A model generated the notes under the pieces. The model ran no database searches, was not told the origin of the DNA, and saw only the letters and a list, made by a program, of their open reading frames with translations. The position numbers and the translations under genes were made by a program. This document shows, piece after piece, positions 1 to 64,000 of a stretch of DNA of 64,000 nt. This DNA comes from Ottowia beijingensis (GTDB taxonomy: Bacteria > Pseudomonadota > Gammaproteobacteria > Burkholderiales > Burkholderiaceae_C). Each line of letters starts with the position of its first letter. The stretch's first letter is position 1. Where the stretch lies: NCBI RefSeq assembly GCF_013423955.1, contig NZ_JACCKX010000001.1, forward strand, positions 2,480,001 to 2,544,000. Reading direction: 5' to 3'.

Positions 1-22
1 GCCGTATCCGATTCTGCGTGCA

Positions 23-325
23 TCACATGTGCCCCACTTCTTCAGGAATTTCGTAGAACGTGGGGTGGCGGTAGATCTTGTCGCTGGCCGGCTCGAACAG
101 CTGGTCCTTCTCGCTCGGGTCGCTGGCGGCGATCAGGTGCGAGGGCACGACCCAGATCGACACGCCTTCCTGCCGGCGCGTGTAGACGTCGCGCGCCATC
201 TGCAGCGCGTGCTGCGCATCGCTGGCGTGCAGGCTGCCGCAGTGCTTGTGCTCCAGGCCTTGCTTGGATCGAACAAAGACTTCCCAAAGCGGCCAGTCTT
301 TCAGGGCGGGTTGTGCGGTGCTCAT
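23..325 (-). CDS. paaB: Phenylacetyl-CoA 1,2-epoxidase subunit PaaB
   Basis: A 100-residue protein matching PaaB, the small subunit of the PaaABCE multicomponent oxygenase that epoxidises the ring of phenylacetyl-CoA in aerobic phenylacetate breakdown. The N-terminal segment ([20 protein letters not shown], about residues 10-29) and the block [20 protein letters not shown] (about 42-61) are hallmarks of the family, and the length is normal. It lies 24 bases downstream of paaA on the same strand, so the two are surely cotranscribed; paaC would be expected just beyond the left edge. PaaB has no catalytic residues of its own and is thought to bridge PaaAC heterodimers in the complex. Confidence 0.95.
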
Positions 326-349
326 CGTGTGTTCTCCGGGGTGTTTGTC

Positions 350-1370
350 TTACGCGGCTTTCAGCGCGCGTTGTCTCTGCTTCTCGGCATGGGCCAGCGC
401 CGCGTCGCGCACCCAGGCGCCGTCGTCGTGCGCCTTCACGCGCGTGGCCAGGCGCTCGCGGTTCATGGGGCCGTGGCCGTTCACGGTCTGCCAGAACTCG
501 TCCCAGTCGATTTCGCCGTGGTCGTAGTGGCCGCGTTCTTCGTTCCACTTCAGCTCGGGGTCGGGCAGCGTCACGCCCAGCACGGCGGCCTGCGGCACGG
601 TGGCGTCGATGAACTTCTGGCGCAAATCGTCGTTGCTGATGCGCTTGATGCCCCAGCGCATGCCGTCGCTGGAGTGCATGCTGTCCTTGTCGGACGGGCC
701 GAACATCGCCAGGCACTTCCACCAGGTGCGGTTCACGGCGTCCTGCACCATGTCGCGCTGGGCCTGGCTGCCTTTCATCATCACCAGCAGGGCCTCGTAG
801 CCCTGGCGCTGGTGGAAGGATTCTTCCTTGCACACGCGCACCATGGCGCGCGTAGGGGCCGTAGCTGCAGCGGCACAGCGGGATCTGGTTCATGATCGCC
901 GCGCCGTCGACCAGCCAGCCGATCACGCCCACGTCGGCCCAGTTCAGCGTGGGGTAGTTGAAGATGGAGCTGTACTTGGCGCGGCCGGAGTGCAGGGCAT
1001 TCAGCATGTCGTCGCGGCTGGTGCCCAGCGTTTCGGCGGCGCTGTACAGGTACAGGCCGTGGCCGCCCTCGTCCTGCACCTTGGCGATCAGGATGGCCTT
1101 GCGCTTCAGGCTGGGCGCGCGGCTGATCCAGTTGCCCTCGGGCAGCATGCCGACGATTTCGGAATGCGCGTGCTGGCTGATCTGGCGCACCAGGGTCTTG
1201 CGGTAGGCCTCGGGCATCCAGTCGCGCGGCTCGATGCGGCCATCGGCGGCGATGCGCGCCTCGAACTGCGCCATCAGCGCGGCGTCGTTCTCGGAAGCGG
1301 GCTTGGGCACGGCCTTGAGGCCGGCCTTGGCGTCGGCGTCGTCGGGCACGGAAAAGGATTGGGTGTACAC
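350..1370 (-). CDS. paaA: Phenylacetyl-CoA 1,2-epoxidase catalytic subunit PaaA (frameshifted)
   Basis: Catalytic di-iron subunit of the phenylacetyl-CoA epoxidase. The first frame gives residues such as [20 protein letters not shown], which holds a di-iron E...H ligand motif; the second frame continues with [15 protein letters not shown], the second ligand motif. The two frames meet near 857-865, at a GCGCGC run where two bases appear lost (expected ...[15 protein letters not shown]). I chose the GTG at 1370 because AGGAGA lies seven bases upstream on the minus strand and the resulting start MYTQSF matches family members. It is the first gene after the TetR-type operator at 1455-1470. The break is probably a sequence error, since paaB downstream is perfect. 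Confidence 0.9.
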
Positions 1371-1454
1371 GCGGATGTCTCCTGTCGTGGGTGGTTGGCG
1401 CGCGGCCAACACCGCACGCCATGAAATGCGCGAAACCGGAGTATAGAGAATTAG

Positions 1455-1470
1455 CCGACCGAGCGGTCGG
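1455..1470. promoter_or_regulatory. TetR-type operator, candidate PaaR site
   Basis: CCGACCG-AG-CGGTCGG is a perfect 7-bp inverted repeat about 85 bases before the paaA start. A partial half-site (GGTCGG) follows at 1477-1482. ACCGACCG/CGGTCGGT palindromes are the known recognition type of PaaR, a TetR-family repressor relieved by phenylacetyl-CoA in beta-proteobacteria. The site therefore probably controls the paa operon. The regulator gene itself is not in the window. Confidence 0.65.
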
Positions 1471-1508
1471 TTAATTGGTCGGCCGGGGTTGAGGGTTTTC
1501 CCGCGCCG

Positions 1509-2480
1509 TCAACCAGCGTCGCCGGCTTCCACCGACCAGGCATGCCCGCGCCCACGGCCGTCGCCCAGGGCTTGCAGCACGAGAGGCAGCGCCGCGTCCA
1601 GCGTGCCCTTCAGGCTGTGCGGCGGGTTGATGACGAACATGCCGCTGGCCGACAGCCCGGCGCCGCCGGGTGCAGCGCCCACGTTGAGCGTGGCGTGCAG
1701 CCAGGTGCGCCCGGCCTGTTGTGCCAGCGTCTTGAGCCGGCGCGGCAGGCCATGCGCCTCGGGGCGCCCGATGATGGGGTACCAGACGAGGTACACGCCG
1801 GTGGCAAAGCGCTTCAGCGCATCCTGCACGGCCGCGGCCACCTTGGCGTAGTCGCTCTTGATTTCGTAGCTGGGGTCGATCAGCACCAGCGCCCGGCGCG
1901 AGCCGCCAGCGGCCGGTGGTGGTGGCAGCAGTGCCTTCAGGCCATCGAAGCCGTCCTGCCGCGCCATCGTCACCTGGCGGCCAGCCTCCAGTTGCTCGAT
2001 GTGCGCCTGCAGTGCCTGGGCGTCGGTGGGGTGCATCTCGAACAGCTTCAGGCGGTCGTGCACCGGCGCGCGCGCGGGCTCGGTCATCAGGGCGTGCATC
2101 AGCAAGGGCGAGCCGGGGTAGACGCGCCAGTCGTCGTTGCCATCGCGGTTGAAGCCGGCGATCAGGGCCAGATAGTCGGCGAGTGCATCTGCTTCATTAT
2201 TGATAGCTGCTTGCGCTTTATTGGCGGGCGCTGAAGCCGATTTTTCATCGAAATCAGGATGGGCCCACAGCGCCTGCATGCGCGCGATGCCGGCCGCCGC
2301 CTCGCCCGAGGTCTGCGCCGCGCCGCCGTCCAGCCGGTAGATGCCCGCGCCCGCGTGGGTGTCGACCAGCAACAGTGGCGAATCCTTGCGCATCAGGTGT
2401 CGCAGCGTCGCCAGCAGCGTGATGTGTTTCAGCACGTCGGCATGGTTGCCGGCGTGGAAGGCGTGGCGGTAGCTGAACAT
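1509..2480 (-). CDS. rlmJ: 23S rRNA (adenine(2030)-N6)-methyltransferase RlmJ
   Basis: A 323-residue SAM-dependent methyltransferase that modifies A2030 of 23S rRNA. The start MFSYRHAFHAGNHADVLKH, the loop LLLVDTHAGAGIYRL (about 36-50) and the catalytic DPSYE (family D-P-P/S-Y/F-E) are diagnostic. It is longer than the E. coli enzyme (280), and part of the excess is an in-frame insertion at about residues 75-97 (SASAPANKAQAAINNEADAL), which is a translated copy of the dispersed GATAGCTG repeat. The insertion sits between conserved blocks, so the enzyme may still work. The gene stands alone, convergent with nothing and divergent from the small gene at 2597. Confidence 0.93.
   Translation of the reverse strand: MFSYRHAFHAGNHADVLKHITLLATLRHLMRKDSPLLLVDTHAGAGIYRLDGGAAQTSGEAAAGIARMQALWAHPDFDEKSASAPANKAQAAINNEADALADYLALIAGFNRDGNDDWRVYPGSPLLMHALMTEPARAPVHDRLKLFEMHPTDAQALQAHIEQLEAGRQVTMARQDGFDGLKALLPPPPAAGGSRRALVLIDPSYEIKSDYAKVAAAVQDALKRFATGVYLVWYPIIGRPEAHGLPRRLKTLAQQAGRTWLHATLNVGAAPGGAGLSASGMFVINPPHSLKGTLDAALPLVLQALGDGRGRGHAWSVEAGDAG
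2196..2258. repeat. GATAGCTG dispersed repeat, short form, inside rlmJ
   Basis: Carries TTGATAGCTGCTTGCGC followed after a short spacer by GCGCTGAAGCC and an AT-rich tail. The same core occurs many times in intergenic DNA in this window. Here it lies within rlmJ and is open in the rlmJ frame. Confidence 0.85.
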
Positions 2481-2596
2481 GCGGGCATGGTACCCGCGCC
2501 GCGGTGCTGCGCCGCCCGTCCCGCAAATCGGGGGTGTGAGCGCGCGCCTGAAAACGTAGAATTTCGTGCTAATAAAAGGATGCGAAGAGGTGAGGA

Positions 2597-2785
2597 ATGG
2601 AACTGGAAGTGCCGCCGTGCTCCGACAGTGAACTGGCGTTGCTGCTGGCCAAGTGGAGCGAGCGCGCCGAGTCGCGCGAACCCCTGGCGCTGGCCATGGC
2701 GCGGGCCTTTGCGCGCGAATCGGCCCGGCGCATCGCCCTGCGGCGCAAGCCCGATGCGCGGCTGACGCCGCCGCCATGGCATTGA
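2597..2785 (+). CDS. Small conserved-looking hypothetical protein, 62 aa
   Basis: Unrecognised 62-residue protein with many Ala, Arg and Glu residues ([20 protein letters not shown], about 15-34), likely a single helical unit without signal peptide or membrane segment. AGGTGAGG lies directly before the ATG as a ribosome-binding site, and third-position GC is high as in neighbouring genes, which supports real coding. It sits between divergent rlmJ and the rplM promoter. No function is proposed. Confidence 0.5.
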
Positions 2786-2797
2786 GCGCCCGGGTTC

Positions 2798-2827
2798 TTG
2801 CCTGACGGCGCCGCGCCGGGGTAGAAT
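2798..2827 (+). promoter_or_regulatory. Candidate sigma-70 promoter for rplM-rpsI
   Basis: TTGCCT (2798-2803) and TAGAAT (2822-2827) are separated by 18 bases. Transcription from here would leave a leader of about 150 bases before rplM with several GC-rich stem possibilities; L13 leaders are sites of autogenous control in E. coli, but I cannot identify a defined structure here. Confidence 0.55.
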
Positions 2828-2987
2828 CAAAGGCTTTGCAGCGCTTTGCAAGACCCCGCGGCAAGCGGTGAATCGCCTTTCTTTACAGGGGCGGGGCGCC
2901 GAAACCCACCTAAGAGGCTCCCGTCACAAGAGGAGCACCGACCGTGGAAAAGGGTCTGACCAAACCATCCTTTGCACAGGAAAACTC

Positions 2988-3416
2988 ATGAAAACGTTCA
3001 GCGCGAAACCCGCTGACGTGACGCACGAGTGGTTTGTGATTGACGCCACCGACAAGGTGCTCGGACGGGTAGCCAGCGAAGTTGCCCTCCGTCTGCGCGG
3101 CAAGCACAAGGCCATTTACACGCCTCACGTCGATACCGGCGACTACATCGTGGTCGTCAACGCCTCCAAGCTCCGCGTCACCGGCGCGAAAGAGCTCGAC
3201 AAGAAGTACTACCGCCACACCGGCTATCCGGGTGGTCTGCGCGAGACCAACTTCCGCGACCTGCAGGCCAAGCACCCCGGCCGCGCGCTGGAGAAGGCCG
3301 TCAAGGGCATGCTGCCCAAGGGCCCGCTGGGCTACGCCATGATCAAGAAGCTGAAGGTGTACGGCGGCGCCGAGCACCCGCACAGCGCCCAGCAGCCCAA
3401 GGCGCTGGAAGTCTAA
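2988..3416 (+). CDS. rplM: 50S ribosomal protein L13
   Basis: A 142-residue L13, an early-assembling large-subunit protein. Conserved segments are present in order: [19 protein letters not shown] (about 15-33), GDYIVVVNA (about 51-59), [10 protein letters not shown] (about 74-83) and [20 protein letters not shown] near the C-terminus. The ATG at 2988 gives the family start MKTFSAK and follows CACAGGAAAA. rpsI begins 12 bases after its stop, the usual L13-S9 pair. Confidence 0.98.
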
Positions 3417-3428
3417 GGAGCCGATGCA

Positions 3429-3820
3429 ATGATTGGTGATTGGAACAATGGCACCGGCCGTCGCAAGTCCAGCGTCGCCCGCGTGTTTCTGAAAAAGGCT
3501 CCGGCAAGATCACGGTGAACGGCAAGGACATTGCTGACTTCTTCGGCCGCCAGACCTCGATCATGATCTGCAAGCAGCCGCTGGTGCTGACCGACAACGT
3601 CGAGACCTTCGACGTGCAGGTCAACGTGCACGGCGGCGGCGAATCCGGCCAGGCCGGTGCGGTGCGCCACGGCATCACCCGCGCGCTGATCGACTACGAC
3701 GCGAACCTGAAGCCGCAGCTGTCGGCCGCCGGTTTCGTCACGCGCGACGCGCGCGAGGTCGAGCGCAAGAAGGTCGGTCTGCACTCCGCCCGCCGTCGCA
3801 AGCAGTTCAGCAAGCGCTGA
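3429..3820 (+). CDS. rpsI: 30S ribosomal protein S9 (frameshifted)
   Basis: S9, the small-subunit protein whose C-terminal Arg/Lys tail reaches the P-site tRNA. The start [20 protein letters not shown] is in one frame; after the A5 run near 3492-3498 the protein continues one frame over with [19 protein letters not shown] and ends ...[10 protein letters not shown], the canonical tail. Restoring one G after the A run (AAAAAGGGCTCC) joins the two halves exactly. Since S9 is essential or near-essential and otherwise perfect, this is almost certainly a sequence error. AAGGAG at 3414-3419 is the ribosome-binding site. Confidence 0.95.
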
Positions 3821-3842
3821 TTCCGCTGCAGGCAACCGAAGG

Positions 3843-3876
3843 AACCGCGCGGCCGTCAGGCTGGCGCGGTTTTTCT
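3843..3876 (+). terminator. Rho-independent terminator after rpsI
   Basis: AACCGCGC and GCGCGGTT form an 8-bp stem around a 13-base loop, followed by a T run interrupted by one C. It closes the rplM-rpsI operon before the bactofilin gene. Confidence 0.8.
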
Positions 3877-3944
3877 TGGGCGTGCCGCCCCGCGCTGGCG
3901 GGCAGCGTGGTAAAAGCAGGGCAACCAATCAAGGAGTCCGTGAG

Positions 3945-4390
3945 ATGCTGGGCATCAAGTCGAAGTTGTCGGTTCGCAGCACCATCGGCGCCGGCATGCG
4001 TGTGCAGGGGCCGTGCACATTCCAGGACGGCCTGCAGATTGACGGCACGGTGCTGGGTGATGTGATCGCCGAAGGCGGCCAGCCCAGCGTGCTGGTGATC
4101 GGCGAGGGCGGCAGCGTGGAAGGGCGATCAGCGCCGACCACGTGGTGATCGGCGGCACGGTGGTCGGCCCGGTGCTGGCGCGCGAGCTGCTGGAGCTGCA
4201 GTCGAAGGCGCGCGTGCAGGGCGATGTGCGCTACAAGTCGCTGGAAATGGCGCAGGGTGCGGTGATTGCCGGCCAGTTGCAGCCGCAGCTGACGCCGCCG
4301 CCCGTGGCGCACGAGCCGATGGCCTCCAATTCACCGGCCGAGGAGCCGCGCGAGCCCACCGAGCCGACGCTGGACCTGGACCGGCCGTGA
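3945..4390 (+). CDS. Bactofilin family protein (frameshifted)
   Basis: Bactofilins are polymer-forming beta-helical cytoskeletal proteins that scaffold cell-envelope enzymes. The first half (VRSTIGAGMRVQGPCTFQDG, then QIDGTVLGDV) and second half (ISADHVVIGGTVVGPVLARE, then ARVQGDVRYKSLEMAQGAVI) show the repeating short-strand G-x-V pattern of the DUF583 core. The two parts are in different frames; one C lost near 4122-4127 explains it. The C-terminal 30 residues are Pro/Glu-rich and presumably disordered. AAGGAG lies upstream. The M23 peptidase 650 bases downstream is noteworthy because bactofilins often partner M23 peptidases, though here the two are convergent. Confidence 0.88.
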
Positions 4391-4452
4391 AGCGAAAACC
4401 CGACTAATTCGATATACTATTGGTCAATTCGTTTTTGACCGCAGGAACCGCC

Positions 4453-4833
4453 ATGAGCGCCGTAGCCCAAGACATTCAAACCCCCACCGCGATGCCTGAC
4501 CCGATCCTCTTCAGCGACAGCGCGGCCGCCAAGGTGGCCGACCTGATCGCGGAAGAAGGCAACCCCGACCTGAAGCTGCGCGTGTTCGTGCAGGGCGGCG
4601 GCTGCTCGGGCTTCCAGTACGGCTTCACCTTCGACGAGATCGCCAACGAGGACGACACGACGATGACCAAGAACGGCGTCTCGCTGCTGATCGACGCCAT
4701 GAGCTACCAGTACCTGGTCGGCGCCGAGATCGACTACAAGGAAGACCTGCAGGGCGCGCAGTTCGTCATCAAGAACCCCAACGCCCAGACCACCTGCGGC
4801 TGCGGCTCGTCGTTCTCGGTGGCGGACGAGTAA
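4453..4833 (+). CDS. erpA: Iron-sulfur cluster insertion protein ErpA
   Basis: A-type Fe-S carrier that delivers [4Fe-4S] clusters to apoproteins such as IspG. The three ligating cysteines are seen: [11 protein letters not shown] (about residues 52-62) and CGCGSSFSV near the C-terminus. I chose ATG 4453 ([11 protein letters not shown]) over an upstream in-frame ATG at 4420 because GCAGGAA precedes it at proper spacing and the shorter start fits the family. A TATACT hexamer at 4413-4418 could be the -10 of its own promoter. A GATAGCTG repeat follows directly. Confidence 0.95.
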
Positions 4834-4850
4834 GCCCACTGCACTTTAAT

Positions 4851-4945
4851 TTGTATAGTGGCATGCGCAGGTCTGGTAAGCATTTCAAGAGAAATCGATC
4901 TGAAATCCTTTGTGGATGAGCGCAAGCAGCTATTATTTTTGATGT
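4851..4945. repeat. GATAGCTG dispersed repeat, long form
   Basis: Long variant: a degenerate left end (TTGTATAGTGGCATGCGC), a middle TTTCAAGAGAAATCGATCTGAA block and the right end GCGCAAGCAGCTATTA, the reverse complement of the family core. It fills the space between erpA and the terminator. Confidence 0.8.
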
Positions 4946-4992
4946 TTCTGCCAAGACTCCCCGCATCACAAGCGGCCGGGTTGAGCCCAACG

Positions 4993-5019
4993 AAAAAGGG
5001 CGCCCTGGGCGCCCTTTTT
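4993..5019. terminator. Bidirectional terminator
   Basis: AAAAAGGGCGCC and GGCGCCCTTTTT form a near-perfect palindrome with a T run on both strands. It lies between erpA and the convergent M23 peptidase and should serve both. Confidence 0.88.
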
Positions 5020-5034
5020 GTGGTTGCGTGCGAC

Positions 5035-6384
5035 CTACTCGAAGCTGCTGCGCGTGATCTCGCCGGCGGCGGTCAGCTGCATCTTCATGCCGGACGACCA
5101 CTTGGCGAACGCCGCCTTGCCGCCGGGCGACACGGGCACGTACTCGCGCTGCTCGGCCAGCACTTCGGTCGGGTCCTGCGGCGTGTTGTCGATGCGGAAC
5201 TCGAAATGCAGGTGCGGGCCGGTCGACACGCCGGTGGAGCCCACGGCACCGATCTTCTCGCCCTGCATCACGTTGTCGCCCACCTTCACGTCGATGCGCG
5301 ACAGGTGCGCGTACAGCGTCGAATCCTTGGCGTTGCGGTGGCGAATCTGGATCACGTTGCCGTAGCCGTTCTGCACGCCGGCAAAGGTGACCACGCCGTC
5401 GCCGATGGTGCGCACCGGCGTGCCGGTGGGGGCGGCGTAGTCGACGCCGTTGTGCTCGCGGCTGTAGCCGTACACCGGGTGGTTGCGCATGCCGAAGCCG
5501 CTGGTGATGCGCGACACCTCCATCGGCGACAGCAGGTAGGCCTTGCGCAGGCTCTGGCCGTCGGGGGTGTAGTAGGCGCCCTTGGTCGCGCCCTGTTCCT
5601 TGAACCAGATGGCCTGGTGCGTCCGGCCGCGGTTGACCACCTCGGCGCTCAGGATCTTGCCGGCGCGCATGGTTTCGCCGTCGGCTTCCAGCGTTTCGTA
5701 GACCACCGAGAAGCGGTCGCCCCGGCGCAGGCCGCGGTGAAAGTCGACGTTGGACTCGAAGATCTCGGTCAGCTGCTTGGTCACGCTGTCGGGCAGGTTG
5801 GCCTCGTCGGTGGCGGCGAACAGCGTGCCGCGGATGGTGCCGCTGGCGATGCGCTGGTTGGCCACCAGGGGCGCGGTCTCGACGCGCACGCTGAAAGCGT
5901 CGCCCGCCTTCTCGACCACCAGGCGCTTGAAGTTCTCGTCGTCGTTCTTGTCGAGCCAGTGGGTCTGCAGCTTGAGCAGTTCCTGCCGGTCGCTGGCCTC
6001 GGCCGTCACCAGGCGGGTGAAGCGGCCGAACAGCGCCTGGCGCGTGGTCTCGTTCTTGCGCAGGAAGGCCGCGGCGGCCGGGTCGGCCAGGCCCAGCCGC
6101 TTGAGCAGCGCCTCGGGCGTGTCGTTGCTGCGGGTCGATTCGCTGCGGTAGAGGGTAAAGGAATGGGTGTCCAGGATGTCGGTCTGGGCGCCCAGTTGCG
6201 GCTCCACCGACTCGGCCACCAGGCGCAGCGGCGCGGTGGGGGCGGTGGGCGCCAGCGAGGCCACGGCAAACGCGCCGCCGCCGCCGCACAGCATGAAGCC
6301 GGCGATGACCGCGGTGATGCGTTTGGGGTGACGGTGGATGAAATCAGCGACGGCCAGGCCGGAGGAAATCAGTTGTTGCTTCAC
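5035..6384 (-). CDS. M23 family metallopeptidase, membrane-anchored
   Basis: A 449-residue peptidoglycan endopeptidase. A single N-terminal hydrophobic segment (about residues 20-45, ITAVIAGFMLCGGGGAFAVA) anchors it in the inner membrane with the rest periplasmic. The C-terminal LytM domain holds the zinc motif HNGVDYAAPTGTPV and the second motif HLHFEFR; G-x-G-MRNHPVYG precedes it as in active members. The central part resembles the OapA/YebA-type N-terminal module. Start is GTG at 6384. It is divergent from tyrS with about 150 bases between. The family cleaves D,D- or D-meso-DAP crosslinks; the exact bond cannot be told. Confidence 0.93.
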   Translation of the reverse strand: MKQQLISSGLAVADFIHRHPKRITAVIAGFMLCGGGGAFAVASLAPTAPTAPLRLVAESVEPQLGAQTDILDTHSFTLYRSESTRSNDTPEALLKRLGLADPAAAAFLRKNETTRQALFGRFTRLVTAEASDRQELLKLQTHWLDKNDDENFKRLVVEKAGDAFSVRVETAPLVANQRIASGTIRGTLFAATDEANLPDSVTKQLTEIFESNVDFHRGLRRGDRFSVVYETLEADGETMRAGKILSAEVVNRGRTHQAIWFKEQGATKGAYYTPDGQSLRKAYLLSPMEVSRITSGFGMRNHPVYGYSREHNGVDYAAPTGTPVRTIGDGVVTFAGVQNGYGNVIQIRHRNAKDSTLYAHLSRIDVKVGDNVMQGEKIGAVGSTGVSTGPHLHFEFRIDNTPQDPTEVLAEQREYVPVSPGGKAAFAKWSSGMKMQLTAAGEITRSSFE

Positions 6385-6536
6385 GCGACGTTGTTCCGGA
6401 ATTCGTTGCAGTCAGGCGACAGACATGGGCAGCGGGTCACCTGTCGAAGCGCTCTGTCGAAGAGAGCCGGGCCTCTAGAATCGGGCCTTAACGCGCCAGT
6501 ATAACGTCGTAGGCAAGCTCCTACAACCAAAAGCAC

Positions 6537-7781
6537 ATGAAAACTGACACCGATATTACGAACCCGCCGGTATCCGACCGCGTGCGCGAGGCCATGGCCA
6601 TTTCGCTGCGCGGCTGCGAGGAGCTGCTGCCGCAGGAGGACTGGCTGAAGAAGCTGGCCCGGTCGGAGGCCAGCGGCCAGCCGCTGCGCATCAAGCTGGG
6701 GCTGGACCCGACGGCGCCCGACATCCACATCGGCCACACCGTGGTGCTGAACAAGATGCGCCAGCTGCAGGACCTGGGGCACCAGGTGATCTTCCTGATC
6801 GGCGACTTCACCACGCTGATCGGCGACCCCAGCGGCCGCAACACCACCCGCCCGCCGCTGACCGAGGAGCAGATTCGCGCCAACGCCGAGACCTACAAGA
6901 CGCAGGCCTTCAAGGTGCTCGACCCCGCCCGCACCGAGCTGCGCTACAACAGCGAGTGGAGCGACGCGCTGGGCACGCGCGGGCTGATCAAGCTGGCGGC
7001 CAAATACACCGTGGCGCGCATGATGGAGCGCAACGACTTCCACGAGCGCTTCCACGCCGGCAACTCGATCAGCATCCACGAGTTCCTCTACCCGCTGATG
7101 CAGGGCTACGACTCGGTGGCGCTCAAGTCCGACATTGAACTCGGCGGCACCGACCAGAAGTTCAACCTGCTGATGGGCCGCCACCTGCAGCAGGAGTATG
7201 GCCAGGAGCCGCAGTGCATCCTGACCATGCCGCTGCTGGAAGGGCTGGACGGCGTCGAGAAGATGTCGAAGTCGAAGAACAACTACATCGGCATCACCGA
7301 AGACGCCAACACCATGTTCGCGAAGGTGCTGTCGATCAGCGACGAGCTGATGTGGCGCTGGTACACGCTGCTGTCGTTCAGGTCGATGGCCGACATCGAG
7401 GCACTGCAGGCCGAGGTGGGCGCCGGCCGCAACCCGAAGGACGCCAAGGTGATGCTGGCCAAGGAGATCACGGCGCGCTTCCATTCGGCCGCGGCGGCCG
7501 ATGCCGCTGAAGCCGACTTCACCAACCGCAGCAAGGGCGGCGTGCCGGACGAGATTCCCGAAGTGTCGCTGGCCGCGGGCGAGGGCGGCGCGCTCGGCAT
7601 CGGCCTGGTGCTCAAGCAGTCCGGGCTGGCGCCGTCGACCAGCGAGGCCAACCGCCTGATCGACGGCGGCGGCGTGCGCGTCGATTCCGGCGTGGTCAGC
7701 GACAAAGGGCTGAAGCTGAAAGCGGGCACTTACGTCGTGCAGGTGGGCAAGCGCAAGTTCGCCCGCGTGACGCTGGCCTGA
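6537..7781 (+). CDS. tyrS: Tyrosine--tRNA ligase
   Basis: A 414-residue class I synthetase. The HIGH signature is at residues 64-67 ([10 protein letters not shown]) and KMSKS at about 242-246 (EKMSKSKNN). The C-terminal 60 residues ([20 protein letters not shown]) are an S4-like RNA-binding domain that holds the tRNA anticodon arm. Length and layout fit the TyrZ-like type. It is monocistronic: M23 peptidase lies divergently upstream and the TauD-like gene converges 18 bases downstream. Confidence 0.98.
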
Positions 7782-7799
7782 AGCACACCTGCCGGCGGC

Positions 7800-8786
7800 T
7801 CAGGCCGCGGCCGTCTCGGGCGCCGGAAAGCCGTTGCGCCCCGGAAACTCCGGCGCCAGCGCGCGCGCGTTGGGCATCTTCAGCCACAGGCGCAGCATCT
7901 TGCGGCGCAGGGCCAGGTGTTCGTGGTCCTCGAACTCGGTGCGCGAGTGCAGCACGGCGTAGTTGTTGGCGAATTGCAGGTCGCCGGGCTCCAGCATCAT
8001 GTCCAGGCGCAGCGCCGGGTCGGCCATCACGCGGTCGAACACGTCCAGCGCCTCGATTTCGACGCGCGACAGCGGCAGCTTGCAGATGTCGGCGCCCAGC
8101 TCGATGTACTGGCGCAGATAGCGGCAGCTCAGCTTGCCCTGGTGGTAGCTGAAGATGGGCGACAGGCTGGGCTGCGGCTCGCACAGGTGGGCGAAGTGGA
8201 TGGGGCGGTAGTACAGGCCCAGCAGCTCGCGGTGCTTGTCCAGGATCTCGTTGTAGATCGCCGCCACGCTGACCAGGCTGGACAGGCCGCCCTGCCGCGC
8301 CTTGCGCACGCACATCAGGCCCACCACGTCGGACGGGTCGGAGTGGTAGGGCAGGTACAGGTTGGTTTCGTAGACGCGGGTGTTCTTGTCGTGGATGTCG
8401 CCCACGTTCATCACCTCGCCCAGCAGGTCGCCGCGCGGGTTCTGGCACACCGGCTGGCCCAGGTGCAGGCCGATGCCGTAGGTGATGGCGTTGATCTCGG
8501 CGTCGCTGTAGCGCTCGACGGGCAGGCCGCGCAGCAGCTTGAAGCCGCGGCCGTTTTCCAGCTCGTCGGCGAAGGCGGTCAGGCGCGGCACCAGCGGTGC
8601 GATCGGGAAGTCCTGCGCGCCGAAGTGCGGAAACGCGCGGCCGCGCGCCTTCAGCGTCGCCAGCGCGGCGTCCAGCACGGCGATGTCGTCGGGCGTGAAG
8701 TGGTACAGCCAGGCCGGGTCGGCCGCGATGTTGGGGCCTTTCCAGGCGGCGGGGCCGGTGATCTTTTCTTTCAGGATGACGCTCAT
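7800..8786 (-). CDS. TauD/TfdA-family 2-oxoglutarate-dependent oxygenase
   Basis: A 328-residue Fe(II)/2-oxoglutarate oxygenase of the TauD/TfdA group. The HxD iron motif is in LPYHSDPSDVVGL (about residues 145-157), and the distal His and 2-oxoglutarate-binding Arg are near the C-terminus (NNYAVLHSRTEF, then RKMLRLWL). No signal peptide; cytosolic. The neighbours give no pathway: tyrS converges on one side and a CDF transporter diverges on the other, so the substrate is open. Related proteins act on sulfonates, chlorophenoxy acids or betaine-like compounds. Confidence 0.85.
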   Translation of the reverse strand: MSVILKEKITGPAAWKGPNIAADPAWLYHFTPDDIAVLDAALATLKARGRAFPHFGAQDFPIAPLVPRLTAFADELENGRGFKLLRGLPVERYSDAEINAITYGIGLHLGQPVCQNPRGDLLGEVMNVGDIHDKNTRVYETNLYLPYHSDPSDVVGLMCVRKARQGGLSSLVSVAAIYNEILDKHRELLGLYYRPIHFAHLCEPQPSLSPIFSYHQGKLSCRYLRQYIELGADICKLPLSRVEIEALDVFDRVMADPALRLDMMLEPGDLQFANNYAVLHSRTEFEDHEHLALRRKMLRLWLKMPNARALAPEFPGRNGFPAPETAAA

Positions 8787-8876
8787 GGCTGCTCCGGGGC
8801 GGCAGGTGGGTGGGGTTGAAACGGCAAGATTAACGTCAGCGCCGGCAAAGCGCCATGATCTGCCGCAATTGCTTCA

Positions 8877-8930
8877 ATAACGATAGCTGCCGGCGCCCGG
8901 CACATGGGCGCAAAACCCCGTTTTGGCCAT
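8877..8930. repeat. GATAGCTG dispersed repeat, short form
   Basis: Contains ACGATAGCTGCCGGCGC and a tail CCCGTTTTGGCC. It lies in the divergent spacer between the TauD-like gene and the CDF transporter and is close enough to overlap their promoters. Confidence 0.6.
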
Positions 8931-8993
8931 AAGCGCCGTGCCGGCTGCGCGCGGCCGCCGATGCTTGTCGCCGCGCTTGGCGACAATGCCGGC

Positions 8994-9959
8994 ATGAACG
9001 CCCTTGCTTCCGTCCGCGCCTGGATGACGCCGCGCCGCCTGATGGCGGTGTCGGTGGTCGTGGCGCTGATGACGATCACCCTCAAGACAGCGGCGTGGTG
9101 GATCACCGGCTCGGTCGGCCTGCTGTCGGATGCCATGGAATCCTTCGTCAACCTGGCGGCCGCCATGTTCGGCCTGCTGATGGTGACGGTGGCCGCGCGC
9201 CCGGCCGACGACGACCACCCCTACGGCCACGACAAGGCCGAATACTTCTCGTCCGGCTTCGAGGGCATTCTGATCATCGGCGCCGCGGCGGCCATCATCT
9301 GGACGGCGTTGCCGCGCTTCTGGAACCCGCAGCCGCTGGAGCAGGTGGGCTGGGGCCTGGCGCTGTCGGTAGCCAGCTCGGTGCTCAACGGCGTGCTGGC
9401 CTGGGTGATGCTGCGCGCCTCGCGCATGCACCGCTCGATCGCGCTGGAGGCCGATGCCAAGCACCTGCTGACCGACGTCTGGACGTCGGCCGGCGTGGTC
9501 GCCGGCCTGTTGCTGGTGGGCGTGACCGGCTGGCGGTGGCTGGACCCGCTGGTGGCCATCGGCGTGGCGCTGAACATCGTGTGGGAGGGCGCGCGGTTGA
9601 TCTGGCGCTCGTGGAGCGGGCTGATGGACAGCGCCGTCGAGCCCGAAGTGCACGGCGACATCGAAGCCGTGCTGGAGCGCTTCAGCCAGCGGCTGGGCGA
9701 CCAGCACGTGGTGCTGTTCGACCACCTGATGACGCGCCGCGCCGGCCAGCGCCGCTTCATCAACGTGCACATGCACGTGCCGCCGACCTGGACGCTGGGC
9801 CGCGCCGACGACCTGCGCCACCAGGTCGAGCACGCGCTGGCCGAGGCGGTGCCGGGCCTGCACGCCAGCATCCAGATGCTGCCCGACGGCGTGGAGCCGA
9901 TCACCGTCGACCTGAACGAGCCGCTGGAGGGCGCGCCCGAAAGCCTGCATGCGCATTGA
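8994..9959 (+). CDS. Cation diffusion facilitator transporter (FieF-like)
   Basis: A 321-residue inner-membrane metal/proton antiporter. Six membrane segments are visible in the first 200 residues; TM2 holds the metal-site Asp in GLLSDAMESFVN, the loop HPYGHDKAEYFSS is the CDF signature, and TM5 holds the second site (EADAKHLLTDVWTS). The C-terminal cytosolic domain includes the metal-binding-like stretch INVHMHVP. The pattern fits FieF/CzcD relatives exporting Fe, Zn or similar ions; which one cannot be told. ATG 8994 is chosen because upstream in-frame codons lack membrane or domain character. Confidence 0.92.
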   Translation: MNALASVRAWMTPRRLMAVSVVVALMTITLKTAAWWITGSVGLLSDAMESFVNLAAAMFGLLMVTVAARPADDDHPYGHDKAEYFSSGFEGILIIGAAAAIIWTALPRFWNPQPLEQVGWGLALSVASSVLNGVLAWVMLRASRMHRSIALEADAKHLLTDVWTSAGVVAGLLLVGVTGWRWLDPLVAIGVALNIVWEGARLIWRSWSGLMDSAVEPEVHGDIEAVLERFSQRLGDQHVVLFDHLMTRRAGQRRFINVHMHVPPTWTLGRADDLRHQVEHALAEAVPGLHASIQMLPDGVEPITVDLNEPLEGAPESLHAH

Positions 9960-9964
9960 GGGTG

Positions 9965-10067
9965 CATACAATTTCGATAGCGTCCAGCGCCTGTACAGCA
10001 ATGTTTTCAAGGGAAAATGATCTGAAATCGAGCGTGGGTGGGCGCAAGCAGCTATTGTTTTTCATTG
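9965..10067. repeat. GATAGCTG dispersed repeat, long form
   Basis: Left end TTTCGATAGCGTCCAGCGCC, middle TTTTCAAGGGAAAATGATCTG, right end GCGCAAGCAGCTATTG. It is followed within 45 bases by an inverted REP pair; the same order recurs at 11262-11461. Confidence 0.85.
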
Positions 10068-10109
10068 ATCATGAAGAACTCTCAGATCACGCGCAAACCG
10101 CACCTGCGG

Positions 10110-10184
10110 TGTGGGAGCGGGCTTGCCCGCGATCAAGCCGTGGTGGCGACCAGACGCTTCATCGCGGGCCAGCCCGCTCCCACA
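10110..10184. repeat. Inverted pair of Pseudomonas-like REP sequences (BIME)
   Basis: GTGGGAGCGGGCTTGCCCGC at 10111-10130 and its inverted partner GCGGGCCAGCCCGCTCCCAC at 10164-10183 flank a spacer of about 30 bases. Each unit is itself a short palindrome (GCGGGC/GCCCGC). The unit closely resembles the REP sequence widespread in Pseudomonas genomes. A second pair is at 11386-11461. Confidence 0.85.
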
Positions 10185-10252
10185 ACGCTGTCTGGTTGCG
10201 CATCCAGTGTTTTTGAATCCCGGCCGATGAGGCCATCACCGCGTTCCGCCCC

Positions 10253-10702
10253 ATGCAAGCCCTGATCCAGCGCGTCTCCGAAGCCCGTGTCACCGTCGAT
10301 GGCCGCGTCACCGGCGCCATCGGCCCCGGCCTGCTGGTGCTGCTGTGCGCCGAGCGCGGCGACGACGAGGCCGTGGCCGACCGGCTGCTGGCCAAGCTGC
10401 TCAAACTGCGCATCTTCAGCGACGCCGCCGGCAAGATGAACCTGAGCGTGCAGGACGTGGGCGGCGGGCTGCTCATCGTCAGCCAGTTCACGCTGGCGGC
10501 CGACACGGCGGGCGGCAACCGGCCGAGCTTCACCAATGCCGCGCCGCCCGAGCTGGGCCGCCACCTGTACGAGCATTTCGTCGCCCAGGCGCGCGCTGCC
10601 CACCCCGAGGTGGCCACCGGCGAATTCGCCGCCGACATGCAGGTGGCGCTGGTCAACGACGGGCCGGTGACGATTCCGCTGCGGATGAGTGCTGCGGCCT
10701 GA
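10253..10702 (+). CDS. dtd: D-aminoacyl-tRNA deacylase
   Basis: A 149-residue DTD that hydrolyses D-amino acids from mischarged tRNA, protecting translation. The two active-site signatures are present: [17 protein letters not shown] (about 78-94) and the C-terminal NDGPVTIPL (Gly-cisPro loop). Length is normal. It is flanked by repeat clusters on both sides and forms no obvious operon. Confidence 0.97.
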
Positions 10703-10704
10703 TG

Positions 10705-10756
10705 CTTTGCTTTTGATAGCTTCCAGCGCTTGCTGTACAAGCGCTGCAGGCCAATT
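10705..10756. repeat. GATAGCTG dispersed repeat, short form
   Basis: TTTTGATAGCTTCCAGCGCTTG followed by CAAGCGCTGCAGGCC; the two GCGC arms form a hairpin. It fills the convergent spacer between dtd and ybeY and may double as a terminator. Confidence 0.8.
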
Positions 10757-11221
10757 TCACTGATAGGGGTTGGGCTGCCCCAGCGCGGCCAGGATGGCGG
10801 CTTCCTGCGCCTCCATCGCCTCGGCGTCGGCCTCGCTGGTTTCGTGGTCCCAGCCCTGCGCGTGCAGCGTGCCGTGCACCAGCAGGTGGGCGTAGTGCTC
10901 GGCCAGGGGCTTGCCCAGCTCGGCCGCCTCGCGCGCCACCACCGGCGCGCACAGCACCAGATCGGCCGCCACCACCGGCGCGCCGCTGTAGTCGAAGGTC
11001 AGCACGTTGGTGGCGTAGTCCTTGCCGCGGAAATCGCGGTTGAGCTGCCGGCCCTCGTCGGCATCGACGATGCGCACCGTGATCTCGGCCGCCTGCACGT
11101 CGCCACCCAGCGCGGCGCGCACCCAGCGCAGCACCTTGTGGCGCGGCAGCGCGGCGCGGTGCGCGGCCACGCCGTCGAAACGGGCGAACTGCAGGCTGAG
11201 GCTCAGGGGCGGCTGGGGCAT
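10757..11221 (-). CDS. ybeY: Endoribonuclease YbeY
   Basis: A 154-residue zinc-dependent RNase needed for 16S rRNA 3'-end maturation and ribosome quality control. The zinc signature [12 protein letters not shown] (about 115-126) and the preceding [17 protein letters not shown] are diagnostic. In most relatives ybeY directly follows phoH/ybeZ; here the phoH gene is upstream on the same strand but separated by about 300 bases of repeats. Confidence 0.96.
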
Positions 11222-11261
11222 GGGCTGCTGGGAGGCGTTGGCTGGCGCGGCTGTGTGGTCT

Positions 11262-11352
11262 TGAATTGATAGCTGCCTGCGCCCATCATTGAACGATTTC
11301 AGATGGAAATATGCCTGAAATCCTTGTATATCAAGCGCAAGCAGCTATCGAA
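11262..11352. repeat. GATAGCTG dispersed repeat, long form
   Basis: A good example of the palindromic long form: AATTGATAGCTGCCTGCGCC at the left, TTTCAGATGGAAATATGCC in the middle, GCGCAAGCAGCTATCGA at the right. It lies between phoH and ybeY, followed by a REP pair. Confidence 0.88.
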
Positions 11353-11385
11353 ACAGCTTGATTGTCAACCAGTCTCAGACTGCTT

Positions 11386-11461
11386 TGTGGGAGCGGGCTG
11401 GCCCGCGATGAGGCGCCTCGTCGCAATGAACGCCGGATCGCGGGCCAGCCCGCTCCCACAC
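11386..11461. repeat. Inverted pair of Pseudomonas-like REP sequences (BIME)
   Basis: GTGGGAGCGGGCTGGCCCGC at 11387-11406 and inverted GCGGGCCAGCCCGCTCCCAC at 11440-11459. The order long GATAGCTG repeat, about 35 bases, REP pair matches the 9965-10184 copy, including a shared TCTCAGA between them, so the whole is a composite unit. Confidence 0.85.
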
Positions 11462-11519
11462 AGCGGATGCGGTCCGCGTGTCATCCGGGTCTTCTCGATG
11501 ATCAAGCCAATGAGGTTCA

Positions 11520-12477
11520 TCACGCTGCCGACGCCTTGCCCGCATGGCGCGGCGCGGCGTCGTAGGCGTCCACGATGCGCGCCACCAGCGGGTGCCGCAC
11601 CACGTCGGCGCTGGTGAAGCGGGTGAAGGCCAGGCCCTTGACGCGGCGCAGCACGCGCTCGGCGTCCACCAGGCCGCTGGTGGCGCCCTTGGGCAGGTCG
11701 ACCTGGCTCACGTCGCCGGTCACCACGCAGCGGCTGCCGAAGCCGATGCGGGTGAGGAACATCTTCATCTGCTCGGGCGTGGTGTTCTGCGCCTCGTCGA
11801 GGATGACGAAGGCGTGGTTCAGCGTGCGCCCGCGCATGAAGGCCAGCGGCGCGATCTCGAGCTGGTTGCGCTCGAAGGCCTTTTGCACGCGATCGAAGCC
11901 CATCAGCTCGTACAGCGCGTCGTACAGCGGGCGCAGGTAGGGTCGACCTTCTGCGTCAGGTCGCCGGGCAGAAAGCCCAGGCGCTCGCCGGCCTCGACCG
12001 CCGGGCGCGTGAGCACGATGCGCTGCACGCTTTGCCGCTCCAGCGCGTCGACGGCGCAGGCCACGGCCAGGAAGGTCTTGCCGGTGCCGGCGGGGCCGAT
12101 GCCGAAGGTGATGTCGTGGTGGGCGATGTTGTCGAGGTACACGCTCTGGTTGGGCGTGCGCGCCTGCAGGTCGGCACGGCGCGTGGCCAGCACCAGGCGG
12201 CCGTCGGCGCCTTCGGCCAGCGGCTCGCCGTCGCCGGCCAGCATCAGCTGCACGGTGTCGGGCTTGATGGGGCGGTCGGCCAGTTCGTACAGCGCCTGCA
12301 GCACGGTGAGCGCGCGCTCGGCCTGCTTCTTGGGGCCGTCGATCTTGAACTGCTCGTGCCGGTGCGCGATGGCCACCTGCAGCCCGGCCTCGATGGTGCG
12401 CAGGTGCTCGTCCATGGGGCCGCACAGGTGGGCCAGCCGGGTGTTGTTGAGGGGGTGAAGGTATGGCGCAGAATCAC
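11520..12477 (-). CDS. PhoH/YbeZ-like ATPase (two frameshifts)
   Basis: PhoH-family ATPase, the usual partner of YbeY in RNA processing. Walker A is [13 protein letters not shown] and Walker B/DEAQ is [19 protein letters not shown]. The N-terminal part before ATG 12415 (ILRHTFTP...[10 protein letters not shown]) is in another frame, explained by one base missing in the G run at 12451-12455; a second loss near 11940-11942 breaks [14 protein letters not shown] place the start at GTG 12477, giving MILRHTFTP as in relatives; ATG 12495 is an alternative. Either overlaps the divergent kinase gene start. The distance to ybeY is unusually long because repeats intervene. Confidence 0.88.
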
Positions 12478-14817
12478 CGCCGCATTGTCACCCATCGTGC
12501 CGTGAGCTTCATCCACCCGCCGCCCGCGACCACGCCGGCCGCGCTCGACACCGAGCGCGGCCTGCTCGACAGCGCGCGCGCGCCGCTGGGCGGCGAGGCG
12601 GCAGGGCGGCCCGCGGCGTCGCGCACCGCCGGCTGGCTGCGGCGCCACGCGCTGCTGCTGGCGGTGCTGTGGATCACGCTGGCCGGCGTGGTGGCCACGG
12701 CGCTGTCGATGGCGCGGCCCTGGGTGGGCGTGCAGCTGGGGGTCGTCGGCGATCAGGTGGAGGTGCTGGCGGTGCATGACCGCAGCCCGGCGCAGGACGC
12801 CGGTCTGCGCCCCGGCATGCGCCTGCTGGCCGTCACCTCGCTGCTGGACGATGCCAGCATCACGCTGGAGCCCGCCGACCTGGTGGAGAACCCCGACCAG
12901 CTGCCGAGCTATGCCGCGTGGGCGCGCTTCTACGAGCGGCAGGACCTGCTGGCGCGCCTGTGGGGCGAGCCGCTGGTGGGGCTGCAGGTGCAGGCGCCCG
13001 AGGCGGCGCCGGTCGGCATCGAACTGGCGCCGGCCAAGGAGCGGCCGTTCCGCGCCCTGTCGAACGTATTCTGGTTCCTGTTTCTGGTGCAGGCCGTCAG
13101 CCTGCTGGCCGCGGCCTGGGTGCTGGTGGTGTACCCGACGCAGGCGGCCACGGTCTGCTCGTCGCTGGCGGCGCTGATGCTGAGCGTGCTGCTGAGCTGC
13201 GCCGCGGTGTTCAGCGGGCGCGAGCTGGCGCTGCCGGCCGGGCTGTTCCACACCCTGCTGTTCATCAACCACGCCGCCAGCATCGGTGCACTGCTGTTCC
13301 TGGCGGGCTTGCTGACGAATTTTCCGGTTCGCCTGCCGGGCGCGGGCTGGCACAAGGCCGCGGTGGCGGGCGTGTTCGGGCTGTGGGCGCTGGCCAATGC
13401 GCTGTGGTGGCTGCCGTCGCCCAACTGGGCCAGCCGCGGCATGCTGCTGGCGGGCGTGGGGCTGGCGTTTCTGCAGATGGCGCGGCAATGGCGCGCCAGC
13501 GCGGCGCACACGCCCGAGCGCACCCTCCTGCGCACGCTGGCGCTGCCTTGGGGGCTGGCGCTGGCGGCGCTGCTGGGCCTGCAGGAAGGCGTGCTGATGT
13601 TCGGCGGCACGCCGCCGGTGGCGCAGGCGTGGCTGTTCGGCCTGATCTTCGCGACCAGCGTGGGCACGGCGCTGGGCCTGCGCGGCTCGCGCGCGTTCGA
13701 TCTGGACGACCGGGCCATGCAGGCGCTGCTCAGCCTGGGCGCGGGCATCGGCACCTTGGTGTGCTATCGGCTGATCCAGGCCACCGAATGGCTCAACGAC
13801 GATCTGGCGATGCTGGTGGCGGTGCTCCTGTTCGGCCTGACCTATGTGCCGCTGTCCAGCGGCGTGTGGGGGCGCAGCATCCTGCGGCGCGGCCCGACGC
13901 CGCGCGAGCTGACCAGCGGCATTCTGGCGCTGGGCCTGGCGCCGCCGGGCGAGCGCCTGCAGCACTGGGCCAACCTGCTGACGCAGACGCTGCAGGTGCG
14001 CCAGCTGGGCCACGAGCCGCCGCCGGCCGAGCTGCGCAGCGCGCTGGAGCCGACGGTGAGCGCCAATGGCCAGGTGCTGTGGGTGCCGCCGGTGGCCGAG
14101 CTGCCCGGCTTCACGCTGTGGGCGCGCGACCGCGGCGGGCGCCTGTTCTCGCGCGGCGACCGGCGGCTGGCGCAGCGCCTGTCCGAGCTGGTGGTGCAGA
14201 CCATCCAGGCGCACGATGCCTACGTGCGCGGCGCCAGCGACGAGCGCGAGCGCATCGCCGACGACCTGCACGACGACCTGGGCGCCAAGCTGCTGTCGCT
14301 GGTGCATGCCAGTGGGCAGACCGACCCGGCGGTGAGCAGCCAGGCGCGCCAGGCGCTGGAGGAGATGCGCCTGTCGGTGCGCAACCTGAAGGCGCAGCCG
14401 CTGCCGGTGGCCGACGTGCTGGCCGACTGGCGCGCCGAGACCGTGTCGCGCCTGACGGCGGCCGGCATCGAGGTGGACTGGGACGCCACCCTGCCCGACG
14501 GCATGGTGCTGATGCCGGTGCGCGCCGGCGCACAGCTGACGCGGGTGCTGCGCGAGGCGGTCTCCAACGTCATCCGCCACAGCGGCGCCGGGCATTGCCG
14601 CGTGCGGCTGCAGGTGACCGAGGGCGACCTGCAGCTGGAGGTGGAAGACAACGGCCGCGGGCTGGACACGGTGGCGCTGGCCCGCTCGGCCGGGCACGGC
14701 CTGCCCAACATCGAGCGGCGCGTGCGCCGGCTGGGCGGCACGCACCGCTTCACCACCGGCAGCCTGGGTGGCACGCTCCTGCTGGTGCGGGTGCCGCTGG
14801 AGCCGTTGCGGCCCTGA
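12463..14817 (+). CDS. NarL-type sensor histidine kinase with periplasmic PDZ-like domain
   Basis: A 784-residue membrane kinase. After one membrane segment (about residues 62-85) comes a PDZ-like periplasmic region ([20 protein letters not shown], about 104-123), then a run of hydrophobic helices (about 200-460). The cytosolic end has the HisKA_3 phosphorylation motif [16 protein letters not shown] (about 600-615) and the ATP site EDNGRGL plus [16 protein letters not shown]. The response regulator 257 bases downstream is its evident partner. The start may be later than 12463, because that ATG overlaps the divergent phoH gene. Ligand unknown. Confidence 0.87.
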
Positions 14818-14948
14818 TACCGTTTGGCGTTCAAAACGATGACAAGTGACCGCGGCTGGCGCCGCATGACAAATGACGAATGTCTTCTTTGTCATTGAAG
14901 CGCAGCGAAGTCATTTGTCATTCGTCATTTTTGAAAGCGCATTGGTAT
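14818..14948. repeat. MITE-like palindromic element
   Basis: About 130 bases bounded by near-matching inverted ends: ATACCGTTTGGCGTTCAAAA at the left and the reverse complement of ATACCAATGCGCTTTCAAAA at the right. The inside is rich in TGACAAATGAC/GTCATTTGTCA units. It shares GAAGCGCAGCGAAGTCATTT with a second element at 55519-55725. It separates kinase and regulator genes. Confidence 0.7.
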
Positions 14949-15073
14949 GAGCGTGCGCTGGCGCGCGGGCGGGCGGCCTGCGGCGGCGGATAGCGGACTT
15001 ATTCCCGCATTCGGGGCGCGAAGGTGGCCCCTATCGGCGCGGCCGGCTCGCGGCTGCTTAACATGCCGCGGTC

Positions 15074-15733
15074 ATGAAAGCCCTGCTTGTCGTCGAAGAT
15101 CTGCCGGCCATCTGCGAATGGCTGGTCGAAACCGCGCGCCTGGCGTTTCCCGACACCGAGGTGGTGGCCGTGGCGCGCTGCAGCGAAGGCATCGAGCAGG
15201 CGGCGCTGCGGCCGTTCGACGTGGCGCTGGTCGACCTGGGCCTGCCCGACGGCAGCGGCGTGCAGGTCATCCAGGCGCTGCGCAACCACCAGCCCTCGGC
15301 CGTGCCGGTGGTGGTGACCATCCACGACGACGATGAACACCTGTTTCCGGCCCTGCAGGCGGGCGCCTTCGGCTATCTGCTGAAGGACGGCCCGCGCCAC
15401 ATCATCATTGCGCAGCTGCGCCGCATCGCCGAGGGCGAGCCGCCGCTGTCGCCGCCGATCGCGCGGCGCGTGCTCACCTACTTCAGCGCCGGCGGCCCGC
15501 GCGGCGTGGACGTGACGCGCTTCGACCCCAACGAGGTGGCGCTGAACGCGCGCGAGACCGAAATCCTGCAGCGCGTGGCCAAGGGCTACACCCTGCCCGA
15601 GATCGCCGGCCAGCTGGGTCTGTCGCGCCACACCGTGGCCGACTACGTCAAGCAGATCTACCGCAAGCTCAACGTCTCCTCGCGCGCCGAGGCGGCGCTG
15701 GAGGCAGCGCGGCGTGGGCTGGTGCGGCCCTGA
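15074..15733 (+). CDS. Two-component response regulator, NarL/LuxR family
   Basis: A 219-residue regulator. The receiver domain has VEDLP (acidic pocket), phospho-acceptor Asp in ALVDLGLPDGSG (about residue 55) and the conserved Lys in GYLLKDGP (about 105). The C-terminal LuxR-type HTH is clear: LNARETEILQRVAKGYTLPE followed by SRHTVADYVKQIYRKLNV. It follows the kinase at 12463 in the same direction. No target genes can be named. Confidence 0.94.
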   Translation: MKALLVVEDLPAICEWLVETARLAFPDTEVVAVARCSEGIEQAALRPFDVALVDLGLPDGSGVQVIQALRNHQPSAVPVVVTIHDDDEHLFPALQAGAFGYLLKDGPRHIIIAQLRRIAEGEPPLSPPIARRVLTYFSAGGPRGVDVTRFDPNEVALNARETEILQRVAKGYTLPEIAGQLGLSRHTVADYVKQIYRKLNVSSRAEAALEAARRGLVRP

Positions 15734-15789
15734 GCGGCGGTCCACGAAGCCCTCGCGCCACGCTGGCCCCTGCGGTTGCCGTCAGCCGT

Positions 15790-15880
15790 TTGCCGCGCCT
15801 GAAACAGGCGATAGCCATTTGACAACATGTTGAAATATGAAAACAGGAGCTGCTGGCGCCTGATAGACGGGCGCCAGATC
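15790..15880. repeat. Dispersed repeat related to the GATAGCTG family
   Basis: Contains CAGGCGATAGCCATTTG and GGAGCTGCTGGCGCC, both shared with the copy at 47095-47200. It fills most of the 290-base gap between the response regulator and ruvA. Confidence 0.7.
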
Positions 15881-16022
15881 CTGATTCGATACCTGGAAAA
15901 ATCTGGCAAGTCCCCCCTGCCACGCGCCGCCTTTTCGGCCGCGCAGTCCCCGGTTCGTATCATCGAGCCTCCCCGCGCGCCCGGCGCGGCCCAACCCGTG
16001 CCCCCTGACTGAAAGCCTGCCC

Positions 16023-16595
16023 GTGATCGGACGCCTCAGCGGCCTGCTGGCCGAAAAGAACCCGCCGCAAATCCTGATCGACTGTCAGGGCGTCGGCTAC
16101 GAAGTGTGGGTGCCCATGAGCACCTTCTACAACCTGCCCGCGCTGGGCGAGCGCACCACGCTGCTGACGCACTTCGTGGTGCGCGAGGACGCGCAACTGC
16201 TGTACGGCTTCGGCAGCGACACCGAGCGCGCCGCCTTCCGCGAACTCATCAAGATCGGCGGCATCGGCCCGCGCATGGCGCTGGCTGTGCTGTCGGGCAT
16301 GAGCGTGGCCGACCTGGCGCAGGCCGTCAGCACCCAGGACGGCGCACGCCTGACCAAGGTGCCCGGCATCGGCAAGAAGACCGCCGAGCGCCTGCTGCTG
16401 GAGCTGAAAGGCAAGCTCGGCGCCGACCTGGGCGCGCCGCAGGCACCCGCCAGCGATGCGCAAAGCGACATCCAGCAGGCCCTGCTGGCGCTGGGCTACA
16501 GCGACAAGGAAGCCGCCGCCGCACTCAAGACCCTGCCGCCGGACGTGGGCGTGAGCGAGGGCATCAAGCTCGCGCTGCGTGCGCTGGCCAAGTAA
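16023..16595 (+). CDS. ruvA: Holliday junction branch migration protein RuvA
   Basis: A 190-residue junction-specific DNA-binding protein that tetramerises on Holliday junctions and loads RuvB. The N-terminal OB fold starts [15 protein letters not shown]; the helix-hairpin-helix motifs are [18 protein letters not shown] and [16 protein letters not shown]; the C-terminal RuvB-binding domain is [16 protein letters not shown]. Start is GTG 16023. ruvB lies 2.1 kb downstream, separated by a protease/inhibitor pair, which is unusual because the two are normally adjacent. Confidence 0.97.
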
Positions 16596-16713
16596 GCCCA
16601 TACTTCTGTTTTGTTACGGCGGCGTCAACTTACTCCGTTAGCATGCGCGGCGCGGCATCGGCGGTTCGCCCGCGCAGCCCTTTCCTGAAGCCATCCTCCT
16701 GGAGCCCTTTCTC

Positions 16714-17064
16714 ATGCGAGTCAACGCTTTCTCCGCGCTGCTGGCGCTTGGCACCCTGGTCACGCTGGCCGCCTGCAGCGGCGGGCCCGGCGCCAGCGCC
16801 GCCGACGCCCAGGCCAAGCCCGCCGCCGCCACGCGCGCGACCACCGGCCAGCCGCCGCGCAACCAGTGCAACGCCCAGGCCGTGCAGTCGCTGGTGGGCC
16901 AGCCCTTCACCGACGCCACCCTGGCCCAGGCCCTGGCCGCCGCCGGTGCCGACGAGGCCCGCATGCTGCGCCCCGACAGCATGATCACCAAGGAATACCA
17001 GGTCGGTCGCCTCAACGTGATCGTGGGCGCCGACAACCGCATCACCCGCGTGCACTGCGGCTGA
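16714..17064 (+). CDS. Peptidase inhibitor I78 family lipoprotein
   Basis: A 116-residue lipoprotein: signal peptide with lipobox TLAAC at about residues 17-21, an Ala-rich linker, then an I78-like domain starting NQCNAQAVQSLVGQPF and ending LNVIVGADNRITRVHCG. The closing R-L-N-V...R-I-T-R-V-x-C-G is the family signature, and the two Cys probably form a disulfide. I78 proteins inhibit serine proteases such as subtilisin or trypsin. The next gene, 34 bases on in the same direction, is a trypsin-like protease lipoprotein, so the two probably work as an inhibitor-protease pair in the periplasm or outer membrane. Confidence 0.85.
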   Translation: MRVNAFSALLALGTLVTLAACSGGPGASAADAQAKPAAATRATTGQPPRNQCNAQAVQSLVGQPFTDATLAQALAAAGADEARMLRPDSMITKEYQVGRLNVIVGADNRITRVHCG

Positions 17065-17098
17065 TCCGTTCCCCTTCAACCTGAACCGAACGCACACC

Positions 17099-18607
17099 AT
17101 GCTGAAACGACACGTCTTGTGGACGGCCCTGGCCGCCTCCTGGCCCTGGCCGCCTGCGGCGGCTCCGACGATGAGCCCGCACCGGCACCGGCACCGGCAC
17201 CGGCACCGGCACCGGCACCGGCACCGGCACCGGCGCCCGCGCCTGGTGGCGACCGCATCGAGCCGCTGGACACCGCCACCCTGCCGCGCAGCACGCCGGC
17301 CAAGACCGCCGCCGCCGTGGCCAGCCGCCTGCCGGCGGGCGCCGCCGTGGGTCAGGTGGCCCTGGGGCCGCTGGCCGCCGCCAAGTCCGCCGCGCCCGCC
17401 GCCAAGGGCACGGCGCTGCAGATCGGCGAAGGCCGCGATGTTCGCGCCACCGCCACCACCGCCGAACTGGCCCGCCACCTGCGCTGGGCCACCCTGACCG
17501 ACGGCTCGCGCGTGGCGGCCGTGGCCTTCACGGCCGAGGGCGCCAAGGCGGTGCGCCTGGGCGTGCTGGCGCAGGCAGTGCCCGAGGGCGCGGTGCTGCG
17601 CTTCTACGGCGCCAGCGGCGAAGTGGTGGAGATGACCGCCGCCGAGCTGAGTGCCTTGCGCCAGGCCAACGAAAGCGCCGGCCTGAAGGCCGATGCCGCG
17701 CGCATGGTCTGGGGCCCCGACACGCCGGGCGCCGTCAGCACGCTGGAAGTGCAGCTGCCCGCCGGTGTGGCCACCGACCAGCTGCAGCTGGCCGTGCCGC
17801 AGCTGTCGCACCTGACGCAGACGGTGGCGCAGGCCATGGAGCAGCCGAAGGACGTCGACGAGATCGGCAACGCGGGCAGCTGCAACGTCGACGTCATGTG
17901 CGGCAGCTACCAGACCGAAGGCCGAGCGGTGGCCAAGATGGTGTTCACCGAAGGTGGCAGAACCTTGCTCTGCACCGGCACGCTGCTGAACGACACGCGC
18001 AACAGCCTCACCCCGTACTTCCTGACGGCCGCGCACTGCATCTCGAGCCAGGAAGCGGCCAGCAACCTGATCACCTACTGGTTCTTCCGCGCCGAATCGT
18101 GCGGCAGCGCCCCCGGTTCGACCCCAACGCCGTGCGCATGACCGGCGGCGCGCGCCTGCTCTATACGCGCGCCATTGTCGACACCACCCTGGTGCAGCTC
18201 AACAGCGCCCCACCGGCCAACGTGGTGTACGCCGGCTCGTACTTCGGCAGCGAAGCGGTGCCGGGCGTTGACGTGCTGGGTGTGCACCACCCGCGGGCGA
18301 CCTGCAGAAGATGAGCATCGGCAGCATCCGCGGTTACACCAACTGCAGTTTCGGCAGTAATGGCAGCGCGCAGTGCCTGGAGGCCGGCGTGAGCGATGGC
18401 GCCATGTTCCGCGTTTCCTGGCGCCAAGGCACCACCGAAGGCGGCAGCAGCGGCTCGGCGATCTTCGTGCAGGCCAACGACGTTCGCTACGTCGTGGGCG
18501 CGCTTAGCTCGGGCAGCGCCAGCTGCCAGAACCCGAGCGGCACAGACGCCTACGGCCGCTTCGAGCTTTCGTTCGCGGACGGCATCCGCAACTGGCTGAC
18601 GCGCTGA
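17099..18607 (+). CDS. Trypsin-like serine protease, lipoprotein (three frameshifts)
   Basis: About 500 residues once three lost bases (near 17137, 18112 and 18294) are restored. The repaired N-terminus is a lipoprotein signal peptide ending LALAAC followed by GGSDDEP and an (AlaPro)n linker. The catalytic region shows the cysteine-rich start SCNVDVMCG, the His motif YFLTAAHCISSQ, the Asp region VDTTLVQLN and the Ser motif EGGSSGSAIF. This resembles the lysyl-endopeptidase-like S1 proteases. Each frame break falls within a strongly conserved stretch, so errors in the sequence are more likely than decay. It follows the I78 inhibitor gene. Confidence 0.83.
17179..17232 (+). repeat. Hexanucleotide tandem repeat (GCACCG)9
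   Basis: Nine perfect copies of GCACCG encode an (Ala-Pro)n linker between the lipobox and the mature protease. The unit is two codons, so copy-number change alters linker length without breaking the frame. Confidence 0.95.
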
Positions 18608-18723
18608 CGCGCTGACGCCAGCGCGGCGGGTGCGGCGCTGCGTGCCCCGCCGCGAAGCACGGGCCTCCCCGGGGCCGTTCCTGGCCGCCTGCGCCACGCC
18701 TGCAGGCGGCAGAATGTCGGCCC

Positions 18724-19878
<1,155 letters not shown>

Positions 19879-19886
19879 AAATGTAG

Positions 19887-20558
19887 TCAACGTCCAGACG
19901 ACGTTCTGCCCGCACCCCCAAACACATCAACCACCGCCTGTATCTGCGCCGCCGTCACCACATCGGCGCGCCGCGTGGCGGCATCGACGCAAGTAGCGCG
20001 CAGCACCTCGGGCGGCAGGCTGGCCAGGCCGCGAAAGCCCCATTCGCGCAGCACGGCCCAGCGCTCGGGCGCGGCGGCGGCGCGCTGGCGCAGGGCGCGC
20101 GCCTGTTCGGGCGAGTAGGCCCACACGTCTTCCACTTCGCCGGTATCGCGCGCGGCCACGCGCAGGCCGGCCAGTGGCGCCCTGACCATGAAAACATGGC
20201 CTTGCGCAAGCAGGGCGGGCGCAAAGCGCTGCAAATACAAGAGCAACAGCGCGCCAATGTGGATGCCGTCGGCATCGGGGTCAAACAGCAGCATCACGCG
20301 CTCGAAGCGCGGCGCCGCCGTGGCGCTGCTGTCCACGACCGATGACCAGCCCAGCGCGCTGGCCAGTTGCGGGTACAGCGGGTAGGCCGCCACGCGCGCC
20401 GGCGTGGCGCGCCAGGCGTTCAGCGGCTTGCCCTGGCACGCCAGCACGGCCTGCGTGCGGGCGTCGCGCACGGCCGCGACGGCGCCGGCGGCGGATTCGC
20501 CTTCTACCAGGAACAGCTCGCAACCCGCCCCGTGGCGCTGGCTTTCGATCAGCGTCAT
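19887..20558 (-). CDS. Stand-alone TOPRIM protein related to type IIA topoisomerase B subunits
   Basis: A 223-residue protein that matches only the TOPRIM half of GyrB/ParE. The catalytic Glu loop is CELFLVEGESAAGAVAAVRD (family EGDSAGG), followed by CQGKPLNAW (family RGKxLN), and the metal-binding acidic triad is LLFDPDADGIHIGALLLLYL (family DADVDGxHI). It continues with LLAQGHVFMVRAPLAGLRV, the equivalent of the GHVYIAQPPLY strand. The GHKL ATPase and transducer domains are absent. All metal ligands are kept and codon use is like neighbours, so it is not obviously dead. Function unknown; it converges on ruvB. Confidence 0.75.
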   Translation of the reverse strand: MTLIESQRHGAGCELFLVEGESAAGAVAAVRDARTQAVLACQGKPLNAWRATPARVAAYPLYPQLASALGWSSVVDSSATAAPRFERVMLLFDPDADGIHIGALLLLYLQRFAPALLAQGHVFMVRAPLAGLRVAARDTGEVEDVWAYSPEQARALRQRAAAAPERWAVLREWGFRGLASLPPEVLRATCVDAATRRADVVTAAQIQAVVDVFGGAGRTSSGR

Positions 20559-20768
20559 GCCCGCTTGCGAGCGGCGCGCCAGCTCATGACGGGCGCCTCG
20601 CGGCCTCGGAGGTAGCGTTTGGCAACATTTATACGTGTGCTCTCAAAATCCTTGTGCACGCCACCGCAGCCGCGCCGCAAATGGGGGTGAAGCGCGCGCC
20701 CGTGGCGAGTTGACATCAGTCATTAGTAGTCACTCCGTGTTCAACAGCGAGTGTGTGGAGGTTGCATC

Positions 20769-21364
20769 ATGAACAAGTATCTGGCCGAACTGATCGGCAC
20801 TTTCTGGCTGGTGCTGGGCGGCTGCGGCAGCGCGGTGCTGGCGGCGGCGTTTCCGCAGCTGGGCATCGGCTTTCACAGCGTGGCGCTGGCGTTTGGCCTG
20901 ACGGTACTGACGATGGCCTACGCCATCGGCCACATCTCGGGCTGCCATTTGAACCCGGCGGTGAGCTTTGGCCTGAGGCCGGCGGCCGCTTCCGACCAAG
21001 GACCTGGTGCCTTACGTGGCGGCTCAGGTGATTGGATCTGTCGCCGGGCAAGTACTCGATGGTGTCGGTGCTGGTGTGCGAGGTGGTGATGACGGCGATG
21101 TTGCTGTTCGTCATCATGGGTTCGACACACGGCAAGGCGCCGGCCGGCTTTGCGCCGACCGCCATCGGCCTGTGCCTGACGCTGATTCACCTGGTCAGCA
21201 TTCCGGTGTCGGACACTTCGGTGAACCCGGCGCGCTCGACCGGCGTGGCGCTGTTTGCGCAGACCGGCGCGCTAAGTTAGTTGTGGCTGTTCTGGGTGGC
21301 GCCGATTGTGGGCGGCATGACCGGCGCGGTGGTCTACAAGGCGGTGGTCGGCGATCGCGACTGA
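20769..21364 (+). pseudogene. aqpZ: Decayed aquaporin Z
   Basis: The start [20 protein letters not shown] and the first NPA motif ([12 protein letters not shown]) are intact, and the second ([13 protein letters not shown]) is present in another frame. Damage: frame loss at about 20973-20996 around the expected W-A-G-G-R-F-P-T-K; a missing stretch of about 30 residues between QVIGSVAG and [10 protein letters not shown], which removes TM helix 4 material; and an in-frame TAG at 21278-21280 before LWLFWVAPIVGGMTGAVV. Unlike the other broken genes, this combination cannot be repaired by single bases, so the water channel is truly lost. GGAGG precedes the ATG. Confidence 0.85.
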
Positions 21365-21386
21365 ACACGCCGCATCGGCCCACTGC

Positions 21387-21430
21387 AAATCGCCATCACC
21401 GCCAGTCAGTGGCGGCGATTTGCTATTTTT
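21387..21430 (+). terminator. Terminator after aqpZ
   Basis: AAATCG...CCGCC pairs with GGCGG-CGATTT around AGTCAGT, with a small bulge, and is followed by GCTATTTTT. It is located 23 bases past the aqpZ stop. Confidence 0.65.
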
Positions 21431-21470
21431 AGCATAGCTTTTGCGCTTGTCCTGCAAGCGCCAAGGCCCG
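21424..21470. repeat. GATAGCTG dispersed repeat, short form
   Basis: AGCATAGCTTTTGCGCTTG then CAAGCGCCAAGGCCCG. It lies at the convergent junction of aqpZ and the AhpD-like gene. Confidence 0.65.
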
Positions 21471-21477
21471 AAAAGAC

Positions 21478-22035
21478 TTACAAACCCGGCTGCGCCTCGG
21501 GCCTGACGCCCAGCGCCACCAGAAAGCGCGCCACCATGTTGTAGGTGGCGATGGCGGCGGTGAGCTCGACCAGTTGCGTGGTGTCGAAGTGCGCCTTGAG
21601 CGCATCGAACAGCGCGTCTTCGACCTGCACGTCGCGCGTCATCTGCGCGGCGTAGCGAATCACCAGTTGCTCGATCTCGCCCAGCGCTGCATCGGCGGCG
21701 CTGCGCCGCGCATCGCCGGCGACGACGCGATCCAGCGCATCCAGCTCAGCCTGCGTGCCGCCGGCGGCCAGGAAGTCCGGCGCGTGGTGGTGGTATTCGT
21801 ACAGCGCGCCGGTCAGCAGCGCCACGGTGCAGATCGCCAGCTCGCGCAGCCGCGGGCTGGTGGGCAGCTCGGTGCGCACGGCCTTCAGGTAGGTGTTCCA
21901 GCCGCGCGCCAGGGGCTCGCTCCACAGCAGCGCCTTGTCCAGGTTGATGAGCTGGCCGCCGCGGCGCGCCAGGATGGCGTCGACCAGTTCGGCGGGCTGG
22001 GGCTTGGCTTCGGGGGTCCAGTCGGGGATGCGCAT
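21478..22035 (-). CDS. Carboxymuconolactone decarboxylase / AhpD-like protein
   Basis: A 185-residue all-helical protein of the CMD/AhpD superfamily. The helix pair LRELAICTVALLTGALYEYH (about residues 71-90) carries a single Cys where peroxidase members have CxxC, and EYHHHAPDFLAAGGTQAELD follows, matching the family HxxxA...G pattern. Without the CxxC it is unlikely to be a thiol peroxidase; many such homologues are lyases or have no known role. It is monocistronic and divergent from the exporter operon. Confidence 0.82.
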   Translation of the reverse strand: MRIPDWTPEAKPQPAELVDAILARRGGQLINLDKALLWSEPLARGWNTYLKAVRTELPTSPRLRELAICTVALLTGALYEYHHHAPDFLAAGGTQAELDALDRVVAGDARRSAADAALGEIEQLVIRYAAQMTRDVQVEDALFDALKAHFDTTQLVELTAAIATYNMVARFLVALGVRPEAQPGL

Positions 22036-22154
22036 GGTTGGGTCTCGGCGGCTGATGAAGGGTGCGGCAAGCATATGCGGATAATCCTTCGCATGTCCGG
22101 TTCGCGGGGTTTGTCCTGTTCCCATTGCATCCCGCGCGCGCCGAGGTGCGTGGC

Positions 22155-23446
22155 ATGAAGCGCTGGCGGCCCGCCCTGTGGGCTTTGGTGGTGCTGCACA
22201 TCGTGGGGCAGCGGCGGCCGCATGGCGGCTGCAGGCGCCACAGGTGGATGTGGTGACGCTCGGCACCGCCCCGCTGGTGCGCACCCTGCAGTTCTCGGCC
22301 CGCGTGGCCACCACCTCGCGCGTCAGCGTGGGTGCCACGCTCACCGGCCGCGTGGCCGACGTGGCCGTGCGCGAGGGCGATGCCGTGCGCCAGGGCGACG
22401 TGCTGCTGCGCCTGGAGACCGACGAAGCCCAGGCCGCGCTGGCCCAGGCCCAGGCCAACGCCCAGCAGGCGCAGGCACGCCTGGCGGGCCTGCGCGGCGC
22501 CGGGCGCACCCAGGCGCAGGCGCAGCTCGCCCAGGCCGACGCCACGCTGCGCGCCGCCGCGCGCGAGCTGGCGCGCACCCAGCAGCTGGTGGCCAGCGGC
22601 TTCATCAGCGAGGCGCGGCTGGACGACGCGCGCCGCGCCGTGGCGGTGGCGCGCGCCCAGCGCGACGGTGCCGGCGCCCAGGCGCAGGCCGTGGGCGAGC
22701 GCGGCGCCGAGCTGGCGCAGGCCGAGGCCCAGCTGCAGCAGGCCCGCGCCGCCGTGCAGGCCGCGCAGGCGCGCCTGGCGCAGACGGTGGTGCACGCGCC
22801 CACCGACGGCCGCGTGCTGCTGCGCAAGGTGGAGCCGGGGCAGATCGTGCAGCCCGGCAGCGCGCTGCTGAGCCTGGCGCTGGCCGGCCCGACCGAGCTG
22901 GTGGCCCAGGTGGACGAACGCTTTCTCGACCAGCTGCAGCCCGGCCAGGCCGCCAGCGTGGTGGCCGATGCCTTTCCGGCCCAGCCCTTTGCCGCGCAGC
23001 TGCGCAGCCTGGCGCCGGCGGTGGATGCGCAGCGCGGCTCGGTCGAGGTCAAGCTGGCGCCGCGGCAGGCGCCGCCGGATTTCCTGCGCGAGGACATGAC
23101 GCTGTCGGTGGAGGTGCGCACCGGCGAGCGCCCTGCCGCGCTGGCGCTGCCGCTCACCGCGCTGCGCAGTCCCGCGCCGGGTGCGGCGCCGGGCGCGCCC
23201 GACAGCGTGTGGGTGCTGGGCGATGGCCGCGTGCAGGCGCGCCCGGTGCGCCTGGGCCTGCGCACGCTGGAGGCGGCCGAGGTGCTGGACGGCCTGGCCG
23301 AAGGCACTGCCGTGATCGTTGGCAGCGCGCCCGCGCCGGGGCAGCGTGCCCGGCCGCGCGCCATCGACTGGCACCCCGGCACGGCGCATGACTTCGGCAC
23401 GCGCAGCGACGCCGGCGCCACCCTGACCAACGCCAAGGGGCGCTGA
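22155..23446 (+). CDS. Periplasmic adaptor of an ABC exporter, HlyD/MacA type (frameshifted)
   Basis: About 430 residues. ATG 22155 gives MKRWRPALWALVVLHIVG, a membrane anchor; one G lost near 22205-22208 shifts the frame, after which ...AWRLQAPQVDVVTLGTAPL continues. The lipoyl halves are VGATLTGRVADVAVREGDAV and TVVHAPTDGRVLLRKVEPGQ, separated by a long Ala/Gln-rich coiled-coil hairpin (about residues 105-215). A beta-barrel and membrane-proximal domain follow. It starts a three-gene operon with the permease and ATPase downstream (6-base gap, then overlap), typical of DevBCA or MacAB-type exporters. Substrate unknown. Confidence 0.86.
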
Positions 23447-23452
23447 CGGGCC

Positions 23453-25419
<1,967 letters not shown>

Positions 25420-25428
25420 TCCGGCCCC

Positions 25429-26358
25429 ATGCGCATTCGCTTTACCAAGATGCAGGGCGCGGGCAACGATTTCGTGGTGCTCGACGAGACGCAGGGCCGG
25501 CTGGGCCTGGGCGCGGCGCAGTACCGTTTTCTGGCCGACCGCCACTTCGGCGTCGGGGCCGACCAGATCCTCAGCGTGCGCCCGGCGCCGTCGCCCGAGG
25601 TGGACTTCGAGTACGTGATCCACAACGCCGACGGCGGCGAGGTGGAGCACTGCGGCAACGGCGCGCGCTGCTTCGTGCGCTACGTGCGCGAGCGTGGCCT
25701 GACCGAGAAGCGCACGGTGCGGGTGCAGGTGCAGCGCGGCGTGATCGAGCTGACCGAGGCCGACGACGGCCGTGTGCGCGTCGACATGGGCGCGCCGGTG
25801 TTCGCGCTGGACCAGGTGCCGTTCGACCCGACGGGCCTGACGCCGGTGCCGGCCGGTGCCACGCCCGATCACCGGTGGCAGCTGTGGTCGCTGGATTTGC
25901 AGCCAAATCAGGCTTCAGCGCCCGCCAGTCAAGCGCAGGAAGCTATGGTTAATGTAGCAATCCTGTCCATGGGCAACCCGCACGCGGTGCAGCTGGTGGG
26001 CGATGTGGACACGGCGCCGGTGCTCGACCACGGCCCGCTGATCGAGCGGCACCCCGCGTTCCCCAACCGCGTCAACGCGGGCTTCCTGCAGATCGTCGAC
26101 CGCGGTCACGTGCGCCTGCGCGTGTACGAGCGCGGCGCTGGCGAGACGCTGGCCTGCGGTACCGGCGCCTGCGCGGCGGTGGTGGCGGGCATCCGGATCG
26201 GCCTGCTCGATCACCGCGTCGACGTGCAGGCGCGCGGCGGGCAGCTCACCATCGAATGGGCCGGCGGCATGCAGGATCATGTGTTCATGACCGGCCCCGC
26301 CACCACCGTGTTCGAGGGCAGCATCGAGCTGCCCGACTCTCTTTCCAACCCGGCCTGA
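25429..26358 (+). CDS. dapF: Diaminopimelate epimerase
   Basis: A 309-residue enzyme converting LL-DAP to meso-DAP, for lysine and peptidoglycan. Both catalytic Cys motifs are intact: HCGNGARCF (about residues 74-82) and [13 protein letters not shown] (about 242-254). E. coli DapF has 274 residues; part of the excess here is an in-frame insert at about 159-177 ([19 protein letters not shown]), a translated GATAGCTG repeat lying between the two domains just before the conserved SMGNPHAV. The active sites are on either side, so activity is plausible. It supplies the meso-DAP used by MurE in the dcw cluster. Confidence 0.96.
25905..25960. repeat. GATAGCTG dispersed repeat inside dapF
   Basis: GCCAAATCAGGCTTCAGCGCC followed by AAGCGCAGGAAGCTATGGT, the reverse orientation of the short form. 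It is open in the dapF frame and encodes [13 protein letters not shown], nearly the same peptide as the rlmJ copy. Confidence 0.85.
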
Positions 26359-26375
26359 ACGCCGGCAGAACCACC

Positions 26376-27050
26376 ATGCAGACCCACCCCATCACCGAAG
26401 AAGACATCGCCCAGTTCCTGATCCACACGCCGGATTTCTTCGAGCGCCATGCCGACCTGCTGGGCGCCGTGCAGCTCACCAGCCCGCACGGCGGCCGTGC
26501 CGTGAGCCTGCAGGAGCGCCAGGCCGAGATGCTGCGCGAGAAGATCAAGGTGCTGGAGCTGCGCCTGATGGAGATGATGCGCCACGGCAACGAGAACATG
26601 CTGATCGCCGACAAGCTGCTGCGCTGGTCGCGCCAGCTGTTCATGGTGGCGCGCCCGGTCGATTTGCCGGCCGTGCTGGTGAGCGAGATGAAGGCGCAGT
26701 TCAGCGTGCCGCAGGCGGCGCTGAAGCTGTGGGACGTGGCCGAGGTGTACGCCGGCGAGCCCTTTGCGCAGGGTGCCAGCGACGACGTGAAAAGCCTGGC
26801 CTCGTCGCTCACGGCGCCGTACTGCGGCGTCAACGCCGGCTTCGATTCGGTGCAGTGGCTGGACGACCCGGAGGCCGCCGCCTCGCTGGCGCTGATCCCG
26901 CTGCGTGCGGGCGCCACCCAGCCGGCCTTCGGCCTGCTGGTGCTGGCCTCGCCCGACAGCCAGCGCTACCAGGCCGGCATGGCCACCGACTTCCTCGAGC
27001 GCATCGCCGAACTGGCCAGCGCGGCGCTGTCGCGGGTGCGGGATACCTGA
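26376..27050 (+). CDS. DUF484 family protein
   Basis: A 224-residue protein of the DUF484 family, whose members sit beside dapF and xerC in many proteobacteria, exactly as here. The N-terminal part (EEDIAQFLIHTPDFFERHAD, about residues 8-27) and SLQERQAEMLREKIKVLELR (about 48-67) are conserved and helical; the rest resembles a GAF fold. No catalytic residues are visible. Its role in the dapF-xerC operon is not established. Confidence 0.93.
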   Translation: MQTHPITEEDIAQFLIHTPDFFERHADLLGAVQLTSPHGGRAVSLQERQAEMLREKIKVLELRLMEMMRHGNENMLIADKLLRWSRQLFMVARPVDLPAVLVSEMKAQFSVPQAALKLWDVAEVYAGEPFAQGASDDVKSLASSLTAPYCGVNAGFDSVQWLDDPEAAASLALIPLRAGATQPAFGLLVLASPDSQRYQAGMATDFLERIAELASAALSRVRDT

Positions 27051-27053
27051 CGG

Positions 27054-27113
27054 GTTTTCAAGCCAAATCGGCCTTTGGCGCCCATGCAGCAAGCGCAAGC
27101 AGCTATTGAATGC
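27054..27113. repeat. GATAGCTG dispersed repeat
   Basis: TTTTCAAGCCAAATCGGCC, then AAGCGCAAGCAGCTATTGA. It lies in the 70-base gap between the DUF484 gene and xerC, directly abutting the xerC start. Confidence 0.8.
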
Positions 27114-27121
27114 ATAGCGAC

Positions 27122-28088
27122 ATGAGTGCCGATGCCGCCCCGATCTCCGCTGCCGATGCGGCGCTGGTCGAGCGCTACCTGGAGCACGTGCGCGTTGAAA
27201 AGCGCCTGGCCGAGCGCACGCTCGCGCTCTACAGCCTGGACCTCGAAAAACTCGCCCAGTTCGCCGCCCAGTCCGGTGTGGCGCTCACCACGGTCGGCAA
27301 CCACCACGTGCGCCGCTGGGTGGCGCAGATGCACGCCGGCGGGCGCAGCGGGCGCGGCATCGCGCTCATCCTCTCGGGCTGGCGCGGCTTCTACGCCTGG
27401 CTGGGGCGCGAAGGCCTGATCAGCGCCAACCCGGTGCAGGACGTGCGCGCGCCCAAGCAGCCGCGCCCCTGCCCAAGGCGCTGGGCGTGGACGAGGCGGT
27501 GCAGCTGGCCGACCACGCCGACGAGGCCGACGACCCCTGGCTCGACGCGCGCGACGCCGCCATGGTGGAACTGCTGTACGGCGGTGGCCTGCGCGTGGGG
27601 AGTTGATCGGGCTGGACGTGGCGCCCAGCGACGCCGCCCTGCGCGCCGGCCGCGGCTGGCTCGACCTGCAGAGCGCCGAGGTGCAGGTCCATGGCAAGGG
27701 CGACAAGCGGCGCACGGTGCCGGTGGGGCGCGGCGCGCTGCAAGCCTTGCAGCAGTGGCTGGCGGTGCGCGATCAGGTGCCTGCGCAACCGCAGGCCGCG
27801 CAGGCGCTGTTCATCGGCCGCCGCGGCACGCGGCTGACGGCGCAGTCGGTATGGCAGCGCCTGAAGCGCCGCAGCCTGCGCGCCGGGCTGGCCACGCCGG
27901 TGCACCCGCACATGCTGCGCCACTCGTTCGCCAGCCACGTGCTGCAGTCCAGCGGCGACCTGCGCGCGGTGCAGGAGCTGCTGGGCCACGCCAACATCGG
28001 CACCACGCAGGTGTATACGCGGCTCGACTTCCAGCACCTGGCCAAGGCCTACGACGCGGCGCACCCGCGTGCGCGGCGCAAGGGCTGA
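27122..28088 (+). CDS. xerC: Tyrosine recombinase XerC (two frameshifts)
   Basis: Chromosome-dimer resolvase that acts with XerD at dif. The N-terminal core-binding domain ([20 protein letters not shown]) and catalytic residues are present: Arg in [42 protein letters not shown] with the Tyr nucleophile. Two lost bases, near 27466 and 27598, throw the middle section ([20 protein letters not shown]) into another frame; both lie in short C or G runs. The ATG 27122 gives [15 protein letters not shown]; an in-frame ATG 12 bases upstream is possible. It is convergent with the GGDEF gene, stops 6 bases apart. Confidence 0.92.
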
Positions 28089-28093
28089 GTCGC

Positions 28094-29833
28094 CTACTGG
28101 CAGCGGAACAGCAGCCGGTTGTCGCCGGGCGCCACGGTGTCCAGCATCAGGGCCAGCTTGTCGAGCATCAGGTCGGGCTGGCGGCCGTCGCGCGGCATCA
28201 CGCCCAGGGCCATGCGCAGCCTGGGCCGCCAGCCCTCGGGGCGGCCGCTGATGGGCCGCAGGCAATGGGCCAGCACGCGCTGCGCCTGGTCCTCGATGGC
28301 TTCCTGCGTCACCGGCCCCTCGATCAGCATGATGAAGCGGCGGTTGCTCAGGCGCCCGACGGTGTCGATCTCGCGCATCACGTGCAGCAGCCGGTTGGCC
28401 AGCCGCAGCGGAATTTCCTGGTCGACCCGGCGGCCGTACAGCTGGCGCAGCTCGCCCAGGTTGACCAGGTCGATCAGCAGCACCGCGATCTGGTGCTCCT
28501 GCCGCTGCGCGCGCGCGGTCATGCGGCGCAGGCGCTCCATCACCACGGCCGGGGTCGACAGGCCGGTGGCGGGGTCGACCCGGTCGAGGCCGCGCAGGCG
28601 CTGCGCCGTCAGGCTGCGGTCACGCCCGCGCACCAGCAGCGTCGTCATCAGAATGCCCAGTTGCAGGGCCGCGCCGCCCAGCAGCACGAAGCGCATCAGC
28701 AGGCCCACCGGCGCCAGCTGGAACATGCGCAGGATGTAGGGCGAGGCGGGTGCCGCCAGGCACACCATGCCCGCCAGGACGGCTGGCGCGTAACGGTCGC
28801 CGTGCCCGATGGCCCAGGCGGGCACGCCGATACCGAGCAGCAGCGCGACGATGGCATACACGCCCACGGTTTCGTCGGTCCAGGTGGCTGGCAGCCACGG
28901 CATGGCCAGGGCCAGCAGCACGGCGGCGGCCACGGCGGCGGACGCCCACAGGAACAAGCGCCTGGAGCGCAGGTGCAGGTCGGTGGCTGCCACCACGAAA
29001 GCCAGCGCAGCCCCCAGCGTGAGCAGCGGCAGGACCGTGGCCGCGTGGTGGTTCCACGCGGCGTGCCTTGGCCACAGCACCAGGCCTGCAAAGCCGGAGA
29101 GCGATGCCGCCGACAGGGCTGTCAGCAGCGTGAACAGGGCGTAGAGGACGAAGGCCAGGTCGCGACCGCGCCAGGCGCTGCTCAGCGCCACCAGCACGGC
29201 CAGCGCGGCGATGCCGAAGTACACGCCCAGGCCGACCGACACGTTGCGCTCGCGGCGCAGCAGCTGACGCTCCTCGGTCACCAGCACCGGCACCGAGGTC
29301 GGGTTGGCGTGGCCGATCCGCAGCAGGTGGACGACCGGCGCATCGGCCTTGGGCCGCAGTTGCAGCAGCGGCTGGCGGTGTGGCAGCGGCCATTCGGCCA
29401 CGGACAGGGCGTCGCCCGCATCCTGCTGCGTCCAGCGGCCGTCGTCGGCCTGGATGAACAGGGTGGCGCGGTCCAGGTTGGCGTAGGGGATTTCGAGGTA
29501 CCAGTGCCAATGGGTCGACCCGATGGGCGCGGTGCGAAAGCGAATCCACACCATGTCGGCCAGGGTGTGCAGGGGAAAGATGTGGTCCGACCGCGTGGCT
29601 TGCCAGGCCGTGTCGGGCAAGCGCATTACCTCGTCGGGGGTGGCGCGTCCCGTGTGGTCGATCCAGTACTGTCCATCGGGGCCCAGGCGGCGCGCCTGCT
29701 CGGGGTGCGGGTCCAGCGTCAGCAGGGGCTGCGCCTGGGCCGCCGGCCAGCACAGCAGCAGCAGCAGCAGCGGGATGGCCCAGGCCAGCCCGGGCCAGGT
29801 TCGGAGGCTGTGGATGAGCGCGGGACGGGGCAT
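28094..29833 (-). CDS. 7TMR-DISM receptor with degenerate GGDEF domain
   Basis: A 579-residue membrane receptor. Signal peptide (about 1-35), periplasmic DISMED2-like domain (about 45-190, with GQYWIDHTGRATPDEVMRLP and VWIRFRTAP), then seven hydrophobic helices (about 205-395) and a C-terminal GGDEF-type domain beginning LDRVDPATGLSTPAVVMERL. At the position of GGDEF it reads RLSNRRFIMLIEG, so both glycines and the catalytic acid are lost. It therefore should not make c-di-GMP and may act as a nucleotide sensor or a protein-binding module. Possible partners are not in the window. Confidence 0.85.
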   Translation of the reverse strand: MPRPALIHSLRTWPGLAWAIPLLLLLLCWPAAQAQPLLTLDPHPEQARRLGPDGQYWIDHTGRATPDEVMRLPDTAWQATRSDHIFPLHTLADMVWIRFRTAPIGSTHWHWYLEIPYANLDRATLFIQADDGRWTQQDAGDALSVAEWPLPHRQPLLQLRPKADAPVVHLLRIGHANPTSVPVLVTEERQLLRRERNVSVGLGVYFGIAALAVLVALSSAWRGRDLAFVLYALFTLLTALSAASLSGFAGLVLWPRHAAWNHHAATVLPLLTLGAALAFVVAATDLHLRSRRLFLWASAAVAAAVLLALAMPWLPATWTDETVGVYAIVALLLGIGVPAWAIGHGDRYAPAVLAGMVCLAAPASPYILRMFQLAPVGLLMRFVLLGGAALQLGILMTTLLVRGRDRSLTAQRLRGLDRVDPATGLSTPAVVMERLRRMTARAQRQEHQIAVLLIDLVNLGELRQLYGRRVDQEIPLRLANRLLHVMREIDTVGRLSNRRFIMLIEGPVTQEAIEDQAQRVLAHCLRPISGRPEGWRPRLRMALGVMPRDGRQPDLMLDKLALMLDTVAPGDNRLLFRCQ

Positions 29834-30051
29834 TGGGCGGGACAGGCAGCGGGTTAACCCTCAAGTCAATCACAACTGCTTACGGTCGCGCGGCCATCGG
29901 GTGTGCACGATTTCACGGAAACCGGGCTGGTCTGCCGTGGCGGCGCGGTGCATGGGCCGGCGGGACAGGCGGCGGGCGCGGGACTACACTGCGCTGTTTC
30001 AGTCCTTTGTGCGCGTGCTGCCGGCTGGCGGCCGCGACGCCACGCTACGCC

Positions 30052-31122
30052 ATGTCCCTGATTCCCGCCACCATCCTTACCGGCTTCCTCGGCTCGGGCA
30101 AGACCACGCTGCTCAAGCGCGTGCTGACCGAGGCGCACGGCCAGAAGATCGCCGTGATCGAGAACGAATTCGGCGAAGAAAACATCGACAACGAGATCCT
30201 GGTCGCCGACGAGCAGGAGCAGATCATCCAGATGAGCAACGGCTGCATCTGCTGCACCATCCGTGAAGACCTGCGCTCCACCCTGAGCGATCTGGCCGCG
30301 AGAAAGCGCAAGGGCGAGCTCGATTTCGAGCGGGTGGTGATCGAGACCACGGGCCTGGCCGACCCCGGCCCGGTGGCGCAGACCTTCTTCATGGACGACG
30401 AGATCGCCGAGGCCTATCTGCTGGACGCCATCGTCACGCTGGTGGATGCCAAGCATGCGGCGCAGCAGTTGAACGACCGGGTGGAAGCGCAGCGCCAGGT
30501 GGGTTTTGCCGACCAGATCTTCATCAGCAAGGCCGACCTGGTGGATGCCGGGGAACTGGATGCGCTGCAGCACCGCCTGAAGCACATGAACCCGCGCGCG
30601 CCGCAGAAGGTGGTGCATTTCGGCGAGGTGCCGCTCAAGGAGGTGTTCGACCTGCGCGGCTTCAACCTGAACGCCAAGCTCGACGTGGACCCGGAGTTCC
30701 TGGCGGCCGAGTCGCACGACCACCATCACCACGACCATCACCACGACCATGACCACGATGGCGAGCACTGCGACCATCCGTCGCACCAGCACGGTCATGG
30801 CCACGGCCACCATCACCACCATGACGACGACGTCAAGAGCTTCGTCTTCCGCAGCGACCGCGCCTTCGATCCGGCCAAGCTGGAGGACTTCCTCGGTGCC
30901 ATCGTCAATATCTACGGCCCGCGCATGCTGCGCTACAAGGGCGTGCTGTGGATGAAGGGCACCGAGCGCAAGGTGGTGTTCCAGGGCGTGCACCAGCTGA
31001 TGGGCAGCGATCTGGGGCCGGCGTGGAAAGAAGGCGAGCAGCGCACCAGCAAGATGGTGTTCATCGGCATCGACCTGCCTCGGGACATCCTGACGCAGGG
31101 GCTGGAGCAGTGCCTGGTCTGA
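30052..31122 (+). CDS. COG0523 (CobW/ZNG1-like) GTPase with His-rich region
   Basis: A 356-residue G3E-family metallochaperone-type GTPase. Walker A is TGFLGSGKTTLLK (about residues 9-21), the metal motif is NGCICCTIREDL (about 63-74), and the specificity loop reads ISKADLVD. A linker of about 40 residues is almost all His and Asp (about 223-265), a likely Zn or Co store, followed by the CobW C-terminal domain with FQGVHQLMGSDLGPAW. ATG 30052 is chosen as it gives MSLIPATILTGFLG. dksA follows downstream. Substrate metalloprotein unknown. Confidence 0.92.
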   Translation: MSLIPATILTGFLGSGKTTLLKRVLTEAHGQKIAVIENEFGEENIDNEILVADEQEQIIQMSNGCICCTIREDLRSTLSDLAARKRKGELDFERVVIETTGLADPGPVAQTFFMDDEIAEAYLLDAIVTLVDAKHAAQQLNDRVEAQRQVGFADQIFISKADLVDAGELDALQHRLKHMNPRAPQKVVHFGEVPLKEVFDLRGFNLNAKLDVDPEFLAAESHDHHHHDHHHDHDHDGEHCDHPSHQHGHGHGHHHHHDDDVKSFVFRSDRAFDPAKLEDFLGAIVNIYGPRMLRYKGVLWMKGTERKVVFQGVHQLMGSDLGPAWKEGEQRTSKMVFIGIDLPRDILTQGLEQCLV

Positions 31123-31329
31123 AGCACGCCGGTGCGCCCAAATCTCCAGAACAGCCTGCAGATTAATCATTTTTCATGAAAACCGGCTGAACCAGTGCGT
31201 TTGTAAAGGCCAAATGGCCGCAGCCGCGTTCCGGTGGCTACAATCGCCGCCTTTGCACAGGCCGCACCCCATTCAGGAGCGGCCTGGTCCAGCCGCCCAA
31301 GAAGGTCCAACAATAAGGGCGCTCATCGG

Positions 31330-31410
31330 ATGAAAAAGACCATGCTTCATCCGCTGGCCATGCGGTCGGCCCCGGGCCTTTGTGGCGCTGGGGTCTTCAG
31401 GAGACAGTAG
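31330..31410 (+). CDS. Possible 26-aa leader peptide before dksA
   Basis: An open frame beginning MKKTMLHPLAMRSA stops at a TAG only two bases before the dksA GTG start, and its last codons overlap the dksA ribosome-binding site (CAGGAGA). It starts inside a perfect 8-bp inverted repeat, CGGATGAA/TTCATCCG (31327-31353). This arrangement would allow translational coupling or attenuation, but no homologue is known to me and it may be chance. Confidence 0.3.
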   Translation: MKKTMLHPLAMRSAPGLCGAGVFRRQ

Positions 31411-31412
31411 AA

Positions 31413-32131
31413 GTGAAAACTGCGGCTGCCAAGAGCCCGGCCAAACCCAAGGCCACGCCCGCCAAGACGACGCCTGCCAAGCAGGCGGCCAAGGCGACGT
31501 CCGCTGCTGCCAAGACAGACAGCAAGCCCAAGGCGCCTGCCAAGACCAGCACCACGGCGACGCCGCGCACCGCTGCCAGGAAGTCCGCCACTGCACCCTC
31601 GGCATTGCCGCCGGTGCCGGCACCCAAGAATCTGCCCATGCCCACTGTTGCCGCTCCTCCCGTGCCGATTCCGGTCAAGAAAGACCCGAAGCTGGCCAAC
31701 AACTGGAAATCCAAGAACGTTGCCGACCTGAGCGATGCCGAAGTCATCGCCATGCCCGACAGCGAATACATGAACGACAAGCAGCTGGCCTACTTCCGCC
31801 TGAAGCTGGTGGGCCTGAAAGAGGACATCCTGGCCAATGCCGGCCAGACCACCGAGAACCTGCGCGAGGACACGGTGGTGGTGCCCGACCCGGCCGACCG
31901 CGCCACCATCGAGGAAGAGCATGCGCTGGAGTTGCGCACGCGCGACCGCGAGCGCAAGCTGCTGAAGAAGATCGAGCAGTCGATTGCCCGCATCGACTCG
32001 GGCGACTACGGCTATTGCGACGAAACCGGCGAGCCCATCGGCGTGCCGCGCCTGCTGGCGCGCCCCACGGCCACGCTGTCGCTCGGGCGCAGCAGCGCCG
32101 CGAGCTGAAGCAGAAGATGTTCGGCGACTGA
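31413..32131 (+). CDS. dksA: RNA polymerase-binding protein DksA, with H1-like N-terminal tail (frameshifted)
   Basis: DksA enters the RNA polymerase secondary channel and with ppGpp adjusts rRNA and amino-acid promoters. The coiled-coil and Asp tip are in YFRLKLVGLKEDILANAGQT and PADRATIEEEHALELRTRDR; the zinc-finger region reads YGYCDETGEPIGVPRLLARP, so only one of four Cys is kept, the Cys-poor type common in alpha- and beta-proteobacteria. The first 100 residues are Lys/Ala/Pro-rich like a histone H1 tail. One base lost near 32085 disrupts the end; the restored C-terminus is SLEAQQRRELKQKMFGD. Start GTG 31413 has AGGAGA at good spacing. Confidence 0.92.
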
Positions 32132-32164
32132 GCAGGCAGGCTTCCATCGCGGAGAACCCCAGCC

Positions 32165-33934
32165 ATGAGCAAGGATTCCGGACAGGGCAGCGGCCTGCTG
32201 TCGAAGATGGTGAAGTTCGTCAAGAGCCCGACCACGCACTGGTCGGATCTTGACCGCCCCGAGGGCAATGGCGGGGACACCGAGTCGCGCCTGGCGCTCA
32301 AGGAGATGATCGAGCGCAAGCGCCGCAACGATTTCGTGCGCAACCGCGAATTCGACATGCTGCGCAAGGTGCGCCGGCGCGAAACCCTGAGGGACAGCGA
32401 CCTGGCCGCGGGCCCGTCCTTCTACCCCAGCAGCCAGCCGGCCAACACCGGTGAGCGCGCCCGCACGCTGAAGAAGATCGACGAGATCGAGGCGCAGATG
32501 TCCACCGCCTGGTTCAATCGCAACGCGGCGGCCGGGCCACAGGCCGCGGGCGCCAGCCAGGAGGCGCCACAGCCGGCGGGCGATCCCTACGCGAAGACCG
32601 CACCCACGCCGATGTCCCTGCCCGCGGCCGAGCGCACCACGCTGCCCCCGGCAGCGGCCTTCGCCCCGACGCTGACCATGGATCAGACGGTAGGCCACGA
32701 ACCCGTCGTCCCACCTCCCTTGCTGGCACCCGTGCCCGACATGGCGCCGGTGTCCGCCCCAGTCCCAGCACCAGCTTCATCCCCGGCCGGCCCGCGCCTG
32801 CTGGGCGACGTGCCGGAGTTCAACGTCGAGGTCGTGGCCGCCGCCAAGCAGGATCCGGAGATCGAGGAGGCCGCCATCCGCTTCGCCAACGGCGACGTGG
32901 CGGGCGCCGAGGCGGTGCTGCTGGACCTGGTGGGCATGGGCGGCTCGCGGCGCGATGACGTCGACACCTGGCTGACGCTGTTCGACCTGTACCGCTGCGC
33001 CAGCGAGCCGACCAAGTTCGACGACGCGGCGTTCGATTTCGCCGCCATCTTCGGCCGCTCGGCGCCGCAGTGGGCGCTGGTGACCGAGGCGGTGTCGTCG
33101 CCCGCACCCATGGCGGTGCAGCCGGCGGCGGTCAGCGCCGGGCTGTTCCACTGGACCTGCCCTTCCACCATGGGCACGCAGTCGGTGGCCGCGCTCAAGG
33201 CCACGCTGGATCGCCATGCGCCGCCCTGGCGCATCGACTGGCGGCATGTGAAGGCCATCGAGCCGGCGGCCGTGCCCGGCTTGATCGACGTGCTCAGCCG
33301 CTGGGCCGAAACGCCGGCGCGGCTGAAGTTCCACGGTGCCGAACGCCTCCTCGAAGTGCTGACCGGGCATTCGCCCACCGATGATCGCGAGGCCGATCCG
33401 CAGTGGTGGCTGGCGCGCCTGGCGCTGCTGCGGGTGATGGGCGAGATGGACGAGTTCGAACTGGTGGCGCTCAACTATTGCGTCACCTACGAGGTGTCGC
33501 CGCCCGCCTGGGAAGAACCCAGGAGCCGCTACAGCAACGCGACCGAGGAAGGGCAGACGCTGGTGCCCAGCGAACTGCCCGCTGAAGAAGGCCCGGCGCC
33601 CGCGCCGTCCTTCGCCGGCACCGAAACCCCGGCTGCCGGACCGGCCGTGGACAACGGCATCGTCAAGGCCACGTTCGAGGGCGAATACATCGGCACCGCC
33701 GGCGAGGCGCTGCAGCCGCTGAATGCGCAGACCACGGCCACGGCGTACGAGATCAACTGCCGCAAGCTGCTGCGGGTGGACTTCGGCGCCGCCGGCGATC
33801 TGCTGAACTGGTGCATGGAGCAGCAGGGCAAGGGCCGCAGCGTCACGCTCAAGCAGGTCAATCGCCTGGTGGCCGCGTTCTTCGGTGTCATCGGCATCAC
33901 CGAGTCGGCGCGGGTGATGCTGCGCACGGACTGA
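32165..33934 (+). CDS. Conserved protein with STAS-like domains
   Basis: A 589-residue cytosolic protein. An N-terminal charged helical part (ALKEMIERKRRNDFVRNREF, about 42-61), a Pro/Ala-rich disordered middle (about 120-215), then GLFHWTCPSTMGTQSVAALK (about 326) and AAVPGLIDVLSRW, which look like a STAS fold, and a second STAS-like unit at the end (VDFGAAGDLLNWCMEQQGKG, then VTLKQVNRLVAAFFGVIGI). It lies between dksA and hslV, a placement I believe is common in the Comamonadaceae. No phosphorylation site can be assigned with confidence. Function unknown. Confidence 0.75.
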   Translation: MSKDSGQGSGLLSKMVKFVKSPTTHWSDLDRPEGNGGDTESRLALKEMIERKRRNDFVRNREFDMLRKVRRRETLRDSDLAAGPSFYPSSQPANTGERARTLKKIDEIEAQMSTAWFNRNAAAGPQAAGASQEAPQPAGDPYAKTAPTPMSLPAAERTTLPPAAAFAPTLTMDQTVGHEPVVPPPLLAPVPDMAPVSAPVPAPASSPAGPRLLGDVPEFNVEVVAAAKQDPEIEEAAIRFANGDVAGAEAVLLDLVGMGGSRRDDVDTWLTLFDLYRCASEPTKFDDAAFDFAAIFGRSAPQWALVTEAVSSPAPMAVQPAAVSAGLFHWTCPSTMGTQSVAALKATLDRHAPPWRIDWRHVKAIEPAAVPGLIDVLSRWAETPARLKFHGAERLLEVLTGHSPTDDREADPQWWLARLALLRVMGEMDEFELVALNYCVTYEVSPPAWEEPRSRYSNATEEGQTLVPSELPAEEGPAPAPSFAGTETPAAGPAVDNGIVKATFEGEYIGTAGEALQPLNAQTTATAYEINCRKLLRVDFGAAGDLLNWCMEQQGKGRSVTLKQVNRLVAAFFGVIGITESARVMLRTD

Positions 33935-33940
33935 CATCCC

Positions 33941-34075
33941 CTGAGGCGCCTGCGGCGCCTTCCCCCAGGGGACAACGCTGGTGGCCGGGGGCCCCGGCCA
34001 CGGCGTTCCGGGGCGGCCTGCTCCGCGGCCCTTTTGCGCTTGCTTCGCTGCGCATGCCGTTGGCGGTGGCGGTCT
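33941..34075. repeat. Post-stop palindromic repeat (GGGGACAACGC family)
   Basis: Begins CATCCCCTGAGGCGCC directly after the upstream stop, contains CAGGGGACAACGCTGGTGGCC and CGGCGTTCC, and ends CCTGCTCCGCGGCCC. Other copies: 39973-40095, 54152-54300 and, reversed, 57188-57305. Several internal palindromes allow strong hairpins. Confidence 0.85.
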
Positions 34076-34109
34076 TGAAGAACGCGGGCGTCGTCCCCAT
34101 CTCGGCGCG

Positions 34110-34655
34110 ATGGAACCATTTCACGGCACCACCATCGTCAGCGTGCGGCGCCAGACGCCCGAAGGCTGGCAAGTCGCCATCGGGGGCGACGGGCAGGTCA
34201 CGCTGGGCAACATCGTCGTCAAGGGCTCGGCGCGCAAGGTGCGCCGGCTGTACCACGGCAAGGTGCTGGCCGGCTTTGCCGGCGCCACGGCCGACGCCTT
34301 CACGCTGTTCGAGCGCTTCGAGGCCAAGCTGGAAAAGCACCAGGGCCACCTGACGCGCGCCGCCATCGAGCTGACCAAGGACTGGCGCACCGACCGCGTG
34401 CTGCGCCGGCTCGAGGCCATGCTGGCCGTGGCCGACAAGGAGGCCTCGCTCATCATCACCGGCAACGGCGACGTGCTGGAGCCCGAGCATGGCCTGGTGG
34501 CCATCGGCTCGGGCGGCGCCTATGCGCAGGCCGCCGCCCGCGCGCTGCTGGAGCACACCGAACTGCCCGCCGACCAGGTGGTGAAGAAGGCGCTGGAGAT
34601 CGCCGGCGAGCTGTGCATCTACACCAACATGCACCACACCATCGAAACGCTCTGA
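34110..34655 (+). CDS. hslV: ATP-dependent protease subunit HslV
   Basis: A 181-residue proteasome-like peptidase. The propeptide MEPFHG precedes Thr7 (GTTIVSVRR), the N-terminal nucleophile after processing, and [10 protein letters not shown] and [18 protein letters not shown] are family blocks. It assembles as a double hexamer capped by HslU. hslU is the next gene in the same direction, but a GATAGCTG repeat of about 95 bases lies between them, lengthening the usual short gap. Confidence 0.97.
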
Positions 34656-34691
34656 CGGGTGGCGCGCCCGGTGCGCACCCGTTCGCTCATG

Positions 34692-34786
34692 AATTGATAG
34701 TGGCCTGCGCTCGCCGTGCAATGATTTCAAGCCAAATGATTCTGAAATCGGCTATTGACCAGCGCAGGCAGCTATTGTTTTTGTAA
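34692..34786. repeat. GATAGCTG dispersed repeat, long form
   Basis: TGAATTGATAGTGGCCTGCGC, TTTCAAGCCAAATGATTCTG, GCGCAGGCAGCTATTG. It fills the hslV-hslU gap. Confidence 0.85.
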
Positions 34787-34798
34787 TAGATACCTTCC

Positions 34799-36136
34799 AT
34801 GTCCAGCATGACCCCGCAGGAGATCGTCTCCGAACTCGACCGCCACATCATTGGCCAGAACGACGCCAAGCGCGCCGTCGCCATCGCGCTGCGCAACCGC
34901 TGGCGGCGCCAGCAGGTCGACGAGAAGCTGCGGCCCGAGATCACGCCCAAGAACATCCTGATGATCGGCCCCACCGGCGTCGGCAAGACCGAGATTGCGC
35001 GCCGGCTGGCGCGGCTGGCCAACGCGCCCTTCATCAAGGTCGAGGCGACCAAGTTCACCGAGGTGGGCTACGTCGGCAAGGATGTCGATTCGATCATCCG
35101 CGACCTGGCCGAAATGGCCGTCAAGCAGCAGCGCGAGCAGGCCATGAAGGCGCACCGCACGCGCGCCGAGGACCTGGCCGAGGACCGCATCCTCGACGTG
35201 CTGCTGCCGCCCGCGCGCAACGCCGACGGCAGCAACGCGCCCGCCACCGACGGCGCGGCGCGCCAGGGCTTTCGCAAGAAGCTGCGCGAGGGCCAGCTCG
35301 ACGACAAGGAGATCGAACTCGAACTGGCCCAGCCAGCGCCCACCATGGAGATTATGGGCCCGCCTGGCATGGAAGACATGGCCGAGCAGCTCAAGGGCAT
35401 GTTCGGGCAACTCGGGGCCGGCCGGCGCAAGCTGCGGCGCGTGAAGATCGGCGAGGCGATGAAGCTGCTGGTGGACGAGGAGGCCGGCAAGCTGGTGAAC
35501 GAGGACGAACTGCGCAGCGAGGCGCTGCGCAACCTGGAGCAGAACGGCATCGTCTTCATCGACGAGATCGACAAGGTGGCCTCGCGCAGCATGGAAGGCG
35601 GCGGCAGCACAGCCGAGGTGTCGCGCCAGGGCGTGCAGCGCGACCTGCTGCCGCTGGTGGAAGGCACCACGGTGAGCACCAAGTACGGCATGGTGCGCAC
35701 CGACCACATCCTGTTCATCGCCTCGGGCGCGTTCCACCTGTCCAAGCCGAGCGACCTGATTCCCGAACTGCAGGGGCGCTTGCCGATCCGCGTCGAGCTC
35801 GCGTCGCTGTCCGTGCAGGACTTCGAGGCCATCCTGACCCAGACCGACGCCAACCTGGTGCGCCAGTACCAGGCGCTGCTGGCCACCGAGGGCGTGACGC
35901 TGACGTTCACGCCCGAGGGCATCTCGCGCCTGGCCGAGATCGCCTGCGCCGTGAACGAGTCGACCGAGAACATCGGCGCGCGCCGGCTGTCGACCGTGAT
36001 GGAGCGGCTGCTGGACGAGGTGAGCTTCGACGCCACCAAACTCGAGGGCCAGACGGTGACCATCGACGCCGCCTACGTCGACGCGCGCCTGGCGGCGCTG
36101 AGCCGCGACGAGGACCTGTCGCGCTACATCCTCTGA
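34799..36136 (+). CDS. hslU: ATP-dependent protease ATPase subunit HslU
   Basis: A 445-residue AAA+ unfoldase. The N-terminal [20 protein letters not shown], Walker A GPTGVGKT (residues 57-64), the I-domain insertion (about 110-230), Walker [11 protein letters not shown] (about 250) and sensor 2 region [17 protein letters not shown] are in order. The C-terminus [11 protein letters not shown] matches the tail that docks into HslV and activates it. Confidence 0.98.
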
Positions 36137-36142
36137 GCGGGG

Positions 36143-36158
36143 GCGGGCGAGCGCCCGC
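36143..36158 (+). terminator. Candidate terminator after hslU
   Basis: GCGGGC-GAGC-GCCCGC forms a 6-bp GC stem with a 4-base loop seven bases past the stop. Only a weak T tract (TTCT) follows, so termination may be partial. Confidence 0.45.
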
Positions 36159-36179
36159 TTCTCTGGAAGCGTGGGCGCT

Positions 36180-36280
36180 TCAAAAATAGGAGCTTCTGGC
36201 GCCTGTCATATGGTCATTTCAGATAGTTTTCTATCTGAAAACATTGATTGATGTGCGCAAGCAGCTATTATTTTGATGGC
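36180..36280. repeat. GATAGCTG dispersed repeat, long form
   Basis: AAAATAGGAGCTTCTGGCGCC, a middle TTTCAGATAGTTTTCTATCTG that is itself a palindrome, and TGCGCAAGCAGCTATTATT. It is the first part of the 434-base hslU-mraZ gap; the rest holds DnaA-box-like sites and the mraZ promoter. Confidence 0.85.
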
Positions 36281-36338
36281 GCCCGGCCGGGGTGCTGCCT
36301 GCCCGCTGCGTTGTCCACTGCGCGACCCGCCAGCCGGG

Positions 36339-36417
36339 TTATCCACAATGGCGTCGACCATCACTTTGACTATGCGCGCTAAGTTGCTCATTTCAAAGGG
36401 GTTTCGCTGTGGATATC
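36339..36417. promoter_or_regulatory. DnaA-box-like sites before mraZ
   Basis: TTATCCACA at 36339-36347 is a perfect consensus DnaA box; TGTGGATAT at 36409-36417 is the reverse complement of a one-mismatch box; TTGTCCACT at 36311-36319 is a weaker match. Three in about 110 bases is more than expected by chance in this GC-rich DNA. They stand about 155-260 bases upstream of the dcw operon. Confidence 0.5.
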
Positions 36418-36472
36418 TGAGGGAAAACCCAGCTAAGCTCTTGATTTCATTGAAATAATTTGTAGGTCGTCC

Positions 36473-36545
36473 TTGCCTGCCTGGCTTTTCCTGCTACAGT
36501 GCAAAAAGTGCAATTAAGTGGGGAAAGTGCCATTCCCCGGTGTTT
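36473..36545 (+). promoter_or_regulatory. Candidate mraZ promoter and MraZ operator
   Basis: TTGCCT (36473-36478) and TACAGT (36495-36500) with a 16-base spacer form a plausible sigma-70 promoter. Directly downstream, AGTG recurs at 36507, 36517 and 36526 and GGTG at 36539, close to the 10-base spacing of GTG-type repeats bound by MraZ in E. coli and Mycoplasma. This would allow autorepression of the dcw operon. Confidence 0.5.
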
Positions 36546-36570
36546 GGGCACTCAAGGCAGGGAAATTCGC

Positions 36571-37014
36571 GTGTTTCAAGGGGCGTCGTCGCTGAGTCTG
36601 GATGCAAAGGGAAGGCTTTCCGTGCCTACCCGGCACCGTGACGTCCTGAGCGCCACCGCCGCCGGCCAGCTCACCATCACCAAGCACCCGCACGGCTGCC
36701 TGATGGTGTTTCCGCGCCCCGAGTGGGAGAAGTTCCGCGAGCGCATCGCCCGGCTGCCCATGTCCGCCCAGTGGTGGAAGCGCATCTTCCTGGGCAACGC
36801 CATGGACGTGGACATGGACGGCACCGGCCGCGTGCTGGTGTCGCCCGAGCTGCGCCAGGCCGCCGGCCTGACGCGCGACGTGATGCTGCTGGGCATGGGC
36901 CAGCACTTCGAGCTGTGGGACAAGACGACCTACGAAGCCAAGGAGGCCGAGGCCATGCAGGCCGGCATGCCCGAGGCCTTCGAGGACTTCGCTTTTGAGG
37001 CAGGAGGCGGGTGA
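36571..37014 (+). CDS. mraZ: Transcriptional regulator MraZ
   Basis: A 147-residue double-AbrB protein, first gene of the dcw cluster. GTG 36571 gives [20 protein letters not shown], the family start; the second repeat is [20 protein letters not shown]. MraZ binds repeats upstream of its own gene and represses the operon. Its stop overlaps the rsmH start by four bases. Confidence 0.97.
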
Positions 37015-37925
37015 GCACATGGTCACACACCACGGTCCTGCTGAACGAGGCGACAGACGCCCTCATCACGGACCCGCAAGGTCAGTACGTGGATGCCACG
37101 TTCGGCCGGGGCGGGCATGCGCGCCTGATCCTGCAGCGGCTGGCGCCGCAGGGCAGCCTGGTGGCCTTCGACAAGGACCCCGAGGCGCTGGCCGAGGCAG
37201 CGCGCATTCAGGATGCGCGCTTCTCGATCCGACACCAGGGCTTTGCCGCGCTGGGCGAGCTGCCGGCGGGCAGTGCGGCCGGGGTGCTGATGGACTTAGG
37301 GATCAGCTCGCCGCAGATCGACAACCCCGCGCGGGGTTTTTCTTTTCGTGCCGACGGCCCGCTGGACATGCGCATGGACCCTACGCGCGGCCAGAGCGCG
37401 GCCGAATGGCTGGCGGTGGCCGATCAACGGCAGATCGCGGAGGTGATTCGTGACTACGGCGAAGAACGGTTTGCTGGCCCCATTGCAAAGGCGATTGTGT
37501 CGCGCCGACAGGAACGGGGCCCTGTTGCAACCACCCTTGAACTGGCCGAACTCGTGGCTGGCGCGGTCAAAACCCGCGAGCCGGGCCAGAACCCTGCAAC
37601 GCGCACATTTCAGGCTGTTCGGATTTTCGTCAACGCCGAGCTTGAAGAGCTCGAGCAGGCGCTGAAGGCCAGCCTGCATGTGCTGCAACCCGGAGGTCGG
37701 CTCGTGGTGATCAGCTTCCATTCACTGGAAGACCGCATCGTCAAGCAGTTCATCGCCCGCCATTCGAAGGCGGTGGTGGACCGCCGCGCGCCGTTCGCCG
37801 AGCCGGCGCCCACGCTGCTGCGCGCGCTGGGCCGCGTGAAACCGTCCGAGGCCGAAGTGGCCGCCAACCCGCGCGCGCGCAGCGCCGTGATGCGCGTGGC
37901 CGAGCGCACGGAGGCGCCGGCATGA
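37011..37925 (+). CDS. rsmH: 16S rRNA (cytosine(1402)-N4)-methyltransferase RsmH
   Basis: A 304-residue SAM-dependent enzyme that methylates C1402 in the ribosomal P site. SAM motif [16 protein letters not shown] (about 27-42), [20 protein letters not shown] (about 93-112) and [17 protein letters not shown] (about 236-252) are diagnostic. GTG start within the mraZ stop. The stretch 37440-37640 has visibly lower third-position GC than its surroundings, but the protein is unbroken. Confidence 0.98.
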
Positions 37926-38230
37926 CCCGGCTTTCCATCGTGCTGCTGGCCGCCGTCATGGTGTCGGCGCTGTACCTGGTGCGGGTGCAGTACGACTCGC
38001 GCCGCCTGTTCACCGAGCTGGACCGCGCCACCGCCGAGGCGCGCCGGCTGGAGACCGAGCGCAGCCGCCTGGAGGTGGAAAAGCGCGCCGAGGCGACCTC
38101 GCTGCGCGTCGAGAAGCTGGCCAAGGACAAGCTGGCCATGCGCACGGTCACGCCCGCCATCACGGAGTACGTCACGTCGTCGGCAGCCGTGCCGGCGGCA
38201 TCCGCTGCGGCGTCAGGGAGCCGGCCATGA
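37922..38230 (+). CDS. ftsL: Cell division protein FtsL
   Basis: A 102-residue bitopic protein: one membrane segment (about 4-20, [17 protein letters not shown]) and a periplasmic coiled coil ([20 protein letters not shown] onward). It forms the FtsQLB complex that signals to FtsWI. Overlaps both rsmH and ftsI by four bases. Confidence 0.94.
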
Positions 38231-39963
38231 GGGATATCCGCTACACCTCCAGCCCGCTGCTGGCCTCCAAGACGCCGGTCTGGCGCAGCAAGTTCATCGT
38301 CGCCATGCTGGCGCTGGCCTTCATCGGCCTGACCGCGCGCGCGGCCTACGTGCAGGTGTTCGGCAACGCCTTCTTCCAGCGCCAGGGTGAAGTGCGCTTC
38401 GCCCGCACGCTGGAGATGCCGGCCAGCCGCGGCCGCATCTTCGACCGCAACGGCCTGCTTCTGGCTTCCAGCGTGGTGGCGCCCAGCATCTGGGCCATCC
38501 CCGAGGACGTGGACCGCAACCCGGCCAAGCTGCAGCAGCTCGCCAAGCTGCTGGGCATGCCGCTGGCCGACCTGAACAAGCGCCTGTCCAACGAGGACAA
38601 GACTTTCGTCTGGCTCAAGCGCCAGGTCGACGAGCCGGTGGCCAAGCAGATCGCCGAGCTGAAGATCGCCGGCATCTACCAGCGCAAGGAATACAAGCGC
38701 AGATACCCCGAGGGCGAGGCGGCCACGCACGTGGTGGGCTTCGCCAACGTCGAGAACAAGGGCCTGGAAGGCGCCGAGCTGTCGTTCGAGAAGCAGCTGG
38801 CCGGCAAGCCCGGATCGCGCCGCGTCATCAAGGACCGCCTGGGCCGCGTGGTGGAGGCCGTGGGCGACGAGGTGCCGCCGGTGGACGGGCAGGACATCCA
38901 GCTGTCCATCGATTCCAAGGTGCAGTTCTTCGCCTACCAGAAGCTGCGCGATGCCGTGACGGCCAACAAGGCCAAGTCCGGCAGCGTGGTGGTGCTGGAC
39001 GCCCAGACCGGCGAGGTGCTGGCGCTGGCCAACTACCCCAGCTATTCGCCCGACAACCGCCGCAACCTGAGCGGCGCACAGCTGCGCAACATCGCGGTCA
39101 CCGACACCTTCGAGCCGGGCTCCATCATGAAGCCCATCACCGTGGCGATGGCGCTCGAGGCGGGCAAGGTCACGCCGCAGACCTCGATCCCCACGGCGCC
39201 CGGTTTCTACAAGCTCGACAAGTTCACCATCCGCGACACGCGCAACCACGGCACGCTCACCGTCGAGGGCGTGGTGCAGAAGTCCAGCAACGTCGGCTCG
39301 CTGAAGATCGCGCAGCGGCTGTCCGCACAGGACATGTGGGAGACCTATGCAGCGCTGGGCTACGGTCGCAAGCCGGATCTGGCCTTCCCCGGCGCCGCCA
39401 CCGGCCGCGTGCGGCACTGGAAGAGCTGGAAGCCGGTGGAGCAGGCCACCATGTCGTACGGCTACGGCCTGTCGGCTTCGCTGTTCCAGATGGCGCACTC
39501 GTACACCGTGTTCTCGCACGACGGCGCCATCATTCCCGCCACGCTGCTGAAGGCGCCCGAAGGCGCCGAGGTGCAGGGCGTGCGCGTGTTTTCCGAGAAG
39601 AACGCGCGCGCCGTGCGCAAGATGCTCGAGATGGCCGCCGGCCCCGGCGGCACCGGTCAGCGCGCGCAGACCGTGGGCTATTCGGTGGGCGGCAAGTCGG
39701 GCACCGCGCGCAAGCAGCAGGGCAAGGGCTATGCCGCCAACAAGTACCGCGCCTGGTTCGCCGGCATGGCGCCCATCGACAAGCCGCGCGTCATCGTGGC
39801 GGTGATGGTGGACGAGCCCAGCAACGGCGTGTACTACGGCGGTGCCGTGGCGGCGCCGGTGTTCAGCGAAGTGGTGCAGCAGACGCTGCGCATCATGGGC
39901 GTGCAGCCCGACATGGCCGTGAAGCCCGCCATCGTGGCCGAGCAGGTGGAGGAGTCGTTCTGA
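38227..39963 (+). CDS. ftsI: Peptidoglycan D,D-transpeptidase FtsI (PBP3)
   Basis: A 578-residue septal class B penicillin-binding protein. One N-terminal membrane helix (about 20-42), the pedestal domain with RGRIFDRNGLLLASS, and the transpeptidase domain with S-x-x-K in EPGSIMKPITVA (Ser about 299), S-x-N in KSSNVGS (about 355) and K-S-G in GGKSGTAR (about 490). It crosslinks septal peptidoglycan with FtsW as glycosyltransferase. A family-2 repeat separates it from murE. Confidence 0.98.
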   Translation: MRDIRYTSSPLLASKTPVWRSKFIVAMLALAFIGLTARAAYVQVFGNAFFQRQGEVRFARTLEMPASRGRIFDRNGLLLASSVVAPSIWAIPEDVDRNPAKLQQLAKLLGMPLADLNKRLSNEDKTFVWLKRQVDEPVAKQIAELKIAGIYQRKEYKRRYPEGEAATHVVGFANVENKGLEGAELSFEKQLAGKPGSRRVIKDRLGRVVEAVGDEVPPVDGQDIQLSIDSKVQFFAYQKLRDAVTANKAKSGSVVVLDAQTGEVLALANYPSYSPDNRRNLSGAQLRNIAVTDTFEPGSIMKPITVAMALEAGKVTPQTSIPTAPGFYKLDKFTIRDTRNHGTLTVEGVVQKSSNVGSLKIAQRLSAQDMWETYAALGYGRKPDLAFPGAATGRVRHWKSWKPVEQATMSYGYGLSASLFQMAHSYTVFSHDGAIIPATLLKAPEGAEVQGVRVFSEKNARAVRKMLEMAAGPGGTGQRAQTVGYSVGGKSGTARKQQGKGYAANKYRAWFAGMAPIDKPRVIVAVMVDEPSNGVYYGGAVAAPVFSEVVQQTLRIMGVQPDMAVKPAIVAEQVEESF

Positions 39964-39972
39964 TGATGAGGC

Positions 39973-40095
39973 TCCCCTGAGTCGCTGACGCACCTTCCCC
40001 CTCTGCTGCGCGAGGGAGGACATCGCCAGCGGGCGGGCCAAGCCCTTCCGCGGCGATCGCTGGCATGGCCTGCTCCGCGGCCATCGGTTGGCTGC
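39973..40095. repeat. Post-stop palindromic repeat, diverged copy
   Basis: CCCCTGAGTCGCTGACGC, GGGCGGGCCAAGCCCTTCCG and CCTGCTCCGCGGCC match the family of 33941-34075 in order, with more changes. It is one of the few interruptions in the dcw operon. Confidence 0.7.
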
Positions 40096-40129
40096 AGGCG
40101 CTCGCACCCCATGGGGAGACGCAAGCGTG

Positions 40130-41620
40130 ATGACGTTGCTGGCTTCGCCCCAGGAGGCTGCACGCTGGTTGCGCGCGCGGGTGACCGGGCGCCTGCACAC
40201 CGACAGCCGGCAGGTGCGCGAAGGCGATGGCTTCATCGCCTGGCCCGGCGCCGCCACCGACGGCCGGCGCTTCGTGGCGGGCGCGCTGGCGCAGGGTGCC
40301 AGCGCCTGCCTGGTCGAGCAGCAGGGTGTCGAGGCCTTCGGTTTCGATGCGCCATCGGTGGCGGTCTATCCGCAGTTGAAGGCCGCCACCGCGCCGATCG
40401 CGGCGGCGTACTACGAGGCGCCGTCACAGGCCCTGAACGTGATCGCGGTGACCGGCACCAACGGCAAGACGTCGACGGCGTTCTGGCTGTCCTGCTTGCT
40501 CTCGAAAGTGAAGCTGCCGGCGCTGTCTCCGTGCGGCCTGGTGGGTACTTTGGGTGTGGGTCTGCCGGGCCAAATGGTGCCGACGGGCATGACCACGCCC
40601 GATCCGGTGCTGCTGCAGCAGCGCTTTCGCGAATTCGTCGACGGCGGCGTGCGCTCCTGCGCCATCGAGGCGTCGTCCATCGGTATCGTCGAGCGCCGGC
40701 TGGATGCCACGGCCATCCGAGTGGCCGTGTTCACCAACTTCACGCAGGACCACCTCGACTACCACGGCAACATGGACGCCTACTGGCAGGCCAAGGCCGC
40801 GCTGTTCGACTGGCCGCAGCTGCAGTCGGCCGTGATCCAACTGGACGACCCGCGCGCGCACCTGCTGCTGGCGCAGGCCGAGGCGCGTGGGCTCGATGTG
40901 TGGACGGTGTCGCGCCAGCGGCCCGCCCGGCTGGCGGCGGTCGATGTCACCTATGGTGCGGCCGGCATGGCGTGGGTGGTGCGCGAGGGCGATGCCTCGG
41001 TGCCCATCCGCACCAATCTGGTAGGCGAATACAACATCGACAACCTGATGTGCGTGCTGGGCGCGCTGCGCGCCCTGGGCGTGCCGCTGAACGACGCCGT
41101 GGCGGCCTGCACCGACCTGCCGGCGGTGCCGGGCCGCATGCAACGCATCGACGTGCCGGGTGCGCCGCTGGCGGTGGTCGACTATGCACACACTTCCGAT
41201 GCCCTCGAGAAGGCGCTGGGCGCCTTGCGGCCGCTGGTCAGCGAGCGCGGTGGCCGGCTGTGGTGCGTGTTCGGCTGTGGTGGCAACCGCGATGCGCGCA
41301 AGCGCCCGTTGATGGGCGCGGCCGCTGAAGGCGGTGCAGACCGCGTGGTGATCACCAGCGACAACCCGCGCGATGAAGCGCCGCAAGCCATCATCGACGC
41401 GGTGCTGGCGGGCCTTCGGCAACCCGCCCAGGCCCGCGTGGTGGTCGACCGCGCCGAAGCCATCGCGCGCGCGCTGCGCGACGCCGATCCGCGCGACGTG
41501 GTGCTGATCGCCGGCAAGGGGCACGAGGACTATCAGGAAGTGCGCGGCCAGCGCCTGCCGTTCTCCGACCAGACCCTGGCGCTGCAGGCGCTGCGCCAGC
41601 GCATGGAGGCCGCGGCATGA
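40130..41620 (+). CDS. murE: UDP-MurNAc-L-Ala-D-Glu:meso-DAP ligase MurE
   Basis: Adds meso-diaminopimelate to the peptidoglycan precursor. About 496 residues; ATP loop VTGTNGKTSTAFW (about 107-119), Mur central motif FTNFTQDHLDYHG, and DNPRDEAP (about 410-417), the signature choosing meso-DAP over lysine. Start is ATG 40130 or the adjacent GTG 40127 with GGGGAGA upstream. It overlaps murF by four bases. Confidence 0.97.
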   Translation: MTLLASPQEAARWLRARVTGRLHTDSRQVREGDGFIAWPGAATDGRRFVAGALAQGASACLVEQQGVEAFGFDAPSVAVYPQLKAATAPIAAAYYEAPSQALNVIAVTGTNGKTSTAFWLSCLLSKVKLPALSPCGLVGTLGVGLPGQMVPTGMTTPDPVLLQQRFREFVDGGVRSCAIEASSIGIVERRLDATAIRVAVFTNFTQDHLDYHGNMDAYWQAKAALFDWPQLQSAVIQLDDPRAHLLLAQAEARGLDVWTVSRQRPARLAAVDVTYGAAGMAWVVREGDASVPIRTNLVGEYNIDNLMCVLGALRALGVPLNDAVAACTDLPAVPGRMQRIDVPGAPLAVVDYAHTSDALEKALGALRPLVSERGGRLWCVFGCGGNRDARKRPLMGAAAEGGADRVVITSDNPRDEAPQAIIDAVLAGLRQPAQARVVVDRAEAIARALRDADPRDVVLIAGKGHEDYQEVRGQRLPFSDQTLALQALRQRMEAAA

Positions 41621-43035
41621 CGGCCATGAACCTGAGCCTGCGCGAAGTGGCCGAATCGCTGACCGGCGCGCGCCTGGTGGGCGACGGCGCCACCCTGTGT
41701 GCGCGCGTGCATTCGGACACGCGCAGCCTGCAGCCGGGCGCCCTGTTCGTGGCCCTCAAGGGCGAGCGCTTCGATGCCGCCAGCTTTCTGCCCGACGCGG
41801 CGGCCAAGGGCGCGGTGGCGGCCCTGTGCGACGCGAGCGCGGCAGCGCAGCTGACGGCCTCCGGCCTGCCTGGCGTGCTGGTGCCGGACGCGAAGATCGG
41901 GCTGGGTGAGTTGGCGCGCCAGTGGCGCCGCCGCTTCGCCGGGCCGCTGATCGCCGTCACCGGCAGCAACGGCAAGACCACGGTGACGCAGATGATCGCC
42001 TCCATCCTGCGGGTCTGGCGGGGCGATGCGGCCCTGGCCACCGAGGGCAACTTCAACAACGACATCGGCCTGCCGCTGACGCTGCTGCGTCTGCGGCCCA
42101 GCACCCAGGCGGCGGTGGTGGAGCTGGGCATGAACCACCCCGGCGAGATCGCCTACCTGGCCGGTATCGCCGAGCCCACGGTGGCGCTGGTCAACAACGC
42201 GCAGCGCGAGCACCAGGAGTTCATGACCAGCGTGGAAGCCGTGGCGCGCGAGAACGGCTCGGTGCTGGCGGCCTTGCCCGAAGGCGGCGTGGCGGTGTTT
42301 CCGGCCGGCGACGACTACAGCGCGCTGTGGCGGCAACTGGCCGCGGGGCGGCGCGTGGTGCAGTTCGGCGACCCGGCAGCGGGCGCCGAGGTCGCGGACC
42401 GGCGCGCGGACTGGCGGCAGGACCATTGGTCCGTGGCGGCCGATACGGCGGCGGGCCCGCTCGAGTTCGAACTGCATGTGGCCGGCCGGCACAACGTGCG
42501 CAACGCGCTCGCGGCCACCGCGTGCGCGCTGGCCGCAGGCGCGCCGCTGGCGGCGGTGGCGCAGGGCCTGACGGCCTTCCGGCCGGTCAAGGGGCGCTCG
42601 CGCACCTTCATGCTGCGCCACCGTGGCCGCGCCATCACGCTGGTGGACGACACCTACAACGCCAACCCCGACTCGGTGCGCGCCATCATCGACGTGCTGG
42701 CCGAGCTTGCCGGCCCGCGCCTGCTGGTGCTGGGCGACATGGGCGAGGTGGGCGAGCGCGGCCCGGCCTTCCACGCCGAAGTGGGCAGCTACGCGCGTGA
42801 GCGTGGCATCGAGCGCGTGCTGGCCCACGGGCCGCTGGCCATCCACAGCGCCATGGCCTTTGGCGGCGGTCGGCATTTCGACGACATCCAGGCCTTGACG
42901 GACGCCGTGCGCGCGCACCTGCCGCAGTGCGCGTCGATTGCCGTGAAGGGTTCGCGCTTCATGCGCATGGAGCGCGTGGTGCAGGCGTTGACGGCGTCGC
43001 CCGCCAGCGACGGGGAGGGCGCCGATGCTGCTTAG
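41617..43035 (+). CDS. murF: UDP-MurNAc-tripeptide:D-Ala-D-Ala ligase MurF
   Basis: A 472-residue ligase that adds D-Ala-D-Ala as the last cytosolic peptide step. ATP loop [12 protein letters not shown] (about 115-126), [14 protein letters not shown] (about 168-181) and [15 protein letters not shown] (about 345-359) identify it. Overlaps murE by four bases and mraY by eleven. Confidence 0.97.
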
Positions 43036-44203
43036 TCTGGCCGCCTGGCTGCAGACGCTGTCGCCGGAGCTCGGCTTCTTCCGCGTCTTCCAATACCTCA
43101 CGTTTCGCGCCGTGATGGCCGCCATGACCGCCCTGGTCATCGGCCTGTTTGCCGGGCCGTGGGTGATCCGCAAGCTGACCGAGCTGAAGATCGGCCAGCC
43201 GGTGCGCGGCTACGCCATGGAGACACATCTGTCCAAGAGCGGCACGCCGACCATGGGCGGCGTGCTGGTGCTGTTTGCCATTGCGCTGTCCACGCTGCTG
43301 TGGTTCGACTGGTCGAACCGCTTCGTCTGGATCGTGATGGTGGTCACCTTCGGCTTCGGCGCCATCGGCTGGGTCGACGACTGGCGCAAGGTGGTCAACA
43401 AGGACCCCGAGGGCATGCGCTCGCGCGAGAAGTATTTCTGGCAATCGGTGATCGGCCTGGTGGCCGCGCTGTACCTGGTGTTTGCCATCTCCGGCGCGTC
43501 CAATGCGCAGGTGTGGGCGCTGTTCGTCAACTGGGTGTCCTCGGGCTTCACCATCGACCTGCCCTCGGCCGCCGGCCTGCTGGTGCCCTTCTTCAAGGAG
43601 ATCACCTACCCGCTGGGCGTGGTCGGGTTCGTGATCCTGAGCTACCTGGTCATCGTCGGCGCCAGCAACGCCGTGAACCTGACCGACGGGCTGGACGGCC
43701 TGGCCATCATGCCCGTCATCATGGTCGGTTCGGCGCTGGGTATCTTTGCCTACGTCACCGGCAGTTCGGTGTATTCGAAGTACCTGCTGTTCCCGCACAT
43801 CCCGGGCACGGGCGAGCTGCTCATCTTCTGCGCCGCCATGGCCGGTGCCGGGCTGGCCTTCCTGTGGTTCAACGCGCACCCGGCGCAGGTGTTCATGGGC
43901 GACGTGGGCGCCCTGGCGCTGGGCGGCGCGCTGGGCACCATCGCGGTCATCGTGCGGCAGGAGATCGTGCTGGCCATCATGGGCGGCATCTTCGTCGTCG
44001 AGGCACTGTCGGTGATGCTGCAGGTCACCTGGTTCAAGTACACCAAGCGCCGCTACGGCGAAGGCCGGCGCCTGCTCAAGATGGCGCCGCTGCACCACCA
44101 CTTCGAGCGCAGCGGTTGGGCCGAGACGCAGGTCGTTGTGCGCTTCTGGATCATCACCATGCTGCTGTGCCTGATCGGCCTGGCATCCTTGAAACTGAGG
44201 TGA
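43025..44203 (+). CDS. mraY: Phospho-N-acetylmuramoyl-pentapeptide transferase MraY
   Basis: A 392-residue polytopic enzyme that makes lipid I from UDP-MurNAc-pentapeptide and undecaprenyl phosphate. About ten TM helices; DDWRKV (Mg-binding Asp pair), [16 protein letters not shown] and [20 protein letters not shown] are the active-site motifs, and MAPLHHHFE is the conserved His cluster. Confidence 0.98.
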
Positions 44204-44207
44204 GGCC

Positions 44208-45734
44208 ATGACGATGCTGCAAGACCGTCATGTGCTGATCCTGGGGCTGGGCCTGTCGGGCCTGGCCATGGCCCGCTGGTGCGCCGCGCAAGGCGCCAGC
44301 GTGACCGTGGCCGACACGCGCGACGCGCCGCCGCAGCTGGAGGCGCTGCGTGCGCAGGTGCCCGCGGCCCGCTTCGTGGCCGGGCCGATGGACGCCGCGC
44401 TGGTCGACGATGCCAGCCTGCGCGCGGTGTACCGCAGCCCGGGCCTGGCGCCCGCCGCGATTTCCAGTGTCGTCAACGCCGCCCGCGAGCGCGGCCTGCC
44501 GGTCAGTGGTGAACTGGGCCTGTTCGCCCAGGCCCTGGCCGACCTGAAGGCGCAGCGCGGCTATGCACCCGCCGTGCTGGCCATCACCGGCACCAACGGC
44601 AAGACCACGGTGACGGCGCTGACCGGGCAACTGGTCGAGCGCGCCGGCCTGTCGGTGGTCGTGGCCGGCAACATCGGCCCGACGCTGCTGGAAACCCTGC
44701 AGGCCCACCTGGCGGACGACAGCCTGCCGCAGGCCTGGGTGCTGGAGCTGTCCAGCTTCCAGCTCGACGGCAGCGACGACTTCGAGCCCACGGCCGCCAC
44801 CGTGCTCAACGTCACGCAGGACCATCTGGACTGGCATGGCGACATGGCGGCCTACGCGGCGGCCAAGGCGCGCATCTTTGGCGAGCGCGCGGTGATGGTG
44901 CTGAACCGCAACGACGACGCCGTGATGGCCATGCGCCCCGCCGCACCGGCCAAGCTGCCGAAGGGCGCGCCCAGGCCCGTGCCGCGCAGCGTGGTGAGCT
45001 TCGGCGCCGACATGCCCGCCGAGCCGGGCGACTTCGGCATCGAGGTGGTGGGCGGCATGGCCTGGCTGGTGCGTGCGCAGGAGGCCGACGAAACCCTGCG
45101 CCGCCGCAAGGATGTGGAGGTCGAACTGCACATCCAGCGCCTGATGCCCGCCGACGCGCTGCGCATCCGCGGTCGCCACAACGCCGTCAACGCGCTGGCC
45201 GCGCTGGCGCTGGCCACCAGCGCGGGCTGCCAGCTCGGCCCGATGCTGTACGGCCTGCGCGAATACCGCGGCGAGCCGCACCGCGTCGAATCCATCGGCC
45301 TGCTGGGCGGCATCGAGTACTTCGACGACAGCAAGGGCACCAACGTGGGCGCCACCGTGGCCGCGCTGGAGGGCCTGGGCGCCGAGCGCAAGCTGGTGGT
45401 GATCCTGGGCGGCGACGGCAAGGGGCAGGACTTCACGCCGCTGGCGGCGCCCGTGTCGCGCTTCGTGCGGGCGGTGGTGCTGATCGGCCGCGATGCGCCG
45501 CAGGTGCGCGCCGCGCTGGCCGATGCCGGCGTGCCGCTGCTGGACGCCACCGGCATGGCCGATGCGGTGGCCCAGGCGCGCGCGCGGGCACACCCCGGCG
45601 ATGCCGTGCTGCTGTCGCCCGCCTGCGCCAGCCTGGACATGTTCAAGGACTACGCCGAGCGCGCGGAGGTGTTCCGCGCCGCCGTGCGCGACCTGGCGCT
45701 GGCCGAGGGAACCGAGATGGAGGTGCTGTCATGA
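44208..45734 (+). CDS. murD: UDP-MurNAc-L-alanine--D-glutamate ligase MurD
   Basis: A 508-residue ligase adding D-Glu. Rossmann start [20 protein letters not shown] loop [15 protein letters not shown] (about 126-140), the carbamylated-Lys region [13 protein letters not shown] and the closing [20 protein letters not shown]. Longer than E. coli MurD (438), with extra loops around residues 245-300. Confidence 0.97.
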
Positions 45735-47001
45735 CAGCCGCCGCAGAAACACTGACGCCGCCCGCAGGCAAGAAGCCGCGCAAGCCGCGCAGCCGCCAGC
45801 GCGTGGACGACCTGCCGGTGCGCATCGGTGGCATGGAATACGCGCGCACGGCCAGCACGCCGTCGCGCCTGCTGGGGTTCGACCAGGCGCTGATCTGGGT
45901 CTGCGTAGCCCTGCTGGCCTGGGGCCTGGTGATGGTGTATTCGGCCAGCATCGCGCTGCCCGACAACCCGCGCTTCGAGCGCTATTCGCCCAACCACTTC
46001 GCCATGCGCCACGCGTTCTGGATCCTGCTGTCCTTCGTGGCGGCGCTGATCACCTTCCAGGTGCGCATGGACTGGTGGGAGAAGATGGCGCCGTGGCTGT
46101 TCGTGGTGTCGCTGGCTTTGCTGATCGCGGTGCTGATCCCGCACATCGGCAACATGGTCAACGGCGCGCGCCGCTGGATCTCGCTCGGTCCCATCAGCTT
46201 CCAGCCGTCCGAGCTGGCGAAGATCGCCGTGCTGCTGTACGCCGCCGACTACATGGTGCGCAAGATGGACGTGAAGGAGCGCTTCTTCCGCGCCGTTCTG
46301 CCCATGGGCGTGGCGGTGGGCGTGGTGGGCCTGCTGCTGCTGGCGCAGCCCGACATGGGCGCCTTCATGGTGATCGCGGTCATCGCCATGGGCATCCTGT
46401 TCCTGGGTGGCGTGAACGCGCGCATGTTCTTCCTCATCGCCTTCGTGCTGGTGGGCATCTTCGCCGCCATGATCTGGGCCTCGCCCTGGCGGCGCGAGCG
46501 CATCTTTGCCTACCTCGACCCGTGGAGCGAGGAGCACGCGCTGGGCAAGGGCTACCAGCTGTCGCACGCGCTGATCGCCATCGGCCGGGGCGAGGTGTTC
46601 GGCGTTGGCCTGGGCGGCAGCGTGGAGAAGCTGCACTGGCTGCCCGAGGCGCACACCGACTTTCTCACCGCCATCATCGGCGAGGAGTTCGGCCTGGTCG
46701 GGCTGGTGTGCGTGATCTTCCTGTTCATGTGGCTCACGCGCCGCATCATGGTCATCGGCCGCCAGGCCATCGCGCTGGACCGCGTGTTCAGCGGCCTGGT
46801 GGCGCAGGGCATCGGCCTGTGGCTGGGCTTCCAGGCCTTCATCAACATCGGCGTGAACCTGGGCGCGCTGCCCACCAAGGGCTGACGCTGCCCTTCATGA
46901 GCTACGGCGGCTCGGCCATTTTGGCCAACATGGTGGCCATTGCCATCGTGCTGCGGGTCGATGTTGAAAACCGTCGCCTCATGCACGGAGGCCGGGCATG
47001 A
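45731..47001 (+). CDS. ftsW: Septal peptidoglycan glycosyltransferase FtsW (frameshifted)
   Basis: SEDS-family polymerase that works with FtsI. About 423 residues: a basic N-terminal tail ([14 protein letters not shown]), ten TM helices starting at about 55, and the conserved [15 protein letters not shown]. Near 46880 one C is lost, so the frame stops at TGA right after NLGALPTKG; restoring it yields [20 protein letters not shown], the invariant SEDS motif, and an end at 47001. The true stop lies in a 17-bp hairpin (46968-47012). Confidence 0.95.
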
Positions 47002-47012
47002 GGCGACGGTTT
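46968..47012. promoter_or_regulatory. 17-bp perfect hairpin spanning the ftsW stop codon
   Basis: AAACCGTCGCCTCATGC (46968-46984) is the exact reverse complement of GCATGAGGCGACGGTTT (46996-47012), with an 11-base loop. The left arm encodes the last FtsW residues and the right arm includes the stop. No T run follows, so it is not a classical terminator; it could stabilise the upstream mRNA or slow ribosomes. Confidence 0.85.
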
Positions 47013-47089
47013 CGCCAAAACCGGCCGTGCGCGCAGCGCAGCATGCCGCCGTGCGGCATGGCTCATGCACGGAGGCCGGGCATGAGGCG
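46978..47089 (+). repeat. 28-bp direct repeat pair downstream of ftsW
   Basis: Positions 46978-47005 and 47062-47089 are identical (CTCATGCACGGAGGCCGGGC and on to ATGAGGCG), 84 bases apart. The first is the end of ftsW, so its coding tail appears copied. Between them lies GCATGCCGCCGTGCGGCATG, another palindrome. Confidence 0.9.
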
Positions 47090-47094
47090 CTTCA

Positions 47095-47200
47095 GTGCAG
47101 CAAATCAGGCGATAGCCATTTGGCGCCATTCTTCGATTCAAAAAGAAGCTGCTGGCGCCCGTAAATCGAGAGCTAGAGGCGTTTTTGTTGAATCAAAAAT
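47095..47200. repeat. Dispersed repeat related to the GATAGCTG family
   Basis: CAGGCGATAGCCATTTGGCGC and GAAGCTGCTGGCGCC match the 15790-15880 copy. Together with the hairpin and direct repeats it makes up the 250-base ftsW-murG gap, the longest between wall genes of this operon. Confidence 0.75.
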
Positions 47201-47250
47201 TCAGCAAGTCCCCCTGTTGAGGCGCTGCCCCTGACGACCGGAGGCCGCGC

Positions 47251-48323
47251 ATGAGCGCCAAGTGCGCGCTCGTGATGGCCGGCGGCACCGGCGGCCACAT
47301 CTTTCCGGGCCTGGCCGTGGCCGAGGCGCTGCGCGCGCGCGGCTGGCGCGTGCACTGGCTGGGCGCCCCCGCCAGCATGGAGGCACAACTGGTGCCGCCG
47401 CGCGGCTTCGACTTCGAGGCGGTGGAATTCGGCGGCGTGCGCGGCAAGGGCGTGTCGACCCTGGTGCTGCTGCCGCTGCGCCTGCTGAAAGCCTTCGGGC
47501 AAAGCATCGGCGTGATCCGCCGCGTGAAGCCCGACGTGCTGGTGGGCCTGGGCGGCTACATCACCTTTCCCGGTGGCCTGATGGGCGTGGCCCTGAACAA
47601 GCCGCTGGTGCTGCACGAGCAGAACTCGGTCGCCGGCATGGCCAACAAGGTGCTGGCCGGCGTGGCCGATCGCGTGTTCACCGCCTTCCCCGGCGTCTTA
47701 CCGAAGGCGCGCAAGGTGCAGTGGGTGGGCAACCCGCTGCGCGCCGCGTTCAAGCAAGTCCCCGCGCCGGCCGAGCGTTTTGCCGGCCGCAGTGGCCCAC
47801 TGAAGGTGCTGGTGGTGGGCGGCAGCCTGGGCGCGCAGGCGCTGAACGAGGTGGTGCCCAAGGCACTGGCGCTGATGCCGCCCGCGCAGCGCCCCATCGT
47901 GCTGCACCAGAGCGGCGCCAAGCAGATCGACGCGCTGCGCGCCAACTACCAGGCCGCCGGCGTGCAGGCCGAGTGCGTGCCCTTCATCGACGACATGGCG
48001 CGCGCCTATGCCGACGCCGATCTGGTGATCTGCCGCGCCGGCGCCACCACCGTGACCGAGATCGCCGCCATCGGCGCCGCCGCGCTGTTCGTGCCGTTTC
48101 CGCACGCGGTGGACGACCACCAGACCACCAACGCGAAGTTCCTGGTCGACCAGGGTGCGGGCTGGCTGATCCAGCAGCGCGATCTGACGCCGCAAGGCCT
48201 GGCTGATCTGCTTCAGAAAAAGAGCGTTCCGCGCTGGTGCAGGCGGCGCAGAAGGCCAAAACGATGCAGAAAACAAACGCCGTGGAGGACGTGGTCGCCG
48301 CCTGTGAGGAGCTAACGGCATGA
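47251..48323 (+). CDS. murG: UDP-GlcNAc transferase MurG (frameshifted)
   Basis: Peripheral membrane glycosyltransferase making lipid II. About 357 residues: [20 protein letters not shown] (about 9-28), [14 protein letters not shown] and the UDP-binding [15 protein letters not shown] are diagnostic. One A missing from the A run at 48217-48221 shifts the last 35 codons; restored, the end reads [14 protein letters not shown]...CEELTA, with the stop overlapping the murC ATG. Confidence 0.95.
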
Positions 48324-49737
48324 AGCACGCCATCCGCCACATCCACTTCGTCGGCATCGGCGGCGCCGGCATGAGCGGCATCGCCGAGGTGCTGCACAAC
48401 CTGGGCTACACGGTGTCCGGCTCCGACCTTGCTGATGGCGCCACGCTGCGGCGCCTGGCCGGCATGGGCATCCGCACCTTCATCGGCCACGCCGCCGCCA
48501 ATGTGGAGGGCGCGGACGCGGTGGTCACCTCCACCGCCGTCAAGCCTGACAACCCCGAGGTGCTGATCGCGCGCGAGCGGCGCATTCCCGTGGTGCCGCG
48601 CGCCATGATGCTGGCCGAGCTGATGCGCCTGAAGCAGGGCATCGCCATTGCAGGCACGCACGGCAAGACGACGACCACCAGCCTGGTGGCCAGCGTGCTG
48701 GCCGAGGGCGGGCTGGACCCGACCTTCGTCATCGGCGGGCGCCTGAACAGTGCCGGCGCCAACGCGCGGCTGGGCTCGGGCGACTACATCGTGGTCGAGG
48801 CCGATGAATCCGACGCCTCCTTCCTCAACCTGCTGCCCGTGATGGCCGTCGTCACCAACATCGACGCCGACCACATGGAGACCTACGGCCACGACTTCGG
48901 CAAGCTGAAGCAGGCCTTCGTCGACTTCCTGCACAAGATGCCGTTCTACGGCACCGCCATCCTGTGCCTCGAAAGCCCGGCGGTGCGCGAGATCGCCGGC
49001 AACCTGGCCTGCCCGGTCATCACCTACGGCTTTGCCGAGGATGCGCAGGTGCGCGCCGTCGACGTGCGCGCGGCGCACGGCCAGATGCACTTCACCGTGC
49101 AGCGCCGCAATGGCGTGCAGCTGCCCGATCTGCCGGTGGTGCTGAACCTGGCGGGCGAGCACAACGTGCTGAACGCGCTGTCGGCCATCGCCGTGGCGAC
49201 CGAGCTGAGCATCGACGACGCGGCGCTGCAGAAGGCGCTGGCCGAGTTCAAGGGCGTGGGCCGGCGCTTCCAGCGCTATGGCGATCTGCCGGCCAGGGGC
49301 GGCGGCAGCTTCACCGTGATCGACGACTACGGCCACCACCCGGTCGAGATGGCGGCCACGCTGGCGGCGGCGCGCGGCGCGTTTCCGGGGCGGCGGCTGG
49401 TGCTGGCCTTCCAGCCGCACCGCTACACCCGCACGCGCGACTGCTTCGAGGATTTCGTCAAGGTCATCGGCAGTGCCGACCACGTGGTGCTGACCGAGGT
49501 CTATGCCGCCGGCGAGGAGCCCATCGTCGCCGCCGACGGCCGTTCGCTGGCGCGCGCGCTGCGCGTGGCGGGCCGCGTGGAGCCGGTGTTCGTGGGCGAC
49601 GTGGCCGATCTGCCGGCGCTGATCGCCGCACAGGCGCAGGCCGGCGACGTGGTGATGTGCATGGGTGCGGGCTCGATTGGTGGTATTCCCGCAAAAGTCG
49701 TTGAAATGCTACAAAAACTGAGCATAATCCGGGCTGA
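48320..49737 (+). CDS. murC: UDP-N-acetylmuramate--L-alanine ligase MurC (3' end frameshifted)
   Basis: First Mur ligase, adding L-Ala. [20 protein letters not shown] at the start, ATP loop [13 protein letters not shown] (about 112-124), [15 protein letters not shown] and [11 protein letters not shown] are clear. As written the frame does not stop but runs on into ddlB, giving one 801-codon frame. One extra A in the run at about 49712-49716 would end MurC at TGA 49735-49737, giving about 472 residues, a normal length. I prefer two genes over a true fusion because the ddlB start and its first strand lie in another frame. Confidence 0.93.
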
Positions 49738-49748
49738 ACAAGACGACC

Positions 49749-50725
49749 ATGGTGCAACAAGACGTTCAATTCGGAAAAGTGGCGGTGCTGATGGGGGCCA
49801 GTCGGCCGAGCGCGAGGTGTCGCTGATGTCCGGCCAGGGTGTGCTGGCCGCACTGCGCGCCCGCGGCGTCGACGCGCATGCCTTCGACCCGGCCGCCCAG
49901 CCGATGGACGAATTGAAGAAGCAGGGCTTCACCCGCTGCTTCATCGCGCTGCACGGCCGCTACGGCGAAGACGGCACGGTGCAGGGCGCGCTGGAGCTGC
50001 TGGGCATTCCGTACACCGGCGCCGGCGTCATGGCCTCCAGCATGGCCATCGACAAGGTGATGACCAAGCGCGTGTGGCTGGCCGAAGGCCTGCCGACGCC
50101 GCGCTACGTGCTGCTGCACCGCAGCGAATACACACCCGAGCGCGTGCGCGCCATTCCCGCCGCGCTGGGCCTGCCGCTGATCGTCAAGCCGGTGCGCGAA
50201 GGCTCGTCGCTGGGCGTGACCAAGGTCACCAGCGCCGACCAGATGGAACAGGCCCTGGCCGACGCCGCGGCGCTGGACGCCGACATCCTGTGCGAGGAGT
50301 TCATCGCCGGCGACGAGGTGACCTGCCCGGTCCTGGGCACCGGCGGCGACGCCCGCGCGCTGCCGGTGATCCACATCGTCGCGCCCGAAGGCCAGTACGA
50401 CTACCAGAACAAGTACTTCACCGACGTCACCGAATACCGCGTGCCGTGCGACCTGCCGGCCGGTGAGGAAGCGGCGATCCAGCAACTGGTGCTCAAGGCC
50501 TACCGCGTGCTCGGCTGCCGCGGCTGGGGCCGCATCGACGTCATGATCGACGCCGCCACGCGCCAGCCCTACCTGCTGGAGATCAACACCTCGCCCGGCA
50601 TGACCAGCCACTCGCTGGTGCCCATGGCGGCCCAGGCGGCGGGCACCGATTACGAAACGCTGTGCCTGCAGCTGCTGGCCAGCGCCTCGCTGGATTACCC
50701 GCCCACCACGGAGGCGCGCGCATGA
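49749..50725 (+). CDS. ddlB: D-alanine--D-alanine ligase DdlB (frameshifted)
   Basis: ATP-grasp ligase making D-Ala-D-Ala for MurF. ATG 49749 gives [16 protein letters not shown]; one G lost from the G run at 49793-49797 breaks [20 protein letters not shown]. The rest is whole: [35 protein letters not shown], and the Mg/ATP end [20 protein letters not shown]. About 325 residues. Overlaps ftsQ by four bases. Confidence 0.95.
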
Positions 50726-51528
50726 CGAACAGCCTGCCGGTGCCGGTCGATGTGCGCCTGATGAACGTGACGACTTCGCTGCTCGTCACGGGCCTGGTGC
50801 TGGCCTGCCTGGCGGCCGGGCTGTGGTGGGCGCTGCGCAACCCGGCCTTCGCCATCCGCCAGATCGTGGTGGCGGGCGACACCACGCACAACAGCGCCAC
50901 CAGCCTGCGCGCGGCCGTGGCGCCGCGCCTGTCGGGCAACTTCTTCACGCTGGATCTGGCCAGTGCGCAGGCCGCCTTCCAGGCCGCGCCCTGGGTGCGC
51001 AGGGCGGTGGTGCAGCGCGAGTTTCCGGGGCGGCTGAACGTGATCCTGCAGGAGCACCGGGCCGTGGCGCACTGGGGTGAGGGCGACGATACGCCGCTGG
51101 TCAACAGCTTCGGCGAGGTGTTCGAGGCCGCTGGCGGCAACGACCTGAGCGACGACGAACTGCCCGTGCTGGCCGGGCCCGAGGGGCAGGCCGCACAGGT
51201 GCTGGCCATGCACCGCCTGCTGAACCCGCTGGTGGCGCCGCTGGATGCCCAGATCGCGCAGTTGGCGCTGCAGTCGCGCGGCAACTGGCAGGCCGAACTG
51301 GACAACGGGGCCGTGATCGAGCTGGGCCATGGCGAGCCGCCCGCGCTGGCGGCGCGCCTGAAGCAGTTCGTGGGCACGGTCAAGGAAGTGGCGGCGCGCC
51401 ATCAGCGCCCGGTGGAGGCCGTCGAGGCGGCGGATTTGCGGCATCCGGGCGGTTATGCGCTGCGGCTGCGCGGTGTCACCACCGTGCGCCCCGACACGCC
51501 GCCCGGCAAGCCCGCGGCCACGCGCTGA
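50722..51528 (+). CDS. ftsQ: Cell division protein FtsQ
   Basis: A 268-residue bitopic divisome protein: short cytosolic tail, TM helix (about 16-36, [20 protein letters not shown]), POTRA domain ([20 protein letters not shown], about 43-62) and a beta domain with [20 protein letters not shown]. It recruits FtsL and FtsB. Confidence 0.96.
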
Positions 51529-51563
51529 GACACAAGAAGAAAGCAAGAACGACTGGTAACTTC

Positions 51564-52792
51564 ATGGCAAAAGAGTACAAGGATTTGATCGTCGGCCTCG
51601 ACATCGGCACCGCCAAGATCATGGTGGTGGTGGGCGAGGTGCTGGCCGGCGGCGACCTCAAGCTCGCCGGCCTGGGGGTGGCCCCCAGCAACGGCCTGAA
51701 GCGCGGCGTGGTGGTCAACATCGACGCCACCGTTGCCAGCATCCAGCAGGCGCTGAAAGAGGCCGAGCTGATGGCCGACTGCAAGATCGGTCGCGTCTAC
51801 ACCGGCATCACCGGCAGCCACATCCGCGGCATCAACTCCACCGGCATGGTGGCGGTGAAGGACAAGGAAGTCACCCACGCCGACGTGCAGCGCGTGGTCG
51901 AGACCGCCAAGGCCATCAACATCTCCAGCGACCAGCGCCTGCTGCTGGTCGAGCCGCAGGAATTCGTCATCGACGGCCAGGACGTGCGTGAGCCCGTGGG
52001 CATGAGCGGCATGCGGCTGGAAGCCAAGGTGCACATCGTCACCGGCGCGCAGAGCGCGGCCGAGAACATCATCAAGTGCGTGCGCCGCTGCGGCCTCGAC
52101 GTGGACCAGCTGATGCTGAACCCGCTGGCCTCGGCGCAGGCGGTGCTGACCGACGACGAGCGCGAACTGGGCGTGGCCTGCGTCGACGTCGGTGCCGGCA
52201 CCACCGACGTGGCCATCTTCGCCGGCGGCTCCATCCGCCACACGGCGGTGATCCCGATCGCCGGCGACCTGATCACCAGCGACATCGCCATGGCCCTGCG
52301 CACGCCCACCATGGACGCCGAGGACATCAAGGTGGCCAGCGGCTGCGCCAAGCAACTGCTGGCCGACGCCGACACGCAGGTCGAGGTGCCGGGCCTGGGC
52401 GACCGCACGCCGCGCATGCTGAGCAAGCAGGCGCTGGCCGGCGTGATCGAGCCGCGCGTGGAGGAAATCTTCTCGCTGGTGCAGCAGGTGATTCGCGATT
52501 CCGGCTTCGAGGAGGTGCTGTCCTCCGGCGTGGTGCTGACGGGCGGCAGCGCCGTCATGCCGGGCATCGTCGAGCTGGGCGAGGACATCTTCCTCAAGCC
52601 CGTGCGGCGTGGCGTGCCCAAGTACTCACGCGCCCTGTCCGACATGGTGGCGCAGCGCGCGCGGCCACCGTGATGGGGCTGATGGAAGAGGCGCGCGCCG
52701 CACGGCTGCGCGGCTACAAGGTGGCGCAGAAGTCGAGCGGTGTGAAGACGGCGTTCGGCCGCTTCAAGGATTTCATCGTGGGGAACTTTTGA
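51564..52792 (+). CDS. ftsA: Cell division protein FtsA (frameshifted)
   Basis: Actin-like ATPase tethering FtsZ to the membrane. About 410 residues: VGLDIGTAKIMVVVGEV at the start, CVDVGAGTTDVAIFAGGSI (phosphate 2), VVLTGGSAVMPGIVELGEDI (adenosine). A C lost near 52654 ends the frame early at 52673; restored, the protein goes on MVAQPRAATVMGLMEEARAA and ends FGRFKDFIVGNF, the amphipathic membrane helix. This tail is essential for FtsA function, supporting a sequence error. Confidence 0.95.
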
Positions 52793-52922
52793 TGACCCCT
52801 CATTGGCAGAGCACGGGGCCGCCGACCTGGGCCCTTCAGCAAGCGCATCAGGTCCATGACAACAACAGCTATTTCAATTTCTTTCCAACCACGGCAACTG
52901 CAGGCAGACAAGGAGTGACACC

Positions 52923-54149
52923 ATGAGCATCGAGATGATTGAGACGGACGGATTTCACGCGGGCACCCAGATCAAGGTGATCGGCGTTGGCGGCGGCGGC
53001 AGCAATGCCGTCGACCACATGATTTCGCGCCAGGTCCAGGGTGTCGAGTTCGTGTGCGCCAACACCGATGCGCAGGCGCTCAGCCGCACGCTGGCGGGTG
53101 CGGCCATCCAGCTGGGCAACAGCGGCCTGGGCGCGGGCAGCAAGCCCGACAAGGGCCGCGAGGCCGCCGAGGCCGCGTCGGACGACATCCGCCAGGCCAT
53201 CCGTGGTGCGCACATGCTGTTCATCACCGCCGGCATGGGCGGCGGCACCGGCACCGGCGCCGCACCGGTGATCGCCCGCATCGCCAAGGACATGGGCATC
53301 CTCACCGTGGCCGTGGTCACCAAGCCCTTCGACTGGGAAGGCGGCCGCCGCATGACCAACGCCGAAGCCGGCCTGGCCGAACTGGAAGCCAACGTCGACT
53401 CGCTGGTGGTGGTGCTGAACGAGAAGCTGCTCGAGGTGCTGGGTGACGACATCACCCAGGAAGAAGCCTTCGCCCAGGCCAACGACGTGCTGAAGAACGC
53501 CGTCGGCGGCATCGCCGAGATCATCAACAACTACGGCAACGTGAACGTCGACTTCGAGGACGTGCGCACCGTGATGGGCGAGCCCGGCAAGGCCATGATG
53601 GGCACGGCCACCGCCAGCGGCCCCGACCGCGCCCGCATCGCCGCCGAGCAGGCTGTGGCCTGCCCGCTGCTGGAGGGCATCGACCTGTCGGGCGCCAAGG
53701 GCGTGCTGGTGCTGGTCACCGCGTCCAAGGGTTCGCTCAAGCTGAACGAGTCGCGCGAGGCCATGAACACCATCCGCGCCTACGCCTCGCCGGAAGCGCA
53801 CGTGATCTACGGCGCCGCCTACGACGATTCGCTGGGCGACGACATCCGCGTCACCGTGCTGGCCACCGGCCTGTCGCGCCAGGGCGTGCGCCGCCAGCCC
53901 ATCACCGTGGTGCAGGGCGGCCTGCGCACCGGCACCGACAACGTGCCGTTCCACGTGCCGACGCTGAACCAGTCCGTGGGCGGTGCACCGGCCGGCCACG
54001 CCGCGCAGCAGCCCGACTACGGCAACATGGCCGTGCCCAGCGTGTGGCGCACCAACCGCACCCAGGCGGCGGCCAAGGTCGACGCGCTGTCCTCGGGCGG
54101 CATGGACGACTTCGAGATCCCGGCGTTCCTGCGCAAGCAGGCAGACTGA
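52923..54149 (+). CDS. ftsZ: Cell division protein FtsZ
   Basis: A 408-residue tubulin-like GTPase forming the Z ring. IKVIGVGGGGSNAVDHMI (about 18-35), tubulin signature GMGGGTGTGAAPVIA (about 103-117), NVDFEDVRTVMGEPGKAMMG (T7 region), and the C-terminal peptide DDFEIPAFLRKQAD that binds FtsA and ZipA. The 130-base ftsA-ftsZ gap may hold an extra promoter, but I see no clear hexamers. Confidence 0.98.
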   Translation: MSIEMIETDGFHAGTQIKVIGVGGGGSNAVDHMISRQVQGVEFVCANTDAQALSRTLAGAAIQLGNSGLGAGSKPDKGREAAEAASDDIRQAIRGAHMLFITAGMGGGTGTGAAPVIARIAKDMGILTVAVVTKPFDWEGGRRMTNAEAGLAELEANVDSLVVVLNEKLLEVLGDDITQEEAFAQANDVLKNAVGGIAEIINNYGNVNVDFEDVRTVMGEPGKAMMGTATASGPDRARIAAEQAVACPLLEGIDLSGAKGVLVLVTASKGSLKLNESREAMNTIRAYASPEAHVIYGAAYDDSLGDDIRVTVLATGLSRQGVRRQPITVVQGGLRTGTDNVPFHVPTLNQSVGGAPAGHAAQQPDYGNMAVPSVWRTNRTQAAAKVDALSSGGMDDFEIPAFLRKQAD

Positions 54150-54151
54150 GC

Positions 54152-54300
54152 ATCCCCTGAGGCGCTGACGCGCCTTCCCCGGAGGGGACAACGCTGGCGG
54201 CCGGCGCAGGTCCGGCCGCGGCGTTCGCGCATGGTCTGCTCCGCGGCCCTTTCCGGGCTTGCTGCGCAGCCCGGCATTCGCTCCCTCCCCGCTGGGGGAG
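54152..54300. repeat. Post-stop palindromic repeat
   Basis: CATCCCCTGAGGCGCTGACG starts two bases past the ftsZ stop; GAGGGGACAACGCTGGCGGCC and CTGCTCCGCGGCCCTTTCC follow. It is the closest match to the 33941 copy. Confidence 0.85.
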
Positions 54301-54361
54301 GGTTGGGGTGGGGCCGGCGGCGCGGGAAACGTGACAGGTCTGCTTCCTCCTTCTTTCAGCA

Positions 54362-54512
54362 TGGGCAACGCCCCAGGGCGGGCCAAGCTCTTCGGCGGCG
54401 TTCCTGGCATCGGCCCGGGCGGCGGATGAATCAAGCACTTGAAGGCTATTGTATTGATAGCTGTCTGCGCTTGTTGGACGGGCGCTGAAGCCTGATTTGG
54501 CTTGTAAGCGCC
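54362..54512. repeat. Repeat remnant plus GATAGCTG short form before lpxC
   Basis: GGGCGGGCCAAGCTCTTCGG (54378-54397) matches part of the 39973 copy. At 54450-54512 a GATAGCTG short form follows: TATTGATAGCTGTCTGCGCTT, then GGGCGCTGAAGCCTGATTTGG. Together with the element at 54152 they fill the 385-base ftsZ-lpxC gap. Confidence 0.75.
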
Positions 54513-54534
54513 GTTGACGCGGAGCACTTAAAAT

Positions 54535-55464
54535 ATGCGGATGCTTGCGCAACGCACCCTCAAGTCCCTCACGCGCGCCGTGGGCGTCGGCCTGCACAGC
54601 GGCGAGCGGGTGGAGCTGACGCTGCGCCCGGCACCGCCCGACACCGGCATCGTGTTCCGCCGCATCGACCTGCCCGAGCCGGTGGACATTCCGGTGAACG
54701 CCCGGTCGGTGACCGACACGCGCCTGGCCTCCACGCTGTCGCACGGTGACGCGAAGGTGCGCACGGTGGAGCACCTGATGTCGGCGTGCGCCGGCCTGGG
54801 CCTGGACAACCTCTACATCGACATCACGGCCGAGGAAGTGCCCATCCTCGATGGCTCGGCCTCGTCCTTCGTCTACCTGCTGCAAAGCGCCGGCATCGAA
54901 CTGCAGAACGCGCCCAAGCGGTTCCTGCGCGTGCTCAAGCCCGTGGAAGTGCGCGAAGGCGAGGGCGACCAGCTCAAGTGGGCGCGGCTGGAGCCGCACC
55001 ACGGCTTCACGCTCAGCTTCGAGATCGACTTCCAGCACCCGGCGGTCGATTCCACCGGCCAGCAGGTCACGTTCGACATGGGCTCGGGCCGCTACAGCCG
55101 CGACATCGCCCGTGCCCGCACCTTCGCCTTCAGCAAGGACGTGGAGATGATGCGCGCCAACGGCCTGGCACTGGGCGGCGGGCTCGACAACGCCATCGTC
55201 ATGGACGACACCAAGGTGCTGAACGTGGACGGCCTGCGCTACGCCGAGGAGTTCGCCAAGCACAAGATCCTCGACGCCATCGGCGACCTGTACTGCGTCG
55301 GCCAGCCCATGCTGGCGGCGTACAGCGCCTTCCGCTCGGGCCACGCGCTCAACAACCAGTTGCTGCGCGCACTGCTGGCGCGCGAAGACGCCTACGAGAT
55401 CGTCAGCTTCGAGGACGAGAAGAAGGCGCCGGCTGGCTTCGCGCAGCTGGTGCGGGCCTGGTGA
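54535..55464 (+). CDS. lpxC: UDP-3-O-acyl-N-acetylglucosamine deacetylase LpxC
   Basis: A 309-residue zinc enzyme, committed step of lipid A synthesis. The first zinc His is in [20 protein letters not shown] (about 78-97), the catalytic base region in [13 protein letters not shown], and the other ligands in [18 protein letters not shown] (about 240-257). It closes the dcw cluster as is usual in beta- and gamma-proteobacteria. The start could also be the ATG two codons later (54541). Confidence 0.97.
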
Positions 55465-55518
55465 GCGGCGCCCTCGCGCCTGCGCCCGCTCCCAAGAAAA
55501 CCAGTGTTGCCGGCGTCT

Positions 55519-55725
55519 GATACCGCTGCGCGTTCCAACTTTTGACTGCTGACGCCATGACTCCGCCGCTGCGCGGCGTGATGACGAAATGACGTCAGTG
55601 ATGCGCGGAAGGCCTCGCCCTTGGCTGGCGTCATGGCGGCGCAGCTGCCGTCATCGAAGCGCAGCGAGGTCATTTCGTCATCGCATCGCGCACGCGCTAG
55701 CCGTCTTTGGGAACGCGAAACAGCC
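55519..55725. repeat. MITE-like palindromic element, second copy
   Basis: Starts GATACCGCTGCGCGTTCCAAC and ends near TTTGGGAACGCGAAACAG, whose complement repeats CGCGTTCCCA. Inside are GACGCCATGAC/GTCATGGCG and TCATCGAAGCGCAGCGAGGT units shared with the 14818 element. It separates lpxC from ruvC and makes up most of the 296-base gap. Confidence 0.65.
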
Positions 55726-55760
55726 TGACGGGGCAGCACCGATCGCCCCAACCTAAAGAA

Positions 55761-56296
55761 TCAGCGTCGCTTGTACATGCTGCTGGTGCTGCGCCCGGCG
55801 CCCGCCGCGTGCAGCAGCGCCACGGCGCGGCCGGCGTGGGCGTGCGTGATGGCCAGGCCCAGCGCGTCGGCGGCATCGGGGCGCGGGGCGGCGGGCAGTT
55901 GCAGCAGGCGCTGCACCATGGCCTGCACCTGCGCCTTGGCGGCCTTGCCGTGGCCGGCCACGGCCTGCTTCATCTGCAGCGCGGTGTATTCGGCCACCGG
56001 CAGCTCGCCGGCCACCAGCGCCGTCACGCAGGCGCCGCGCGCCTGGCCCAGCAGCAGCGTGGCCTGCGGGTTGACGTTGACGAACACGATCTCGACCGCC
56101 GCCACGTCGGGCTGGTAGCGCGCCTGCAGCTCGCGGATGCCGTCGAACAGCACCTTCAGCCGCGCCGGCAGGTTGCCCTGTTCGGCCTGCGCGGTCTGGA
56201 TCACGCCGCTGGCCACGTAGCGCAGCGCGGGGCCCTCCACGTCGAGCACGCCAAAGCCCGTGGTGCGCAGGCCGGGTCGATGCCGAGGATTCTCAT
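55761..56296 (-). CDS. ruvC: Crossover junction endodeoxyribonuclease RuvC (frameshifted)
   Basis: Holliday junction resolvase, partner of RuvAB encoded 40 kb away. The start MRILGIDPG carries the first catalytic Asp; one base lost near 56272 shifts the frame before [40 protein letters not shown] holds the catalytic Glu, and the last acidic pair lies in [14 protein letters not shown]. About 178 residues. Confidence 0.95.
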
Positions 56297-56302
56297 GACT
56301 AT

Positions 56303-56402
56303 GCTAATGATAGCTGCTGGCGCATGCTGTGCAACGTTTTGAAATGGAAATTCATCTGAAATCGTTTTTGAACGGGCGCAAGCAGCTCTTGAAATTGAAG
56401 CG
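56303..56402. repeat. GATAGCTG dispersed repeat, long form
   Basis: AATGATAGCTGCTGGCGCATG, TTTTGAAATGGAAATTCATC, GGCGCAAGCAGCTCTTGAA. It fills the mtgA-ruvC gap. Confidence 0.85.
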
Positions 56403-56425
56403 CGGTGTGGACGCCATGGCGGGCT

Positions 56426-57151
56426 TCATGGCAGCTCGGCGCTGCGCATGCGCGCCACGATGGTGTTGGTGCGGCTGGCCAGGTAGCGCGACTTCGGCTG
56501 CTTCTCGAAGTGGCGCGGGCGCGGCAGCATCACGGCCAGGCGGGCGGCCTCCCAGGCGCTGAGCTGTGCGGCGCTCTTCTTGAAATAGTGCTGCGCGGCC
56601 GCTTCGGCGCCGAACACGCCTTCGCCCCATTCCACGCTGTTCAGGTAGATCTCGAGAATGCGCCGTTTGGTCAGCATGTGCTCCAGCGCGTAGGTCAGCA
56701 CCAGCTCCTGCCCCTTGCGCAGCAGCGTGCGCTCGCCCGACAGCAGCAGGTTCTTGGCCAGTTGCTGCGTGATGGTGGAGCCACCGCGGATGCGCAGCGG
56801 CCGCGCGGGCTTGTTCTGCGCGGCGCGCTGGGCGGCGGCCTCCTCGGCCTGGGCGTTGCGCTCCCAGGCCTTCTCGATGGCGTCCCAGTCCACGCCCTCG
56901 TGGCTGGCAAAGCTGTCGTCCTCGGCCGCGATGACGGCGCGCTTGAGGTGGTCGGAAATCTGGTCGTAGTCGCGCCAGTCCTGGCGCCAGCGCAGCGCGC
57001 CGGTGTTGGCGATGCGCCAGGCCTCGGAGCGCTGGAAGGCGGTGGACTGCGGATCGACCACGCTCATCAGCGCGATGCGGCCGATGAAGAACAGCTGCAG
57101 CGCCAGGCCGGCCACCAGCACCAGCAACAACCAGCGGCCCAGTCTTCGCAT
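56426..57151 (-). CDS. mtgA: Monofunctional peptidoglycan glycosyltransferase MtgA
   Basis: A 241-residue GT51 enzyme with one N-terminal membrane helix (about 7-27). Catalytic Glu in AVIAAEDDSFASHEGVDWDA (about 73-92), then RGGSTITQQLAKNLLLSGER (about 122-141) and EIYLNSVEWGEGVFGAEAAA. It extends glycan strands without a transpeptidase domain. Confidence 0.96.
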   Translation of the reverse strand: MRRLGRWLLLVLVAGLALQLFFIGRIALMSVVDPQSTAFQRSEAWRIANTGALRWRQDWRDYDQISDHLKRAVIAAEDDSFASHEGVDWDAIEKAWERNAQAEEAAAQRAAQNKPARPLRIRGGSTITQQLAKNLLLSGERTLLRKGQELVLTYALEHMLTKRRILEIYLNSVEWGEGVFGAEAAAQHYFKKSAAQLSAWEAARLAVMLPRPRHFEKQPKSRYLASRTNTIVARMRSAELP

Positions 57152-57187
57152 ATCCGGGTTTATTGCCAGCCGGCGGGCATGGGCAAC

Positions 57188-57305
57188 CACGCAGGGTTGC
57201 GCAGCAAGCTCGACGCAAGGCCGCGGAGCAGGCCGCCCCGGAACGCCGTGGCCAGCCCTGCGCCGGCCGCCAGCGTTGTCCCCTGGGGGCTGAGGCCCGC
57301 AGCTC
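57188..57305. repeat. Post-stop palindromic repeat, reversed copy
   Basis: Read on the minus strand it gives CCCAGGGGACAACGCTGGCG and CGGCCTGCTCCGCGG, the family consensus. On that strand it follows the stop of the TonB-like gene, the same relation as the other copies. Confidence 0.8.
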
Positions 57306-57390
57306 CAGACCTGCCTGCGCAGGTCTGGACGGGCCGAAGAGCCGGCGCCTCTGGCGACGAGCACGTGGCGCTGCAGGCGACTCAGGCGGG

Positions 57391-58302
57391 TCATTTCAAT
57401 TCCTGCACCGTCGTCGTCAACTGGTCGGACTGCAGCGTCGTCTCCAGCGTCTGCTCGTGCGTGAACCTGAAGCGCGCGGTGACGTCGAACTGGTCCGTGT
57501 CCTTGCGCATGGCGGCGGTGAAGTTGCCGAAGGGTGCGGCGCGCGAGGCGATGATCTCGGCCAGGCGGTCGAGGTTTCGATTGCCCGAACTGCGCGTGAC
57601 GCGCGCATCCAGGATGCGGCCGTCGTGGTTGATCAGCAGCGACATCAGCAGCTCGCCATACAGCTTGCGCCCGGCCACCTGCGGAAAGTTGGCCGTGCCC
57701 TCGGCCTCGATCTTGCGGCGCATCTCATCGTAGTACACGGCGTAGGTGATGCCCAGCGTGGCCGGGCTCAGGTAGCGCTTGCGTGGGCGCGAGTTTTCTT
57801 CCTCCACCCGGCGTTCGATGGCGGCCAGCAGCTTCTGCAGCTGCTGGCGGCGTTCTTCCTGCGCTTGGGCCTCGGGGTCCTGGTTCAGCTTCTGCGGGTC
57901 CACCTTGGGCATGGTGGCCAGTTGCTGGCGCACCTGGGCCAGCAGCTGCTCCTGCTGCTCCAGCATGCTGTCGATGCGGCGCTGGTTCTCGTTGACGGCC
58001 GAATCGCCGGGCGACTCGACCGGCGCCGGCGGCAGTGGCGTGCTGACCATGCGCTTGTCGGCCGCCTCGCCGCCGCCGGCCAGCGTGGCCTGGGCCAGTG
58101 CCTGGGGCTTCTCGGGCTTTTCGTCGGACTCGGCGTTGACCAGCACCACGTCGAGCGTGGTGTCCTGGAACACGCGCTTGAAGCCTTCCGGATCGACGAA
58201 GCGGATGGTGAGCAGCGCCGCGTGCAGCAGCACCGACAGCCCCAGCGCCCATTGCAGCGTGGTCAGGGTCTTGAGCGAGGGAAGGCGTTGCGCGCGCAGC
58301 AT
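57391..58302 (-). CDS. TonB/TolA-like energy transducer C-terminal protein
   Basis: About 303 residues. One N-terminal TM helix (about 18-36), a periplasmic stretch rich in Gln and Glu forming a coiled coil (RRIDSMLEQQEQLLAQVRQQ, about 110-129), and a TonB-like end (LYGELLMSLLINHDGRILDA, then RSSGNRNLDRLAEII). It may couple the proton gradient to outer-membrane transport, but no ExbBD lies nearby. Start ATG 58302 or GTG 58305, overlapping the rnb-like stop. Confidence 0.82.
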   Translation of the reverse strand: MLRAQRLPSLKTLTTLQWALGLSVLLHAALLTIRFVDPEGFKRVFQDTTLDVVLVNAESDEKPEKPQALAQATLAGGGEAADKRMVSTPLPPAPVESPGDSAVNENQRRIDSMLEQQEQLLAQVRQQLATMPKVDPQKLNQDPEAQAQEERRQQLQKLLAAIERRVEEENSRPRKRYLSPATLGITYAVYYDEMRRKIEAEGTANFPQVAGRKLYGELLMSLLINHDGRILDARVTRSSGNRNLDRLAEIIASRAAPFGNFTAAMRKDTDQFDVTARFRFTHEQTLETTLQSDQLTTTVQELK

Positions 58303-60364
58303 CACGGGGCCGGATTATCGGCGCTGGCGCCCTCGGCTTCGCTCACGTCCACGGCGATGGCGATCGGCCCTGCGGCAGAAGTCTCATCTTCGTCCTCGAC
58401 GCCGTTGTCGGTGGGCGGCGTGTCGGCGTCCAGCACCTCGATCACGGTGCCGCCCACGTCCAGCGCGATGTCGTCGATCTGCCCCAGCCGCACGCGCACC
58501 TGCGTGCCGCGCGGCAGGCCCTGCGCGCCCAGCACGGTGAACACCAGCGGCAGCGTGTCGGCGCGCGCCAGCCAGGCGCCGCCAGCCTGCTCCTTGATCA
58601 GGCTGGCCGTCAGCTCGGTGATGCCGTGCTGGCGCAGGTACTTCAGCGTCCAGAAGCGCTCCATGCTGGCCTGGTGCGCGTTGTAGGCGCTGTAGGCGGC
58701 GTCGAAGGCGCTGATGACGGCGAACAGCTGCGCGTCCTTGGGTTTGAAGGGCGCGGCCAGCGCGGCCGTCTGGCCGTGGCGCGCGGCGGCGATCAGCTGC
58801 CACTGGTTCACCAGGTCGACGTAGCGGCGCAGCGGCGAGGTGCTCCACGCATAGCTGGGCACGCCGATGCCGGCATGCGGCAGCGCCTTGGCGCCCATGC
58901 GCACCTTCACGCCCGGCAGCAGGCTGGCCTGGCTGCGGTAGATGGCGGGCACGCCCAGGTGCGCCAGCCACTGGCCCCAGGTGCTGTTGGCCAGGATCAT
59001 CAGCTCGGAGACGATCACGTCCAGCGGCGCGCCGCGCTGGCGCGTGGTGATCAGCACCTGTTCGTCGCCCGTGGGCACGTCGCCGTCGTGCCCGGCCAGC
59101 TTGAAGCTGTAGTCGGGCCGGTTGAAGGTCTCGGGCTTGCCGCGCACCAGCTCGCGCTGGTGCTTCAGGTGCTGCGCCAGTTTATACAAAAATGATAGCT
59201 GCTCGCGCTTGATGGGCAAGGCCTCAGCCTCGATTTTGTTCGAAACATGGCCGCCGGCCAGCCAGTCGTCAGCGATCAGGTGGTCGATCTGGTCGTGCCG
59301 CAGGTTGGCCACGATGGGCACGCGCTCCAGCCTGGTCTCGGTGGCCTGCACCTCCAGCGTGGCCTCGTCGAGCGTGACGTACAGCGACACCGCCGGCACC
59401 GGGCGCCCTTCGCTCAGCGTGTAGGCTTCCACCACGTCGTCGGGCAGCATGGTGATCTTGTAGCCCGGCATGTACACGGTGGACGCGCGCGCGCCAGCGC
59501 GTCCAGCGCGTCGCCCGGCTGCACGGCCAGCCCCGGCGCGGCGATGTGGATGCCCAGCACCACCGTGCCCGTGCCCAGGCCCTGCAGCGACAGCGCATCG
59601 TCGATCTCGGTGGTCGACGAGTCGTCGATCGAATACGCCTGCACGTCGGCCAGCGGCAGCTCGTCGGTGATGGCCGGCGCCTGCAGCGCCGGAAAGCCCG
59701 TGCCCTTGGGAAAGTTCTCGAACAGAAAGCGCTGCCAGTGGAACTGGTAGGCCGATTCGATGGCGCCCGCCTTCTGCAGCAGCGCCAGCGGCGCCAGCTG
59801 CGTGGCGCGCGCGGCCTCCACCACGGCCTTGTATTCGGGCGCGTTCTTGTCGGGCCGGAACAGGATCTTGTACAGCTGCTCGCGGATCGGCCCCGGCGTG
59901 CTGCCCGCAGCCAGCTCGTCGGCCCAGGCGCTGATCTGCGCGGCGATCTGCTTCTTCTTCTCGATGGCGGCCAGCGCCTGCGCCACGATGTCGGCCGGCG
60001 CCTTCTTGAAGCGGCCCTTGCCGGCGCGGCGGAAGTAGTGCGGCGCCTCGTACAGCGCCAGCAGCATGGCGGCCTGCTGCGCCACGCCCGGCGTGCCGCC
60101 GAAGTAGTCGGCCGCCAGTTCGCCGAAGCCGAACTCGGCCTCGGGCGCGAACTCCCAGGCCAGCGGCAACTCGATCTCAGCCGCCAGGGGCGCGGCCTGG
60201 GCCATCAGCTCGGCCGGCGCGGGTTTGTCGAAGCGCAGCAGCTGGTTGGCCGACTTGACCTTGACGCGCTTGCCGGAGTCCAGCTCCACCTGCGCCGAGG
60301 CCTCGGCCTCGGAAAGAATGCGGCCCGCCAGGAATTTGCCGGCCTCGTCGAAAAGTACATGCAT
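58302..60364 (-). CDS. RNase II/RNB-family exoribonuclease (frameshifted)
   Basis: About 687 residues. The RNB catalytic Asp cluster is SIDDSSTTEIDDALSLQG (about 247-264), followed by HIAAPGLAVQPGD and MYMPGYKITMLPDDVVEAYT. One base is lost in the GC run at 59484-59493. The signature PLRRYVDLVNQWQL near residue 510 and a C-terminal S1-like barrel support 3'-5' RNA degradation. An in-frame segment NKIEAEALPIKREQLSFLYK (about 372-395) derives from a GATAGCTG repeat. Confidence 0.88.
59178..59250. repeat. GATAGCTG dispersed repeat inside the RNB gene
   Basis: TTATACAAAAATGATAGCTGC, TCGCGCTTGATGGGCAAGGCC, then TCGATTTTGTTCGAAAC. It is open in the RNase frame. Confidence 0.8.
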
Positions 60365-60413
60365 AGAGGGGGCGATTGTCCCATCCCCGGCCATGGCAGG
60401 CCGGCGCCGGCGG

Positions 60414-60938
60414 TCAGCCCAGCATGCGCGGCAGCACGTCCGGCCCGCGGCGGCGGTGCCAGAAGGCCATGAAGACGTGGCCCACCGTCAGCGCCAGCAG
60501 CGCCCAGCCCAGTTCGCCGTGCAGCGCGCCGCCCAGGTCGGTCATCCACTTCACCGCCGTGTCCGCATCGCGGCCCGGAAACACCGGCAGGCCCAGCGGC
60601 GAAAAGGCGCGGGCCGAGCCGTACTGGCGCAGCAGGCCGATGAAGGGGATCGCCACCATCAGCCCGTACAACCCCAGATGCCCCAGGTGCGCCAGCGTGC
60701 CGACCGAAGGCGGGCGCCGCCCCGCATTCATCAGCGCCCAGGCGCCGCGCAGCAGCACCAGCAGCATCAGCAGACTGCCCACATGCTTGTGCGTGGGCCA
60801 CAGAAAGGCGTCGAGCGCCGACTTCTCGGCCAGGCTGTGCGTGATGGCCGAGGCAAACATCCACCCCAGGCCCAGGGCCATGCCCCAGTGCAGCGTGCGG
60901 CTGACGGTGCCGTAGCGGGTGGCGGAATCGGGGGTCAT
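60414..60938 (-). CDS. Cytochrome b561 family protein
   Basis: A 174-residue four-helix membrane protein. Heme-ligand His candidates are in SRTLHWGMALGL (TM1), PTHKHVGSLLMLL (TM2) and LHGELGWALLALTVGHVFMA (TM3-4). The family moves electrons between quinol and periplasmic partners, including superoxide in CybB. No partner gene is adjacent. Confidence 0.88.
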   Translation of the reverse strand: MTPDSATRYGTVSRTLHWGMALGLGWMFASAITHSLAEKSALDAFLWPTHKHVGSLLMLLVLLRGAWALMNAGRRPPSVGTLAHLGHLGLYGLMVAIPFIGLLRQYGSARAFSPLGLPVFPGRDADTAVKWMTDLGGALHGELGWALLALTVGHVFMAFWHRRRGPDVLPRMLG

Positions 60939-61004
60939 GGGCAGGCTCTAGAAGGCGGGGGCGCACACGCGAACGGTGGTGTGTGCTGCCGAAGGTTTAA
61001 GCAA

Positions 61005-61060
61005 GAAATCTGCCTTCAGCGCTTGCTGGACAAGCGCTGACAGCTATCAAAATAATACTT
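61005..61060. repeat. GATAGCTG dispersed repeat, short form
   Basis: CTGCCTTCAGCGCTTGCTGG then CAAGCGCTGACAGCTATCAAA. It lies between cytochrome b561 and the esterase gene. Confidence 0.85.
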
Positions 61061-61105
61061 TTGAGTGGCGCCCGGCGCCGCCGGCACCGGGGTGAGAGCG
61101 GGGCC

Positions 61106-61693
61106 TCAGCCGGCAAGTTCCAGAAAATCCAGCACCGCGTCGATGTGCTGGTCGAAGTCCGACAGCGCGTGGTCGCTGCCTTCCAGCAGGCGGATCGTGG
61201 CGCCCGTGTAGCGGCCGCACATCTCGCGCCAGTCCAGCAGCTCGTCGCCCTTGGCGATGACGGCCAAGAAGCGCTCGGGGTGGTGCAGCGGGCCGGATTC
61301 GAGCGCGCGCAACTCGTCGATGTATTCAGGGCGGAAGAAAAAGCGCGCCTGCGGGTCGTGCCACGCGGTCTGCTCGCCGATGTGCGCCGTCAGATCGCGC
61401 GCCGGATCGACGGCCGGGTTCAGCACCACCGCCCGGCAACCGCGCCGCTGGGCCAGCCAGGTGGCATAAAAGCCGCCCAATGAGGAGCCGACCACGGCCA
61501 TGCGATCCGCCGGCCAATCGGCCGTGCCACGTTCGATCAGCGCTGCTGCCGCGGCGGGCGAGGGCGGCAACTGCGGGCACCACCAGGTGACGGACGGATG
61601 CTCCGCCGCCACGCGCGCGGCCATCATCCGCGACTTGGCCGACTGCGGCGACGAGCGAAAGCCGTGCAGGTAGAGGAGGTGGGTGGTGGGCAT
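61106..61693 (-). CDS. YqiA-like alpha/beta-hydrolase (esterase)
   Basis: A 195-residue UPF0227/YqiA-type hydrolase. Start MPTTHLLYLHGFRSSPQSAK; nucleophile elbow VGSSLGGFYATWLA (Ser about 79); acid AKGDELLDW and His in GSDHALSDFDQHIDAVLDFL complete the triad. E. coli YqiA hydrolyses short acyl esters; the natural substrate is unknown. This is the last gene with typical GC and codon use before the accessory right edge. Confidence 0.88.
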   Translation of the reverse strand: MPTTHLLYLHGFRSSPQSAKSRMMAARVAAEHPSVTWWCPQLPPSPAAAAALIERGTADWPADRMAVVGSSLGGFYATWLAQRRGCRAVVLNPAVDPARDLTAHIGEQTAWHDPQARFFFRPEYIDELRALESGPLHHPERFLAVIAKGDELLDWREMCGRYTGATIRLLEGSDHALSDFDQHIDAVLDFLELAG

Positions 61694-62194
61694 CCGGGGA
61701 TGGTAGCGGCGGGAAGTGCAGAGGCGCGGCTGGCTGGGATGACGGCGTTGCAGCGATTGCTGCCGTTCGTGGTTGCACCCCGTGTGTGAAGGCCGACTTC
61801 TAAGCGGCCGCTCAGCCTTCAACGGTTTGCCGAAATCAAAGACCGATTTGACGTGCTCATCGGACATCCGATGCGGTCACCGCCTGGCGGAGTCGCGAAC
61901 GGCTGCTCTTCGGACCAGCGAACAGGCACTTTCGACCCGTTGCAGCCATTGCGCGACTCGGTAAGCCGTCTATTGTGACGTGGACGACCCGTGCATCCGC
62001 GCCGGTTTCAGGCGCCACATTAGCGGCTTCCTTCTGACAAAGGTCAAACCAAGGTCGTGCAGTGTCAGCAATGCACATTTAGTTCACGAATGAAAAGCCT
62101 GCGAAAAGACCAAGAACTCACATGGCTGAGTTATGGTCATAGGCTCGCATACTAGGTTGGCTAGGCGTAGTGATCGGTCTCTGGAGCGTTAATC
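61694..62194. other. Intergenic DNA at the accessory boundary, no gene recognised
   Basis: About 500 bases with lower GC than the left side. Short frames exist on both strands (for example a 73-codon one at 61857-62078, minus) but none has a ribosome-binding site or recognisable protein. No tRNA gene or att-like direct repeat was found. TTGCAGCCATTGCGCGACTC and its surroundings may be a remnant of a mobile or duplicated gene, but I cannot identify it. Confidence 0.4.
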
Positions 62195-62713
62195 ATGAAC
62201 AAACTCAAGCTGGTATTGACAACGCTGCTCGCTGCCATGGGTGTTGGGCTGAGTAGTCCCGTCTCGGCACAGGACGGCACCACAACGACCAGTACCATTG
62301 CCAACGCATTTATGTTCCTGGGGGCTAGGCACCTCATGCCAGTTGCTTAGCATCTTGCCGCACTCGGTCCGACAGGAGGCACTCGGTCCGGATGGGCCTG
62401 CGACTGGGTACGACCAGACGCCAGCACAAAGCTCGGGACGTTCCATCCGGGCGACAAACTGACGGTTACCTTGAGTGGAGAGCGCCTGCAAAGTTGGCGG
62501 GAAGGGGACCCAACTTGGGATCCAGCACTGAGCAAGGCTACCTGGTCGATCCTCGGCTCCAGCATTGATGCCGGTGAAACACCAGTCTGGCAACCGCTGG
62601 CATCAAGTGCAGAACAAGCGAATCTGCCGAGCACCCTGAGCCGAGGTAACGCATGGGAACTGGACGAATGGGCATATCGATCGCGTGGGGTGGTGGCAGA
62701 AGACCGGTGCTGA
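62195..62713 (+). pseudogene. Secreted protein gene interrupted by an in-frame amber codon
   Basis: ATG 62195 opens a signal peptide (MNKLKLVLTTLLAAMGVGLS, then PVSAQDG, cleavage after SAQ or SA). The frame stops at TAG 62348-62350 after 51 codons, yet is open again in the same frame to TGA 62711-62713, giving a 172-residue product if the amber were read. The second half (FHPGDKLTVTLSGERLQSWR, then WSILGSSIDAGETPVWQPL) has a plausible beta-rich, Trp-containing makeup. GC is intermediate. I do not recognise the family. A pseudogene is the simplest reading. Confidence 0.45.
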
Positions 62714-62743
62714 GCGTTGTTCTTGCGAAGGCCAGCTATCCGT

Positions 62744-64000
62744 TTAGGCCGTTGTCTCAAGCCGCGCAGCATCAAACTTAAGCGCATTCAGCTTTTCCTT
62801 CACCCCTTGGAGTTTCTCTTGGCTTGTGCTGATGAATTTCGATCGTTCCTCAACGGTTTTTACAATTTTCTCAAATTCTTTGAGTTGAGGAGCAAAGAAA
62901 TCCATCAGCTTTTCGTCATCACCGATGATGTCATAAATATCCTTGAAGGAGCTTTTGATTATCTCTGCAATGGAATCTTTGGTGCTTTTTAGTTCCTGCT
63001 CCAATTCATGTGCCTTATATGCACTGAACAAGTCAGAAGCAAGGTTAAAAGCTGCTCCCGCAGGACCCGCCCATTTGGAAATAGAGGCGGCAAGTTTGGT
63101 CGCTTCCCAAGGCTTGAATTTTATTGCAATACCTGCCACAGATTTCAGTGTATCACGGGCAACGAATATTGCACCCTTGATGACATCTGGACTCAGGCTG
63201 GCAATCCCCTTCGCTGCGCCACCCATGGACTTCAACGCACTTTCACCCATGGCATTAAGAAAGCTTTCGCTAGAATTTAGCTGGCGACCGATATCTTGCG
63301 ATATACGACTGGTAACTTTAGAAGACTGTTCGAAGGAACGGTCAATTGCACTCTTGATTTTCAAGTGCAACTTAAATCCAACGCCATCCACGGTATAACC
63401 GAGTTCATCCTCAAGGAAGTCACGGATGTTTTCTAGGGATAGAGGACGCAACTTGCCCAGCAGGCTATTTTCAATGTTTTGCAACTCCTCAAATAATTCA
63501 CCAGCCAATTGTTTTACTTCCCGACGGCCTTTAGAAATATCTTGACGGATACGTGCCGCCTCTTCTGCATTTTGCTCGGCAAAAATATTGAGTTGCATCA
63601 ATTGATTTTCAGCGCGAACCACATGCTGCCCAACAATATCGTGAACGACATCCAGGCCGGTCTTAGCCATCAATACGGCTGGGACGTTGCGGTGCAGCAC
63701 CTGGGTTGTCATAGCTTTGAGGTCATTAATTCGCGATCGACTTTCATAATGCGCTGGCTTACTGAACCAAAATTCCAAGCCACGCCCATTAGGGTTAGAT
63801 GCCAGACAAACAATTTTCAACTGGGCCACTTCGTCAGGGCTAAGATTTGCTGCACGCTGCAGCTTAGATTTAAGATTATCTTTCTTGATCGTGGCCTGTG
63901 CATCAAAAAGCACTTGTTCCGTCAGATCAGTAACCTCATCCATCTTGTTGATCACAAAAACGGTTGACGATAGCTTATTCAAATCTCGCAGCACCCACTT
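62744..64000 (-). CDS. Dynamin-like GTPase (LeoA-type), C-terminal part; 5' end beyond the window
   Basis: At least 418 residues, open to the right edge. The GTPase G4 motif NKMD is in TVFVINKMDEVTDLTEQVLF; the rest is a long helical stalk (QNAEEAARIRQDISKGRREV, SKVTSRISQDIGRQLNSSES) with a glycine-rich hydrophobic paddle-like stretch (GAAKGIASLSPDVIKGAIFV, AAGAAFNLASDLF). This is the layout of bacterial dynamin-like proteins, closest in feel to LeoA of toxigenic E. coli. G1-G3 would lie outside. Base composition is strikingly AT-rich compared with all genes to the left, a sign of horizontal transfer. Such proteins are linked to membrane remodelling, vesicle secretion and phage defence. Confidence 0.75.
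   Translation of the reverse strand, partial: KWVLRDLNKLSSTVFVINKMDEVTDLTEQVLFDAQATIKKDNLKSKLQRAANLSPDEVAQLKIVCLASNPNGRGLEFWFSKPAHYESRSRINDLKAMTTQVLHRNVPAVLMAKTGLDVVHDIVGQHVVRAENQLMQLNIFAEQNAEEAARIRQDISKGRREVKQLAGELFEELQNIENSLLGKLRPLSLENIRDFLEDELGYTVDGVGFKLHLKIKSAIDRSFEQSSKVTSRISQDIGRQLNSSESFLNAMGESALKSMGGAAKGIASLSPDVIKGAIFVARDTLKSVAGIAIKFKPWEATKLAASISKWAGPAGAAFNLASDLFSAYKAHELEQELKSTKDSIAEIIKSSFKDIYDIIGDDEKLMDFFAPQLKEFEKIVKTVEERSKFISTSQEKLQGVKEKLNALKFDAARLETTA

What the first reader, a model, noticed from the sequence alone, without database searches (positions are those of the whole stretch)
62744..64000. AT-rich dynamin-like GTPase at the edge of an accessory region
The gene differs sharply in base composition from everything to its left and encodes a helical dynamin with NKMD and a hydrophobic paddle. 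LeoA-type dynamins usually occur with one or two further dynamin genes. Such clusters are tied to vesicle secretion or phage defence, so the unseen DNA to the right may hold an undescribed multi-dynamin system.
Basis: partly seen in the sequence, partly recalled or inferred. Interest (0 to 1): 0.6.

Follow-up and report, generated by a model that had tools for sequence, protein, structure and literature searches.

The report
Acquired LeoABC split-dynamin gene cluster
The AT-rich gene is leoA, and the DNA just beyond the window holds its known partners leoB and leoC plus a regulator gene of a kind often linked to phage defence, so this is a horizontally acquired copy of an already described bacterial dynamin system.

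Summary
In detail: window 62744-64000 (-) is the 3' part of an AT-rich dynamin gene (45% GC against 69%). The held genome let me read on. The gene is leoA (577 aa, reaching 477 bases beyond the window), 64% identical to an E. coli LeoA. Upstream lie leoB, leoC, a small SHOCT membrane protein and a WYL regulator, then core rodA. The insert is about 7.6 kb. In 17 of 19 same-genus loci read its flanks are 0-481 bp apart, and leoA was not found in the 28 other genus genomes. So the predicted partners exist, but the system is described: LeoABC (Michie 2014), already in PADLOC-DB. In this assembly leoB, SHOCT, WYL and rodA are frameshifted; a 94.7% identical Comamonas contig has leoB, SHOCT and its part of WYL open.

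Measured here: in 38 split-type loci the P-loop lies in 38 of 38 LeoC and 0 of 38 LeoB ORFs, over five phyla; 37 of 38 LeoC end in a membrane-anchor-like segment. A WYL gene is the immediate upstream neighbour in 12 of 75 loci against 1 of 74 downstream. I favour a membrane-acting phage-defence GTPase made of two chains over vesicle secretion; no function was tested.

The parts
61106..61693 (-). core YqiA/UPF0227-type esterase gene, left flank of the insert
   Evidence: Pfam UPF0227 147 bits; start as called; close to rodA in 17 of 19 same-genus loci
62195..62713 (+). broken ORF with a signal-peptide-like start (62195-62350) and frame-shifted remnants; no DNA match in the 28 other genus genomes
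   Evidence: signal peptide judged by eye
62744..64000 (-). leoA, 3' part inside the window (full gene L005:1744-3477, 577 aa; P-loop GAFSDGKTS, DTPG, NKMD, helical domain). The rest of the cluster lies beyond the window and is given in L005 coordinates (window position = L005 + 61000) in the full report: leoB 3455-5184, leoC 5186-5980, SHOCT about 6034-6395, WYL about 6431-7411, all on the - strand; IPTL-CTERM end 7475-8246 and rodA 8359-9512 on the + strand

Best explanation
The window edge cuts leoA of a complete but (in this assembly) frameshifted WYL-SHOCT-leoC-leoB-leoA cluster, acquired as part of a roughly 7.6-kb insert between yqiA and rodA, with a LeoA of Pseudomonas type. SHOWN: identity, order, insertion, foreign composition, division of one GTPase domain over LeoC (P-loop, then coiled coil and membrane tail) and LeoB (switch regions, rest of the G domain, dynamin trunk). 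INFERRED: LeoC sits in the inner membrane by its tail with the P-loop half in the cytoplasm; LeoB docks to complete a mitofusin/BDLP-like GTPase; this works with LeoA as a heterotypic dynamin that binds, tethers or seals the cytoplasmic membrane. The WYL protein holds expression down until phage-related stress, and the complex then delays or prevents productive lysis, as DynA does in B. subtilis. My own estimates: it is LeoABC 0.97; LeoC+LeoB make one GTPase 0.85; phage defence as main role 0.55.
For: Identity. Near-identical contig in Comamonas sp. MAG isolate 62 with the same order and open frames as far as it reaches. Split: P-loop in 38 of 38 LeoC, 0 of 38 LeoB ORFs, D[VTIL]PG in 36 of 38 LeoB ORFs, the two misses being fragments of one gene, L078; membrane-anchor-like tail in 37 of those 38 LeoC; a natural LeoC-LeoB fusion, L068, with no strongly hydrophobic stretch at the join (19-residue maximum 1.12). 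Its model has strand 69-75, then helix 81-91, then long helices, and strands resume at 215; it matches mitofusin 1 (Z 20.9, rmsd 4.3, 318 aligned). The LeoB-only model aligns to EF-Tu only from residue 37-46 on and to LeoA from 77 on, that is after their P-loops (EF-Tu P-loop position recalled). Acquisition: no LeoA in 28 other genus genomes, several of them incomplete; empty site in 17 of 19 loci; LeoA tree groups with Pseudomonas. Defence: WYL immediately upstream in 12 of 75 loci against 1 of 74 downstream, Fisher p 0.0023, the WYL proteins not forming one clade, against 90 WYL matches in 60 whole family genomes (my count); restriction and other defence families among neighbours; a prophage-like contig carries leoCBA between primase and integrase genes; DynA precedent PMC8844932 (abstract and passages).
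Against: No function was tested. In E. coli leo lies between tia and a phosphoethanolamine transferase gene in 3 of 3 loci read, and leoA/leoB deletion about halved vesicle cargo (PMC4159319). 63 of 75 loci have no WYL immediately upstream. The 12 loci are not all independent (L069 and L070 are close Pseudomonas), and in 3 of the 12 (L069, L070, L089) the WYL gene is on the opposite strand. Within 2 kb the up/down contrast is weak: 14 of 68 against 5 of 65, p 0.046. leoB is broken in this assembly, so this copy could be dead. Structure models are of middling confidence (pLDDT 75.7 and 76.9) with low Foldseek TM-scores; the best VIA row of the LeoB model is a designed helical bundle (Z 13.8), above the dynamins. 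LeoA was reported in the periplasm, which contradicts a cytoplasmic role.
Confidence: 0.6

Rival explanations
1. LeoABC is a vesicle/secretion machine: the dynamins bend envelope membranes so that periplasmic cargo leaves in vesicles, and defence annotation comes by association only.
For: About 50% less Tat-GFP and OmpA in vesicles of leoA, leoB and leoAB mutants, and periplasmic fractionation of LeoA (PMC4159319 passages). E. coli leo beside tia in 3 of 3 loci read.
Against: Michie et al. note no obvious signal sequence on any Leo protein and no nucleotide in the periplasm, and that tia is not conserved with leo. WYL is the commonest upstream family, with restriction families next. Sparse, mobile distribution: 4 of 298 other family genomes, 74 of 5,426 E. 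coli genomes, 9 plasmid records, 6 viral-contig loci.
Confidence: 0.3
2. This copy is a decaying cargo remnant: leoB, SHOCT and WYL are truly broken and only leoA and leoC can still be made.
For: Seven single-base deletions and no insertion against L081 over 3.8 kb; a frameshifted leoB is also annotated in an E. coli strain and leoB is in two pieces in Brachyspira L078.
Against: Core rodA is frameshifted in the same assembly but open in the 98.9% identical G673 piece, which points to assembly error; four of the seven deletions fall in runs of 3 or more equal bases, which hold 16% of bases, though three do not; leoC has only 2 changed codons of 283 against L081.
Confidence: 0.25
3. Leo dynamins are general membrane-repair or stress proteins and WYL control only reflects DNA-damage regulation, with no phage specificity.
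For: WYL regulators also act in DNA-damage responses (PMC10693628, PMC6789036: search listings with the start of the abstract only); DynA also surveys membranes against antibiotics (PMC8844932 abstract).
Against: Neighbouring restriction, Zorya-like and other defence families, mobile-island placement and rarity fit defence cargo better than housekeeping.
Confidence: 0.2

Closest known systems
LeoABC of enterotoxigenic E. coli (tia locus; Michie et al. 2014; LeoA structure 4AUR)
   Same: gene order leoC-leoB-leoA, split GTPase, LeoC tail anchor; LeoA 577 aa at 64% identity to the E. coli C7 copy
   Different: WYL and SHOCT genes upstream instead of tia; LeoC 264 aa against 205; different host and insertion site; leoB frameshifted in this assembly
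Fused LeoBC + LeoA pairs (PADLOC LeoBC; 'Dynamins/Eleos' as described in PMC11811056)
   Same: two-partner dynamin, same domain order, also found with WYL (e.g. Chryseobacterium plasmid)
   Different: one chain instead of LeoC+LeoB; LeoA only about 30% identical. That Eleos equals LeoA-LeoBC and was phage-tested (Millman 2022) is recalled, not read; the paper is not held
B. subtilis DynA (PMC8844932)
   Same: bacterial dynamin tied to phage resistance by delayed lysis (abstract and passages)
   Different: two dynamins fused in one chain; sequence relation not examined here
Mitofusin / BDLP-type fusion dynamins
   Same: closest folds of the natural LeoC-LeoB fusion model (mitofusin 1 Z 20.9; BDLP top by Foldseek)
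   Different: single unbroken GTPase domain without a helical insertion carrying a membrane tail (recalled)

Membership tests
LeoABC (split type) | full-length LeoA with dynamin GTPase and DLP helical domain | tested here: met
   PADLOC LeoA 900 bits, NCBIfam 611 (cut-off 325), Pfam DLP_helical 312, 4AUR 1e-244
LeoABC (split type) | leoC and leoB directly upstream in the order C-B-A | tested here: met
LeoABC (split type) | P-loop in LeoC with C-terminal membrane anchor; DxxG in LeoB | tested here: met
   GETNAGKST and tail hydropathy 2.11 in LeoC; DVPG in LeoB; the anchor is a hydropathy prediction
LeoABC (split type) | all three genes open in this assembly | tested here: not met
   leoB lies in four overlapping ORFs; open in L081. 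I do not take open frames in one assembly as defining the family: gene content qualifies it, the state of this copy does not
LeoABC (split type) | raises membrane-vesicle release | not testable with these tools
   needs a bench test
fused LeoBC / Eleos | LeoB and LeoC in one chain | tested here: not met
   separate genes here and in L081; not filed as Eleos
WYL-regulated phage defence systems | adjacent WYL regulator gene | tested here: met
   Pfam WYL and WCX over cut-off
WYL-regulated phage defence systems | protects against phage and is controlled by the WYL protein | not testable with these tools
   needs a bench test
large defence island | other defence genes around the cluster in this genome | tested here: inconclusive
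   the insert is about 7.6 kb and flanked by core genes; only the seven ORFs of the cluster were scanned with PADLOC

The most novel reading that the evidence does not exclude
LeoC-LeoB is a two-chain GTPase whose switch is chain association rather than nucleotide exchange alone: a tail-anchored P-loop half must meet a soluble half carrying the switch regions before any GTP site exists, an AND-gate kept across five phyla. The break falls between helix 1 and strand 2, where, as recalled, G-alpha subunits carry their helical domain; weak G-alpha matches were seen by sequence and fold. WYL regulators control it as a phage defence.
Probability: 0.3. Interest if true: 0.65.

Novelty: new member of a known kind. 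Interest (0 to 1): 0.38.

Why it matters
LeoABC is annotated in E. coli records as 'toxin secretory' and at the same time listed by defence finders. The recurrent WYL partner and the division of one GTPase domain over two genes in five phyla give concrete tests of which is right and of how a split dynamin is switched on. Non-pathogenic copies (Comamonas, Pseudomonas botevensis, Shewanella ANA-3) make safe test objects.

Tried and rejected
Undescribed multi-dynamin system: rejected; PADLOC, NCBIfam and PMC4159319 already hold it. Plasmid or phage relatives: no match in 50,697 phage records; 9 of 72,556 plasmid records, all under 60% identical. Further Leo dynamins in the genome: the Dynamin_N search gave four places: leoA, another dynamin-like 664-aa frame (L001), and Era (L003) and MnmE (L004), the last three named by me from the translations only. 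SHOCT gene as a general Leo partner: rejected; a full match only in L005 and L081 among the loci then held (one 35-residue match at E 0.033 in L095, several kb away from its leo genes). Flanking repeats: four direct-repeat families and two imperfect inverted pairs; one direct pair of 18 bases (15 identical) lies in the two flanking ORFs, L005 1241 and 7478, the second 3 bases from where the G673 match begins; it may be chance or a trace of the insertion, and I did not pursue it. G-alpha likeness: Pfam G-alpha E about 5e-4, below cut-off, and Foldseek rows E 4e-5 and weaker; not listed among the 50 rows; kept as a hint only. Literature: no held paper has both LeoA and WYL; no 'leo' or 'dynamin' in the main text of the WYL/defence paper PMC9122601.

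L005 and L034 are also out, L005 out, L081 out. L043, dropped, has a split LeoC of 152 aa without a membrane tail. L049 counts with a LeoC but its LeoB was missed by my gene caller (one search has it). The neighbour scans A2 and A3 took 73 of 74 and 70 of 73 genes listed (the longest left out to keep within residue limits). My gene caller is home-made and can miss or mis-start genes. The genome scan kept 80 of 134 relatives. Family tallies show the first 25 families only.

Full report
WHAT IS THERE. The ORF at window 62744-64000 (-) is real and runs off the right edge. Its GC is 45.4% beside 69.05% for window 1-62000, whose 1-kb blocks range from 61.5 to 76.4%. The window lies at G000:C1:2480001-2544000, so I took the next DNA (L005, window position = L005 + 61000). 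The gene is 577 aa (L005:1744-3477, -) and is LeoA: PADLOC LeoA 900 bits, NCBIfam LeoA/HP0731 611 bits, Pfam DLP_helical 312 bits, PDB 4AUR E 1e-244 over residues 1-570, 64% identical to the LeoA of E. coli C7.

PARTS BEYOND THE WINDOW (L005 coordinates). leoB 3455-5184 (-), G2/G3 half (GTGEADFTKG, DVPG) and dynamin trunk, no P-loop, in four overlapping ORFs. leoC 5186-5980 (-), P-loop GETNAGKST, membrane-anchor-like tail, 264 aa from the ATG. SHOCT protein about 6034-6395 (-), frameshifted. WYL/WCX regulator about 6431-7411 (-), in two frames. IPTL-CTERM protein end 7475-8246 (+). rodA 8359-9512 (+), frameshifted.

THE CLUSTER. A contig of Comamonas sp. MAG isolate 62 (L081, 3,818 bases) is 94.7% identical over 3,817 columns and has leoB (577 aa), leoC (283 aa from GTG), a 120-aa SHOCT protein, the C-terminal part of the WYL gene and the first 134 codons of leoA, all open and in the same order. 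The window side differs from it by seven single-base deletions and no insertion; four of the seven are in runs of 3 or more equal bases. Since rodA is frameshifted too, and is open in a 98.9% identical piece of the same-genus genome G673, assembly error is the likelier cause, but real decay is not excluded.

THE INSERT. tRNA genes: none in L005-L007. Of 29 genus genomes, 21 (own included) matched the left-flank esterase DNA and 19 loci other than our own were fetched. In 17 of the 19 a rodA match follows 0-481 bp from the esterase match; in the other two no rodA match was in the piece. Here the gap is about 7.6 kb (L005 741 to 8346). leoA was not found in the 28 other genus genomes, several of them incomplete; it was found in 4 of 298 other family genomes, 1 of 368 other genomes of a class draw and 74 of 5,426 E. 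coli genomes. In the LeoA tree it groups with Pseudomonas LeoAs (L044, L045, L046) and the prophage-like L124, apart from the split-type Burkholderiales ones; L044 is 86% identical. This is horizontal acquisition. An IPTL-CTERM protein end and a broken signal-peptide ORF lie at the two sides; whether they are halves of one interrupted gene I could not decide.

SPLIT GTPASE. The genome scan kept 80 of 134 relatives as named loci, the viral scan 6. In 38 split-type loci, 38 of 38 LeoC have the P-loop, 0 of 38 LeoB ORFs do, and 36 of 38 LeoB ORFs have D[VTIL]PG; the two misses are fragments in Brachyspira L078. 37 of 38 LeoC have a hydrophobic segment near the C-terminus (best 19-residue mean 1.78 or more), L078 again the exception; the dropped unnamed L043 also lacks one. 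In the LeoA tree of 87 rows, 38 split, 3 fused and 1 unassigned row fall on one side, and 42 fused and 3 unassigned on the other; the split rows come from Pseudomonadota, Bacillota, Spirochaetota, Fibrobacterota and Kiritimatiellota, the last two and the Bacillota ones from MAGs or uncultured records, and the Spirochaetota one being L078; two of the three fused exceptions (L082, L083) and L078 are long branches of unsure place. L068 (Oxalobacteraceae MAG) is a natural LeoC-LeoB fusion with no strongly hydrophobic stretch at the join (maximum 1.12). Its model (pLDDT 75.7, pTM 0.61) has a strand at 69-75, helix 81-91, long helices 97-192, then strands from 215; best folds are mitofusin 1 (5yew, Z 20.9, rmsd 4.3, 318 aligned) and Fzo1, with BDLP first by Foldseek (E 8e-9, TM 0.19). 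The LeoB-only model (pLDDT 76.9, pTM 0.58) has a designed helical bundle as its best row (Z 13.8); its GTPase and dynamin rows begin late in the partner chain (Fzo1 from 209, EF-Tu from 37-46, LeoA from 77; Z 9.0-10.7), after the P-loop where I recall or can see it (LeoA residues 60-68). That LeoC and LeoB form one split dynamin was proposed by Michie et al.; the division counts, the tail statistic and the phylum spread are measured here.

REGULATOR AND NEIGHBOURS. WYL is the commonest Pfam family among immediate upstream neighbours, 11 of 73 at E 1e-5. With an HMM built here, it is 12 of 75 upstream against 1 of 74 downstream (Fisher p 0.0023); within 2 kb 14 of 68 against 5 of 65 (p 0.046). 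Background: 90 WYL matches in 60 whole genomes of the family, our own included (my count). The WYL proteins next to leo do not form one clade: starred branches force at least 6 changes of the 'upstream, same strand' label. The rows are not independent and most loci (63 of 75) have none. PADLOC families at 1e-15 next door include restriction enzymes, HEC-06, SspE and others upstream (83 families over 73 genes, first 25 shown) and 25 families over 70 genes downstream; many models overlap and I have no matched control, so I count this only as leaning. Examples: Zorya-like zorA/zorB downstream of an IS-interrupted leoA in Acinetobacter L072, dnd genes in E. coli L035, leoCBA between primase and integrase genes on a prophage-like contig (L124).

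LITERATURE. PMC4159319 (abstract and passages): leoC/leoB/leoA, vesicle effect, periplasmic LeoA, no obvious signal sequence. PMC8844932 (abstract and passages): DynA delays phage lysis. PMC10999152 and PMC13335696 (passages) list LeoA/LeoBC or LeoABC as defence dynamins. PMC11811056 (passages) calls Eleos a dynamin-like defence system. No held paper joins LeoA with WYL.

VERDICT. A new, horizontally acquired member of the described LeoABC kind, probably a defence cargo; the frameshifts leave it open whether this copy works. The surprise is modest. What is worth keeping is the two-gene GTPase kept divided over five phyla and its recurrent WYL partner.

Noticed in passing
L005:3455-5184 (leoB) against L081:1704-3437: Mosaic divergence: leoC, SHOCT and the start of leoA are 99.5-100% identical to L081, but leoB is 92.3% and the WYL middle is far lower; gene-wise recombination or a chimeric MAG contig.
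   Followed up: partly
L005:8359-9512: Core rodA is frameshifted in this assembly but open in the near-identical G673 piece, so other broken frames in this genome should be read with care.
   Followed up: partly
L068:1028-3121: Natural fusion of leoC and leoB inside the split class, with no strongly hydrophobic stretch at the join.
   Followed up: yes
L072:3841-15931: Acinetobacter cumulans: WYL-leoC-leoB, leoA interrupted by insertion-sequence-like ORFs (my reading of the translations), then Zorya-like zorA/zorB genes.
   Followed up: partly
L124:3074-14804: leoCBA on a prophage-like contig between a primase gene and two integrase genes.
   Followed up: partly
L084:6771-11548 and its near-copy L037: Chryseobacterium genome and plasmid: WYL gene directly upstream of a fused LeoBC and a LeoA only 31% identical; in L037 an IetA-like ATPase gene lies nearby.
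   Followed up: partly
L005:1241-1258 and L005:7478-7495: An imperfect 18-base direct repeat (15 identical) lies in the two ORFs that flank the leo block; chance or a trace of the insertion.
   Followed up: no
L001 (G000:C1:614878-615528): A second dynamin-like frame of 664 aa in the same genome, function not examined.
   Followed up: no
LeoC proteins of 38 split-type loci, e.g. L077:6357-6839 and L065:7391-8326: LeoC length varies from 160 to 311 aa, mostly in the stretch between the P-loop part and the membrane tail.
   Followed up: no
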